A stretch of DNA of 41,889 nucleotides from Roseomonas sp. (GTDB lineage: Bacteria > Pseudomonadota > Alphaproteobacteria > Acetobacterales > Acetobacteraceae). The position numbers and the translations under genes are program-made. The stretch lies in contig JADCES010000066.1 in assembly GCA_020250005.1 (NCBI GenBank), positions 1 through 41,889 on the forward strand, written 5' to 3'. The notes under the pieces were generated by a model that was given only the letters and a program-made list of their open reading frames with translations, was not told the origin of the DNA and searched no databases. Shown one piece after another: positions 1-41,889 of this stretch; position 1 is the first letter of the stretch, and every line of letters begins with the position of its first letter.

Positions 1-1250
1 AAGCGCACCGGCAGCGATTGCAGCGCCACATCATGCATGATCTGGTCATAGGCGCGCTGCAAAAAGGTTGAATAGATGGCGCAAAAGGGCTTGAGCCCTT
101 CAGTTGCAAGCCCCGCCGCGAAAGTCACCGCATGCTGTTCGGCGATGCCAACATCAAAACTGCGGCGTGGGAATTTTTTGGCGAATGAATCAAGCCCCGT
201 GCCGGATGGCATGGCGGCATTGATGGCGACAATGCGCTCATCGGCGTCAGCTTCCGCGATCAGCGCATTGGCGAAGACCTTGGTGAAGGAAGGCGGACCG
301 GGCGGCGCTTTGGCCTGTTCGCCGGTGACGACATTGAATTTCACCACGCCGTGATATTTGTCGGGCGCGGATTCCGCCGGCGCGTAGCCCTTGCCCTTTT
401 GCGTCACCACATGCAGCAGGATTGGGCCTTGCTGATCCCGGTCACGCAGATTGCGCAGAATGGGCAGCAAATGGTCCAGATCATGCCCATCCACCGGGCC
501 GACATAATAAAAGCCCAGCTCTTCAAACAAAGTGCCGCCCGTCAGCAGCCCGCGCGCATATTCATCGGCGCGCCGTGCCGCGCGTTCCAAAGGTGCGGGG
601 AAGCGCCTGGCCAACCGCGCCATCATATCGCGCAAGGAAAGGAAGGGGCGCGATGAAATCAGCTTGGACAAATAGGCACTCATCGCGCCCACAGGCGGTG
701 CGATGGACATGTCATTATCGTTCAGGATGACAATCAGATTGGCCTTGGAAGCGCCGGCATTGTTCATGGCTTCATAAGCCATGCCGGCACTCATGGACCC
801 ATCACCGATCACGGCGATGACATTGCGTTCCTTGCCCTGCAATTGGCTACCAATCGCCATGCCAAGCCCGGCGGAAATGCTGGTGGAGGAATGCGCCGCG
901 CCGAAGGGGTCGTATTCGCTTTCACTCCGCTTGGTGAAGCCGGAAAGCCCACCGCCTTGGCGCAGCGTGCGGATACGGTCGCGCCGCCCGGTCAGGATCT
1001 TGTGCGGATAGGCCTGATGCCCGACATCCCAGATCAGCCGATCATGCGGTGTGTCGAAAATCGCATGCACCGCGACAGTCAATTCCACCACACCGAGCGA
1101 TGCACCAAGATGCCCGCCGGTGACGGACACCGCATCAATCGTCTCGGCGCGCAATTCCTCGGCCAGGCGTTTCAATTGATCGCCGGAAAAATTCCGCAAA
1201 TCGCTTGGAATGTTCACGCGATCCAGCAGCGGTGTGACAGGACGGTTCAT
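1..1250 (-). CDS. dxs: 1-deoxy-D-xylulose-5-phosphate synthase (5' part, runs off window)
   Basis: Thiamine-diphosphate enzyme that condenses pyruvate with glyceraldehyde 3-phosphate, the first step of the MEP isoprenoid pathway in the cytoplasm. The first 416 codons are present; the gene continues past position 1. Translation of the minus strand shows the N-terminal [13 protein letters not shown] block with a conserved His, the ThDP/Mg motif [18 protein letters not shown], and the second-domain motif [14 protein letters not shown] with the catalytic Glu. The ATG at 1250-1248 follows the ispA stop codon directly (TGAATG), so the two genes are translationally coupled. IspA consumes products of this pathway, so the two form a functional unit. 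Identity is secure from these motifs; only the C-terminal transketolase domain is unseen. Confidence 0.97.
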
Positions 1251-2168
1251 TCAGCTTCTCCGCGCGATGGTATAATCCGCAAGCGCGCGCAAATGCGCCG
1301 CCGCTTCCCCGAAAGCATCCAGATGATCCTGCGCCTGGGCGGCAAGCCGTTCCGCTTGCAGCCTGGCGCGTTCAAGTCCCAAAAGCCCCACGAGTGTGGC
1401 CTTGCCCGCATCGGCATCCTTGCCGGTGCGCTTGCCGGTTTCCTCAGCCGATGCGGTCGCATCCAGCACATCATCGGCAATCTGAAAGGCAGCGCCCAGA
1501 TCGCGGCCATAGGCGGAAAGCGCATGGCGCAACTGGATCGGCGCCTTGCCAAGAATGGCGCCGGCTTCGGCGGAAAATTCAATCAGCTTGCCGGTCTTCA
1601 GCAATTGCAGCCGGCCGATTTCCGCTTCTTCCAAGGGGCGTCCGGCTTCTTCCGCCAGCATATCCAGCATCTGCCCGCCGCACATGCCGCGCGCACCAGC
1701 CGCGCGCGCCAAGGCACGGCAAAGCTCCGCACGGACGGCAGGGTCGGCATGCGTATCGGGTTCGCTCAACACCAGAAAAGCCTGGGTTTGCAGCGCATCA
1801 CCCGCCAGTACGGCGGTTGCCTCATCAAAGGCACGATGCACGGTGGGCTTGCCGCGGCGCAGATCATCATCATCCATGCAGGGCAGATCATCATGCACCA
1901 GCGAATAGGCATGCAGCATTTCAATGGCCGAGGCGACACGCAGCGCCGCTTCACGCGCGACGCCGAATTGCGCAGCGCCTTCCAGCACCAGAAAACCGCG
2001 CAGCCTTTTGCCACCACCCATGCTGGCATAGCGCATGGCTTCAAACAGCCGCGCCTCATCGCCTTCCGGTGGAGGGATCAGCGCATCAAGCGCGCGATCA
2101 ATTTCGGCAGCCGCCGCCGCCATGGCGGTAGCAAGGGCCTTGGCGGAATCGGGTGCAGCGGCGGACAT
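1251..2168 (-). CDS. ispA: Polyprenyl synthetase, farnesyl diphosphate synthase type
   Basis: Trans-prenyltransferase that builds farnesyl diphosphate (possibly geranylgeranyl diphosphate) from IPP and DMAPP. The 305-residue protein has the first aspartate-rich motif as DDLPCMDDDDLRRG (residues 93-106) and the second as IADDVLD (about 230-236), both chelating Mg-diphosphate. GGGKRLRG (51-58) is the IPP-binding region. The two-residue insertion in the first Asp motif (DDxxxxD) is typical of bacterial FPP synthases. It lies between xseB (8 bases upstream) and dxs (0 bases downstream), a common alphaproteobacterial order. Chain length cannot be fixed from sequence alone. Confidence 0.94.
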   Translation of the reverse strand: MSAAAPDSAKALATAMAAAAAEIDRALDALIPPPEGDEARLFEAMRYASMGGGKRLRGFLVLEGAAQFGVAREAALRVASAIEMLHAYSLVHDDLPCMDDDDLRRGKPTVHRAFDEATAVLAGDALQTQAFLVLSEPDTHADPAVRAELCRALARAAGARGMCGGQMLDMLAEEAGRPLEEAEIGRLQLLKTGKLIEFSAEAGAILGKAPIQLRHALSAYGRDLGAAFQIADDVLDATASAEETGKRTGKDADAGKATLVGLLGLERARLQAERLAAQAQDHLDAFGEAAAHLRALADYTIARRS

Positions 2169-2176
2169 GCGGCGCG

Positions 2177-2437
2177 CTATTCCACGTCTCGCAAGGATGG
2201 CCCGGCCGGGCCATCCACAATGGCCTGGATTTTCTGCTCTGCTTCCGCGAGCTTCGCCTCACAATGGCGCTTCAGCGCCGCACCGCGCTGATAGGCGGCG
2301 ACCGAGGCTTCCAAGGCGCCCTTGCCGCTTTCCAATTCCCGCACAATCCCCTCAAGCTCCGCGAGCGCTTGCTCGAAGGAAAGGGCGGCGATATCGGACG
2401 GCGGCGGCCCCGCCGTCTCATTTGGTGTACGTGCCAT
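2177..2437 (-). CDS. xseB: Exodeoxyribonuclease VII small subunit
   Basis: Small subunit of exonuclease VII, which degrades single-stranded DNA together with XseA (not in the window). The 86-residue protein has the typical core: FEQALAELEGIVRELESGKGALEAS followed by AYQRGAALKRHCEAKLAEAEQKI, two helices that wrap the XseA coiled coil. Length and pattern match the family. It ends 8 bases before ispA. In many alphaproteobacteria xseB directly follows an HDAC-family gene; here a Bug/TctC gene lies between them. Confidence 0.93.
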   Translation of the reverse strand: MARTPNETAGPPPSDIAALSFEQALAELEGIVRELESGKGALEASVAAYQRGAALKRHCEAKLAEAEQKIQAIVDGPAGPSLRDVE

Positions 2438-2470
2438 ACTGTCAGCCTAGCCTGACTGATTTGGAAAAGT

Positions 2471-3439
2471 CTATTCCGGTTCGATGCCCGCGGTGCGAAT
2501 GGCTGAGGTCCAGCGCTGGGTCTCGGATTTGACGAAGGCGGCGGCCTCCTCCGGGGTGGAGGTGGAAACCACCATCCCGAAGCCCGAAGACAGTCTTTCG
2601 CGCAAATCCGCCTGTTCCCCGGCGCGGCGCACGGCCGCATTCAGGCGGGAAACCGCAAGGGCGGGCGTGCCGGCGGGCACGAAAAGCCCGAACCAGGCGG
2701 TGATCTGATAGCCAGGCAGGTTGCCGGCCTCCGCCACGGTTGGGATCTCTGGCAGCATGGCGGAACGCTGGGGCGAGGTAATGCCAAGGATACGCAGCTT
2801 TCCTTCGCGCGCCTGTGGCAGGATAACCAATTGATCCGCCACGAAAAGATCAACCCGCCCCGCCAGCAAATCCTGCACCGCCAAGGGCGAGGAGCGATAG
2901 GGCACGCGGAGCATCTTCACCCCCGCCATATGCGCCATGAGCTCGGTCGAAACCTGCTGGGAGGACGAGGCGGAGGCATAGGTGATGCCCTCGGGCTTGG
3001 TTTTCGCCTCGGCCAGCAGCTCGGCCAGATTCTGCCAGCGCGATTCGGCGCGCACCGCGACCAGCAGGGGCACGGAACCAAGGGTCGAGACCGGGATGAA
3101 GGCGGTTTCCACATCAAAGGGCACGCGCTTGAACAGCGCCCCTGCGGCGGCATTGGTGGAATTGGTGCCGATCAGCACGGTCAGGCCATCGGGTGTGGCG
3201 CGGGCCACGGCTTCCGCCCCAATCAGCCCATTGGCGCCGGCGCGGTTTTCCACCACAACATTCTGGCCGAGGGTGTCGCGCATTTTCTCGGTAAAGACGC
3301 GCGCCACCGTATCGGTGGCGGATCCCGGGGCGAAGGGCACAATGGCGCGCACGGGGCCGGGCGGCCATTCCTGCGCGGCGGCAAGGCGTGGCGCTAAAGC
3401 CGCGGCGGGCAGGGCTACGAGAAGATGACGACGGCGCAT
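2471..3439 (-). CDS. Bug/TctC-family tripartite tricarboxylate transporter substrate-binding protein
   Basis: Periplasmic binding protein of the Bug (TctC) family, normally delivering carboxylates or similar small organic molecules to a TctAB permease. Of the possible starts I chose the ATG at 3439: it is preceded by an AGAGG ribosome site and begins an export signal (MRRRHLLVALPAAALAPRLAAAQ). An open upstream extension has neither. The mature protein shows family hallmarks: VPFAPGSATDTVAR, VVENRAGANG and LLAGRVDLF. The 322-residue length is usual. No tctA or tctB is nearby, so it is an orphan; such orphan Bug genes are very numerous in Acetobacteraceae and Burkholderiales. The ligand cannot be predicted. 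It starts 60 bases after the HDAC-family gene and stops 33 bases before xseB. Confidence 0.9.
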   Translation of the reverse strand: MRRRHLLVALPAAALAPRLAAAQEWPPGPVRAIVPFAPGSATDTVARVFTEKMRDTLGQNVVVENRAGANGLIGAEAVARATPDGLTVLIGTNSTNAAAGALFKRVPFDVETAFIPVSTLGSVPLLVAVRAESRWQNLAELLAEAKTKPEGITYASASSSQQVSTELMAHMAGVKMLRVPYRSSPLAVQDLLAGRVDLFVADQLVILPQAREGKLRILGITSPQRSAMLPEIPTVAEAGNLPGYQITAWFGLFVPAGTPALAVSRLNAAVRRAGEQADLRERLSSGFGMVVSTSTPEEAAAFVKSETQRWTSAIRTAGIEPE

Positions 3440-3499
3440 GGCGAACCTCTTTGTTATGTAATGCGGGATTTGGGGGCGCGGGGCGGCGCTCTGCAAGGG

Positions 3500-4429
3500 T
3501 TAATTGAGCATCAGCGCGCGAACATGGGCGGCGACAGACGAACCAAGCGCATCCAGATCATAGCCCCCCTCCAGCACGGAAACCACGCGCCCTTCGGCAT
3601 GGCGCGCGGCCAGGGCGCAGAGTTCTTCCGTGATCCAGGTGAAATCCGCCTCCGTCAGCCTAAGCTGCGCCAGAGGGTCCGCGACATGCGCGTCAAACCC
3701 AGCCGAGATGATCAGCAATTCAGGCGCGAAGGCGTCCAAAGCGGGCAGCAGCAGCCTTTCCCACACGGCGCGAAACGCCGCGCCATCGGCGCCCGGCGGC
3801 AGCGTCGCGTTGAAGATATTGCCAACCCCCCGTTCTGTCGGCGCGCCGGTGCCAGGATAAAGCGGCCATTGATGGGATGAAGCGAGCATCAGCGATGCAT
3901 CCGCCTCAAAACAGGCTTGCGTGCCATTGCCGTGATGCACATCGAAATCAGCGACAGCAACACGCTTCAGGCCATACGTGGCCTGGGCATGGCGCGCGGC
4001 AATCGCGGCATTAGCGAAAAGGCAAAACCCCATGGGGCGTGATGGCTCGGCGTGGTGCCCAGGCGGACGCGTGGCGCAAAAGGCATGGCGGATAGGCCCG
4101 GTGCAGACCGCATCCACCGCCGCCACCGCCGCGCCGGCACTCCGCAAGGCAGCTTCAATGCTGCCATGTGACATGATGGTATCGGCATCCAAAGCCACGC
4201 GATCACCCTCGGCAGGGGCCGACTCCAAAATCGCCTGCAGATAGGCTTCCGGATGCACGCGCAGGATTTGTTCATGCGTTGCGCGCGGCGCTTCGGCGCG
4301 CGGCAGGGTGCTGAAGGCTTCCGCTTCCAGGGCGCGGGTGACGGCACGCCAACGATCCGGGCATTCCGGGTGATGGGGGCCGGGATCATGCGCCACACAG
4401 GCGGCATGGGTCAGGATCAGTACGCTCAT
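3500..4429 (-). CDS. Histone-deacetylase-family (AcuC/acetylpolyamine amidohydrolase-like) Zn hydrolase
   Basis: Arginase/deacetylase-fold amidohydrolase that removes acetyl or acyl groups from lysine, polyamine or related amines; the substrate of bacterial class II-like members is usually unknown. The 309-residue protein shows HHPECPDRW (19-27), the catalytic His pair in RPPGHHAEPSRPMGFC (121-136), the zinc ligands in DFDVHHGNG (161-169) and in SAGFDAH, and the C-terminal LEGGYDLDALG. All catalytic positions look intact. I chose the ATG at 4429, which overlaps the tusA stop codon as ATGA, so the two are probably translationally coupled. A longer reading to 4519 would run through tusA and is unlikely. 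Confidence 0.92.
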   Translation of the reverse strand: MSVLILTHAACVAHDPGPHHPECPDRWRAVTRALEAEAFSTLPRAEAPRATHEQILRVHPEAYLQAILESAPAEGDRVALDADTIMSHGSIEAALRSAGAAVAAVDAVCTGPIRHAFCATRPPGHHAEPSRPMGFCLFANAAIAARHAQATYGLKRVAVADFDVHHGNGTQACFEADASLMLASSHQWPLYPGTGAPTERGVGNIFNATLPPGADGAAFRAVWERLLLPALDAFAPELLIISAGFDAHVADPLAQLRLTEADFTWITEELCALAARHAEGRVVSVLEGGYDLDALGSSVAAHVRALMLN

Positions 4430-4665
4430 GCTGGCGTGTCGTCCCGCTTGCGAATCACAAAGCGATAGCTGCCCTGATCTTCGGAAAAGGCCAGCAGTGC
4501 ATGGCCGGTTTCCCGGCAAAAGGCGTTGAAATCCGCAACCGAGGCCGGGTCGGTGGCCAGCACGGTCAACCGCGCCCCGCCCGCCATGCTGCGCAGCGCC
4601 TTATTCGCCTTCAGCACCGGCAAGGGGCAGGTCAGGCCCTTCACATCCAGAATCGTCTCGCTCAT
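4426..4665 (-). CDS. tusA: TusA-family sulfurtransferase
   Basis: Small sulfur-carrier protein (79 residues) of the TusA/SirA/YedF family. The signature CPxP motif is present as LTCPLPVLKANKAL, with the persulfide-carrying Cys at residue 13. In E. coli TusA relays sulfur for tRNA 2-thiouridine, but many paralogues serve other sulfur-transfer routes, so the exact role is open. A GGAAGAG ribosome site precedes the ATG. It is the first gene of the minus-strand run tusA-HDAC-Bug-xseB-ispA-dxs and is divergent from the ROK kinase, with 80 bases between them. Confidence 0.9.
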   Translation of the reverse strand: MSETILDVKGLTCPLPVLKANKALRSMAGGARLTVLATDPASVADFNAFCRETGHALLAFSEDQGSYRFVIRKRDDTPA

Positions 4666-4745
4666 GCGCTCTCTTCCACCATGGCTTGCGTTTGGCCGCC
4701 AGTTCAGGCTTGCGGCGCTGCCTTGCCTTGACCAAGACTATTAGC

Positions 4746-5636
4746 ATGAAACTCGGCATTGATCTGGGCGGCACCAAGACGGAAATCGTGGCCCTTGGCG
4801 ATGATGGCGCCGTGAGGCTGCGCGAACGCCGCGCGAGCCCCGCCGCCTATGACGGCGTTTTGGCGACCATCGCTGATTTGGTGCGCGATGCCGAGGCGCG
4901 GCTGGGCGCGCAGGGCAGCATCGGCATCGGCATTCCAGGCAGCCTGAGCCCCGTGACGGGCCTGGTGCGCAACGCCAATTCCCAGGCGCTAAATGGCCGC
5001 GCCTTAAAGCAGGATCTGGAAGCCTTGCTTGGCCGCGCCGTGCGCATCAGCAATGACGCGAATTGCCTGGCGATGAGTGAGGCCGCCGATGGCGCCGGCG
5101 CCGGCTACGCTACGGTATTCGCGGTGATCATCGGCACCGGGACAGGTGCCGGTATTGTCTCGGGCGGGCGGATTCTGGATGGGCCAAATGGTACGGGCGG
5201 CGAATGGGGCCATGTGCCGCTGCCATGGATGCGACCTGAGGAATGTCCAGGACCGAGCTGCTGGTGCGGCCAGCATGGCTGTCTGGAAACCTTCCTGTCC
5301 GGCCCTGCCTTGGCGGCGGATTGCGATGGACCGGGGGCGCGCGATGCGTCTGGCTTGCCGGCGCGGGCGGCGGCGGGCGATCAGCGCGCGCAAGCGGCGC
5401 TGGCGCGGCATGCGGACAGGCTGGCGCGGGCCTTGGCGATGATTGCGAATATCCTTGATCCGGATGTGATCGTGCTGGGTGGGGGCTTGTCCAATATGGC
5501 GCATCTTTATCGCGATGTACCCGGGCTGATGGCACGGCATGGCTTTGGCGATGTTGCGCGCACGCCCTTGGTGCAGGCGAAGCATGGCGATTCCTCCGGC
5601 GTTTTTGGCGCCGCACGGCTTTGGGATGCGCCATGA
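4746..5636 (+). CDS. ROK-family sugar kinase (fructokinase/N-acetylhexosamine kinase-like)
   Basis: ATP-dependent hexose kinase of the ROK family, 296 residues. It opens with the phosphate-binding loop MKLGIDLGGTKTE, carries the catalytic Asp in SNDANCLAMSEA, the E-x-GH motif GEWGHVPLP, and the zinc-binding cluster CPGPSCWCGQHGCLETFLSG. The last two define ROK kinases rather than regulators, and no N-terminal helix-turn-helix is present. The sugar (fructose, mannose, glucose or N-acetylated hexose) cannot be read from sequence. I placed the start at 4746 because the DLGGT motif follows directly. Its stop overlaps the start of the next gene by 4 bases. Confidence 0.92.
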   Translation: MKLGIDLGGTKTEIVALGDDGAVRLRERRASPAAYDGVLATIADLVRDAEARLGAQGSIGIGIPGSLSPVTGLVRNANSQALNGRALKQDLEALLGRAVRISNDANCLAMSEAADGAGAGYATVFAVIIGTGTGAGIVSGGRILDGPNGTGGEWGHVPLPWMRPEECPGPSCWCGQHGCLETFLSGPALAADCDGPGARDASGLPARAAAGDQRAQAALARHADRLARALAMIANILDPDVIVLGGGLSNMAHLYRDVPGLMARHGFGDVARTPLVQAKHGDSSGVFGAARLWDAP

Positions 5637-6022
5637 TCGCGCGCGCCTTCAAAGCTGGTGCGGTCTATTTTCTCCTGCTTTATGTCGTGGGCTTTATCTT
5701 GGGCGCGACGCGCGAATTGCTGCTGGCGCCGCGCCTTGGCGTGGCGGTGGCGAGTGCGCTTGAGGCGATCCCGATGTTCGCTGCCATTTTCCATTTCGCG
5801 CCGCTGATCGCGCGGCGTTTTGGCATCCCGCCCAAATCCGCTGGGCGGATTATGATGGGCTTGGCAGGGCTCACGCTGCTGATCGGCGCGGAAATCGCCA
5901 TGACCCGCGCCATGCGTGGCCTTTCGCCCGAACAATGGCTGGCGCATTTCGCGAGCTTCGAGGGTGCAATCTATGCCGTGCTGCTGGCGTGTTTTGCCGC
6001 CATGCCCTGGCTCAGGCGTTAA
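5633..6022 (+). CDS. Small integral membrane protein of unknown function
   Basis: A 129-residue hydrophobic protein, not assigned to a named family. I see four likely membrane segments: AGAVYFLLLYVVGFILGAT, ALEAIPMFAAIFHFAPLIA, IMMGLAGLTLLIGAEIAM and a C-terminal AIYAVLLACFAAMPWL, separated by short charged loops. The ATG overlaps the ROK kinase stop (ATGA), and dinB starts 4 bases after its stop, so all three are probably co-transcribed. The connection between the kinase, this protein and dinB is positional only; no function can be assigned. Confidence 0.8.
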   Translation: MIARAFKAGAVYFLLLYVVGFILGATRELLLAPRLGVAVASALEAIPMFAAIFHFAPLIARRFGIPPKSAGRIMMGLAGLTLLIGAEIAMTRAMRGLSPEQWLAHFASFEGAIYAVLLACFAAMPWLRR

Positions 6023-6025
6023 GCC

Positions 6026-7312
6026 ATGCCGGCACTTTGCCGCGATTGCTTCCATCACGCGGCCGAGGATTTCACGCGCTGCCCGGCCTGTGGTTCCAGG
6101 CGTGTTGTCGCCCACCCGGACCTGTTCCGCCTGACGGTCGCGCATATTGATTGCGATGCCTTCTATGCCAGTGTCGAAAAGCGCGACCGGCCGGAATTGG
6201 CGACCCGCCCGGTGATTGTGGGTGGCGGCACGCGCGGCGTGGTCGCGGCCTGCTGCTATATCGCGCGGCTATCGGGCGTGCGCAGCGCCATGCCCATGTT
6301 CAAGGCGCGCGCTGCCTGCCCCGATGCGGTGGTGATCAAGCCCGATATGGCGAAATACGCCCGCGAAGGTGCCCGCATCCGCGCCATGATGGAAGCGCTC
6401 ACGCCACTCGTGCAGCCGCTCTCCATAGATGAGGCAGTGCTTGATCTGCGGGGCACTCAGGCTTTGCACAATGCGCCCCCCGCCGCTGTGCTCGCGCGCT
6501 TCGCCCTGGCGGTGGAGCGTGAGGTGGGGGTGACAGTCTCGGTTGGTCTAGCGGCGAACCGGCTGATGGCGAAGCTTGCCGCCGAACGCGACAAGCCGCG
6601 GGGTTTTGCCGTGATCGGGGCAGGGGAAGCCGCTGCCTGGTTAGCCCCCCAATCGGTTGCGGTGCTGCCCGGCGTGGGGCCGGCCATGGCGAAGCGCCTT
6701 TCGGCGGCAGGCTTTGTGCGCCTTGGGCAATTGGCCGCGCTTGATGCCCGCGCTGCCCTGGCCCGCTTCGGAACCGATGGCCCGGCGCTGGTGGCGCGCG
6801 CGCGGGGTGAGGATGATCGCCCGGTGAACCCGACCCGGGAGACCAAAAGCATCAGCGCCGAGACCACTTTTGATGCCGATATGGCAGCGTTGGCCGCGCT
6901 TGAGGCACCGCTTTGGCGGCTATGCGAAAAGCTGGCGCGGCGGCTCAAGGACAAGGGGCTGGCCGCCGGTGGCGTGGTGCTGAAGCTGAAGACGGCCGAT
7001 TTCGCGCTGCGCACCCGGTCTCAGCGCCTCGCGGAGCCAAGCCTATTGCCGGAGGTGATTTTCGCCGCTGCCCGGCCGCTTTTGCAGAAGGAAGCCGATG
7101 GCACGGCGTTCCGCCTGATTGGCATTGGTGCCCAGCCCTTGGCCTCAGCGGATCAAGCGGATCGCGGCGATCTGGCGGACCCGGAGGCCCCCCGCCGGGC
7201 CGCGCGCTGGAAGGCGATGGAGGCCTTGCGCGCGCGCTTTGGGGAGGATGCGGTGATGGCCGGGCGCGGCTTTAGGGCGAAACCAGCGCCGGCCAAGTGC
7301 GATGACAATTAG
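6026..7312 (+). CDS. dinB: DNA polymerase IV (Y-family) with N-terminal zinc ribbon
   Basis: Error-prone translesion polymerase. An N-terminal extension holds a four-cysteine zinc ribbon (C5xxC8 and C19xxC22) before the polymerase core. The core then shows HIDCDAFYASVE (catalytic Asp42 and the aromatic steric gate), the YIARLSGVRSAMP finger, PLSIDEAVLDL (catalytic Asp135-Glu136; the more usual residue after EA is Phe), the helix-hairpin-helix LPGVGPAMAKRL and a little-finger domain. Total 428 residues. Similar zinc-ribbon DinB proteins are familiar from alphaproteobacteria. The C-terminus lacks an obvious terminal clamp-binding peptide. Its stop lies 3 bases from the stop of the convergent CHAP gene. 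Confidence 0.94.
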   Translation: MPALCRDCFHHAAEDFTRCPACGSRRVVAHPDLFRLTVAHIDCDAFYASVEKRDRPELATRPVIVGGGTRGVVAACCYIARLSGVRSAMPMFKARAACPDAVVIKPDMAKYAREGARIRAMMEALTPLVQPLSIDEAVLDLRGTQALHNAPPAAVLARFALAVEREVGVTVSVGLAANRLMAKLAAERDKPRGFAVIGAGEAAAWLAPQSVAVLPGVGPAMAKRLSAAGFVRLGQLAALDARAALARFGTDGPALVARARGEDDRPVNPTRETKSISAETTFDADMAALAALEAPLWRLCEKLARRLKDKGLAAGGVVLKLKTADFALRTRSQRLAEPSLLPEVIFAAARPLLQKEADGTAFRLIGIGAQPLASADQADRGDLADPEAPRRAARWKAMEALRARFGEDAVMAGRGFRAKPAPAKCDDN

Positions 7313-7315
7313 GCG

Positions 7316-8107
7316 TCAGCGGCGCGCCGGCGCCTGCGCCACTTCTTCAAAGCCCCGCACATCATCGGGGCGGAGCGAACGCGCATTGGCCATAAGCTGA
7401 CCGCCGGGCCGCGGGGTCGAAGCGGTGCGGACATAGCCATTATCCGGCCGATCATAAATAAATCCCTGGATTGGGTAGATGCGCCCCAGGCTTTCCTGAT
7501 CGCGCCCAACCTGCACCCGGACCGCAGACCAGTCATTGTTCAGGGACACGTCAATTACCGACACATCCTGCATGATCGTCCCGCGACGAATGCCCGGGCC
7601 GGCCCAATTCGCGTGATGGATCAATACCTCACGCGCGCTGATCACTTCTTGCACCACCGCCACATGGCCGGAGCGCATCTGGCCCGTGCGCGCAAAGGCC
7701 ATGATGGCGCCGGGTTCTGGCGTATGGCCGCGCGCATAGAGACCCGCCGCATTATGCCACCAATCGCCACCATTGCCGCGAATCGCCATGCCGGTGGCTT
7801 GGCGAACATAAGGCACGCAGGAAATGCCACCCGGATTGGCATGGGCTATGCGTTGGGCTTGCGTCTGTGGCCGGCGCGCAGCCTGGGCCGCCTGATTGGT
7901 GCTGACGCGCTGCGCCTGAACGGCGGTTGGGCTAGGGGCTTGACGATTGGGTTGCGCCTGATTGGCGGGCCGCGCCGTGGCGGGCTTGGCGGCCTGCTGA
8001 CGCTGGGCGGCAGGTTGCGCATTCGGTTGGCTGGCGCCGGCATGGCTGGACACCAACACGACACCAAGGGCGACAAAAGCGGTCGCGACAAGCCTGCTTG
8101 TCCTCAT
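7316..8107 (-). CDS. Secreted CHAP-domain protein (NlpC/P60-like cysteine peptidase or amidase)
   Basis: Exported protein of 263 residues with a signal peptide (about residues 1-25), a low-complexity Gln/Ala/Pro linker (26-90) and a CHAP domain. Catalytic candidates are Cys97 in GGISCVPYVR, His148 in MRSGHVAVVQEV and a polar third residue near Asn167 (HHANW). CHAP enzymes cut peptidoglycan peptides or glutathionylspermidine-like amides, so a cell-wall role is the natural guess. The C-terminal ~65 residues form no domain I recognise. The ATG at 8107 has no strong ribosome site, so the start is likely rather than certain. A long leader with a consensus-like TATAAT lies upstream. Confidence 0.86.
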   Translation of the reverse strand: MRTSRLVATAFVALGVVLVSSHAGASQPNAQPAAQRQQAAKPATARPANQAQPNRQAPSPTAVQAQRVSTNQAAQAARRPQTQAQRIAHANPGGISCVPYVRQATGMAIRGNGGDWWHNAAGLYARGHTPEPGAIMAFARTGQMRSGHVAVVQEVISAREVLIHHANWAGPGIRRGTIMQDVSVIDVSLNNDWSAVRVQVGRDQESLGRIYPIQGFIYDRPDNGYVRTASTPRPGGQLMANARSLRPDDVRGFEEVAQAPARR

Positions 8108-8252
8108 TTCCGGTAAAAGCCCCCTGTTAGACGTGACGCTCTTGCGTTCTGTTTGGGGAGGTAAGCTTCCGACGCGCTCGGGAACAAGTGAGATGGCTGT
8201 AACTTGGTGAAATCTGGCGTGATTTGCTCAAAGGGGCTGTTGAGGAAGAAGG

Positions 8253-8258
8253 ATTATA
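8253..8258 (-). promoter_or_regulatory. Candidate -10 element for the CHAP gene
   Basis: The minus strand reads TATAAT at 8258-8253, in an AT-rich pocket about 145 bases upstream of the CHAP ATG. No convincing -35 hexamer sits 17 bases upstream, so it would need an activator or an alternative sigma factor. The repeats at 8297-8330 are placed about 40-75 bases upstream of it. Confidence 0.35.
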
Positions 8259-8296
8259 GGAATACAAACTGTTACTTTTGGCGAAAATGGGGCAGG

Positions 8297-8330
8297 GCCA
8301 CAGTGTGGTGACTTTCGTGCCACAGTCACC
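8297..8330. promoter_or_regulatory. Paired direct and inverted repeats upstream of the CHAP promoter
   Basis: GCCACAGT occurs at 8297-8304 and again at 8319-8326, 22 bases apart (two helical turns). The same stretch contains the palindrome CCACA-G-TGTGG (8298-8308) and the inverted pair GGTGACT (8307-8313)/AGTCACC (8324-8330). The arrangement resembles a dimeric regulator site and lies upstream of the candidate TATAAT. Function is inferred from position only. Confidence 0.35.
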
Positions 8331-8469
8331 GTAAGGATTCGGTCATCCCCAGCCTGATCCGACCCAGCCTCATTCTGCTGCATGCGGAAGCGCTGAGGGC
8401 TTTGGATATAGGAAAATTAGCTTAATACCACCAGAGGGGGGGGGCGTTGCAGCCCCCGGCCGCGGACGC

Positions 8470-8502
8470 AAAAAAGGCGGCGGCCCCGGCAGGACCGCCG
8501 CC
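8470..8502 (-). terminator. Rho-independent terminator of the chemotaxis receptor gene
   Basis: On the minus strand an 8-bp perfect GC stem (GGCGGCGG at 8495-8502 in minus sense, partner at 8476-8483) with an 11-base loop is followed directly by six Ts (8475-8470). It begins 24 bases after the stop codon of the methyl-accepting protein. This is the clearest intrinsic terminator in the window. Confidence 0.85.
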
Positions 8503-8526
8503 CTTGGTTTGACCGGAAAGGCCCGA

Positions 8527-10203
8527 TCAGGCCGCTTGCAGCCGCTTGATCAGCGCCTGGGTCGCTTCACGCAGCTGTACCGCCTCATCCGCCACGGTAC
8601 GGCTGGCCACTGTAATGCTGCCCATGGCCTTGCCGGCATCTTCCGCCATGCCGGAGACGCGGCCGATGGAGCCTTCCAGCCCATCCACCGCCTTGGCGGC
8701 ATTGCGCAGGCTTGTGGCGATTTCCGCCGTGGTGGCGGATTGTTCTTCGACCGCTGCGGCAATGGCGGTGTTTTCGCCATCCAACTGGCTGATGCGCGCG
8801 ACGATATCGCCAATCACGCCCACCACATCGCCGATGATATTCTGCATCGCGCCGATTTCGGTCTGGATGCTTTCCGTGGCCTTGGCCGATTGCGCGGCCA
8901 GGTTCTTCACCTCAGAAGCAACCACAGCGAAGCCCTTGCCTGCTTCACCGGCACGGGCCGATTCGATCGTGGCATTGAGCGCGAGCAGATTGGTCTGCGC
9001 GGCGATGGTGCCGATCAGCCCCGTGACATCATTGATGCGCACGGATGCCGCATTCAGCCCATCCACCAGGCTGCTCACGCGATCTGCCTGTTCCGCCGCA
9101 CCGCGCGCGGTTTGCGCCACGGCGGTCACGCGGTTGGAGACTTCGGAGATCGCAACCGTGAGTTCCTCAGCCGCCGCCGAGACGGATTGGATGCCATGAT
9201 TGGCTTCCGTTCCTTCATGCGCGGCAGACCGCGCCTGGGCCAGCGTCGCATCCGTGACGGAAGCAACCTTGGTCCCTTCCTTCACCAGCATGGAAGTGCT
9301 CTCAGAAAGCGTGCTGACCGATTGGCCAACCGCGCGATCCAGATCACCCGCAATGCTTTGGATGGCGGCACGGCGCGCCGCTTCCATTTCCGCCCCGCGT
9401 GTCGCTTCTGCGGCGCGCAGCTTCTCAGCCTCGACCAGGCCTTCGCGGAAGACGGTCGCGGCACGCGCCATTTCGCCCACTTCGTCATGGCGTTCCGTGC
9501 CTTGGAATTCCTTGGAAAGATCGCCCTTCGACATTTTTTCCATGCCAGAGGCAAGCTGGCCAAGCGGACGAGTGACTCGGGCAAGCACAATCCAGCCCGC
9601 TGCGATCAGCGCCGCGAGCGAGAAAAGCCCCATCAGCGCGATGATCAGCGTTGCCTGGGTAACGGAGGTCACCTCATTGGCGACCTTTTCATTCGTTTCG
9701 GCCACGATGGTATCCATCATACCGCCGATCGATTCCGTGAAAGGATCAATCGCCTGATAGAGCCGTTCCTTGATCAGCTGTTCAAGCTGCGCGCTGTTCT
9801 TCGCGGCCGCGATGCGCACCAGTTCCTGGGTGACCTGTTCGGCCGGGGCGCGGCGTTCGCGTGCCTGGGCAAAGGCTTCCTGCACGCTTGGCGGCAATTG
9901 GGCTTGGGTCAGGGCGGCCCAGGCGCGGTTGATGTTCCTCACCGCATCGGCAAGGCTGGTCGCGCCTTCTTCCCAGGTGAAATTGCCATTCCGCATCTTG
10001 TGGGATGCGTCCACGACAAACACCGCATAGGCATCGGACAATGCCTTCAGATCAATCAGCGGTGCGACGGCATTCGCCTTGATTTCGGTAAAGCTCTGCG
10101 CGTTATGTCGCATGGACATCCAGGCATAGATGGCAGCACCGGCATTCACCGTGCCGATCATCGCGAGGATGCTGAGCAAAAGGGGAGCAAGTCTTAGTCG
10201 CAT
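8527..10203 (-). CDS. Methyl-accepting chemotaxis protein
   Basis: Membrane chemoreceptor of 558 residues that signals to CheA/CheW. Order: TM1 (about 4-28), a periplasmic helical sensor domain of about 155 residues, TM2 (about 184-208), a HAMP domain, and a long cytoplasmic coiled coil with the conserved hairpin tip [20 protein letters not shown] and [15 protein letters not shown] (about 399-437). It ends without a CheR-binding pentapeptide. The ATG at 10203 is preceded by AAGGAG and gives a normal TM1; a reading to 10287 adds 28 residues with no homology signal. No other chemotaxis gene is near. The ligand is unknown. It has its own terminator and a distinctive AT-rich upstream region. Confidence 0.93.
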
Positions 10204-10656
10204 CTTCTGGCGTTCTCCTTTCTTGAGACTGTGCCATTGTGCAGGCATTGTCCTTGCTGAAAGGTGACCAGGAGAATTGCGAGGCAAAATTCTTTTGCTG
10301 TTCCGGATTAAGAAATTCTTATGCGGCGCATCACGTCAGCACCGTGGTCTGCCCATTTTCGCAGCACCCAATGACCCAAGGCTTAAGCCATCATGAAAGG
10401 CGCGATGGGGGCTCTTTAGGTTGCGCCTGGATGCGCGGTCACCTTGTCCGCGGGGTGCGCAATTGGCACAGGTGGTGCGATTTATGGCGACCTTTCGCGA
10501 TCCAAACCTGCCCCCGCGCACCATTGGCGCTATATTTGATAGGCGAATTTACGCTGCTATCGGGAAGCGACAGCAGCGACCGGACCATTAGCCTGGGCAG
10601 CGCGGCTTATCCAGAAATGTGGGCGTCAGAGAAGTTTGGAATTAACCAAATCATCA
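10204..10656. other. Intergenic region between PHP and chemotaxis genes
   Basis: A 450-base gap between two minus-strand genes. It contains the receptor's ribosome site, the two palindromes at 10284-10321, and otherwise no coding signal I trust. A plus-strand open frame across it lacks a ribosome site and has irregular composition. No terminator for the PHP gene with a clear T-run was seen. Confidence 0.55.
10284..10321. promoter_or_regulatory. Two AT-rich palindromes upstream of the chemotaxis receptor
   Basis: GCAAAA-TTC-TTTTGC (10284-10298) and TAAGAA-A-TTCTTA (10309-10321) are both perfect inverted repeats. Their centres are 24 bases apart, 80-120 bases upstream of the receptor ATG, in a stretch much richer in A and T than its surroundings. 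They look like operator sites for a dimeric regulator; which one is unknown. Confidence 0.4.
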
Positions 10657-11559
10657 TTACGTAAAGAAATGCGGATTGGACCAGGCGCGCTTGCCGGCCG
10701 CATCCGCCACCACAACGCGCGCAAAGCCGCCATCGCGCAGCTTTTCAAGCGGCAGCACGGCCCTGGTCTGCAAGGGCGCCACGGCTTGCGCGGCGGATGA
10801 CCCGCGCCCAAGCACCATGATGCTGGCGGCCAGGCTGCACTGCACCTCAACGCTATCTTCGCCCCAAAGAATGCCCTCAATGCGCGGGCCCTGGCTTGCG
10901 TAGAAATGCCCGGCCTTGAGCGCGGCCAGCAGCGCTTCCGGTTCATTCTCGGTCGCCTTCACCATGACCCAGCCGCCGAACCAATCCTCACAGGCGAAAT
11001 GCGCGTCATCCACCGCAATCAGGGACACGCGCCTGCCATCGGTCAGCAGCCGATCCGCCAGAAAGGCACCGCCGCCGCGATCGGTCCGCACCTGGCTGGT
11101 GTGATTGTAGATCTCAACGGCATGGGCGGCGGCGATGCTATGTCCATCATCTGCCGTCAGCCCGTACCAGCCGGGATGGGCAATGGCGACGAAGGCGCCT
11201 GCATCAGCACAACGCGCAGCCAGCGCCGCGCCATTTTCCCCAGGCGGTGTTGGCGCGAAATCAAGCGGCAGGCCCACTGCCAAAATATGCCAAATCTCGC
11301 CAAGTGAGGTCGCCGGCGCATGGACTTCCGCACCCAACAGCGTGGTGAAGCCGGGCGCGCGGAAGCGACGCGTATCGGCGATGGGGAAATTGTAGCGCGC
11401 CATGAAATGGTCCGTCAGCGCCATGAAGTCATAGCCGCCGCGGCGATAGGTCTCCACCACATCCTCCGGCGTGCGCTTGCCGTCAGAAAGGGTGGAATGG
11501 GTATGGATATTGCCCTTCAGGAAGCGCCCCGGCGCGGCAAAGACGGGATCAAGCTGCAT
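10657..11559 (-). CDS. PHP-domain metal-dependent phosphoesterase
   Basis: Polymerase-and-histidinol-phosphatase superfamily hydrolase, 300 residues. Metal-binding motifs appear in order: GNIHTHSTLSDG (His19, His21), LTDHF (Asp50-His51), AIAHPGWYG, and DDAHF near residue 188. This is the PHP set for a multi-metal site acting on a phosphoester or nucleotide. The region after about 225 is a beta-rich extension seen in some stand-alone PHP enzymes; the substrate is unknown. GGAGG precedes the ATG by 7 bases. The gene is divergent from an ATP-grasp ligase 227 bases away, so the two may share regulation. Confidence 0.88.
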   Translation of the reverse strand: MQLDPVFAAPGRFLKGNIHTHSTLSDGKRTPEDVVETYRRGGYDFMALTDHFMARYNFPIADTRRFRAPGFTTLLGAEVHAPATSLGEIWHILAVGLPLDFAPTPPGENGAALAARCADAGAFVAIAHPGWYGLTADDGHSIAAAHAVEIYNHTSQVRTDRGGGAFLADRLLTDGRRVSLIAVDDAHFACEDWFGGWVMVKATENEPEALLAALKAGHFYASQGPRIEGILWGEDSVEVQCSLAASIMVLGRGSSAAQAVAPLQTRAVLPLEKLRDGGFARVVVADAAGKRAWSNPHFFT

Positions 11560-11786
11560 CGGGGGGCCTCCGCCACCAGTGGGTTTTCTTCCCGGCCTTC
11601 CTAAGGCCTAAAGGCGGATCGTGGAATTGCGCCTGCCGCTTGGGGGCAGGGCATCTCCCTGGCGTGCGGCATGGGGCAGGAATTTTCGCCAAATAATCGC
11701 CGAAGGAAAAGAAAATCTTTCTTTTTTCAGGTCCTTGCATTGGCTTCAGGATGGTCTTTTTTCTTGTGAAACTTTGGAGAAGCCGC
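11560..11786. other. Divergent intergenic region between PHP and ATP-grasp genes
   Basis: Must contain promoters in both directions. The visible feature is an AT-rich inverted repeat, AAAAGAAA (11707-11714) and TTTCTTTT (11718-11725) around a 3-base centre, continuing into further Ts. It could be an operator or an A-T hairpin. No confident -35/-10 pair was found. Confidence 0.4.
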
Positions 11787-12743
11787 ATGTCGAAGGTCTT
11801 TGTCATTCACGAAAATGATGCCTGGGTGGAACCGCTGCGCGTGGCCTTCGCCCGCCTTGGCACCCCGTTTGAGGAATGGTTCCTCGATGAAGGCGTGCTG
11901 GACCTGACCGCGCCGCCGCCCGAGGGCGTTTTCTATAATCGCATGAGTGCGTCATCCCACACGCGCGGCCATACCTATGCGCCGGAATATGCCGGCGCGG
12001 TTATTGAGCATTTGGAACGCCATGGCAGGCTGGTGGTGAATGGCCGGCGTGCCTTGCAGTTGGAACTCTCCAAGGTTGCGCAATATGCCGCGCTGGCGGG
12101 TTTTGATATCCCAACGCCGCCGACGATTGCCGTGGTGGGGGTGCAGCATCTTGCAGCAGCGGCGGAAAAGCTCGGCTTCCCGGTTATTTTGAAGCATAAC
12201 CGCGCCGGCAAGGGCTTGGGCGTGCAATTGATTCTGAGTGCTGCGGCTTTGCGTGAAGCGGTGGCGAAAATCGCCGCCGACCCCGATCCCTTCGCCGTAC
12301 CGCGTGATGGGGTGTGGCTGGTGCAGCGCTACATCGAAGCGCCGGAGCCCTTCATCACGCGGGCTGAATTCATCAATGGCAAATTCCTCTATGCCGTGCG
12401 CGTGGATACTTCTGAGGGGTTTGAGCTTTGCCCGGCGGATGTCTGCGCCATTGAACCTGGCGCGGTCTGCCCCGCCGTGGCACCGGGGGAGAAGTTTCGC
12501 ATCATTGAAAATTTCTCTCACCCCCTGCTGCCGCGCATGGAAGCCTTTTTGCGCGCCAATGGCGTTGGCGTGGGCGCGATTGAATTCATCACGGATCGCG
12601 CGGGCAATACCTTCGCGTATGATGTGAATACCAATACGAATTACAATAGCGATGCCGAAGCCCGCGCCGGGCAATCAGGCATGGGTGCCATTGCGCAATT
12701 CCTGACGGGTTTGCTGCAAAAGCAACAAGCCAAGGCGGCCTGA
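11787..12743 (+). CDS. ATP-grasp ligase (RimK-like)
   Basis: A 318-residue protein of the ATP-grasp superfamily, which couples a carboxylate to an amine or similar group via an acyl-phosphate. The ATP-lysine region FPVILKHNRAGKGLGVQLI, the WLVQRYIEAPEPFITRAEFI strand-loop and the metal-binding C-terminal FAYDVNTNTNYNSDAE are visible. I place the start at 11787, with GGAGA 7 bases upstream; the open frame extends to 11751 without support. The substrate is not deducible: RimK-type glutamate ligation is one possibility, but no acceptor protein is nearby. A perfect 13-bp hairpin follows 12 bases after the stop. Confidence 0.82.
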   Translation: MSKVFVIHENDAWVEPLRVAFARLGTPFEEWFLDEGVLDLTAPPPEGVFYNRMSASSHTRGHTYAPEYAGAVIEHLERHGRLVVNGRRALQLELSKVAQYAALAGFDIPTPPTIAVVGVQHLAAAAEKLGFPVILKHNRAGKGLGVQLILSAAALREAVAKIAADPDPFAVPRDGVWLVQRYIEAPEPFITRAEFINGKFLYAVRVDTSEGFELCPADVCAIEPGAVCPAVAPGEKFRIIENFSHPLLPRMEAFLRANGVGVGAIEFITDRAGNTFAYDVNTNTNYNSDAEARAGQSGMGAIAQFLTGLLQKQQAKAA

Positions 12744-12755
12744 GGGCATATTTGA

Positions 12756-12786
12756 TTTACCCTGGCGGGATTTCCGCCAGGGTAAA
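12756..12786. terminator. Perfect 13-bp hairpin after the ATP-grasp gene
   Basis: TTTACCCTGGCGG (12756-12768), a 5-base loop and its exact complement (12774-12786). It starts 12 bases after the ATP-grasp stop and probably ends that transcript, although no long T-run follows on either strand. Confidence 0.55.
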
Positions 12787-12904
12787 GGGTTGTGTCCTTC
12801 CCACCCGCATGAAGCGCGCGCGGTTTTGATCGGCAAGGAAGTTTCGAGACGCCCCTTCGCCATCTGCGAAGTGTACGAAACCGCCCAGGCAGCGGCGCCG
12901 GCCG

Positions 12905-12946
12905 TCATGACAAAACTTGATGGATCATGACGCATCATGATATCTA
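12905..12946 (+). promoter_or_regulatory. Promoter with three phased TCATGA boxes for the RHH-Doc operon
   Basis: TCATGA, itself palindromic, occurs at 12905-12910, 12925-12930 and 12935-12940: spacings of 20 and 10 bases, so all lie on one face of the helix. The last two are part of a direct repeat ATCATGA. A promoter-like pair TTGATG (12917-12922) and TATCTA (12941-12946), 18 bases apart, brackets the last two boxes. This is what autorepression by a ribbon-helix-helix antitoxin would need. It starts 64 bases and ends 23 bases before the antitoxin ATG. Confidence 0.6.
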
Positions 12947-12968
12947 CGAGCGGTCATCAAGGTGAACC

Positions 12969-13199
12969 ATGGCCAATCCAACCCGCGAAAAATTTGCAAC
13001 CCAGGTGAAGTCCGAAACCCTCGTTGCATTGCGCAACCTCGCCAAAAGCGAGGGACGGCAATTGCAAGCGCTGGTTGATGAGGCGCTTTCCGATCTGATT
13101 GACAAGCGCCAGCGCGCCCGCCCGCGCGCGCATGTCATGGCGGCCTATGAGGCGACCCATGAGAAATATGCCGAGCTTTACGCGAAGCTTGCTGAATGA
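12969..13199 (+). CDS. Ribbon-helix-helix antitoxin paired with a Doc-type toxin
   Basis: A 76-residue protein. The N-terminal half (KFATQVKSETLVALRNLAKSEGRQLQALVDEAL) has the strand-helix-helix pattern of a ribbon-helix-helix DNA-binding domain. The charged C-terminal half (RPRAHVMAAYEATHEKYAEL) is the expected toxin-binding tail. The stop overlaps the start of the Doc gene as ATGA, typical of a toxin-antitoxin pair. It is not the Phd fold of the classical Phd-Doc module. Proposed role: bind the TCATGA boxes upstream and neutralise Doc. Confidence 0.82.
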   Translation: MANPTREKFATQVKSETLVALRNLAKSEGRQLQALVDEALSDLIDKRQRARPRAHVMAAYEATHEKYAELYAKLAE

Positions 13200-13597
13200 C
13201 GGATTACCTGACCATCATTGAGGTCTTGGCTATCCATCACGACCAGATCAAACGCTATGGCGGTGCCGATGGCGTTCGCGATTTTGGGCTGCTTGAGGCC
13301 GCGCTCTATCGCCCGCAGACGGGCTATTATGAGGATGTGATCGAGGAAGCCGCGGCTCTTTGGGAGAGCCTGGCCATGAACCATCCCTTTGTTGACGGGA
13401 ATAAGCGTGTCGCAGCAGCGGCCATGATCACCTTTCTGGCGATCAACGGCTACTCGATCAGGCAAGAAGCCCAGATGCTCTATCGCTTTATCATCGAAAA
13501 CCTGGAAGGCAGGTCATTCCGCCATGACCGCCTTGCAGCATGGTTGCGCGCGAACACGGTGGGCGTGGATCATCAGACAGGAGATAAGGGGCGGTGA
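13196..13597 (+). CDS. Doc-family (Fic-fold) toxin
   Basis: A 133-residue Fic-fold protein of the death-on-curing family. The active-site motif is HPFVDGNKRVAA (His63-Ala74). The NKR ending, in place of the GNGR of AMP-transferring Fic enzymes, is the mark of Doc, which in phage P1 phosphorylates and inactivates elongation factor Tu. The catalytic His63 and Asp67 are present, so the toxin looks functional. Translation is coupled to the upstream antitoxin by a 4-base overlap. It converges on the DUF4406-like gene with only 6 bases between the stops. Confidence 0.88.
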   Translation: MTDYLTIIEVLAIHHDQIKRYGGADGVRDFGLLEAALYRPQTGYYEDVIEEAAALWESLAMNHPFVDGNKRVAAAAMITFLAINGYSIRQEAQMLYRFIIENLEGRSFRHDRLAAWLRANTVGVDHQTGDKGR

Positions 13598-13603
13598 TGT
13601 CCG

Positions 13604-13939
13604 TTACTTTGGCGGGATATCCGCAAGCGCAAGATACACGGGCTTACCCGCCTGCCTGAAGCGCGCCACTTCCTGATCCGCGCCCTGGCTTGGGCCACCC
13701 AGCCGCAGCACGGCATCGCAGCGTTCAGCCAAGGCGAGTGAGACGGGCATCATCACTTCGTCAAACACATCACCCTCAGCCGCGGCGATGATCGGCAGCG
13801 CCATATTCACGCCAATCACCGGCACATGACCTAGCCTTAGGATCGCGAGTGCGGCCTGGTTCATCTCAGCAAGGCGCGCGGCGCGGAGCGCGGCATCGGC
13901 ACCGCCGCTGGTGTAGGGGGCTGCGATCATGATCCACAT
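13604..13939 (-). CDS. DUF4406-like / nucleoside 2-deoxyribosyltransferase-fold protein
   Basis: A 111-residue protein. MWIMIAAPYTSG at the N-terminus, HVPVIGVNMALPI in the middle and RCDAVLRLGGPSQGADQEVARFRQAGKPVY at the end resemble the small Rossmann-like DUF4406 / nucleoside 2-deoxyribosyltransferase group. That group binds nucleotides or sugars, but members are mostly uncharacterised. It starts 3 bases after the OtnC-like aldolase stop and ends the long minus-strand run, so it is probably part of that operon. A role in the acid-sugar pathway is inferred from position only. Confidence 0.72.
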   Translation of the reverse strand: MWIMIAAPYTSGGADAALRAARLAEMNQAALAILRLGHVPVIGVNMALPIIAAAEGDVFDEVMMPVSLALAERCDAVLRLGGPSQGADQEVARFRQAGKPVYLALADIPPK

Positions 13940-13942
13940 GGG

Positions 13943-14575
13943 TCAGCCGAAGGTGTTCAGCAGGTCATCAACCTGCGCGGGCGTCAGGCTGCGCGCGCCA
14001 GCGCCACGCAGCAGCAGCGCAAGGCGCGCGGCTTCTTCCAATTCCTCTGCCGCATGCACGGCATCTTCCAAGGTACGGCCAGAAACAACGGGGCCGTGAT
14101 TGGCGAGCAGCACGGCCTTCGCGCCCTTTGCCGCTTCGTGGATATCCTTTTCCATCGCGCCATCGCCGGGGCGGTAATAGCGGATCACCGGCAAAAACCG
14201 CCCGACGCGCATGACAAAATAGGGTGTGAGCGGCGGGATGGGCGCGAATTCCCCCGGTTCGGCCAGGCAGGCGATGGCGGTCGCGTGCGTCGAATGCAAA
14301 TGCACCACCGCGCCCGCATCCGGCCGCGCCGTCAGCACCGCGCGATGCATGAAGACTTCCTTGGATGGCTTATCGCCCGAAACATGCGAAAAATCCGGCG
14401 CGAGCTTCGAGATGCGCGCGGGATCAAGCCGGCCAAGGCAGGAATTGGTCGGCGTCATCAGAAACCCATCCGGCAGGCGCACGCTGATATTGCCGGCTGT
14501 CCCCACCGAATAGCCGCGCGCAAAAAGTGAGCCACCAAGCGCGGCAAGTTGCGCGCGTAGCGCAGCCTCATCCAT
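13943..14575 (-). CDS. otnC: Class II aldolase/adducin protein, probable 3-oxo-tetronate 4-phosphate decarboxylase
   Basis: Zinc-dependent class II aldolase-fold enzyme, 210 residues. Metal and catalytic residues are visible: Glu73 in SKEVFMHR, His92 and His94 in VVHLHSTHATA, and His160 in LLANHGPVV. N-terminal GTAGNISVR binds the substrate phosphate. Its ATG lies inside the 3' end of the otnK-like gene (8-base overlap). Class II aldolases paired with a DUF1537 kinase are the known OtnC/OtnK pair of D-erythronate and L-threonate breakdown, where OtnC decarboxylates the 3-oxo-4-phosphate to dihydroxyacetone phosphate. The symbol rests on this pairing and is not proof of substrate. Confidence 0.82.
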   Translation of the reverse strand: MDEAALRAQLAALGGSLFARGYSVGTAGNISVRLPDGFLMTPTNSCLGRLDPARISKLAPDFSHVSGDKPSKEVFMHRAVLTARPDAGAVVHLHSTHATAIACLAEPGEFAPIPPLTPYFVMRVGRFLPVIRYYRPGDGAMEKDIHEAAKGAKAVLLANHGPVVSGRTLEDAVHAAEELEEAARLALLLRGAGARSLTPAQVDDLLNTFG

Positions 14576-15827
14576 GGTCGAAAGCCTTCAGGAAGAAATC
14601 GCGCGCGCCAAAATTGCCGGACTTCAACGCCAGATGCAGCCCGCGCGGTTCGGCAAAAGTCCATGGCACGCCTGGATCAATCTCTGGCCCGATGCGAAGC
14701 GTCGTGACACCCAGGCGCTGCACCACCGCGCCGGAAGTCTCGCCACCCGCCACGACCAAGCGCCCCACACCGCGCGCGACAAGCCCTTCCGCGATGGCGG
14801 CCATGGCGGCTTCAATCAAGGCGCCGGCGGCATCACGCCCAAGCTTCGCTTGCAATGCGGCAACCTTTTCAGGCGGCGCGCTGGCGGCAATCACCACCGG
14901 GCGATCGGCGGCCAATTTCCCGTCCACCCATTCCAGTGCCTGCGCCGTAAGTGCCGCCGCATCGGGCGTTGCGAGCGCATCCAATTCCAGCACCGGCACG
15001 TGATCGCGCGCGAGGCCGATTTGCCCGAGTGTCGCCCGCGAACAGGAACCCGCCACCACCGCCGTCATGCCCTGCATGGGCGGCAGGCTTGCGGCATCGC
15101 CGCGCGCGGGCAGCAAGCCAGCGCGACGGAAATTCTCGGGCAGGCCCATCGCCACACCGGAACCGCCGGTGATCAGCGCGTGTTGCGCTGCCGCTTCACC
15201 AATCGCGAGCAAATGCTGATCCGTCACCGCGTCAACAATCGCATAGCGCCGGCCTTGTTCAGCAAGGCGCATCATGGCTTGCCGCGTGGCGGCGGCACCT
15301 TGTTCTACGCTGGTGAAGGGCACCAGCCCGACCGCGCCATCGGTCTGCCGGCCAAGCACGCGCACCAGATTCGCATCCGTCATCGGCGTCAGCGGATGGT
15401 TTTCCATGCCGCTTTCATTGAGCAGTGCATTGCCCACGAAAAGATGTCCAAGATAAATCGTCCGCCCATTGGTCGGAAAGGCCGGGCAGGCCAGCGCAAA
15501 GCCCGATCCCAGGCGCTTGAGCAGCGCATCCGCGACCGGGCCAATATTGCCCTGATCCGTGCTGTCAAAGGTCGAGCAATATTTCCAGAAAATCTGTTTG
15601 GCACCTGCGGCCAGCAGTGCATCACAAGCGGCCAGGGATTGCGCCACTGCTTCGCCGACCGGCGCGGTGCGCGATTTCAGCGCAATGATCACGGCATCGG
15701 CTTCCGGCAAGGGACCGGTCGGCACGCCAATCACCTGCACGGCAGTCATGCCGCCTTTGACCAGCGTATTCGCGAGGTCCGTCGCCCCCGTGAAATCATC
15801 CGCGATGCAGCCAAGCAAAAGAGGCAT
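14568..15827 (-). CDS. otnK: Four-carbon acid sugar kinase (3-oxo-tetronate kinase)
   Basis: DUF1537-family kinase of 419 residues that phosphorylates 3-oxo-tetronate. The N-terminal substrate domain shows CIADDFTGATDLANTL (7-22) and FWKYCSTFDSTDQGNIG; the C-terminal nucleotide domain shows GSCSRATLGQI and VAGGETSGAVVQRLGV. All domains are complete. It overlaps the downstream aldolase by 8 bases and begins 6 bases after the methyltransferase stop. The usual dehydrogenase (ltnD/denD) and isomerase (otnI) are absent nearby, so they must lie elsewhere or the pathway is shortened. Confidence 0.9.
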   Translation of the reverse strand: MPLLLGCIADDFTGATDLANTLVKGGMTAVQVIGVPTGPLPEADAVIIALKSRTAPVGEAVAQSLAACDALLAAGAKQIFWKYCSTFDSTDQGNIGPVADALLKRLGSGFALACPAFPTNGRTIYLGHLFVGNALLNESGMENHPLTPMTDANLVRVLGRQTDGAVGLVPFTSVEQGAAATRQAMMRLAEQGRRYAIVDAVTDQHLLAIGEAAAQHALITGGSGVAMGLPENFRRAGLLPARGDAASLPPMQGMTAVVAGSCSRATLGQIGLARDHVPVLELDALATPDAAALTAQALEWVDGKLAADRPVVIAASAPPEKVAALQAKLGRDAAGALIEAAMAAIAEGLVARGVGRLVVAGGETSGAVVQRLGVTTLRIGPEIDPGVPWTFAEPRGLHLALKSGNFGARDFFLKAFDHG

Positions 15828-15833
15828 GTGAAA

Positions 15834-16709
15834 CTACCTTGCAGGAGGAAGTGCCAGGAAATCCTGATGACCGATGCGCACGGCAAGCTGCCCGGCATCG
15901 GCTTGATCACGCCGCGTTTCAAGCCAATCCAGAATGGCTTCCGCACCGCGCCTTTCCCAGCCGATCGCGGCCATGCCATGGCCATCGGCAATAGCGCGGG
16001 TGAAGGCGCGGGCGCGGCGATCTACCACCCAATCACTCGGTGCGCGATGAATGGTATAGCCATGCGCGGCAAAGACTTCGGCCATCACGGCCGGTGCTTG
16101 CGGCCCAAGGGATGCGCCACCAAAGCCCTTGTCGCGCGCCTGATCACGGCGAAAGCCGCGCGCGACCAGCGCATCGGCGGAATGGGGCGGGGTGAAGCGT
16201 TCGCGCCCTGTCACATTCAGCGCGGCATAGAAAGGCAGGCGCCGTGCGGCGCAGGCGGCGGCCATGGTTTCCACCCAACCGCGCGAAACCAGATCGCAAA
16301 GCGCGGTACTCACCACCGCATCCACGCGTTCCAAGGGCAGATTGGCAGGCGCTGCGGCAAGATCAGCCAGAATCGCTTCAATACGCCATGCGCCATGCGG
16401 CGCATGCACCAAAAGCGCACTCCGCCCTGGTTGCGTCACGGGCCAATCCACCGCCTCAGCCCGTTCTGAGATGGTATCAAAAGCGCGGGAGATCAATTCC
16501 GCGTCGCTATCCACCAAGGTCCAGCTTTGCGCGCGGCCAATGAAATGGCCAAGCCAGCGGAGCAAGCTGCCGGTGCCCGCGCCAAGATCAAGCAGGCGCG
16601 GCCGCGCGGGCAGAGATGCAGCGAGCATCGCGGCCAATTCAGCATTGCGCGCGGCGGCGTCATAAGGCTCCCGCAGATCGAGCCAATCACCATCAAAGCT
16701 TTCAGCCAT
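15834..16709 (-). CDS. Class I SAM-dependent methyltransferase
   Basis: A 291-residue protein with the SAM-binding motif LLDLGAGTGSLLRW (39-52), followed by an acidic strand end TLVDSDAE that would hold the ribose. The remaining ~200 residues include VDAVVSTALCDLVSRGWVETMAAA and a tail without a motif I recognise. The start is the ATG at 16709, 8 bases inside the GT4 gene's 3' end (ATGGCTGA); a TTG at 16715 is less likely. Overlap with the glycosyltransferase implies linked production, so it may methylate the same product or an intermediate. The substrate is unknown. Confidence 0.86.
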   Translation of the reverse strand: MAESFDGDWLDLREPYDAAARNAELAAMLAASLPARPRLLDLGAGTGSLLRWLGHFIGRAQSWTLVDSDAELISRAFDTISERAEAVDWPVTQPGRSALLVHAPHGAWRIEAILADLAAAPANLPLERVDAVVSTALCDLVSRGWVETMAAACAARRLPFYAALNVTGRERFTPPHSADALVARGFRRDQARDKGFGGASLGPQAPAVMAEVFAAHGYTIHRAPSDWVVDRRARAFTRAIADGHGMAAIGWERRGAEAILDWLETRRDQADAGQLAVRIGHQDFLALPPAR

Positions 16710-17748
16710 GATCAAGAGCTTTCAGGAAAGCGGCGGCGCGGTCCGGCCAGCGCGGTAGGCCCTGGCCCGCGCGCCAGGAAGCTTCGGCCATCGCCGCGCG
16801 CAAGCCTGTGTCGAAAATCGGCCGGCGCATGGCGCGCGATAGCGCGTTGTGGTCATCCACCGCCGCAACCACGGCGGCATCTTCCGGCACAATTTCGGCA
16901 ATCGCGCCGCCGGCAGTGATCGCCATCGGCAGGCCGCGCGCCATCGCCTCTGCCGCCGCCATGCCATAGCCTTCATAACGCGTGGCGAGTGCAAAAAGAT
17001 CAGCGCGCGTATATTCCGCTTCCAAGGCGGCATCGGGCAGCGCCCCCAAGAAGCGCACGCGTTGCGCAATGCCAAGCTCGGCGGCCAGCGCGCGCAGCCC
17101 ATCGGCATGCACAGGATCACGCGTGGCATCGCCGGCGATGGCGAGCGACCATTCAAGATCCGTGAGCCGCGCGAGTGCGCGCAGCAGCACATCATGCCCC
17201 TTGCGTGGCACGAGCATGCCGACACTCAGAATGGCGCAGCCGGGGCCGGCGGAACCCACCGCGCGCGGCGCGGCATCAGTGCCTGGTTCAATTACGCTGA
17301 TGCGCGCGGGGTCCACACCAAATCCTTCCGGCAAATCCCGCGCGGTGAGGGTGGAGGTGGTGATGAGGCGCGCGCAGGCGCTGAACAAGATGCGTTCGGC
17401 GGCCTTCAAGGCTTCGCGCTGACCTTCCGGGGCGCCGGGTTCAAGCGCGGTTGGGTGATGGATCAGCGCCATTGCGCCGCGGCGGGTCAATTCATCGGCG
17501 AAGGGGAAAAAGGCGGGCAGACCCAGCCCATCAATCACAATCCGCGCGCCGGCGGGAATGGCGGCGAGTGCGGCGCGCGCCGCTTCTGTGGCGCCATCAT
17601 CGGGAAAGGGATGGCGCCCGGCCAATTCCACCACGCGCACATCCTGCCCGAGCGCGCGCAGCCCTTCGACCATGCGGCGATCATAGATATAGCCGCCGGA
17701 AATCGCGCTGAAGGGCGCGGGGACAATAAGGTGGATGCCGACGGTCAT
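16702..17748 (-). CDS. GT4-family glycosyltransferase
   Basis: A 348-residue GT-B fold enzyme. The N-terminal acceptor domain opens with IHLIVPAPFSAISGGYIYDRRMVEGL. The C-terminal donor domain has SVGMLVPRKGHDVLLRAL and the E-x7-E motif in ATRYEGYGMAAAEAMARGLPM, marking a retaining GT4 transferase that uses an NDP-sugar. No transmembrane segment is evident, so the acceptor may be soluble or the enzyme peripheral. The ATG at 17748 overlaps the FitB toxin stop as ATGA, so its translation may be coupled to that of the toxin. It overlaps the methyltransferase by 8 bases. Confidence 0.88.
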   Translation of the reverse strand: MTVGIHLIVPAPFSAISGGYIYDRRMVEGLRALGQDVRVVELAGRHPFPDDGATEAARAALAAIPAGARIVIDGLGLPAFFPFADELTRRGAMALIHHPTALEPGAPEGQREALKAAERILFSACARLITTSTLTARDLPEGFGVDPARISVIEPGTDAAPRAVGSAGPGCAILSVGMLVPRKGHDVLLRALARLTDLEWSLAIAGDATRDPVHADGLRALAAELGIAQRVRFLGALPDAALEAEYTRADLFALATRYEGYGMAAAEAMARGLPMAITAGGAIAEIVPEDAAVVAAVDDHNALSRAMRRPIFDTGLRAAMAEASWRAGQGLPRWPDRAAAFLKALDHG

Positions 17749-18188
17749 GGGGAGCTTTGGGTACCTTGCTGATGCGCCCATGGGTCTATCACCGCTATGC
17801 CGCAACCGGCAAAATCGACGGTATTGCGTGTCGCGATGGCGGCACCTTGGGCGCGGGCGGTGGCGGCGATCTGGCCATGGGCGAAGCTGATCGGGCGGCC
17901 CGCGGCGCGGCGTTCCAGAAACACCAGCACAAAGGCTTGGGCGGCGGCGCTATCAAAAGGCAGGATGCGGCCCGCGAAATCCTCAGTGATCATGGCATCT
18001 ATCGCGGCCATCAATTGGGCACGCCGCTTGCCGGCGGGAAGCATGGCGGCACTACGGCGCAATTCCGCCTCCCCAATCGCGCTCAAGTACAAATCTGCGG
18101 CGTCCTGCGCGGCGAACCAAGCCAGCACGGCTTCGGATGGTGCGGGGCGCATGAGTTCGGAAACCACATTCGTATCCAGCAGGATCAT
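17745..18188 (-). CDS. FitB/VapC-type PIN-domain toxin with a substituted active-site residue
   Basis: PIN-domain ribonuclease of the FitB subgroup, 147 residues. MILLDTNVVSELMRP opens the fold with the metal ligand Asp5; Glu42 and the Asp125 of TRNTVDF are also present. The third acidic position, Asp104 in FitB (usually ADAQIAA), reads FAHGQIAA here, so it is His104 (codon CAT at 17879-17877). This may weaken or abolish catalysis. I chose the ATG at 18188, 7 bases after the antitoxin stop; upstream frame to 18260 would overlap the antitoxin. The stop overlaps the start of the GT4 gene. Confidence 0.88.
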   Translation of the reverse strand: MILLDTNVVSELMRPAPSEAVLAWFAAQDAADLYLSAIGEAELRRSAAMLPAGKRRAQLMAAIDAMITEDFAGRILPFDSAAAQAFVLVFLERRAAGRPISFAHGQIAATARAQGAAIATRNTVDFAGCGIAVIDPWAHQQGTQSSP

Positions 18189-18195
18189 GCCCGCT

Positions 18196-18438
18196 TCAAT
18201 CGAGGCGCGGCGGTGCCGGCATTGCCTCACGCGTCGGCAGGTCCAGTTCAACGCCGCCAAGTGCGGCGAAGCGGCGATGGATCGCCTCGCCCAGGTTCGG
18301 TGCGGGGGCAGGGCGGCTCATGGCCTGGCGGAGGATATCGCGCGCCTCCTCTTCCATGGACCGGCCATGTTCGGCGGCGCGGATGCGCAGGCTCCGCTTC
18401 AGCGCCTCATCAAGATTTCGGATGGTGATGCTGGCCAT
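18196..18438 (-). CDS. FitA-type ribbon-helix-helix antitoxin
   Basis: An 80-residue antitoxin. MASITIRNLDEALKRSLRIRAAEHGRSMEEEARDIL is the classic FitA ribbon-helix-helix start, and the C-terminal tail (GEAIHRRFAALGGVELDLP) would wrap the PIN toxin. The AAGG ribosome site lies about 9 bases upstream of the ATG. It sits 7 bases before the toxin. A perfect inverted repeat overlapping a good promoter lies directly upstream (18456-18491), the expected site for FitA-FitB autorepression. Confidence 0.9.
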   Translation of the reverse strand: MASITIRNLDEALKRSLRIRAAEHGRSMEEEARDILRQAMSRPAPAPNLGEAIHRRFAALGGVELDLPTREAMPAPPRLD

Positions 18439-18455
18439 GGTGGCGCCCTTTCTTG

Positions 18456-18491
18456 TGCAATCATTGTAATCATTGATTGCACTGCAAGCAA
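18456..18491 (-). promoter_or_regulatory. Promoter and operator of the fitAB-like pair
   Basis: On the minus strand TTGCTT (18491-18486) and TACAAT (18468-18463) are separated by 17 bases, a good sigma-70-type promoter. A perfect inverted repeat, TGCAATCA (18456-18463) and TGATTGCA (18474-18481) around 10 bases, overlaps the -10 box and the spacer. AATCATTG is also repeated directly at 18459 and 18468. The ATG of the antitoxin is 18 bases below the repeat. Binding by a ribbon-helix-helix dimer here would shut the promoter. Confidence 0.68.
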
Positions 18492-18510
18492 GACTCAGGC
18501 GGCGATCAAC

Positions 18511-18927
18511 TCAGGCCGGCGGCGCCTCACCCGGTGCGGCCTCATAGGCGGCCCAGGCGATATGGCTTTCGCGCAGCAGCACCTTAAGGCCCGTCACGGC
18601 CTTGCCGCCCGCTCCAAGCTTGCCCTCAGCCAGCGCGGCCGAGAGGCAGCGATGGATATGCAGGCAGAGATATTCGGTCGTGGTGTTCTGCCCGGCAAAG
18701 ACCGGTTCCGCATCCAGATTGCGATAATCAAACCCATCCAGGATATGGCGCAGTTCCACCTTGGCCGCCGCGATATCCACCAGCAGATTGAGCGGATCGA
18801 GCTTCGGCGCGCGGAACTCGGCCTCCACAATGAAAGTCGCGCCATGCAGGCGCTGCGCGGGGCCGAATTCCGCGCCGCGGAAGGAATGGGCGATCATGAC
18901 GTGATCAACAACGGTCAGGCTGAACAT
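18511..18927 (-). CDS. 6-pyruvoyl-tetrahydropterin synthase/QueD-fold protein with altered active site
   Basis: A 138-residue T-fold protein similar to PTPS and QueD by pattern: MIAHSFRG (H14), RLHGATFIVEAEF, LLVDIAAAKVELRHIL, NTTTEYLC and KVLLRESHIAWAAY. Compared with E. coli QueD, several essential positions differ: the catalytic Cys is Ala24 (GPAQRLHGA), the second His of the HGH zinc motif is Ala30, and the His of the Asp-His pair is Tyr68 (FDYRNLD). It probably does not perform the standard PTPS or QueD reaction. I take the ATG at 18927 with AGGA upstream; an in-frame ATG at 18960 overlaps the MDR stop (ATGA) and is an alternative. It belongs to the reductase-MDR operon. Confidence 0.82.
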   Translation of the reverse strand: MFSLTVVDHVMIAHSFRGAEFGPAQRLHGATFIVEAEFRAPKLDPLNLLVDIAAAKVELRHILDGFDYRNLDAEPVFAGQNTTTEYLCLHIHRCLSAALAEGKLGAGGKAVTGLKVLLRESHIAWAAYEAAPGEAPPA

Positions 18928-18956
18928 GGCGGGTTTATCCTGTGCGGTTCGGCGCT

Positions 18957-19940
18957 TCATGCACCATAGGTCACCAACGGGCAAAGCGGCGCGGGTGTGC
19001 CGGGGGCGGGGTTGAGCAAGCCGGGCAGGGCTTGGGGCAAATCATCGAAGGAAGTGGCAGAGCCGATCAGCGCTTCCAGGGCAGGGTCCGCCAGCAGGCC
19101 AAGCGCCTGGGCCATGCGCTGCCCAAAACTGCGGCGCCCGCGCATGGCGGGGGCGACGGCGCCAACCTGGCTTGAGATCAGGCGTAGGCGGCGGGAATGG
19201 AATGCCTCGCCCAAAGGCAGCGCCACTTCCGTGGCGCCGAACCATGATGCTTCGATGATCCGCGCCTCAAACGCCGCGCATTGCAAGGCCTGGCGCAGCC
19301 CGGCGGGGTTGGCGCTGGCATGGATGATCAGTTCTTGCTCCGCCGGTGCGGCTTCCGGGGCGGCGAAAGCGACGCCGAATTGTTCCGCAATGGCGCGGCG
19401 TGATGCATCGGGGTCAACGATGGTCACCGCCATGGCCGGGATACGCGCGAGCAGATAAGCCACCAGCAGCCCAACCACGCCAGCGCCGATGACCAGCGCG
19501 CGCTCTCCGGCCAGGGGTTGCGCATCCCACAGGATATTCAGCGCGGTTTCCACATTGGCGCCGAGCACGGCGCGGGTATCGGGCACCGCATCCGGGATGG
19601 GGATGCACATGGCAGCAGGGGCGATGAAGACATCCTGATGCGGGTGCAGGCAAAATATGCGCCGGCCTTGCAGATCGGCGGGGCCTTCAATCACACGGGC
19701 CACGCCGCTGTAGCCATACTTCACCGGGAAGGGGAAATCGCCTGCCTGCAAGGGGCAGCGCATCGCGCCCCATTGGTTCTCCGGCACCTTGCCTGCCAGC
19801 ACCAGCCGTTCCGTACCGCGCGAAATGCCCGACGCCAGCATACGCGCCAGCACCTGATCCGGCGCGCGGGCGGGCAGGGTCTCGGAGCGCAGTTCCGCTT
19901 GGCCAGGGGCGATCGTCCATAAGGCGCGCGCTTTGGTCAT
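18957..19940 (-). CDS. MDR-family dehydrogenase lacking the catalytic zinc cysteine
   Basis: Medium-chain dehydrogenase/reductase, 327 residues. The N-terminal GroES-like domain has LASGISRGTERLVLAG (36-50), where zinc alcohol dehydrogenases carry a Cys in GxCGxD. The Rossmann domain starts at ERALVIGAGVVGLLVAYLLA, with VDPDASR as the expected NAD(P)-ribose region. Without the zinc ligand it more likely acts as a reductase on an activated C=O or C=C bond than as a classical alcohol dehydrogenase. It overlaps the upstream RibD-like gene by 4 bases, and its stop overlaps a possible start of the PTPS-like gene. Confidence 0.86.
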   Translation of the reverse strand: MTKARALWTIAPGQAELRSETLPARAPDQVLARMLASGISRGTERLVLAGKVPENQWGAMRCPLQAGDFPFPVKYGYSGVARVIEGPADLQGRRIFCLHPHQDVFIAPAAMCIPIPDAVPDTRAVLGANVETALNILWDAQPLAGERALVIGAGVVGLLVAYLLARIPAMAVTIVDPDASRRAIAEQFGVAFAAPEAAPAEQELIIHASANPAGLRQALQCAAFEARIIEASWFGATEVALPLGEAFHSRRLRLISSQVGAVAPAMRGRRSFGQRMAQALGLLADPALEALIGSATSFDDLPQALPGLLNPAPGTPAPLCPLVTYGA

Positions 19941-20722
19941 GCTTGCCCCCCGGGCTTGGCGCGATCCAGCGCGGCATCAATCAGGATATCGGGCGCGATA
20001 TCATGCACGCGCCAGGCAAAGCGCAGCCCATCGGCGATGCGCGCCACTTCCGGCAAGGTAAAGGCGGGGATGCCGGAACCGAGCAGCACGGGCGCCACCG
20101 TGACATGCAGCCGATCAAGACACCCAGCCGCCAGAAAGCGCGAGACGGTGAGCCCACCGCCTTCAACAAAAATCCGGCTGGCCCCGCGTGCCTTGAGTGC
20201 GGCGAGCAAGGGTGGGATGGCGAGACCTCCGCCAGCAACGCGCGGCAGGCGCAGCACTTTGGCTTGGCCGTGCTGCTCAGGCCCGTCAGCATCGGCGGCG
20301 CAGACCAGCAAGGTTGGCGGCCCGCCTTGGAAAATGCCGTAATCGGCCGAGAGTTTGCGATCCGTATCCAGCACCACGCGCAAGGGATCCGGCCCCGGCA
20401 CTTCGCGGGTGGTGAGGCGCGGATTGTCATGGCGCACCGTACCAGCGCCCACCACCACGGCATGGCAAAGGGCGCGCAGCCGATGCGTATGCAGGATATC
20501 GCCCGGCCCGCCGATCCATTGGCTTGACCCGGCGGCAGTGGCGATACGGCCATCCAGGGTTTGCGCCAGACGCCCGATCACCCGGCAGCCATCAGGTGCC
20601 GCGGGCGGCGCCAGCACCGGGCCGAACAGCGCAGCAAGCGGGCCATCCGGCAAGGCCGCGCCTGAGCCATCGCGGAGCGCGAGCAGGGCTGACCAATCGG
20701 CGGCGGGGGCGGCGGGTTCCAT
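19937..20722 (-). CDS. RibD C-terminal-domain reductase (pyrimidine/pterin reductase family)
   Basis: A 261-residue protein with the dihydrofolate-reductase-like fold of the RibD reductase domain: RVIGRLAQTLDGRIATAAGS (47-66), SQWIGGPGD, AVVVGAGTVRHDNPRLTTR, DPLRVVLDT and FVEGGGLTVSRFLAAGCLDRL. It lacks the RibD deaminase domain and has a distinct ~45-residue N-terminus. Relatives reduce the ribosyl group of the riboflavin intermediate or dihydropterins with NADPH. Because a PTPS-like gene follows, a role in a GTP-derived compound is likely, but the substrate is unknown. It is the first gene of the run; its stop overlaps the MDR start by 4 bases. Confidence 0.86.
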   Translation of the reverse strand: MEPAAPAADWSALLALRDGSGAALPDGPLAALFGPVLAPPAAPDGCRVIGRLAQTLDGRIATAAGSSQWIGGPGDILHTHRLRALCHAVVVGAGTVRHDNPRLTTREVPGPDPLRVVLDTDRKLSADYGIFQGGPPTLLVCAADADGPEQHGQAKVLRLPRVAGGGLAIPPLLAALKARGASRIFVEGGGLTVSRFLAAGCLDRLHVTVAPVLLGSGIPAFTLPEVARIADGLRFAWRVHDIAPDILIDAALDRAKPGGQA

Positions 20723-20899
20723 CGGCGCCTAAATGCCTGAGCGCGGCGCGGCGCGCCAGAGCATTTGCAGTTGGCTTTGAATTGATTGCCTCGGAGAGTG
20801 TCGCTGCACCCTCGGCGAAAGACCAAGCGCTTCCCGTTGACTGCAAAGGCGATGCGCCGACCGCCAGAGACTTGCCTGCTTGTTTCTTAGAGGCAAAAT

Positions 20900-20928
20900 T
20901 TCTTGGCCCATCCTGCGGTGCCTATTAT
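20900..20928 (+). promoter_or_regulatory. Candidate promoter for the small membrane protein gene
   Basis: TTCTTG (20900-20905) and TATTAT (20923-20928) are separated by 17 bases, about 48 bases upstream of the ATG at 20976. The -10 is good, the -35 weak. It sits in an AT-richer patch than its surroundings. Confidence 0.35.
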
Positions 20929-20975
20929 TCTGGTCGAAGTCACGGGCTCTCAATGAAGCGCGAGGATCTGCACCC

Positions 20976-21173
20976 ATGCGTAGCTGGCTTTTGGAACGGA
21001 ACAACTGGAAGCCTTTTTTGACTGGTCTTGCAACAGGTGGGTCAATCGGCTTCGTCAGTATTTTCTTTAAGGGTGAACACCTTCTGATGAGGGCATTGCT
21101 CAGCGCCTACATCGCGGCAGTGCTCGCCAGTTTCATTGAATATGTCATCAAAGTGCCAAAGACTTCAGAGTAA
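20976..21173 (+). CDS. Small membrane protein, hypothetical
   Basis: A 65-residue frame beginning MRSWLLERNN with GAGGA about 9 bases upstream. It has two likely membrane segments, FLTGLATGGSIGFVSIFF and LLSAYIAAVLASFIEYVI, with a charged loop (KGEH) between and a lysine-containing tail. Base composition is visibly lower in GC than its neighbours, which fits an accessory or transferred gene. I recognise no family. It lies between the divergent reductase operon and the convergent permease pair. The possibility that it is chance coding remains. Confidence 0.5.
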   Translation: MRSWLLERNNWKPFLTGLATGGSIGFVSIFFKGEHLLMRALLSAYIAAVLASFIEYVIKVPKTSE

Positions 21174-21185
21174 TTTTTGGCCTAC

Positions 21186-21210
21186 AAAAAATCGCTCGCC
21201 CTTAAGGGCG
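21186..21210 (-). terminator. Probable terminator of the permease pair
   Basis: On the minus strand CGCCC-TTAA-GGGCG (21197-21210, a perfect 14-base palindrome) is followed after 5 bases by six Ts (21191-21186). It begins 27 bases after the permease stop. The stem is short, so termination may be partial. Confidence 0.5.
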
Positions 21211-21236
21211 TTCTGTCCACAAAATCCTTTCATCCC

Positions 21237-21752
21237 TCAAGGCGCCGCGAGATTGATCGCGAAAAACGGCAGCAGCGCCTGCATGATCAGCCCCGCCAGC
21301 ACCGGCAGGAAAAAGGACGATGCGAGGCGCAGCGCCACAAAGCGCCAGCCCAGCACCGGGTATTCCCAAGTCAAAATCCGGTGCATCGCATAGACCGACC
21401 AGGCCGTGAGCAGCGCGGTCATTTGCGCCACCCCAGCGCCGGCCTTGCTGAAGGTGATCACCAGCGGAAAGGTCACGAAAGGCCCGCCCGGCATGATGCC
21501 GCCGGCCAAGGCCGCAATCATGATGCCATTCAGCCCGGAATCATCGCCAAGCCAGGCGGTGGCGATATCGGCCGGCACAAGCTCCGACAAGAAAGCTGCC
21601 ATGGGCAGCGCCACGCAGAACATGGGCAGGATGCGCCAAAAGCCGCGATTGGTCTCGGCCACCGCACGCCGCGCCTGGGGCATGCCGCGGCGCATGCAAA
21701 GCGCCAGCACCGCCAGCGCAATGACCCAAAGGATGATTTGCGGCCCGCTCAT
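21237..21752 (-). CDS. Half-size predicted permease, second of a pair
   Basis: A 171-residue protein with about five membrane segments. The central motif IMPGGPFVTFPLVITF matches the LSPGGPMAAFPLV of its upstream neighbour; this PGGP motif and the hydrophobic pattern suggest half of a DUF318/ArsP-like permease (PF03773), normally one ~300-residue protein. The ATG at 21752 overlaps the partner's stop (ATGA), so the two are translated together and likely form a heterodimer. The substrate is unknown, and no metal-binding cysteines like those of arsenic exporters are seen. Confidence 0.72.
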   Translation of the reverse strand: MSGPQIILWVIALAVLALCMRRGMPQARRAVAETNRGFWRILPMFCVALPMAAFLSELVPADIATAWLGDDSGLNGIMIAALAGGIMPGGPFVTFPLVITFSKAGAGVAQMTALLTAWSVYAMHRILTWEYPVLGWRFVALRLASSFFLPVLAGLIMQALLPFFAINLAAP

Positions 21753-22276
21753 TTCGGCGGCTCCCACGCAATCGGCACGCGCCGCGCAATCCAGCCCGCG
21801 ATCATCGGCATGGGGAAGGTGATCAGCGTGCGCAGCAGCGCGAAATCAAGGCCAAGCAGCGGCGCTTCATAGACCAGCAGTTTTTGGAAGCCAGTCAGCG
21901 ACCAGGCGAGGATGAAGGCGACCAGCGCGCCCCGATCCGCCCCGGCACCCGCCAGCACCAGTACCAGCGGAAAGGCCGCCATGGGGCCTCCGGGCGACAG
22001 AGTGCCGACCAACGTTGCGATGAACAGGCCAAAAATCCCGCTTTCCGCCCCCATCCAGCGCGCCAGCGCATCCGGGGAGAGCAATTGCCGAAGCGCGGAC
22101 GCCAGGAGCAAGCCCGCCACCAAAGACGGCACAATGAACAGGAACAAGTCCCAGGCATGCCAAAGCGCCGTCATGAAGGAAGCGGCGCCCTTTAGCTGCA
22201 AGGTCGCAAATCCGGCGGTCACTGCAATCAGGGAAATGACCACGAGCGAGGCGTGGCGGCGGAGCGCATTCAACAC
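21749..22276 (-). CDS. Half-size predicted permease, first of a pair
   Basis: A 175-residue membrane protein when started at the GTG at 22276, which has an AGG ribosome site 7 bases upstream. The open frame reaches 22432, but that extension would translate a perfect hairpin (22320-22342) and is poorly protein-like, so I prefer the later start. Membrane segments include LVVISLIAVTAGFATLQ, LFLFIVPSLVAGLLLASAL, the SPGGPMAAFPLVLVLAG motif region and ALLRTLITFPMPMIAGWI. It pairs with the following half-permease. The start codon is the uncertain part. Confidence 0.68.
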   Translation of the reverse strand: MLNALRRHASLVVISLIAVTAGFATLQLKGAASFMTALWHAWDLFLFIVPSLVAGLLLASALRQLLSPDALARWMGAESGIFGLFIATLVGTLSPGGPMAAFPLVLVLAGAGADRGALVAFILAWSLTGFQKLLVYEAPLLGLDFALLRTLITFPMPMIAGWIARRVPIAWEPPK

Positions 22277-22319
22277 GCGGGCAACCTGCAAGACAGGAGC
22301 AAGGCGCGCAAGAGAGGGC

Positions 22320-22342
22320 GGGGGAAGGGCAGCCCTTCCCCC
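22320..22342. repeat. Perfect 10-bp hairpin in the permease leader
   Basis: GGGGGAAGGG (22320-22329), a 3-base loop and CCCTTCCCCC (22333-22342). It lies between the divergent ABC exporter and permease genes. Its style (GC-rich arms, 3-base loop) resembles the inverted repeats between ruvA and ruvB. Confidence 0.6.
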
Positions 22343-22476
22343 GAACTCACCGGGCTGGCGCGGCAAAATGGGGATCCGGTCGCGCCAAAAAGGAACATAA
22401 CAAGAACTATCACTGGGCACGTCCTTTTGCAAGCCCTTATCGCCATCGGCCCATCCGGCGCTATAAGCGGCGCAAC

Positions 22477-24219
22477 ATGAATGATACCTCCACCCGCGGG
22501 CTGACGCTTCGGCTTTGGCGCGATTATGTCCGTCAGCATGGCAGGGGCATCCTGCTGGCGCTGGTCTGCACGCTTGGCGTCTCCGGTGCCACCGCGCTTT
22601 ACCCCATTGTCATCCAGCAGGCCTTTGACCTATTCACGGCGGGCGATCAGCGCGTGCTCTGGCTGATCCCGGGCGTCATCATTCTGGTGACATCGCTGAA
22701 AGCCTTGGCGCAATTCGGCCAAGCGGTGGCCATTCAATCCGTGGTGCTGCGCGTGGTGGAAAACCTGCAGCGCGATTTGTTCAAGGCGCTCACCTGGGCG
22801 GATCTTGCCGATGTGGCGCGGGATGCGCCGGCGCGCCATGCCGCGCGCTTTACCACCGATGCCGGGCTGATCCGCGAAGCGCTGCAAAGATCCATCAATG
22901 CCATCGCCGATGTGCTGACCCTGATTGGCCTGATCGGGTCCATGCTCTGGCTTGATTGGCAAATGTCCTTGATCGCAGCGCTGCTTTACCCGATTGCCGT
23001 GGTGCCCATCCTGAAGCTTGGCAAGCGCATCCGCCGCGCCTCCGGCGGTATGCAGGATCGCGTGGGGGATGCGGCCACGCGGCTCACGGAAAGTTTTGGC
23101 GCGGCCCGCGTGGTGCGGAGCTATCGGCTGGAAGCGGCCGAGGAAGCGCGCGCCAATACGCTGTTCACCCGCCTGCGGGAGAGTATTTTCGCCATCCAGC
23201 GCACGCGCGCTTCGCTTGATCCCATGCTGGAAGTGCTGGGCGGTTTTGCGGTGGCGGCGGTACTTTTCGCGGTTGGCTATCGGGTCGCGAGCGGGCAGGG
23301 CACTATTGGCGAATTCACCGGCTTTGTCGCCGCGGTACTGATTGCCGCGCGGCCGGTGCGTGCGCTCGGGTCCTTGAATGCGGCATTGCAGGAAGGTTTG
23401 GCCGGCCTCGCGCGGGTTTTCGGCGTGGTTGACACACCACGCCGGATCACGAGCCCCGCAAGCCCCGCAGCTCTTCCGGCGGGCGGTGGGCGCATTGCCT
23501 TTGATGCGGTGGGCTTTCGCTATGAAGGCGTGCCGGATGCAGCACTATCGGGCCTGAGTTTCATCGCCGAACCGGGCCAGACGGTCGCACTTGTCGGCCC
23601 ATCCGGCGCGGGTAAATCCACCGCCCTTGCCCTTGTGCCGCGGCTTTATGATGTGACGGAAGGGCGCGTCTTGCTGGATGGCGTGGACATCCGCGCCATC
23701 ACGCTTGAAGCCTTGCGCGATTCACTCGCCTATGTCGGGCAGGATGCGGTGATTTTTGAAGACACTGCCTTCGCCAATATCGCCTGTGGCCGACCGGGGG
23801 CGACCGCAGAGCAGGTTGAGGCCGCCGCCCGCGCTGCCGCAGCGCATGATTTCATCAGCGCCTTGCCCGCTGGCTATCAGACGGAACTCGGCCCTGGCGG
23901 CAATCGGCTATCCGGTGGGCAGCGTCAGCGCCTGGCACTTGCGCGCGCTTTGCTGCGTAATCCGCGCGTGTTGTTGCTGGATGAAGCGACCAGCGCGCTT
24001 GATGCGGAAAACGAAGCCCTGGTGCAGGAAGCGCTAGCGCGGCTGCGCCAGGGCCGCACCACGCTGGTGATCGCGCATCGGCTCGCAACCGTGCGTGATG
24101 CGGACCGGATTGTGGTGATGGATGGCGGCCGCGCGGTGGAACAGGGCAATCATCAGGAATTGATGGAAGCCGATGGGCTTTATGCGCGCTTGGTGCGTAC
24201 CCAAGCTTTCGCGGGATAA
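22477..24219 (+). CDS. ABC exporter, MsbA-like (fused membrane and ATPase domains)
   Basis: A 580-residue half-transporter. The N-terminal ~320 residues hold six membrane segments of the type I exporter fold; the ATPase domain has Walker A GPSGAGKST (about 375-383), the Q-loop VGQDAVIF, signature LSGGQRQR (about 478), Walker B VLLLDEATSALD (about 498-509) and the switch His in IAHRLAT. It would work as a homodimer. The pattern is that of MsbA-like lipid flippases and drug exporters; lipid A export is plausible but not proven. It converges on parE with 6 bases between. Confidence 0.9.
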   Translation: MNDTSTRGLTLRLWRDYVRQHGRGILLALVCTLGVSGATALYPIVIQQAFDLFTAGDQRVLWLIPGVIILVTSLKALAQFGQAVAIQSVVLRVVENLQRDLFKALTWADLADVARDAPARHAARFTTDAGLIREALQRSINAIADVLTLIGLIGSMLWLDWQMSLIAALLYPIAVVPILKLGKRIRRASGGMQDRVGDAATRLTESFGAARVVRSYRLEAAEEARANTLFTRLRESIFAIQRTRASLDPMLEVLGGFAVAAVLFAVGYRVASGQGTIGEFTGFVAAVLIAARPVRALGSLNAALQEGLAGLARVFGVVDTPRRITSPASPAALPAGGGRIAFDAVGFRYEGVPDAALSGLSFIAEPGQTVALVGPSGAGKSTALALVPRLYDVTEGRVLLDGVDIRAITLEALRDSLAYVGQDAVIFEDTAFANIACGRPGATAEQVEAAARAAAAHDFISALPAGYQTELGPGGNRLSGGQRQRLALARALLRNPRVLLLDEATSALDAENEALVQEALARLRQGRTTLVIAHRLATVRDADRIVVMDGGRAVEQGNHQELMEADGLYARLVRTQAFAG

Positions 24220-24225
24220 AGCCGC

Positions 24226-26208
24226 TTAGGCATCCAAGGCTTCGGCAGCGATACGCCCCGCATTTTCCTGAATGAAGCGGAAGCGCAATTCCGGGCGCCT
24301 TCCCATCAATTCTTCCACCCTTTCGCTGGTAAAGGACCGATCTTCAGGGGCGAGCATGACGCGAAGCAAGGTGCGCTTCTTCGGGTCCATGGTGGTTTCC
24401 TTGAGCGCTGCCGGGGGCATTTCCCCCAGCCCCTTGAAGCGGCTGACTTCGACCTTCTGGTTGGATTTGAAGCGCGCCTTGAGCACACGTTCGCGATCCG
24501 CATCATCCATCGCATAGACCGAAACACCGCCGGCCTGTAGGCGATAGAGCGGCGGCTGCGCCAAAAACACCCGGCCCTGGCGCACCAATTCGGGCAATTC
24601 GCGATAGAAGAAGGTCAGCAACAGCGCCGCGATATGCGCGCCATCCACATCCGCATCCGTCATGATCACAACGCGCCCATAGCGCAGCTTGGCGATATCG
24701 AAGCGATCCCCCACGCCACAACCAAGCGCTTCGATCAGATCCTTCAATTCCTGATTCTGCCGGAGCTTTTCCACACTGGCGCTGGCGACATTCAGGATCT
24801 TGCCGCGCAGCGGCAACACGGCCTGGGTTTCACGGTCTCGCGCCTGCTTGGCGGAACCACCGGCGGAATCGCCTTCCACCAGGAAAAGCTCCGTGCCGTC
24901 GGCGCTTTCGCGCGCGCAATCGGAAAGCTTGCCGGGCAGACGCAACTTGCGCGTTGCAGTCTTGCGCGGCGTGTCCTTCTCCGCACGGCGGCGCAGCCTA
25001 TCTTCCGCGCGTTCAATCGCGAAGGCGAGGAGATCATCAGCGTTGGCGGGATCCCCCGCCAGCCAATGATCGAAATGATCGCGCAAGGCCGCCTCCACGA
25101 GCCGCGCCGCCTCCGGGCTGGTCAGCCGATCCTTGGTCTGACCCTGGAATTGCGGTTCGCGGATGAAGACCGAAAGCATCCCCGCAATGGGGCCGAGCAA
25201 ATCCTCGGCGGTCACATTGGCGGCGCGCTTTTCCTTCTTAAGCTCGCCATAGGCGCGCAGGCCCTTCACCAGCGCGGTACGAAAGCCCGCTTCATGCGTG
25301 CCGCCCTGAGGCGTTGGAATGGTATTGGCATAGGTGTTCAGAAAACCATCGCCGCGTTCCACCCAGCTTGCCGCCCATTCAACCCGCCCGGCGCCTTCGG
25401 GAAATTCCGCCTCGCCCGCCCAGGCGGCGGGCACTACGGTTGGGCGGCCTACCAGCGCGGCGGTGAGAAAGTCAGAAAGCCCACCCGGAAAATGCAGCAC
25501 GGCCTGCGCGGGCGTTTCATCCTTGATCAGCGCGGGATCACAAGCCCAGCGGATTTCAACACCGCGATAGAGATACGCCTTGGACCGGCAGAAGCGATAC
25601 AGCCTTTCCGGCCGGAAGGCGTGCTTGGCGAAAATTTCCGGGTCCGGCTTGAAGCGAATGGTGGTGCCACGACGATTTTGCACCGCGCCGGCATCCTTCA
25701 GCTTCGTGATCGCCTTGCCGCGCGAATAGGCCTGGGTGAACAGGGTGCGGTCGCGCGCGACCTCCACCTCCATCCGCTCCGACAAGGCGTTGACGACGGA
25801 TGAGCCCACACCATGCAAGCCGCCCGAAGTATCATAGGCCTTGCCGGAGAATTTGCCCCCCGAATGCAGCGTGGTCAGGATCACTTCCAGCGCGCTGAGC
25901 TTCGGGAATTTCGGGTGCGGGTCCACCGGAATGCCGCGGCCATTGTCGCGCACCGTAAGCCAATTATCGGCCTCCAGCGTTACCTCAATGCGGTCGGCAT
26001 GGCCGGCCACGGCCTCATCCATGGCGTTGTCAATGATCTCGGACGCCAGATGATGCAGCGCGTTTTCATCCGTGCCGCCAATATACATGCCAGGGCGGCG
26101 GCGGACGGGCTCCAGCCCCTCCAGCACTTCGATATCCTTGGCCGAATAGCCATCCTGCTGCCCGGCACCCCCCTTTCGAGGGCCGCCGCGACCAAATAGA
26201 TCGTTCAT
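24226..26208 (-). CDS. parE: DNA topoisomerase IV subunit B
   Basis: ATPase subunit of topoisomerase IV, which decatenates daughter chromosomes with ParC. The 660-residue protein shows the GHKL ATPase motifs EIIDNAMDEAVAGHAD, DNGRGIPVD, GGKFSGKAYDTSGGLHGVGSSVVNALS, and the TOPRIM domain with EGDSAGGSAKQARDRETQAVLPLRGK and DADVDGAHI. The short length and absence of a large TOPRIM insertion, and the GGLHGVGSSVVNALS wording with KAYDTSGG, fit ParE better than GyrB. N-terminal residues 1-20 are Gly-rich. The gene stands alone, divergent from the TPR-glycosyltransferase gene. Confidence 0.93.
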   Translation of the reverse strand: MNDLFGRGGPRKGGAGQQDGYSAKDIEVLEGLEPVRRRPGMYIGGTDENALHHLASEIIDNAMDEAVAGHADRIEVTLEADNWLTVRDNGRGIPVDPHPKFPKLSALEVILTTLHSGGKFSGKAYDTSGGLHGVGSSVVNALSERMEVEVARDRTLFTQAYSRGKAITKLKDAGAVQNRRGTTIRFKPDPEIFAKHAFRPERLYRFCRSKAYLYRGVEIRWACDPALIKDETPAQAVLHFPGGLSDFLTAALVGRPTVVPAAWAGEAEFPEGAGRVEWAASWVERGDGFLNTYANTIPTPQGGTHEAGFRTALVKGLRAYGELKKEKRAANVTAEDLLGPIAGMLSVFIREPQFQGQTKDRLTSPEAARLVEAALRDHFDHWLAGDPANADDLLAFAIERAEDRLRRRAEKDTPRKTATRKLRLPGKLSDCARESADGTELFLVEGDSAGGSAKQARDRETQAVLPLRGKILNVASASVEKLRQNQELKDLIEALGCGVGDRFDIAKLRYGRVVIMTDADVDGAHIAALLLTFFYRELPELVRQGRVFLAQPPLYRLQAGGVSVYAMDDADRERVLKARFKSNQKVEVSRFKGLGEMPPAALKETTMDPKKRTLLRVMLAPEDRSFTSERVEELMGRRPELRFRFIQENAGRIAAEALDA

Positions 26209-26231
26209 GTCTTGTTCCCTGATTCAAGCCG

Positions 26232-26260
26232 AACATACCGGGCTCACGTCCGGCAAACAA
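26232..26260 (-). promoter_or_regulatory. Candidate parE promoter
   Basis: On the minus strand TTGTTT (26260-26255) and TATGTT (26237-26232) are separated by 17 bases, 23 bases upstream of the parE ATG. Both hexamers are partial matches to the sigma-70 consensus. Confidence 0.38.
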
Positions 26261-26294
26261 CGCGCCCGTCGAGTCGCCGGAAAAACTAGAGGAT

Positions 26295-26322
26295 TTGTCT
26301 TCATGGGGCTGCGGATGATAAG
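26295..26322 (+). promoter_or_regulatory. Candidate promoter of the TPR-glycosyltransferase operon
   Basis: TTGTCT (26295-26300) and GATAAG (26317-26322), 16 bases apart, lie 35 bases upstream of the ATG at 26358. Each matches four of six consensus positions. Confidence 0.36.
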
Positions 26323-26357
26323 CAATTTGCATCAAAGCAGAGGAAGCAAAGCGCCTG

Positions 26358-28757
26358 ATGCGCAAACCGAATCGCCCCGCCAGACCCCCGCGGACCGCGC
26401 CGATGGCCCGTGCCAAGCCCACCAATCCCGCCGATGTGACGCGGATCGAGGAGGATTTGCGCGCCCGTTTGGCTGCAAAGCCCGAAGACATGGCGGCCTG
26501 GCAGCAATTGGCCGGCATTCTGGCCAATACTGCACGCCCGAAGGAGGCAGTGGAGGCCTTCGCCAAGGCGGTGGCGCTTGGCGCCCCGATTGCATCCGTT
26601 TGCACACCCTACGCCATCGCGCTTTCCAATCTTGGCCGCCATCCCGAAGCCGCTGGCCTTGTCGCACCGGTGCAGGCGCGCAAGCCCAAGGATTTCGCGC
26701 TGACCAATCTGCTCGGCGTCATGCTGAAGCGGGCCGGGCGCCATGATGAAGCCATTGCCACGCTGAAGGCCGCGCAGCGGCTGGAACCCAAAAATCCCTC
26801 ACCCTGGCAGAATTTAGGCAATGCGGAAGAAGCGCGCGGCAATTACGCCGCCGCGGCCGAAGCCTTTCAGGGCGCTGTCCGGCTTGACCCGCGCAATGGC
26901 GAATTATGGCGCCTGCTTGGGCGCATGCAGCGCGCCTTGAACAACATTGAGGGCGCGCGGGCGAGCTTCCTGAAGGCATTTGAATTCCAGCCCAAGGATC
27001 AGAATACGCTGAATGATCTGATGGGACTATTGATTGATGCCGGCGATATCGAAGCCGCCATTCCCGTGGTGGCGCGCGCGCGGCAATTCCGCCAGGGCGA
27101 CCGCACGCTTGATGTCATGCATGCGCGCATGCTGCTGCGCCTTGGCCGGCGCGAGGAATCCCGCGCCGTGATTGATGGCATTCTGGCAGAAAACCCGGGC
27201 GACAGGCAGGCCAATCTTTTCCTGTCCCGCATGGTGGGGGATGGCGATCGGCGCCTGGCGAATGAGGCACTGAAACGCGCGCATGAGGCGAATCCCGATG
27301 CGGCGGAGATTCAATCCGCCTATATCGAAAGCCTCTCGCGCAGCCGCTATGACAGTGAAGTGGGTCATTTGGAGGAATCCTATCGGCTCTCGCTCGATTT
27401 CATGAAGCGCCATCCGGATCAGGTCGCGCGCAATTCGCGTTCCTTGCGCACCGTTTTCCAGCGCGTGATGGATCTGGAGCAATTGGACGCGACCGGTGCC
27501 ATTCCTAATCTTTTGCCGATTTGGCAGGCGGAAGGGCGGCATTCTTCCGTGCATTATGAATTGGGTCAGGTGCATAGCCTGGAAGAACGCATCGGGATTG
27601 TGGAATGGCACCGCAATTGGGGCCGCGGCGTACAAAAGCGCATCAAACCCTTGCCGCCCGCGCCCGCGCTGCATATGCCGCGCAAATGGCGCATCGGCTT
27701 CCTATCCAGCGATTTGCGCAACCACCCGGTCACCTATTTTTGCATGCCATTGCTGGAAGCCTATGACCGTGATCGCTTCGAAGTGTTTTGCTATTCCTTC
27801 TACGAAGGGGAACGCGATGTCATTCAGGCGGAGCTTGAGAAATCCACGAATTTCCGCTGGTGGCCCTATCGTCCGGATGATCAGGTGGCGGCTGATATCG
27901 CAAAGGACAATCTTGACCTGCTGTTTGAAGTGGGTGGCAGCACGGCGATGAACAAGCTGGAAGTCATGGCCTATCGCCCCGCGCGGCTGGGCGGCAGTTG
28001 GCTTGGCTATCCGCATTCGGCGGGGCTGGAGACGATCGATTACATTCTTGTGGATCCCTATATCAAGCCGGAAGACCCGCGCCTGCTGATCGAAAAACCC
28101 TTTGAATTGCCGGAAACCTGGGTGACGGTGGGTGGCAGGCTTGGCTTCTACGAAGTGCCGATTGATCTTGAAATCCCGCAAGATCGGCGCGGCTATGTCA
28201 CCTTCGGTAGCGCCAATAATCCCTACAAATACACCAAGCTTTGCATTGATACCTGGGCCGCCGTGCTGCGCCGCGTGCCCAATTCGCGTTTCATCTTCAT
28301 CCGCCCCGAAGCGGGCGGACCATCCTTCCTTGAAAATACCCGCGCTGCCTTCGCCGCACGAGACGTGGACCCGGACCGGATCGAATTTGTTGGCGTGCGT
28401 GGCAAGCATTTACCGCATTACAACAAGATGGATATCTCGCTGGATACGCTGCCGCATGTCGGCGGCACCACCACCTGCGAAAGCATTTGGATGGGCGTGC
28501 CCTGCGTATCGCTTGTAGGGCCTGGCTTTGCCGAGCGGCTTTCCTATTCCAACCTGTCCAATGCCGGGATAGGCGATATGGCCGCCTTCAGCATTGAAGA
28601 CTATATCGAAAAAGCCGCCGAATTGGCCGCCGATGCGCCGCGCCGGCGCGTGCTGCGCCATGGGCTGCGCGATATGATCCGCGCCATGCCACTCGGCCAG
28701 CCCGCACGCTTCGGCAAGGCGTTTTACGACAAGGCGGCCGAGGTCTGCGCCTTGTGA
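26358..28757 (+). CDS. TPR-repeat GT41 (O-GlcNAc-transferase-like) glycosyltransferase
   Basis: A 799-residue protein. The N-terminal ~330 residues are tetratricopeptide repeats (for example PKEAVEAFAKAVALGAP, GRHDEAIATLKAAQRLEPKN and GNYAAAAEAFQGAVRLDPRN). From about 442 comes the SPINDLY/OGT catalytic region: GFLSSDLRNHPVTYF, GYPHSAGLETIDYILVD, FGSANNPYKYTKLCIDTWA and LDTLPHVGGTTTCESIWMGVPC (about 703). Such enzymes transfer GlcNAc or another sugar from a UDP donor to protein Ser/Thr. AGAGGAAG precedes the ATG. It is coupled by a 4-base overlap to an RmlC-like gene, so it may add an unusual deoxysugar. The protein target is unknown; no flagellin gene is in the window. Confidence 0.9.
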   Translation: MRKPNRPARPPRTAPMARAKPTNPADVTRIEEDLRARLAAKPEDMAAWQQLAGILANTARPKEAVEAFAKAVALGAPIASVCTPYAIALSNLGRHPEAAGLVAPVQARKPKDFALTNLLGVMLKRAGRHDEAIATLKAAQRLEPKNPSPWQNLGNAEEARGNYAAAAEAFQGAVRLDPRNGELWRLLGRMQRALNNIEGARASFLKAFEFQPKDQNTLNDLMGLLIDAGDIEAAIPVVARARQFRQGDRTLDVMHARMLLRLGRREESRAVIDGILAENPGDRQANLFLSRMVGDGDRRLANEALKRAHEANPDAAEIQSAYIESLSRSRYDSEVGHLEESYRLSLDFMKRHPDQVARNSRSLRTVFQRVMDLEQLDATGAIPNLLPIWQAEGRHSSVHYELGQVHSLEERIGIVEWHRNWGRGVQKRIKPLPPAPALHMPRKWRIGFLSSDLRNHPVTYFCMPLLEAYDRDRFEVFCYSFYEGERDVIQAELEKSTNFRWWPYRPDDQVAADIAKDNLDLLFEVGGSTAMNKLEVMAYRPARLGGSWLGYPHSAGLETIDYILVDPYIKPEDPRLLIEKPFELPETWVTVGGRLGFYEVPIDLEIPQDRRGYVTFGSANNPYKYTKLCIDTWAAVLRRVPNSRFIFIRPEAGGPSFLENTRAAFAARDVDPDRIEFVGVRGKHLPHYNKMDISLDTLPHVGGTTTCESIWMGVPCVSLVGPGFAERLSYSNLSNAGIGDMAAFSIEDYIEKAAELAADAPRRRVLRHGLRDMIRAMPLGQPARFGKAFYDKAAEVCAL

Positions 28758-29284
28758 TTTTCACCGAAACCGCCATCCCCGGCATCATCAGCATTGAAGC
28801 GAGCCCCGCGCGCGATGAACGCGGTGCCTTTCTGCGCAGCTGGTGCCGGGATAGCTTCACCGCCGCCGGCATTGATTTCACGCCGATCCAGGCGAGCCTT
28901 TCGGAAAACACCCTGAAGCACACTTTGCGCGGCATGCATTTTCAACTGGCACCCGCGGAAGAACAGAAGCTGATCCGCTGCGTGCGCGGTGCGGTGTTTG
29001 ATGTGCTGGTGGATTTGCGCGCCGATCAGCCAAGCCATTTGCGCCACATCGCCATCACGCTCGATAGCCGCACGAACAATGCTGTGTTCGTGCCACGCGG
29101 CATTGCGCATGGCTTCCTCAGCCTGACGGATGATGCCGTGGTGGAATATCTGATTGACATACCCTATGCGCCCGCATTGGCGCGTGGGGTGCGCTGGAAT
29201 GACCCCGCTTTCGGCATTGCCTGGCCCGCCGAGCCCAAGGTGATTTCTGCGCGCGACAATGCCTGGCCCTTGATCCATGCCTGA
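28754..29284 (+). CDS. RmlC-like cupin: dTDP-4-dehydrorhamnose 3,5-epimerase family
   Basis: A 176-residue cupin that epimerises dTDP-4-keto-6-deoxysugars. The catalytic His is His62 in RGMHFQLAPAEEQKLIRCVRGAVFDVLVDLR; VPRGIAHGFLSL and VEYLIDIPYAP supply the tyrosine region. The GTG start at 28754 overlaps the preceding stop (GTGA). In place of rmlA, rmlB and rmlD the neighbour is a single NAD-dependent reductase, so the product may not be L-rhamnose but another 6-deoxysugar. The dTDP-glucose steps must be encoded elsewhere. Confidence 0.85.
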   Translation: MIFTETAIPGIISIEASPARDERGAFLRSWCRDSFTAAGIDFTPIQASLSENTLKHTLRGMHFQLAPAEEQKLIRCVRGAVFDVLVDLRADQPSHLRHIAITLDSRTNNAVFVPRGIAHGFLSLTDDAVVEYLIDIPYAPALARGVRWNDPAFGIAWPAEPKVISARDNAWPLIHA

Positions 29285-30176
29285 ACGCGTTCTGGTCACG
29301 GGCGCGACAGGCTTCATCGGGCAGCATATCCCGGCATTGCTGCAAGCGCGCGGCTACGAAACCCACATCACGGCGCGCAGCGCCGCAACCGCCACCACCG
29401 GTATCACAGCGCATCAGGTGGATCTGTTGCGCCAGGATGAAGCACATCGGCTGATCAAGGATATCCGCCCCGCCATCATCATCCATACCGCCTGGTATGT
29501 CGCGCATGGGCGCTTCTGGACCGCGCCCGAGAATGCCGACTGGCTGGAAGCCTCCACCGCGCTTGCGGCCTATGCCGCGGAAGCCGGCACGCGGCGCTTC
29601 GTGGGAATTGGCACCTGCGCCGAATATGCCACCGAAGCGGGCGATGACGCCTATCCCTGGCCGGAAACACGGCCCATCGCGCCCGCCACACCTTACGGCG
29701 AAGCCAAGGCAGCGCTGGCACGGCGCCTCGCCGAAATCGCCGAAGCCCGCGCGCGTTTCAGCGTGACTTGGGCGCGGCTGTTTCATTTGTTCGGTGAGGG
29801 CGAAAATCCCGCGCGGCTGGTGCCTTCCATTATGATCGCACTCCGTGCAGGCCGCGAAGCGCAATGTTCTTCCGGCCGCCCGGTGCGGGATTTCATCAGC
29901 ACCCAAAATGCCGCCGCGGCCATTAGCGCAGTTGCGGCCAGCGATGTTACCGGGCCGGTCAATATCGCCTCTGGCGCGCCGATCAGCATTGCCGCCATGG
30001 CGCGGCTGATCGCGCAAATTGCTGGCCGGCCCTATCTGCTGCGGCTTGGGGCTTTGCCGGATCGGCCGAATGAACCGCCCTATATGGTGGCGCATACCGG
30101 GCGGCTCAGGCGCGAGGTCGGCTTCACCGCGCCGGTATCTCTCTCAGCTGAATTGACAAAACTTCAAATACGCTGA
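29277..30176 (+). CDS. NAD-dependent sugar epimerase/reductase (extended SDR)
   Basis: Short-chain dehydrogenase of 299 residues. RVLVTGATGFIGQHIP binds the NAD(P) phosphates, GIGTCAEYATEAG carries the catalytic Ser/Thr position, and YGEAK (Tyr140, Lys144) is the active-site pair. Close to 4-ketosugar reductases and UDP/dTDP-sugar epimerases. It overlaps the RmlC-like gene by 8 bases, so the two likely complete one deoxysugar nucleotide together. Its 3' end overlaps the convergent UPF0262 gene by 13 bases. Confidence 0.86.
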   Translation: MPERVLVTGATGFIGQHIPALLQARGYETHITARSAATATTGITAHQVDLLRQDEAHRLIKDIRPAIIIHTAWYVAHGRFWTAPENADWLEASTALAAYAAEAGTRRFVGIGTCAEYATEAGDDAYPWPETRPIAPATPYGEAKAALARRLAEIAEARARFSVTWARLFHLFGEGENPARLVPSIMIALRAGREAQCSSGRPVRDFISTQNAAAAISAVAASDVTGPVNIASGAPISIAAMARLIAQIAGRPYLLRLGALPDRPNEPPYMVAHTGRLRREVGFTAPVSLSAELTKLQIR

Positions 30177-30634
30177 TGCAACGCGCAAACCAGCGTGAAC
30201 AACTGCCGCGCCGTGTCGAAATCCAGCGCGACGCGCCCTTCAAGCCGCGCGCGCAGCAATTCCGCACCTTCATTATGCAACCCGCGCCTGCCCATATCTA
30301 TCGCCTGCACGCGGCTCTCCGGCCCGCTTTCCGCAACCGCCTGTTCATGCGCCTCCACCACCATGTGGTAGTCCTTGATCAGGCGGCGGAAAGGGCCAAG
30401 TGCCAGCGCCAGCACATGCAAAGTCTCGCCCACCTCATTGCGGATATCAAACACCAGCCGGCCTTCACGCACGGCAAGCCCCAGCACATAAGGCCCGCGC
30501 GGCAGGCCCGCAGGGTCGAAGCGGTTATGATGCAGCAAATCCGTAATCGCCTGGCGCCGATCCGCCTCAGCATAGGCAGAAGGGGCCGGCGCTTCTTCGG
30601 GCAATTCAACGCGGATCAGGCGCTGTTCAGGCAT
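30164..30634 (-). CDS. UPF0262 family protein
   Basis: A 156-residue protein of the alphaproteobacterial UPF0262 family, with the characteristic ending VQAIDMGRRGLHNEGAELL and a middle FDIRNEVGETLHVLALALGPFRRLIKDYHMVVEAHEQA. No enzyme motif is visible and the function is unknown. The ATG at 30634 lies 8 bases inside the DUF983 gene, so both are translated together. Convergent overlap with the sugar epimerase (13 bases) leaves no space for terminators. Confidence 0.85.
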   Translation of the reverse strand: MPEQRLIRVELPEEAPAPSAYAEADRRQAITDLLHHNRFDPAGLPRGPYVLGLAVREGRLVFDIRNEVGETLHVLALALGPFRRLIKDYHMVVEAHEQAVAESGPESRVQAIDMGRRGLHNEGAELLRARLEGRVALDFDTARQLFTLVCALHQRI

Positions 30635-31061
30635 CCGGCTTGCCACCCCGCAGCACCACGCCGCCTTCATCGCCGGTCATGCCAAGGCGCATCATCCAGC
30701 CAAGCACCGCACCCTTGATGGGCCGCAGCAGCAGCGTGCAGATAATGGCAAATAGCGGCAGCCAGATGACCATATGCAGCCAGATCGGCGGCATATAGGC
30801 CCTTTCGATCCAAAGAACGGGCGGCACCAGCACATGGCCGGTGATCAGAATGGTGAAATAGGGCGGCGCATCATCGGCGCGCAGCCGCCCGGTGGGCGCG
30901 CCGCAGCTTTCGCACTTATCCGCCACGCGCAGGAACCCCGCAAAAAGTCGCCCCTTCCCGCAGACCGGGCAAAGCCCCTTCAAGCCCCGCAATAGCCCAT
31001 CGCGCGCACTCGGCGGCTGATAGGGCAAGGCAGGCGCCGTGCGATCCGGTTCCCAACGCAT
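30627..31061 (-). CDS. DUF983 zinc-ribbon membrane protein
   Basis: A 144-residue DUF983 protein. A four-cysteine zinc ribbon (LCPVCGKG, Cys31 and Cys34; CESCGAPTGRL, Cys50 and Cys53) precedes DDAPPYFTILITGHVLV and two membrane segments (YFTILITGHVLVPPVLWIE and WLHMVIWLPLFAIICTLLLR). The start is the ATG at 31061. Function is unknown; the family is widespread in alphaproteobacteria. It leads a two-gene run with UPF0262. Confidence 0.86.
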   Translation of the reverse strand: MRWEPDRTAPALPYQPPSARDGLLRGLKGLCPVCGKGRLFAGFLRVADKCESCGAPTGRLRADDAPPYFTILITGHVLVPPVLWIERAYMPPIWLHMVIWLPLFAIICTLLLRPIKGAVLGWMMRLGMTGDEGGVVLRGGKPDA

Positions 31062-31177
31062 GTTTTCCAATCCTCGCCGGGCAAACCCAGCGTTGTGCAG
31101 CGCAGCAATAGGCCTGAAGTGCCGCCTGATCAAGCACGGCTTGCACCTTTCCTGCCCAAGGATGCAGCATAATATTC

Positions 31178-31837
31178 ATGAATGAACGCATCCTGCTGAT
31201 CAACCCGAATTGCAGCGTTAGCTGCACGGATGGCATTGCCGCCGCCATCGCCCCCTTCGCCGCCCCCGGCCTGCCGCGGATTGACGTGACCCGGCTGGAA
31301 GAAGGCCCGCCCGCCATCATCACCTGGCGGGATTGGTATGGCGTGGCCGAGCCGCTTTGCCGCCGCGTCGCTGCCGAACCCGCTGATGCCTATATCATCG
31401 GCTGCGTCTCCGACCCCGGGATCGAGGCCGTGCGCATGGTGACCGACAAGCCCGTTTTCGGCCCCTTGCGCTGTTCCATCGCCACCGCGTTGAACCGCGC
31501 CGAGAATTTCGGCATGATCGCCTTCACCGACAAATCCAAGCCGCGGCAGCGCCGCGTCCTGCAAAGCATGGGGGTAGAGGCGCGCATGGTCGCCTCCATC
31601 GCGCTCAATCTGGATATGGAAGTGCTGACAGACCCGGTGGCGCCGCGCGCCCGCATCCAGGCGGTGGCGCGGGAATTGGTGGCACTTGGCGCGGAGGCCG
31701 TGATCCTGGGCTGCGCCGGCATGGCGCATCATCGCGCAGCGGCTGAGGATGCTTGCGGCGTGCCCGTGATTGAACCAAGCCAGGCGGCGGCGGTGCAGGC
31801 CATTCTGGCGGTGGTGGCTGCGCGGGGCATGGGCTGA
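31178..31837 (+). CDS. Asp/Glu/hydantoin racemase family protein
   Basis: A 219-residue cofactor-independent racemase of the Asp/Glu/hydantoin superfamily. The paired catalytic cysteines are Cys76 in IIGCVSDPGIEA and Cys179 in VILGCAGMAHH. MNERILLINPNCS is the typical start. It may racemise hydantoins, allantoin or an amino acid; no hydantoinase is nearby, so the role is open. A 10-base palindrome ATTCATGAAT (31174-31183) spans the start codon. It is separated by 54 bases from ruvC and probably transcribed apart from it. Confidence 0.84.
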   Translation: MNERILLINPNCSVSCTDGIAAAIAPFAAPGLPRIDVTRLEEGPPAIITWRDWYGVAEPLCRRVAAEPADAYIIGCVSDPGIEAVRMVTDKPVFGPLRCSIATALNRAENFGMIAFTDKSKPRQRRVLQSMGVEARMVASIALNLDMEVLTDPVAPRARIQAVARELVALGAEAVILGCAGMAHHRAAAEDACGVPVIEPSQAAAVQAILAVVAARGMG

Positions 31838-31891
31838 CGCTCCGCCAGCGCCCATGAAGCCTTGGCGGGGCCGATCTGCTAGTCTTGCCCC

Positions 31892-32410
31892 ATGGCTTCA
31901 CGCGCGATTCGCATCCTCGGGCTTGATCCCGGCCTTCAGCATACCGGCTGGGGGCTGATCGAAACCGATGGCTATCGGCTGCGCTTCGTGGCCGAAGGCG
32001 TTGTCTCCACTTCCGCCCGCGATGCCTTGGGCGACCGCCTTTTAATCCTGCATCAGGGCCTCGCAGAGACCTTCGCCAATCTTCAGCCCGATGAAGCGGC
32101 GGTGGAAAACACCTATGTCGCGCGTAATCCGGAAAGCGCCCTCAAGCTCGGCCAGGCACGTGGCATTGTCATGCTGGCGCCGCGCCTGGCCGGCCTGCCA
32201 GTCGCGGAATATGGCGCCATGGAAGTGAAACGCGCCGTGGTCGGCAATGGCCACGCCGCCAAGGAACAGGTGCAGGCCATGGTGCGCCATCTCCTGCCCG
32301 GTGTTGCCTTCCGCCGGGCGGATGCCGCGGATGCTCTCGCCATTGCCATCTGCCACGCGCATCACCGCCAGACCAAGAAGATGCTGGCGAAAGGCTATGC
32401 AACCGCATGA
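31892..32410 (+). CDS. ruvC: Crossover junction endodeoxyribonuclease RuvC
   Basis: Holliday junction resolvase, 172 residues. Catalytic acids are Asp12 (ILGLDPGLQHTGWG), Glu72 (AVENTYVARNP) and Asp144/Asp147 in RADAADALAIAICHAH. All four are intact. It starts the ruvC-ruvA-ruvB group and overlaps ruvA by 4 bases (ATGA). Confidence 0.97.
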   Translation: MASRAIRILGLDPGLQHTGWGLIETDGYRLRFVAEGVVSTSARDALGDRLLILHQGLAETFANLQPDEAAVENTYVARNPESALKLGQARGIVMLAPRLAGLPVAEYGAMEVKRAVVGNGHAAKEQVQAMVRHLLPGVAFRRADAADALAIAICHAHHRQTKKMLAKGYATA

Positions 32411-33024
32411 TCGGCAAGCTCACCGGCCGGCTGGACAGCACCCATGAAGGCGGCTGCATCCTGGATGTGAATGGCGTCGGCTACCTGCTTTCCTGCTCCC
32501 GCAAAACCCTCGATGCCCTATCGGCCCGCGAAGGCCCACAGCGCGTGCTGGTCGAAACCCACCTCCGGCAAGATGCCATCACCCTATTCGGCTTCGCCGA
32601 TGCGCAGGAACGCGAAGCCTTCCTCGCCCTCATCGAAGTCAAAACCGTCGGCCCACAAAAGGCCCTGCTGGTGCTCTCGGGCCTAACCCCCGCCGAACTC
32701 GCTCGCGCCATCGCCGCCAAGGAACGCAAACGCCTCGGCGCCGTGAAGGGCCTGGGTGCGGCCACCGCCAACCGCATCGTGGACGAACCCGCCATGCAAA
32801 AATGGGCGGTCGGACGCATCACCCCCAGCGAAGATGGCGAAGGCGCTATCATCGCCCCACCCGATGCCAATAGCATGGAAGCAGACGCCATCTCCGCCCT
32901 CGTGAACCTCGGCCTGAAACGCCCGGAAGCCACCACCGCCATCACCCGCGCGGCGAAACGCCTCGGCCCAGACGCCAGCCTCAACGACCTCATCCGAGAC
33001 GGGTTGAAGGAGATGGCGCGGTGA
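32407..33024 (+). CDS. ruvA: Holliday junction branch migration complex subunit RuvA
   Basis: A 205-residue DNA-junction-binding subunit that loads RuvB. The N-terminal OB-fold (MIGKLTGRLDSTHEGGCILDVNGVGYLLSC), the HhH region EVKTVGPQKALLVLSGLTP and KGLGAATANRIV, and the C-terminal RuvB-binding domain (ADAISALVNLGLKRPEATTAI) are all present. In most genomes ruvB follows directly; here 232 bases of inverted repeats intervene. Confidence 0.96.
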   Translation: MIGKLTGRLDSTHEGGCILDVNGVGYLLSCSRKTLDALSAREGPQRVLVETHLRQDAITLFGFADAQEREAFLALIEVKTVGPQKALLVLSGLTPAELARAIAAKERKRLGAVKGLGAATANRIVDEPAMQKWAVGRITPSEDGEGAIIAPPDANSMEADAISALVNLGLKRPEATTAITRAAKRLGPDASLNDLIRDGLKEMAR

Positions 33025-33041
33025 TGGGGGGGTGGTGGTCT

Positions 33042-33242
33042 GCGGGGGCGCTGCCCCCGCGCCCCCGCCGGGGAGACAGTGTCTCCCCGGACCCCGCCAA
33101 TACGGGGCCGGGTGGGGAGAGGGGCTCAGCGCGCCCGCTTGCCCGGCGCTTCCCGCGTGCCCCTCTCCCCACCCGGCCCCATGATGGAGGTCCAGGAGGA
33201 TGCATTCCTCCTGGCGGGGGGGCGGGGGGCAGAGCCCCCCGC
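33042..33242. repeat. Nested perfect inverted repeats between ruvA and ruvB
   Basis: Six perfect inverted repeats lie side by side in this gap: GCGGGGGC/GCCCCCGC (33042-33060), CCGGGGAGACA/TGTCTCCCCGG (33068-33090), CCCCG/CGGGG (33092-33107), a 22-bp pair (33104-33125 and 33159-33180, 33-base spacer), CCAGGAGGA/TCCTCCTGG (33192-33214) and GCGGGGGGC/GCCCCCCGC (33222-33242). The whole is extremely GC-rich, unlike the coding DNA around it. It looks like an intergenic repeat family (REP/BIME-like) inserted inside an operon. Confidence 0.85.
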
Positions 33243-33256
33243 GGAGCCCACCCCCC

Positions 33257-34297
33257 ATGACCGACACCGATCGTCTTTCCACCCCGTCCCGGCTTGAGGA
33301 GGATGGGGCTGAGGTCTCGCTCCGCCCGCAGACCTTGGATGATTTCACCGGGCAGCGTGGCTTGCGGGAGAATTTGCGCGTTTTCATTGGGGCGGCGCGG
33401 GCGCGGGCTGAGGCGATGGATCATGTTCTGTTTCATGGCCCGCCTGGTCTTGGGAAGACGACTTTGGCGCAGATTGTGGCGCGTGAATTGGGGGTTGGTT
33501 TCCGGGCGACTTCGGGCCCTGCCTGGCAGCGTGCGGGTGATTTGGCCGCGATCCTGACCAATTTGCAGCCGCGTGATGTGTTGTTTGTGGATGAGATTCA
33601 TCGTTTGCAGCCGGCGATCGAGGAAACGCTTTATCCCGCGATGGAGGATTTCCAGCTTGATCTGATTATTGGTGAGGGGCCGGCCGCGCGCACGGTGCGG
33701 ATTGATTTGCCGCCTTTCACGCTGATTGGGGCGACGACCAGGGCGGGGTTATTGGCGACACCTTTGCGGGATCGCTTCGGCATTCCCTTGCGTTTGGTGC
33801 TTTATACGCCTGAGGAGTTGCTGGGCATTGTGACGCGCGGCGCGCGCAAATTGGGGTTTGACTTGTCCGAAGATGGCGCGCGGGAGATTGCGAGCCGTTC
33901 GCGCGGCACGCCGCGTATTGCGGGGCGCCTGCTGCGGCGCGTGCGGGATTTTGCCTTGGTGGAGGATAAGGTTGCGGACCGTGCGATGGCGGATGCGGCG
34001 CTTCGGCGGTTGGAGGTTGATGCGCTGGGCCTTGATGCGATGGACCGACGGTATTTGGCGCGTATTGCCGAACATCATAATGGCGGCCCGGTCGGGATTG
34101 AGACGCTGGCCGCCGCACTGGCGGAAAGCCGGGATACGCTCGAAGAAGTGGTGGAGCCTTTCCTGATTCAGGAGGGGCTGGTGTTGCGCACGCCGCGCGG
34201 GCGCGTTTTGGGGGATCGCGGCTGGCGGCATTTGGGGCTCAGCCCGCCGGCCGGGGTGCAGCCTTTGCTCGATTTGCTCGGGGATCAGGAGGGGTGA
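33257..34297 (+). CDS. ruvB: Holliday junction ATP-dependent DNA helicase RuvB
   Basis: AAA+ motor of the RuvABC complex, 346 residues. Walker [14 protein letters not shown] (60-72), Walker [12 protein letters not shown] (108-118), sensor [18 protein letters not shown] and the C-terminal winged helix ([14 protein letters not shown]) are complete. The ATG at 33257 has GGAG 10 bases upstream. The frame stays open through the repeats back to 33200, but that stretch is repeat DNA and not RuvB. Stop overlaps the ybgC start (GTGA). Confidence 0.97.
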
Positions 34298-34719
34298 GCG
34301 CGCCGCATCTCTGGCCCATCCGCGTTTATTTTGAGGATACGGATGCGGGTGGCGTTGCCTATCACGCGCGCTATTTGCATTGGGCGGAGCGTGCGCGGAC
34401 GGAAGCCTTGCGCGCCATGGGTTTGCCGCACCAGGAAATGATCGCGCGCCATGGTGTCTTCCTCGTGGTGCGGCGGCTTGAAGTGGAGTATTTCAAACCG
34501 GCGCGACTCGACGAATCGGTGGTGGTGGAAACGCATATTCGCCGTGTGACGGGCGTGCAGGTGGTGCTGCGCCAGGTGGTGCGGCGTGACGCCGGTGAGG
34601 TGCTGGCGGTGCTGGATGTGCGGCTGGCTTCCGTGGGGCAGGGGGGAGCAAGGCCGGTGCCCTTGCCGGAGCCGTGGCGTTCGGCGCTGCGTGCGGTGGC
34701 GGAAGCGGCGCCGGGGTGA
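34294..34719 (+). CDS. ybgC: Tol-Pal-associated acyl-CoA thioesterase YbgC
   Basis: Hotdog-fold thioesterase of 141 residues. The active-site motif is [25 protein letters not shown] with the catalytic Asp of DTDAGG. It is the usual first gene of tol-pal clusters and acts on acyl-CoA or acyl-ACP, possibly in phospholipid metabolism. The GTG start overlaps the ruvB stop by 4 bases. Confidence 0.93.
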
Positions 34720-34732
34720 ACAAGTTTCTGCC

Positions 34733-34752
34733 GGGAAAAGGCCGCTTTTCCC
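34733..34752. repeat. Hairpin between ybgC and tolQ
   Basis: GGGAAAAG (34733-34740), a 4-base loop and CTTTTCCC (34745-34752), starting 14 bases after the ybgC stop. No T-run follows, so it may modulate read-through or mRNA stability and not terminate. Confidence 0.5.
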
Positions 34753-34818
34753 AGGCTTTATGTTTCGGGTGGCCTTGGCCGCCGGCAATCGTCCTGTTTG
34801 GGGCGAAGGAGATGTGGC

Positions 34819-35565
34819 GTGGATCGTAGCGTGACCACTCAGGCGTTTGGGCAGGTAGCCCATGACATGTCGCTTTGGGGCCTGTTTTTGCAGGCCGATT
34901 GGGTCGTGAAATCCGTGATGATCGGGCTGCTGCTGGCCAGCATCTGGGTCTGGGCGGTGGTGTTCGAAAAAGTCGTTGCCATGCGGCGCATCAACAAGGC
35001 GGCGGATGGGTTTGAGGATCGCTTCTGGTCCGGCGGCAGCCTGGATGAGCTTTATGCGCGCGAGGGCGAGCAGCCGACACACCCGATGGCCGCGGTCTTT
35101 GGCGCGGCCATGCGCGAATGGCGCCGGAGCCTGGGCGGGGCCAGTGTGCTGGGCGGCGCCAAGGAACGCGTGGAACGCGCCATGGGGGTGACGATTGGGC
35201 GGGAAATGGAAAGGCTGGAACGCTGGATGGTGTTTCTGGCCTCCGTCGGTTCGGTCGGGCCGTTTGTTGGGCTTTTCGGCACGGTCTGGGGGATCATGAA
35301 TTCCTTCTCGGCCATTGCGGGGATGCAGAATACAAATTTGGCCGTGGTGGCGCCGGGGATTGCGGAAGCGCTGTTTGCCACCGCGATTGGTCTGGTGGCC
35401 GCCATTCCGGCGGTGCTGGCGTACAACAAGATCAATACGGATCTGGCGCGCTTTGCCGCGCGGCTTGAAGGTTTCGCCACTGAATTTGGCGCCATCCTGT
35501 CGCGGCAGACGGAAGCGGCGGCGAATGATGGTGGGCCGCGCAGCCCGAACCAGGCGGCGGAATAG
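34819..35565 (+). CDS. tolQ: Tol-Pal system inner-membrane protein TolQ
   Basis: Proton-channel component of the Tol-Pal envelope machine (ExbB/TolQ family), 248 residues. The first membrane segment is VVKSVMIGLLLASIWVWAVV; the later pair includes FLASVGSVGPFVGLFGTVWG and AEALFATAIGLVAAIPAVLAYN. I take the GTG at 34819 because AAGGAG lies 7 bases upstream; GTG 34831 and ATG 34867 are in frame but lack a site. It is followed by tolR after 3 bases. Confidence 0.95.
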   Translation: MDRSVTTQAFGQVAHDMSLWGLFLQADWVVKSVMIGLLLASIWVWAVVFEKVVAMRRINKAADGFEDRFWSGGSLDELYAREGEQPTHPMAAVFGAAMREWRRSLGGASVLGGAKERVERAMGVTIGREMERLERWMVFLASVGSVGPFVGLFGTVWGIMNSFSAIAGMQNTNLAVVAPGIAEALFATAIGLVAAIPAVLAYNKINTDLARFAARLEGFATEFGAILSRQTEAAANDGGPRSPNQAAE

Positions 35566-35568
35566 GCC

Positions 35569-36111
35569 ATGGGGGCTTCTCTGTCAGGCGGGCGGTCTTC
35601 CGGGCGGTCTCGCTACCGGCCCATGGCGGAAATCAATGTCACGCCCTTTGTGGATGTGATGCTGGTGCTGCTGATCATTTTCATGGTCGCGGCACCCTTG
35701 ATGACGGTGGGTGTGCCGGTGGATTTGCCGAAAACCACCGCCCAGCCGCTCAATCAGGAAACCGAACCGCTGACCATTACGGTGAACCCGGAAGGCAAGA
35801 TTTTCTTGCAGGAAACGGAAGTGCCTTTGGAAGGGTTGGTTCCGCGGCTGCAGGCGATCATGCGTGAACAGCCGCAGGGCGCGCCGGAGCGTCGGATTTT
35901 TGTCCGTGGTGACAGGGCGATTTCCTATGGCCGCGTGATGGAGGTGATGGGCACCATCGCCGGTGCGGGCTTTACCCGCGTGGCCTTATTGGCGGAACAG
36001 CCAGCGGGGCCGCAGCCAGGCGCCGCAGCGCCGGCGGGAAGGCCCGGGACCCAGCCGGCGCGCCCGGCCGCGCCCGCGCCCAATCGCCCGGCCCAGCCGC
36101 CCCGCGGCTGA
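35569..36111 (+). CDS. tolR: Tol-Pal system protein TolR with Pro/Ala-rich tail
   Basis: Proton-coupling partner of TolQ, 180 residues. A cytoplasmic N-terminus (RSRYRPMAEINVTPF) leads into one membrane helix VDVMLVLLIIFMVAAPL (28-44) carrying the proton-binding Asp29, then a periplasmic domain. The last ~40 residues are a Pro/Ala-rich tail (after LLAEQPAGPQPG), longer than the usual ~145-residue TolR. The extension resembles the linker of TolA that follows. Confidence 0.93.
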   Translation: MGASLSGGRSSGRSRYRPMAEINVTPFVDVMLVLLIIFMVAAPLMTVGVPVDLPKTTAQPLNQETEPLTITVNPEGKIFLQETEVPLEGLVPRLQAIMREQPQGAPERRIFVRGDRAISYGRVMEVMGTIAGAGFTRVALLAEQPAGPQPGAAAPAGRPGTQPARPAAPAPNRPAQPPRG

Positions 36112-36132
36112 GGGCCGGGGAAGGAGAGAGCC

Positions 36133-37155
36133 TTGCCCCGGGCCCTGCCCGATAAGCGCCTGAATAAATGGCTGATGCTCTCGGCGGGGCTGCATGCTGC
36201 GCTGCTGGGCATCGGGGCCTTGTTTTCGCTTGCGCGCCCCATTCCTGAACCGCAGGAACAGGGCATCGCGGTGGAGCTTGTGGCGCCCGGCCCGGCGCAA
36301 ATGGCGCGCGCGGATACGCCCTCACCGAACCCGGCGCAGACCTCGACCCCCGCGCCAACCCCGCCGACGCCCGAGCCACCCGCGCCAGAGCCGCCGCGCA
36401 ATGCGCCGCCTGAGCCAACGCCGCCGCCACCACCCCCGCCGCCGGCGCCTGCAGCCGCGCCAACGCCCGCGCCGCCAAGCCCGGCGCGGCCGACGCCGCC
36501 TGCACCGGCCCCGGCGCCAAGCCCTGAGCCTTCACCCGCACCGCGCGTGCAGCCGCAAACGCCAACGCCCCAGCCGACACCGCCACAGCAACCGGCAGCG
36601 CAGCCGCCACGCCCGGAACCGCCCTTGCCCCTACCGCCGCCCCCGGTGCCGCCACCGCCTGAGCCTTCGCGCCAGGCGGGTACGGGGCAGACGCCGCCCG
36701 TGGCGAGGCCGCAGGAAAACAGCACTTCGGTACAGAATACGCTGGAGCGGCTGCGCGCCCAGCAGCAGCAGGACCGCGCGCCGACCGCGCGGCCCAATCC
36801 TTCCGGCGCGCCGCGCCAGGGTGGGGGTTCGCCCAGTGGAAACGCAGCACTGACGCAGGGGGAGATACGCGGCCTCGCGGCGCAGGTTGAAGAATGCTGG
36901 AATGTGGATGCTGGCATGCTCGGGCTTGAAGGTATTGTTGTTGAATTGCGCGTGCAGCTGGATGGCCAGGGCAATGTCCGCAATGTGGTGCCGGCGGGGA
37001 ATATGCCTTCCGATCCACGCGTGCGGTCTGTATTCGAATCGGCGCGGCGTGCTCTATTGGCACCTGCGTGCAATCCGCTGAAGGTGCCGCCGGACAAGTT
37101 TTCCTTCGTCATGGGTTCCACCTTTCGCTTCAATGCGCGCGGGCTGGTGCGCTGA
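36133..37155 (+). CDS. tolA: Tol-Pal system protein TolA with proline-rich linker
   Basis: Links the inner-membrane Tol motor to Pal. TTG is the start codon at 36133, supported by AAGGAG 6 bases upstream. The 340-residue protein has one membrane segment (about 12-34), then from about 57 to 205 a low-complexity Pro-rich stretch in place of the long alpha-helix of enterobacterial TolA. The C-terminal domain (about 245-340) has the TonB/TolA pattern GEIRGLAAQVEECWNVDAG with Cys255 and Cys313, which may form a disulfide. Annotated by position and C-terminal domain. Confidence 0.92.
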   Translation: MPRALPDKRLNKWLMLSAGLHAALLGIGALFSLARPIPEPQEQGIAVELVAPGPAQMARADTPSPNPAQTSTPAPTPPTPEPPAPEPPRNAPPEPTPPPPPPPPAPAAAPTPAPPSPARPTPPAPAPAPSPEPSPAPRVQPQTPTPQPTPPQQPAAQPPRPEPPLPLPPPPVPPPPEPSRQAGTGQTPPVARPQENSTSVQNTLERLRAQQQQDRAPTARPNPSGAPRQGGGSPSGNAALTQGEIRGLAAQVEECWNVDAGMLGLEGIVVELRVQLDGQGNVRNVVPAGNMPSDPRVRSVFESARRALLAPACNPLKVPPDKFSFVMGSTFRFNARGLVR

Positions 37156-37171
37156 ATTCAGGATGATGGGT

Positions 37172-38518
37172 ATGACAACAAGACGCTCCCTTCTGCTTGG
37201 TGCCGCGGGCGCGGTGACGGTCTCGGGCCTTGCGGGCGCGCCGGATGCGGCCTTTGCGCAAGGGGCGGTGATTGACATCACGCGTGCGCGCACCAACCCG
37301 ATCCCCATCGCCATTCCGGATTTCGCGGGCACTGGTGATGGCCAACGTTTCGGGCGCGATATTGCCCGCGTGGTGCAGGATAATCTGCGCAATTCCGGAT
37401 TGTTTCGCCCGGTGGCGCGCCAGGCCTTCATCCAAACGCCGGAAGCCGCCGCGCAAACCCCGCGGTTTCAGGATTGGCGCGTGATCGGCGCGCAGGCGCT
37501 GACCACGGGGCGCGCGGATGTGCAGGGCGGCAATTTGCGCGTGGAATTCCGCCTTTGGGATGTGCTGCCCGAAACCATGTTGCAAGGCACGGCCTTTACC
37601 GCGCCAACCAGCAATTGGCGGCGCATCGCGCATCTGATCTCTGACGTCATCTATGAAAGATTGCTGGGCGAGAAAGGCTATTTCGATACGCGCATCGTCT
37701 ATATCGCTGAATCCGGCCCGCGCGATCGCCGGCTGCGCAGGCTGGCGATCATGGATCAGGATGGCGAAAACAATGCCTTCCTGACGGATGGGCGAGAAGC
37801 CGCCCTGACACCGCGCTTTCATCCGGCGGCGGACCGCGTGGCCTTCATGTCCTATCAGAACCGCGAACAGCCGCGCGTTGTGCTGTTTGATCTCAATACG
37901 CGCGCGCAACAGGTGCTTGGCAATTTCCCGGGCATGACACTCTCGCCACGCTTTGCGCCGGATGGCCGTTCCGTCGTGCTTTCCGCCATGCGCGGCGGCG
38001 ATGCGAATATCTATGCGGTTGATTTGGCAAGCCGGCGCGAAAGGCAGCTCACCAGCGGCAGCGCGCTTGATGTCAGCCCCTGCTATTCGCCGGATGGCAC
38101 GCAGATTGTGTTCAATTCCGATCGCGGTGGCGATCAGCAGCTTTATGTGATGGATGCGAATGGCGGTGGCATTCGCCGCATTTCCTTCGGCCGCGGGCGC
38201 TACGCGACACCGGTCTGGTCACCGCGCGGTGATTTGATCGCCTTCACCCGCTTTGGCAGCGGCAGCTTCGCCATTGGCGTGATGCGCCCCGATGGTTCAG
38301 GTGAACGCATCCTGTCCGAAGGTTGGAAAATGGAGGCGCCAAGCTTCGCGCCCAATGGCCGCATGCTGGTCTTTGGCCGGGAAACCCGCGCCACCGATGC
38401 GCGCGGCAGCGGATTTTCGGCACGCATCCACACCATAGACATAGCGGGCTTCAATGAACGGCCCTTGCCGACACCAACCGATGCCACGGACCCGACATGG
38501 TCGCCCTTGCTCTCCTGA
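37172..38518 (+). CDS. tolB: Tol-Pal system periplasmic protein TolB
   Basis: Periplasmic beta-propeller that binds Pal and TolA, 448 residues. I chose the ATG at 37172, 8 bases after AGGA; in-frame ATGs at 37163 and 37166 have no spaced site. The signal begins MTTRRSLLLGAAGAVTVSG and a cleavage site after AFA is likely. The pair of arginines looks Tat-like. The N-terminal domain (IAIPDFAGTGDGQRFGRDIARVVQDNL) is followed by propeller repeats such as LTPRFHPAADRVAFMSYQ and SPDGTQIVFNSDRGGDQQLY. Confidence 0.95.
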   Translation: MTTRRSLLLGAAGAVTVSGLAGAPDAAFAQGAVIDITRARTNPIPIAIPDFAGTGDGQRFGRDIARVVQDNLRNSGLFRPVARQAFIQTPEAAAQTPRFQDWRVIGAQALTTGRADVQGGNLRVEFRLWDVLPETMLQGTAFTAPTSNWRRIAHLISDVIYERLLGEKGYFDTRIVYIAESGPRDRRLRRLAIMDQDGENNAFLTDGREAALTPRFHPAADRVAFMSYQNREQPRVVLFDLNTRAQQVLGNFPGMTLSPRFAPDGRSVVLSAMRGGDANIYAVDLASRRERQLTSGSALDVSPCYSPDGTQIVFNSDRGGDQQLYVMDANGGGIRRISFGRGRYATPVWSPRGDLIAFTRFGSGSFAIGVMRPDGSGERILSEGWKMEAPSFAPNGRMLVFGRETRATDARGSGFSARIHTIDIAGFNERPLPTPTDATDPTWSPLLS

Positions 38519-38538
38519 AGGTTTTCGCAGGTTTTGGC

Positions 38539-38567
38539 TTGACCGCAGCGGATCGAGCCTTTACCGC
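38539..38567 (+). promoter_or_regulatory. Candidate separate promoter of pal
   Basis: TTGACC (38539-38544) and TACCGC (38562-38567) are 17 bases apart in the 88-base tolB-pal gap, 39 bases before the pal ATG. The -35 is good, the -10 poor. Extra pal transcription would fit its high abundance, but this is weak evidence. Confidence 0.3.
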
Positions 38568-38606
38568 AACGCACAAAGCTACGATTTTCCTGAAAGGAAA
38601 CCAGTC

Positions 38607-39074
38607 ATGAAGTTGAAATTCCTAGGTATTGCAGGGCTTGCGCTGCTCGCCGCCTGCTCGAGTTCCGACAATAGCAGCAGCACGGGGGCCGGCATGGGCG
38701 GCGCGGGCAATATCCGCCCGGGCAGCCAGGAAGATTTGGTCGCCAATGTGGGCGATCGCGTCTTCTTCGATTTTGACCGCAGCAATATCCGCGCCGATCA
38801 GCGCCCGGTCTTGCAGCGCCAGGCGGAATGGATGGGCCGCTTCCCGGAAGTGCGGGTCCAGGTGGAAGGCCACACCGATGAACGCGGCACGCGCGAATAC
38901 AACCTGGCCCTTGGTCAGCGCCGCGCCAATGCGGCGCGCGATGTCCTGGTGGCGGGTGGCGTGAACCCGACGCGGATTTCCACCATCTCCTACGGCAAGG
39001 ATCAGCCGGCGGCGTTGGGTTCGGATGAAAGCGCCTGGGCGCAGAACCGCCGCGCTGTCACAGTGGTGCGGTAA
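38607..39074 (+). CDS. pal: Peptidoglycan-associated lipoprotein Pal
   Basis: Outer-membrane lipoprotein, 155 residues. The lipobox LLAAC ends at Cys17, the lipid-modified residue. A Ser/Gly-rich linker precedes the OmpA-like domain VFFDFDRSNIRADQRPVL, with VQVEGHTDERGTREYN and LALGQRRANAARD as peptidoglycan-binding motifs. AAGGA precedes the ATG. It binds TolB and holds the outer membrane to the wall. Confidence 0.96.
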   Translation: MKLKFLGIAGLALLAACSSSDNSSSTGAGMGGAGNIRPGSQEDLVANVGDRVFFDFDRSNIRADQRPVLQRQAEWMGRFPEVRVQVEGHTDERGTREYNLALGQRRANAARDVLVAGGVNPTRISTISYGKDQPAALGSDESAWAQNRRAVTVVR

Positions 39075-39113
39075 GGGAAAGGGGCGCTGCCTCGGTGGCG
39101 CCGCTTGATCAGC

Positions 39114-39962
39114 ATGTCGCACACAACCTCCGTTTTCCGCTTGGCCGTTTTAGGTCTTGGGCTGGCGCTTGCCGCCCCTGCGCATGCCCAGGTGGAAACG
39201 CGGGAGGGCATTGCGCTGCAAAACCAGATTCTGGATTTGCGGCGGGAACTTGATGCGCTGCGCCGTGGTGGTGCCGTGGCCGCGCCAAGCGCGCCTTCAC
39301 GCGGCCCCGCCGCTTCAGGTGATTTGGTGCAGCAATTGCTGGTGCGCGTGCAGGAGCTTGAGGAAGAAAACCGTCGCCTGCGCGGTCGCGCCGATGTGGC
39401 CGACAATAATGAACGGCAATTGCGCGCCGAAATCGAAAAGCTGCGCGGTGATTTGGATTTCCGCCTGCAAGCCCTGGAAAGAGGGGCTGGCCGGCCGGCC
39501 GCCCCGCGCCCTCCTCAGCCGGGGCCGGCGGCGCAAGCCCAGCCAGCCCCGGCCAGCCCGGCACCCTCCAGCGCCCCTAGGACGCCGGAGCGCGCCATCG
39601 CCGATGGGCAGGCCGCACTCGCCCGGCGCGAATTTGCCGTGGCCGAGGCCGCCGCGCGGGAAGCGATCCGCGCCCGCCCCGGTGCCCGCGCCCAGGATGC
39701 GCATTTGCTGTTGGCTGATTCGCTGATGGGCAAGCGGGATTTCCAGAATGCCGCGCTTGCCTATGATGAGGCCTTCAGCCGCAACCGCCAGGGTGCCCGC
39801 GCGCCAGAGGCGATGATTGGTCTGGCCAATGCCTTCCAGGGTTTTGGTGCGCGGCGTGAGGCCTGCGAGACGCTGGACAATTTGCGCTCCAATTTCCCGA
39901 ACCTGTCTGGCCCACAGGCGGAACGCGCAGCCGATAGCCGCCGCCGCGCGCAATGCCGGTGA
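39114..39962 (+). CDS. cpoB: Tol-Pal coordinator CpoB (YbgF)
   Basis: Periplasmic protein of 282 residues. A signal peptide (cleavage after AHA, residue 25) is followed by coiled-coil segments (NQILDLRRELDAL and VQELEEENRRLRGRA), a Pro/Ala linker, and TPR repeats in the last ~125 residues (AIADGQAALARREFAVAEAAAREAI and GKRDFQNAALAYDEAF). CpoB tunes PBP1B activity during outer-membrane constriction in E. coli. The start is the ATG at 39114; an in-frame TTG at 39105 would add three residues. A clear ribosome site is not visible. Confidence 0.9.
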   Translation: MSHTTSVFRLAVLGLGLALAAPAHAQVETREGIALQNQILDLRRELDALRRGGAVAAPSAPSRGPAASGDLVQQLLVRVQELEEENRRLRGRADVADNNERQLRAEIEKLRGDLDFRLQALERGAGRPAAPRPPQPGPAAQAQPAPASPAPSSAPRTPERAIADGQAALARREFAVAEAAAREAIRARPGARAQDAHLLLADSLMGKRDFQNAALAYDEAFSRNRQGARAPEAMIGLANAFQGFGARREACETLDNLRSNFPNLSGPQAERAADSRRRAQCR

Positions 39963-39970
39963 GATAAGCC

Positions 39971-41239
39971 ATTGGGGATAGCCCACTTCCTGCGCTGAGC
40001 CCCCCGGTCAGCCGCGCCGAATTCGCTGCCGCGATGGCGCCGCTCGGGCCATTCGGCGCCGCACCCTCACTTGCCGTCGCGGTCTCGGGCGGGCCGCATA
40101 GTCTGGCGGCGGCCTTGCTCGCGCGGGATTGGATCGCGGCGCGGGGTGGGCGGGTGCTCGCTTTGGTCGCGGATCATGGGCTGAGGCCAGAAAGCGGGGC
40201 CGAGGCCGATCATGTCATGGCGCTTTTGGCCAAGGCGGGCATCGCGGCCGAATGCCTGCGGCTTGGCCTGCCCACCGGCGCAAGGCTGCAGGAACGCGCG
40301 CGCGCTGCCCGGCTGGCGGCGCTGACAGAGGCCGCGGCGCGCCATGGCTGTCCTTGGCTGCTGCTGGGCCATCATCGCGGTGATCAGGCGGAAACCCTGG
40401 CCTTTCGGGCCTTGCGCGGCAGTGGTACGGCGGGGCTGGCGGCCATGGCGGCGCTGCGTGTGGCGCCCGATTGCCTTATCCTGCGCCCCTTGCTTGGGTT
40501 TGTGCCCGCCCGGCTGGAGGCGGTGGTGGCTGCCGCCGGGCTTGCCCCGGTGCGTGATCCGTCAAACGACAATCCGCGCTTTGCCCGCATCCGGCTGCGC
40601 CAGGCCCTGGGCGATCCGGGCGGGGAGGGTGAGGGGGTCGGTGCCCTTGCCGAGGCGGCAGAGGCTTTCGCGCGCCGCCGCGCCCGGCAGGAAGCCGCGA
40701 TCTTGGCTCGGCTGGCGTCGGCGGCAGAAATCCACCCGGAAGCCTATGCCTGGCTGGACCCCAAGGCGCTTGGCAGCGATGCGCTAGGTGTTGCGGCTTT
40801 GGCCCGCCTGATCGGCCTGATCGGCGGCGCCGCCTGGCCCGTCCCGCTTGAGGCAGCGGTGGCGCTGCTGGCGCGCGGCGGCGGCAGCTTGGCCGGTGCC
40901 TGGGTGCGGCCCGGCGCGGGCGGGCGCTGGCTGGTGGTGCGCGATCCTGGACTGATTGCGCCAGCGCTGCCCTTGGCGCCCCCTTTTCTCTGGGATGGGC
41001 GGTTTTCGGTAAGCGGCCCGGCGCGGCAAGGCTGGCATTGCGCGGCCTTGGGCGCTGCCGCGGCCGCCTTCCGGCACCAGACCAAAGCGCCGCTTGCCGC
41101 ACTCCGCGCCCTGCCAGCGCTTTGGGATGAAAAGGGAAAGCTGGCGGTCCTGCCTGGGCTGTTCTATGCTATCGGAGTGGAAGCCTCAGCTTGGCGCTTG
41201 GTCTTTGCCCCCAAGGGCGGTGGCCTGCCGCCCGGCTGA
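39971..41239 (+). CDS. tilS: tRNA(Ile)-lysidine synthase with altered PP-loop
   Basis: Converts the wobble cytidine of the AUA-reading tRNA-Ile to lysidine, an essential reaction. The frame is open upstream of the first ATG (40034) back to the stop at 39965, and the added residues SRAEFAAAMAPLGPFG continue the expected N-terminus. GGTGAG sits 7 bases before an ATT at 39971, so an ATT start is my preferred reading; the 40034 ATG gives 401 residues. The PP-loop reads AVSGGPHS, with His where Asp is normal. Later motifs VADHGLRPESGAEADHV and LLGHHRGDQAETLAFRALRGSG are recognisable. It follows cpoB by 8 bases. Confidence 0.87.
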   Translation: MGDSPLPALSPPVSRAEFAAAMAPLGPFGAAPSLAVAVSGGPHSLAAALLARDWIAARGGRVLALVADHGLRPESGAEADHVMALLAKAGIAAECLRLGLPTGARLQERARAARLAALTEAAARHGCPWLLLGHHRGDQAETLAFRALRGSGTAGLAAMAALRVAPDCLILRPLLGFVPARLEAVVAAAGLAPVRDPSNDNPRFARIRLRQALGDPGGEGEGVGALAEAAEAFARRRARQEAAILARLASAAEIHPEAYAWLDPKALGSDALGVAALARLIGLIGGAAWPVPLEAAVALLARGGGSLAGAWVRPGAGGRWLVVRDPGLIAPALPLAPPFLWDGRFSVSGPARQGWHCAALGAAAAAFRHQTKAPLAALRALPALWDEKGKLAVLPGLFYAIGVEASAWRLVFAPKGGGLPPG

Positions 41240-41359
41240 TCACGCTTTTACGGCTGGAAGATTTCACGCGGGTCATTCAAGATGCGTGAAGCCTCACTAT
41301 GTATGCTGGCAGCGGGCGGCGGATGACGCCATCATGCTCCTGAAAATGGAAGGGTTGCG
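41240..41359 (+). promoter_or_regulatory. tilS-ftsH intergenic region with an inverted repeat
   Basis: TTCACGC (41263-41269) and GCGTGAA (41284-41290), 14 bases apart, form a perfect dyad about 70 bases upstream of the ftsH start. A weak -10-like TATGTA lies at 41298-41303. ftsH is often heat-shock controlled in proteobacteria, but I could not match a clear RpoH promoter here. Confidence 0.35.
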
Positions 41360-41889
41360 GTGAATAATTTCAGCCGAAACATGGCTTTATGGGTGATCGT
41401 AGCGCTGCTGCTGGTGGCGCTGTTCAACCTGTTTCAACCCAGCGGTTCCAGCCGCCCGGGCACCTCTCAAGTCGCCTATTCCGACTTTTTGAATGAGGTG
41501 CAGGCCGGCCATGTGCGCGATGTCACCATCCAGGGCCGCACCCTGACCGGCCAGCTCAATGATGGGCGGCAATTCACCACCTATACCCCGGAAGACCCGG
41601 CGCTGATTTCGCGCCTGACCGAAAAGGGCGTGCGCGTGGTGGCCCGCCCTGAAGAAGCGGAGGTGAATCCGCTGCTGCATTACCTGGCGTCCTGGTTCCC
41701 GATGCTGTTGCTGATTGGCGTGTGGATTTTCTTCATGCGCCAGATGCAGGGCGGCGGTGGCCGCGCCATGGGCTTCGGCAAATCCCGCGCCAAGCTGCTG
41801 ACGGAAAAGCAGGGCCGCGTCACATTTGACGATGTTGCCGGCATTGACGAAGCCAAGGCGGAGCTTGAGGAAATTGTGGAATTCCTGCG
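41360..41889 (+). CDS. ftsH: ATP-dependent zinc metalloprotease FtsH (5' part, runs off window)
   Basis: Membrane-bound AAA+ protease that degrades misassembled membrane proteins. The first 176 codons are here. The GTG at 41360 has GGAAGGG about 5 bases upstream. Residues 8-25 form the first membrane segment, then a periplasmic domain (VAYSDFLNEVQAGHVRDVTI), a second segment WFPMLLLIGVWIFFMRQM (about 111-128), MGFGKSRAKLL and the start of the AAA domain VTFDDVAGIDEAKAELEEIV. The ATPase and zinc motifs lie beyond the window. The tilS-ftsH order is conserved in alphaproteobacteria. Confidence 0.96.
   Translation, partial: MNNFSRNMALWVIVALLLVALFNLFQPSGSSRPGTSQVAYSDFLNEVQAGHVRDVTIQGRTLTGQLNDGRQFTTYTPEDPALISRLTEKGVRVVARPEEAEVNPLLHYLASWFPMLLLIGVWIFFMRQMQGGGGRAMGFGKSRAKLLTEKQGRVTFDDVAGIDEAKAELEEIVEFL

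Follow-up and report, generated by a model that had tools for sequence, protein, structure and literature searches.

What does a run of minus-strand genes in a Roseomonas sp. genome make, when a RibD-type reductase and a PTPS-fold protein stand in it together with a glycosyltransferase and a methyltransferase? The run lies within a stretch of 41,889 nucleotides (the window), and its features are collected in Table 1. An earlier note on this DNA had described five enzyme genes in one direction, most of them overlapping by 4–8 bases. That observation is real in the main, with some details corrected here. All five genes lie on the minus strand between positions 20722 and 15834, as described; overlaps occur at the RibD_C/MDR (4 bases) and GT4/methyltransferase (8 bases) junctions, but the other two of the four junctions have none, the MDR and PTPS-like genes being separated by 29 bases and the PTPS-like and GT4 genes by 762 bases. 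The longer gap is filled by a type II toxin–antitoxin pair (VapBC/FitAB) that had been overlooked, and the toxin gene overlaps the GT4 gene by 4 bases. The co-directional run goes on beyond position 15834 with the genes for OtnK and then OtnC. A promoter and terminator scan returned signals no commoner than in shuffled sequence.

Table 1. Genes of the co-directional run in the window, in order of transcription.
Feature	Coordinates	Strand	Profile match and remarks
RibD_C-only reductase (no deaminase domain)	19937..20722	-	PF01872, 140 bits; first in transcription order
BchC-like MDR oxidoreductase	18957..19940	-	TIGR01202 bchC, 53.5 bits; second
PTPS-fold protein, SCO6650 family	18511..18927	-	PF01242, 68.3 bits (cut-off 22.4); third
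FitA/VapB-like antitoxin	18196..18438	-	PF22513, 73.8 bits
PIN-domain VapC/FitB-like toxin	17745..18188	-	PF01850, 37 bits
GT4 glycosyltransferase	16702..17748	-	PF00534, 98.7 bits
Class I SAM methyltransferase	15834..16709	-	sub-cut-off Pfam matches, 24.8 and 25.4 bits (versus 27)
3-oxo-tetronate kinase OtnK	14568..15827	-	NF043035, 608 bits (cut-off 350; NCBIfam equivalog)
3-oxo-tetronate 4-phosphate decarboxylase OtnC	13943..14575	-	NF043034, 282 bits (cut-off 250; NCBIfam equivalog)

Comparison with related loci separates the pathway genes from their surroundings. Among the loci compared, the antitoxin was found, apart from the copies of the window itself, only in L052 (89% identical), plus a 39-residue match in L124, and the toxin outside the window only in L052 (90% identical). 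VapBC is thus confined to the window and L052 and was rejected as a pathway member; the pair is a lineage-specific insert. An OtnK-type kinase cluster is present at 45 of 104 loci, all of them Acetobacteraceae-like, and OtnK and OtnC, also rejected as members, are probably no more than flanking genes conserved in Acetobacteraceae. Flagellar genes are frequent on the opposite side of the Acetobacteraceae-like loci.

The five enzyme genes, on the other hand, are the local copy of a recurrent, nearly order-conserved set, found in Acetobacteraceae and further alphaproteobacteria, in Proteobacteria beyond that class, in many Actinobacteria, and in MAGs carrying the labels Gemmatimonadales and Acidobacteria. 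All 30 slices, taken from the top 30 among 67 matching genomes (window included), have the RibD, MDR, PTPS and GT4 genes together and in the same order, which indicates clustering beyond chance. When the PTPS-like protein (E<1e-50) and the MDR were used as separate queries against 398 genomes of the phylum, a sample poor in genomes of the window's own family, in which exceptions such as G099 are found, each retrieved the identical 27 genomes. The methyltransferase matched 26 of the 398, namely 25 cluster-bearing genomes and one outlier, and is missing from two of the 27 (G348 and G365); its family is almost confined to the SCO6650-type cluster. The earlier note had named a lack of conservation in relatives, or scattering of the genes mainly through unrelated contexts, as grounds for abandoning the idea. 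With these three proteins as queries co-occurrence was found instead, although the pairing is not absolute.

Across 79 loci with 5 kb on both sides, a count that leaves out 20 of 99 loci, including L093, L095 and L100 with gene losses, and is not de-duplicated by species, so that some genomes enter twice, the PTPS-like gene is accompanied by MDR in 77, GT4 in 77 and methyltransferase in 67. For the 40 of these loci outside Acetobacteraceae, a division made on record labels and similarity, the counts are MDR 40, GT4 38, methyltransferase 35 and RibD 27; three of the five methyltransferase misses are fusions of GT4 and methyltransferase (L169, L171 and L175). Gene calls in the relatives come from an ORF script with wrong frames in places, as for the GT4 of L039, which was missed and then recovered. 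MDR and RibD are replaced by a D-2-hydroxyacid dehydrogenase in L100, L103 and L106, the last two with an alpha/beta hydrolase there too, and PTPS and GT4 are retained. At L037 (genome G099) the PTPS-like gene adjoins a 2-hydroxyacid dehydrogenase, and RibD, MDR, GT4 and methyltransferase are all absent within 17 kb. These four loci are Acetobacteraceae-like. L093 and L095 carry RibD, MDR and PTPS with no GT4 or methyltransferase in the following 8 kb; in L114 and L177 the run passes from PTPS to methyltransferase without GT4. The MDR is a near-constant partner of the PTPS-like protein, and the exceptions are real.

The PTPS-like protein of the window belongs to the SCO6650 family, named for a Streptomyces coelicolor protein of solved structure (PDB 3d7j), which is annotated there as ‘Uncharacterized protein SCO6650’. 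The family profile matches 3d7j at 193 bits, and the motif GPAQRLHGAT is identical in the two proteins. The streptomycete loci L116, L125 and L129 share the MDR–PTPS–GT4–methyltransferase set with the window, in which these four genes stand adjacent as in other SCO6650-type clusters. Like 6-pyruvoyl-tetrahydropterin synthase (PTPS) and QueD, the protein has the fold, two zinc-binding His residues and the pterin-anchoring Glu, the last retained in 103 of 103 loci. Unlike them, it lacks the catalytic Cys at the Cys42 position (Ala in 102 loci, Ser in one) and the third zinc His, the second His of HGH (Ala in 102, Cys in one), and His89 is mostly lost across the family; we take the roles of these positions to be those assigned in rat PTPS. 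The window copy has Ala, Ala and Tyr at the three sites. Neither the His-His-His zinc site nor the Cys/Asp/His triad of a true PTPS is present, and on these losses PTPS function was rejected. SCO6650 itself, and the GTP cyclohydrolase II (GCH II) SCO6655 (product FAPy, switch Met120), have reportedly been studied by Spoonamore and Bandarian, and SCO6650 is said not to turn over dihydroneopterin triphosphate. A role in queuosine synthesis as the genome's QueD might be suspected, as this is the sole PF01242 protein found in the window genome and it matches TIGR03367. However, the match is 36.9 bits against a cut-off of 89.25 and the zinc site is broken; QueD identity was rejected and the queuosine reading is practically untenable.

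The earlier note had pointed out that no GTP cyclohydrolase lies in the window and that the first step must come from elsewhere. Relatives supply this missing enzyme: GCH II is linked in 25 of the 40 full-flank loci outside Acetobacteraceae, and the window genome holds an unlinked, Tyr-type GCH II on contig C12. Since linkage is not universal, GCH II is treated as an optional cluster member. A creatininase-family enzyme, the formamidase candidate, is linked in 18 of the same 40 loci, and neither gene was found in the 39 full-flank Acetobacteraceae-like loci. The Acetobacteraceae clusters thus differ from their SCO6650-type relatives in having no linked GCH II, creatininase, LPG_synthase_TM or CDP-alcohol phosphotransferase and in often standing beside OtnK/OtnC. 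The two linked genes follow a pattern at the switch position (E. coli Tyr105, located through an alignment with 2bz0, residues read by eye): linked GCH II copies without Tyr, many actinobacterial ones having Met, His or Gln, are accompanied by creatininase in 11 of 11 cases and Tyr copies in 4 of 15 (Fisher p = 2e-4, uncorrected for kinship). Those four Tyr-type clusters count against the scheme set out below. Unlinked copies have Tyr in 18 of 18 read, with 10 further unlinked matches outside the count. The best creatininase homologue of the window genome is weakly associated with the cluster, being found in 16 of 67 cluster-bearing and 9 of 83 other own-family genomes. Published work (PMC9478397) describes AFRPP formamidase activity for the creatininase-family BrbF of S. 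meliloti and B. abortus.

These data also bear on the analogy drawn earlier with the tetrahydrobiopterin glycosides of cyanobacteria, a type of pathway shared by Chlorobium. The cyanobacterial biopterin-glucoside route starts from GCH I and requires a catalytically competent zinc PTPS. A PTPS fold and a GT4-type glycosyltransferase are indeed present, but relatives have GCH II as their linked cyclohydrolase, residues that a competent PTPS needs are gone from the PTPS-like protein, and a sepiapterin-reductase-type SDR was not recognised among the neighbour-cluster representatives read. The analogy is weak, because GCH II is linked and those residues are lost, and a biopterin-glycoside pathway is highly improbable and was rejected.

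PF01872 is the sole Pfam domain of the RibD_C-only protein. Its family profile finds as nearest solved relatives 6p8c (170 bits) and 2azn (148 bits), both of them 2,5-diamino-6-ribosylamino-4(3H)-pyrimidinone 5'-phosphate (DARPP) reductases; bifunctional RibD ranks behind them. The window protein scores 95.1 bits with TIGR01508, the archaeal DARPP reductase equivalog, under the cut-off of 186.45. It is accordingly predicted from sequence to be a DARPP reductase-like enzyme that reduces the GCH II product. RibD is absent from 13 of the 40 full-flank loci outside Acetobacteraceae, and the 11 genomes with such loci that were searched hold 2 to 31 RibD_C matches each, so the reductase is not established as obligatory. 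Actinobacterial RibD_C counts are uninformative, with too many paralogues. Because early riboflavin synthesis uses enzymes of the GCH II, formamidase-like and DARPP reductase-like types, a second route to riboflavin or a flavin analogue was considered. It is very unlikely and was rejected as a duplicate pathway: none of the ten window proteins scanned is a lumazine or riboflavin synthase or has a deaminase domain, the other RibD_C match of the genome is a separate 378-aa RibD frame on contig C138, and the PTPS-like protein, GT4 and methyltransferase have, to our knowledge, no place in riboflavin synthesis.

The best-scoring NCBIfam model for the MDR is bchC, at 53.5 bits far below the cut-off of 291.25, and the protein differs from BchC, the bacteriochlorophyll 3-hydroxyethyl dehydrogenase, also in being tied to the PTPS-like gene. 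It is probably zinc-less, as judged at what we take to be the zinc-ligand positions. Its AlphaFold model (pLDDT 91.7) has the MDR fold, with TM against solved MDRs reaching 0.79, and the search against solved structures returned generic MDRs only. The nearest solved relatives of the GT4 are Tll1590 (6kih) and D-inositol 3-phosphate glycosyltransferase-like chains (3c4q, 7qsg). The methyltransferase model (pLDDT 95.8) has the class I fold; its fold search gave a best TM of about 0.57 of the query and no informative relative.

What is observed directly is the gene content and its co-occurrence, the lost residues, the pattern joining GCH II type to creatininase and the family assignments. For reactions, their order and the product we infer the following scheme, in which the operon is, on balance probably, the Acetobacteraceae form of a widespread SCO6650-type cluster that makes a GTP-derived, pyrimidine- or pterin-like compound, glycosylated and methylated. 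GCH II would open GTP to DARPP; in many actinobacterial clusters, where the enzyme has Met, His or Gln, the reaction would go no further than the formylated form, from which the linked creatininase-family enzyme would take off the formyl group. The first step in the window genome would come from the contig C12 enzyme and, since that is Tyr-type, no formamidase should be needed. The RibD_C-only enzyme would convert the ribosyl to a ribityl side-chain, with the ring not deaminated. The PTPS-fold protein, its zinc site lost and its Glu gripping the 2-amino-4-oxo-pyrimidine edge, may then act on the ribityl compound or on a ring-closed pterin-like product, together with a dehydrogenase partner that in most loci is the BchC-like MDR. 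Finally, GT4 and the methyltransferase would add a sugar and methylate that sugar. The earlier suggestion of a single, probably GTP-derived pathway with glycosyl and methyl decoration is therefore kept, without its cyanobacterial likeness.

The proposed start resembles bacterial BrbF and the early riboflavin steps of archaeal type, FAPy hydrolase and DARPP reductase, in its GCH II or FAPy-forming entry, creatininase-family formamidase and deaminase-free reductase; it differs in that the cluster links PTPS-like, MDR, GT4 and methyltransferase genes, not lumazine or riboflavin synthase. No description of the pathway was found in the literature searched. Together with the linked GCH II and the pattern of creatininase genes, the near-constant pairing of MDR and PTPS would take SCO6650 from an orphan structure to a pathway whose first half is testable, and streptomycetes are tractable hosts for it. 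As the gene set is kept together across many groups, it likely makes something useful, perhaps a cofactor, a signal or an envelope molecule.

The last possibility, that the product is a cell-envelope component or modifier, a GTP-derived glycoside joined to lipid or glucan and exported, rather than a soluble cofactor, is unlikely. LPG_synthase_TM is linked in 27 and a CDP-alcohol phosphotransferase in 26 of the 40 full-flank loci outside Acetobacteraceae, but both are absent from Acetobacteraceae-like loci. The glucan glucosyltransferase MdoH is present at 12 of 104 loci, divergent from and touching the MDR gene in nine; none was found in actinobacterial loci. Among 150 own-family genomes, MdoH matches of at least 481 bits (n=59) fall in 58 of the 67 cluster-bearing genomes and one other; the 481-bit line is, however, post hoc, no match attains the cut-off of 884 set for the model, and weaker forms occur widely (62 of 67 cluster-bearing and 48 of 83 other genomes have some match). 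Shared ancestry can account for the count, as the cluster-bearing own-family genomes may for the most part form a single clade. That a 2-amino-4-oxo-pyrimidine or pterin-type head group derived from GTP is glycosylated, methylated and put into or exported to the envelope, lipid- or glucan-linked, seems quite doubtful; such a pyrimidine or pterin glycoside would be a previously unknown kind of envelope molecule. The 16 regions around unlinked MdoH genes contain no conserved pathway neighbours, and an FkbM-type methyltransferase (m11) recurs in two of them.

The five pathway genes, which encode a RibD_C-only reductase, a medium-chain-type (MDR) oxidoreductase, a PTPS-like protein, a GT4 glycosyltransferase and a SAM methyltransferase (MT), all lie on the minus strand in that order; the earlier note had described five enzyme genes running in one direction. 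Most were also said to overlap by 4-8 bases; this holds for RibD/MDR (4 bases) and GT4/MT (8 bases), but MDR and PTPS are 29 bases apart and PTPS and GT4 are separated by 762 bases. Inside the operon, and absent from that note, is a FitAB/VapBC toxin-antitoxin pair (17745-18438). Among the relatives' loci compared, the pair was found elsewhere only in L052, from a close Roseomonas MAG, and it is therefore probably a recent insert. In Acetobacteraceae-like loci, OtnK and OtnC are conserved at the flank of this cluster.

Features of the operon, and variant and MdoH-type sites in relatives (L, locus; G, genome; C, contig)
Feature	Position	Strand	Remark
RibD_C-only reductase	20722-19937	minus	first in transcription order
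MDR oxidoreductase	19940-18957	minus	second of five pathway genes
PTPS-fold protein	18927-18511	minus	third of five pathway genes
FitA-like antitoxin	18438-18196	minus	between PTPS and GT4
PIN-domain toxin	18188-17745	minus	4-base overlap with GT4
GT4 glycosyltransferase	17748-16702	minus	fourth of five pathway genes
SAM methyltransferase (MT)	16709-15834	minus	fifth of five pathway genes
3-oxo-tetronate kinase OtnK and decarboxylase OtnC	13943-15827	same run	downstream, 6 bases past MT
Variant D-2-hydroxyacid dehydrogenase context	L037:6967-8013, L100:2518-4509, L103:5307-7958, L106:5176-7975
MdoH-type sites	G000:C28:44653-46383 (in L228); L032, L033, L034, L164, L166, L173, L174, L176, L178

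The genes form a genuine and strongly linked set, with a few real substitutions and losses. The 4.03-Mb window genome, in 325 contigs, has no PF01242 match other than the operon's PTPS-like protein, and a relative is encoded in 67 of 150 genomes of the family Acetobacteraceae. RibD, MDR, PTPS and GT4 occur together in all 30 slices taken around the best 30 of these 67, the window included; MT lies at the slice edge in 25 of the 29 non-window slices. GT4 is followed directly by OtnK in L025, L026 and L029, and in L032-L034, from less closely related members of the family, RibD points towards the remaining cluster genes and MT was not found. Linkage was examined with PTPS, MDR and MT as separate queries against 398 genomes of the phylum. 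PTPS matched 49, of which 27 were at E < 1e-50 and the other 22 at 9e-15 or weaker. The MDR query returned exactly the same 27 genomes, with a weak second match in G413. MT matched 26 genomes, comprising 25 of these 27 and the outlier G514 (7e-34, G514:C2:66675-67448), its sole match outside the cluster-bearing set; G348 and G365 gave no MT alignment, though PTPS and MDR are present. For PTPS, MDR and MT, the lack of conservation in relatives that would have told against the proposed pathway was not seen. At least 583 relatives were confirmed, the named ones including members of Roseomonas-type genera, Tistlia, Caenispirillum, Streptomyces, Amycolatopsis, Micromonospora, Actinomadura and Pseudonocardia, with others in MAGs labelled Gemmatimonadales and Acidobacteria.

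Open reading frames were called in 104 loci and clustered, and profiles were built, with representatives confirmed by Pfam. Counts were made for the 79 of 99 loci with more than 5 kb either side of PTPS. The 39 Acetobacteraceae-like loci carry MDR (37), GT4 (39), MT (32) and RibD (37), and by profile count none has GTP cyclohydrolase II (GCH II), creatininase, LPG_synthase_TM or CDP-alcohol phosphotransferase. In the 40 others, MDR (40), GT4 (38), MT (35) and RibD (27) are joined by creatininase (18), LPG_synthase_TM (27) and CDP-alcohol phosphotransferase (26). GT4 and MT are fused in one reading frame in L169:8897-10831, L175:8724-10661 and L171:7026-8993, which suggests that they act in succession.

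The earlier note, having seen no GTP cyclohydrolase in the window, placed the first step elsewhere. The window genome has two GCH II matches (the C12 copy, read in L188, is of the Tyr type). In relatives the missing enzyme is GCH II, and it lies inside the cluster in 25 of the 40 other loci. Alignment to 2bz0 places Met at the E. coli Tyr105 position in the GCH II of Streptomyces locus L116; in SCO6655 the equivalent Met120 reportedly shifts the product to formylated FAPy. The 26 cluster-linked copies read have Met (6), His (4), Gln (1) or Tyr (15) here, and a creatininase-family gene is linked to 11/11 Met/His/Gln copies versus 4/15 Tyr copies (Fisher p = 2e-4, uncorrected for kinship). All 18 unlinked copies read were Tyr (17 cluster-bearing genomes, 41 matches; 10 more unlinked copies lay outside the reading). 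This pattern was noted at loci L108-L131 and L215-L224. AFRPP formamidases are known among creatininase-family enzymes (PMC9478397). The RibD family is nearest to the solved reductases 6p8c and 2azn, which act on 2,5-diamino-6-ribosylamino-4(3H)-pyrimidinone 5'-phosphate, and the window protein scores 95.1 bits against TIGR01508, under the 186.45 cut-off.

Against PDB 3d7j ('Uncharacterized protein SCO6650') the PTPS-like family profile scores 193 bits, versus at most 35 bits for true PTPS/QueD chains. Residue numbers and roles (catalytic Cys, zinc His, His89, Asp88, pterin-anchoring Glu) are here assumed from family knowledge. Set against PTPS chain 1b66, the protein has Ala in place of both the catalytic Cys and the second HGH His, and Tyr in place of His89. 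Across 103 loci the Cys position is Ala in 102, the third zinc His is Ala in 102 and His89 is Tyr in 96; the two other zinc His and the anchoring Glu are kept in all 103, and Asp88 in only 60. In a structural study, SCO6650 is reported to lack zinc and PTPS activity and to keep a pterin-like pocket.

The MDR has an ordinary MDR fold in its model, and its best match is BchC, at a score far under the cut-off. At what we take to be the zinc-ligand stretches of zinc-dependent MDRs, the alignment reads S-x-[VIL]-S for the Cys stretch and Y-G-Y for G-H-E, and the enzyme is therefore probably zinc-independent. GT4 is nearest to Tll1590 and D-inositol 3-phosphate glycosyltransferase-like chains. MT is modelled confidently as a class I fold, for which fold comparison gave no close relative.

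The MDR/PTPS pairing is not absolute. In three MAG loci (L100, L103, L106) a D-2-hydroxyacid dehydrogenase upstream of PTPS replaces RibD and MDR, with an alpha/beta hydrolase beside it in L103 and L106, and GT4 and OtnK downstream as usual. A dehydrogenase of this kind precedes PTPS in L037 (G099, Acetobacteraceae), where RibD, MDR, GT4 and MT were not found within 17 kb. A different NAD-type dehydrogenase would thus be able to partner the PTPS-like protein, which hints at a hydroxy/oxo conversion. If this dehydrogenase performs the MDR's step, the substrate would be a 2-hydroxy acid or the corresponding oxo form. Furthermore, GT4 and MT are absent from the 8 kb downstream of PTPS in L093 and L095, and MT directly follows PTPS, without GT4, in L114 and L177.

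Taken together, the data are read best, and with moderate confidence somewhat lowered by these exceptions, as a pathway to a small molecule derived from GTP and bearing glycosyl and methyl groups. Inferred here are the product itself, the sequence of the steps that follow reduction, and the parts played by the PTPS-like protein and MDR. No description of the pathway was found in the literature searched, most of it available without subscription.

The glucan glucosyltransferase MdoH is encoded at 12 of the 104 loci, from several different families, and adjoins the MDR gene divergently in nine. Any MdoH match was found in 110 of the 150 Acetobacteraceae genomes (62/67 cluster-bearing, 48/83 others), but no match passed the cut-off of the model itself. 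At or above a post hoc line of our own at 481 bits there are 59 matches, spread over 58 genomes that bear the cluster and G074, which does not; shared kinship may explain this count. No shared pathway neighbour of MdoH was found in 16 such regions, one of which (L235) has the cluster nearby. Alongside LPG_synthase_TM and CDP-alcohol phosphotransferase, MdoH makes an envelope role worth testing.

Outside the operon, the plus strand encodes a Fic/DOC-family protein at 13196-13597 (PF02661, 59.8 bits), possibly another toxin-antitoxin locus. At 21237-22432 two overlapping half-length ArsP_1-type permease reading frames, differing in frame, match a single 362-aa frame in the close relative L043.
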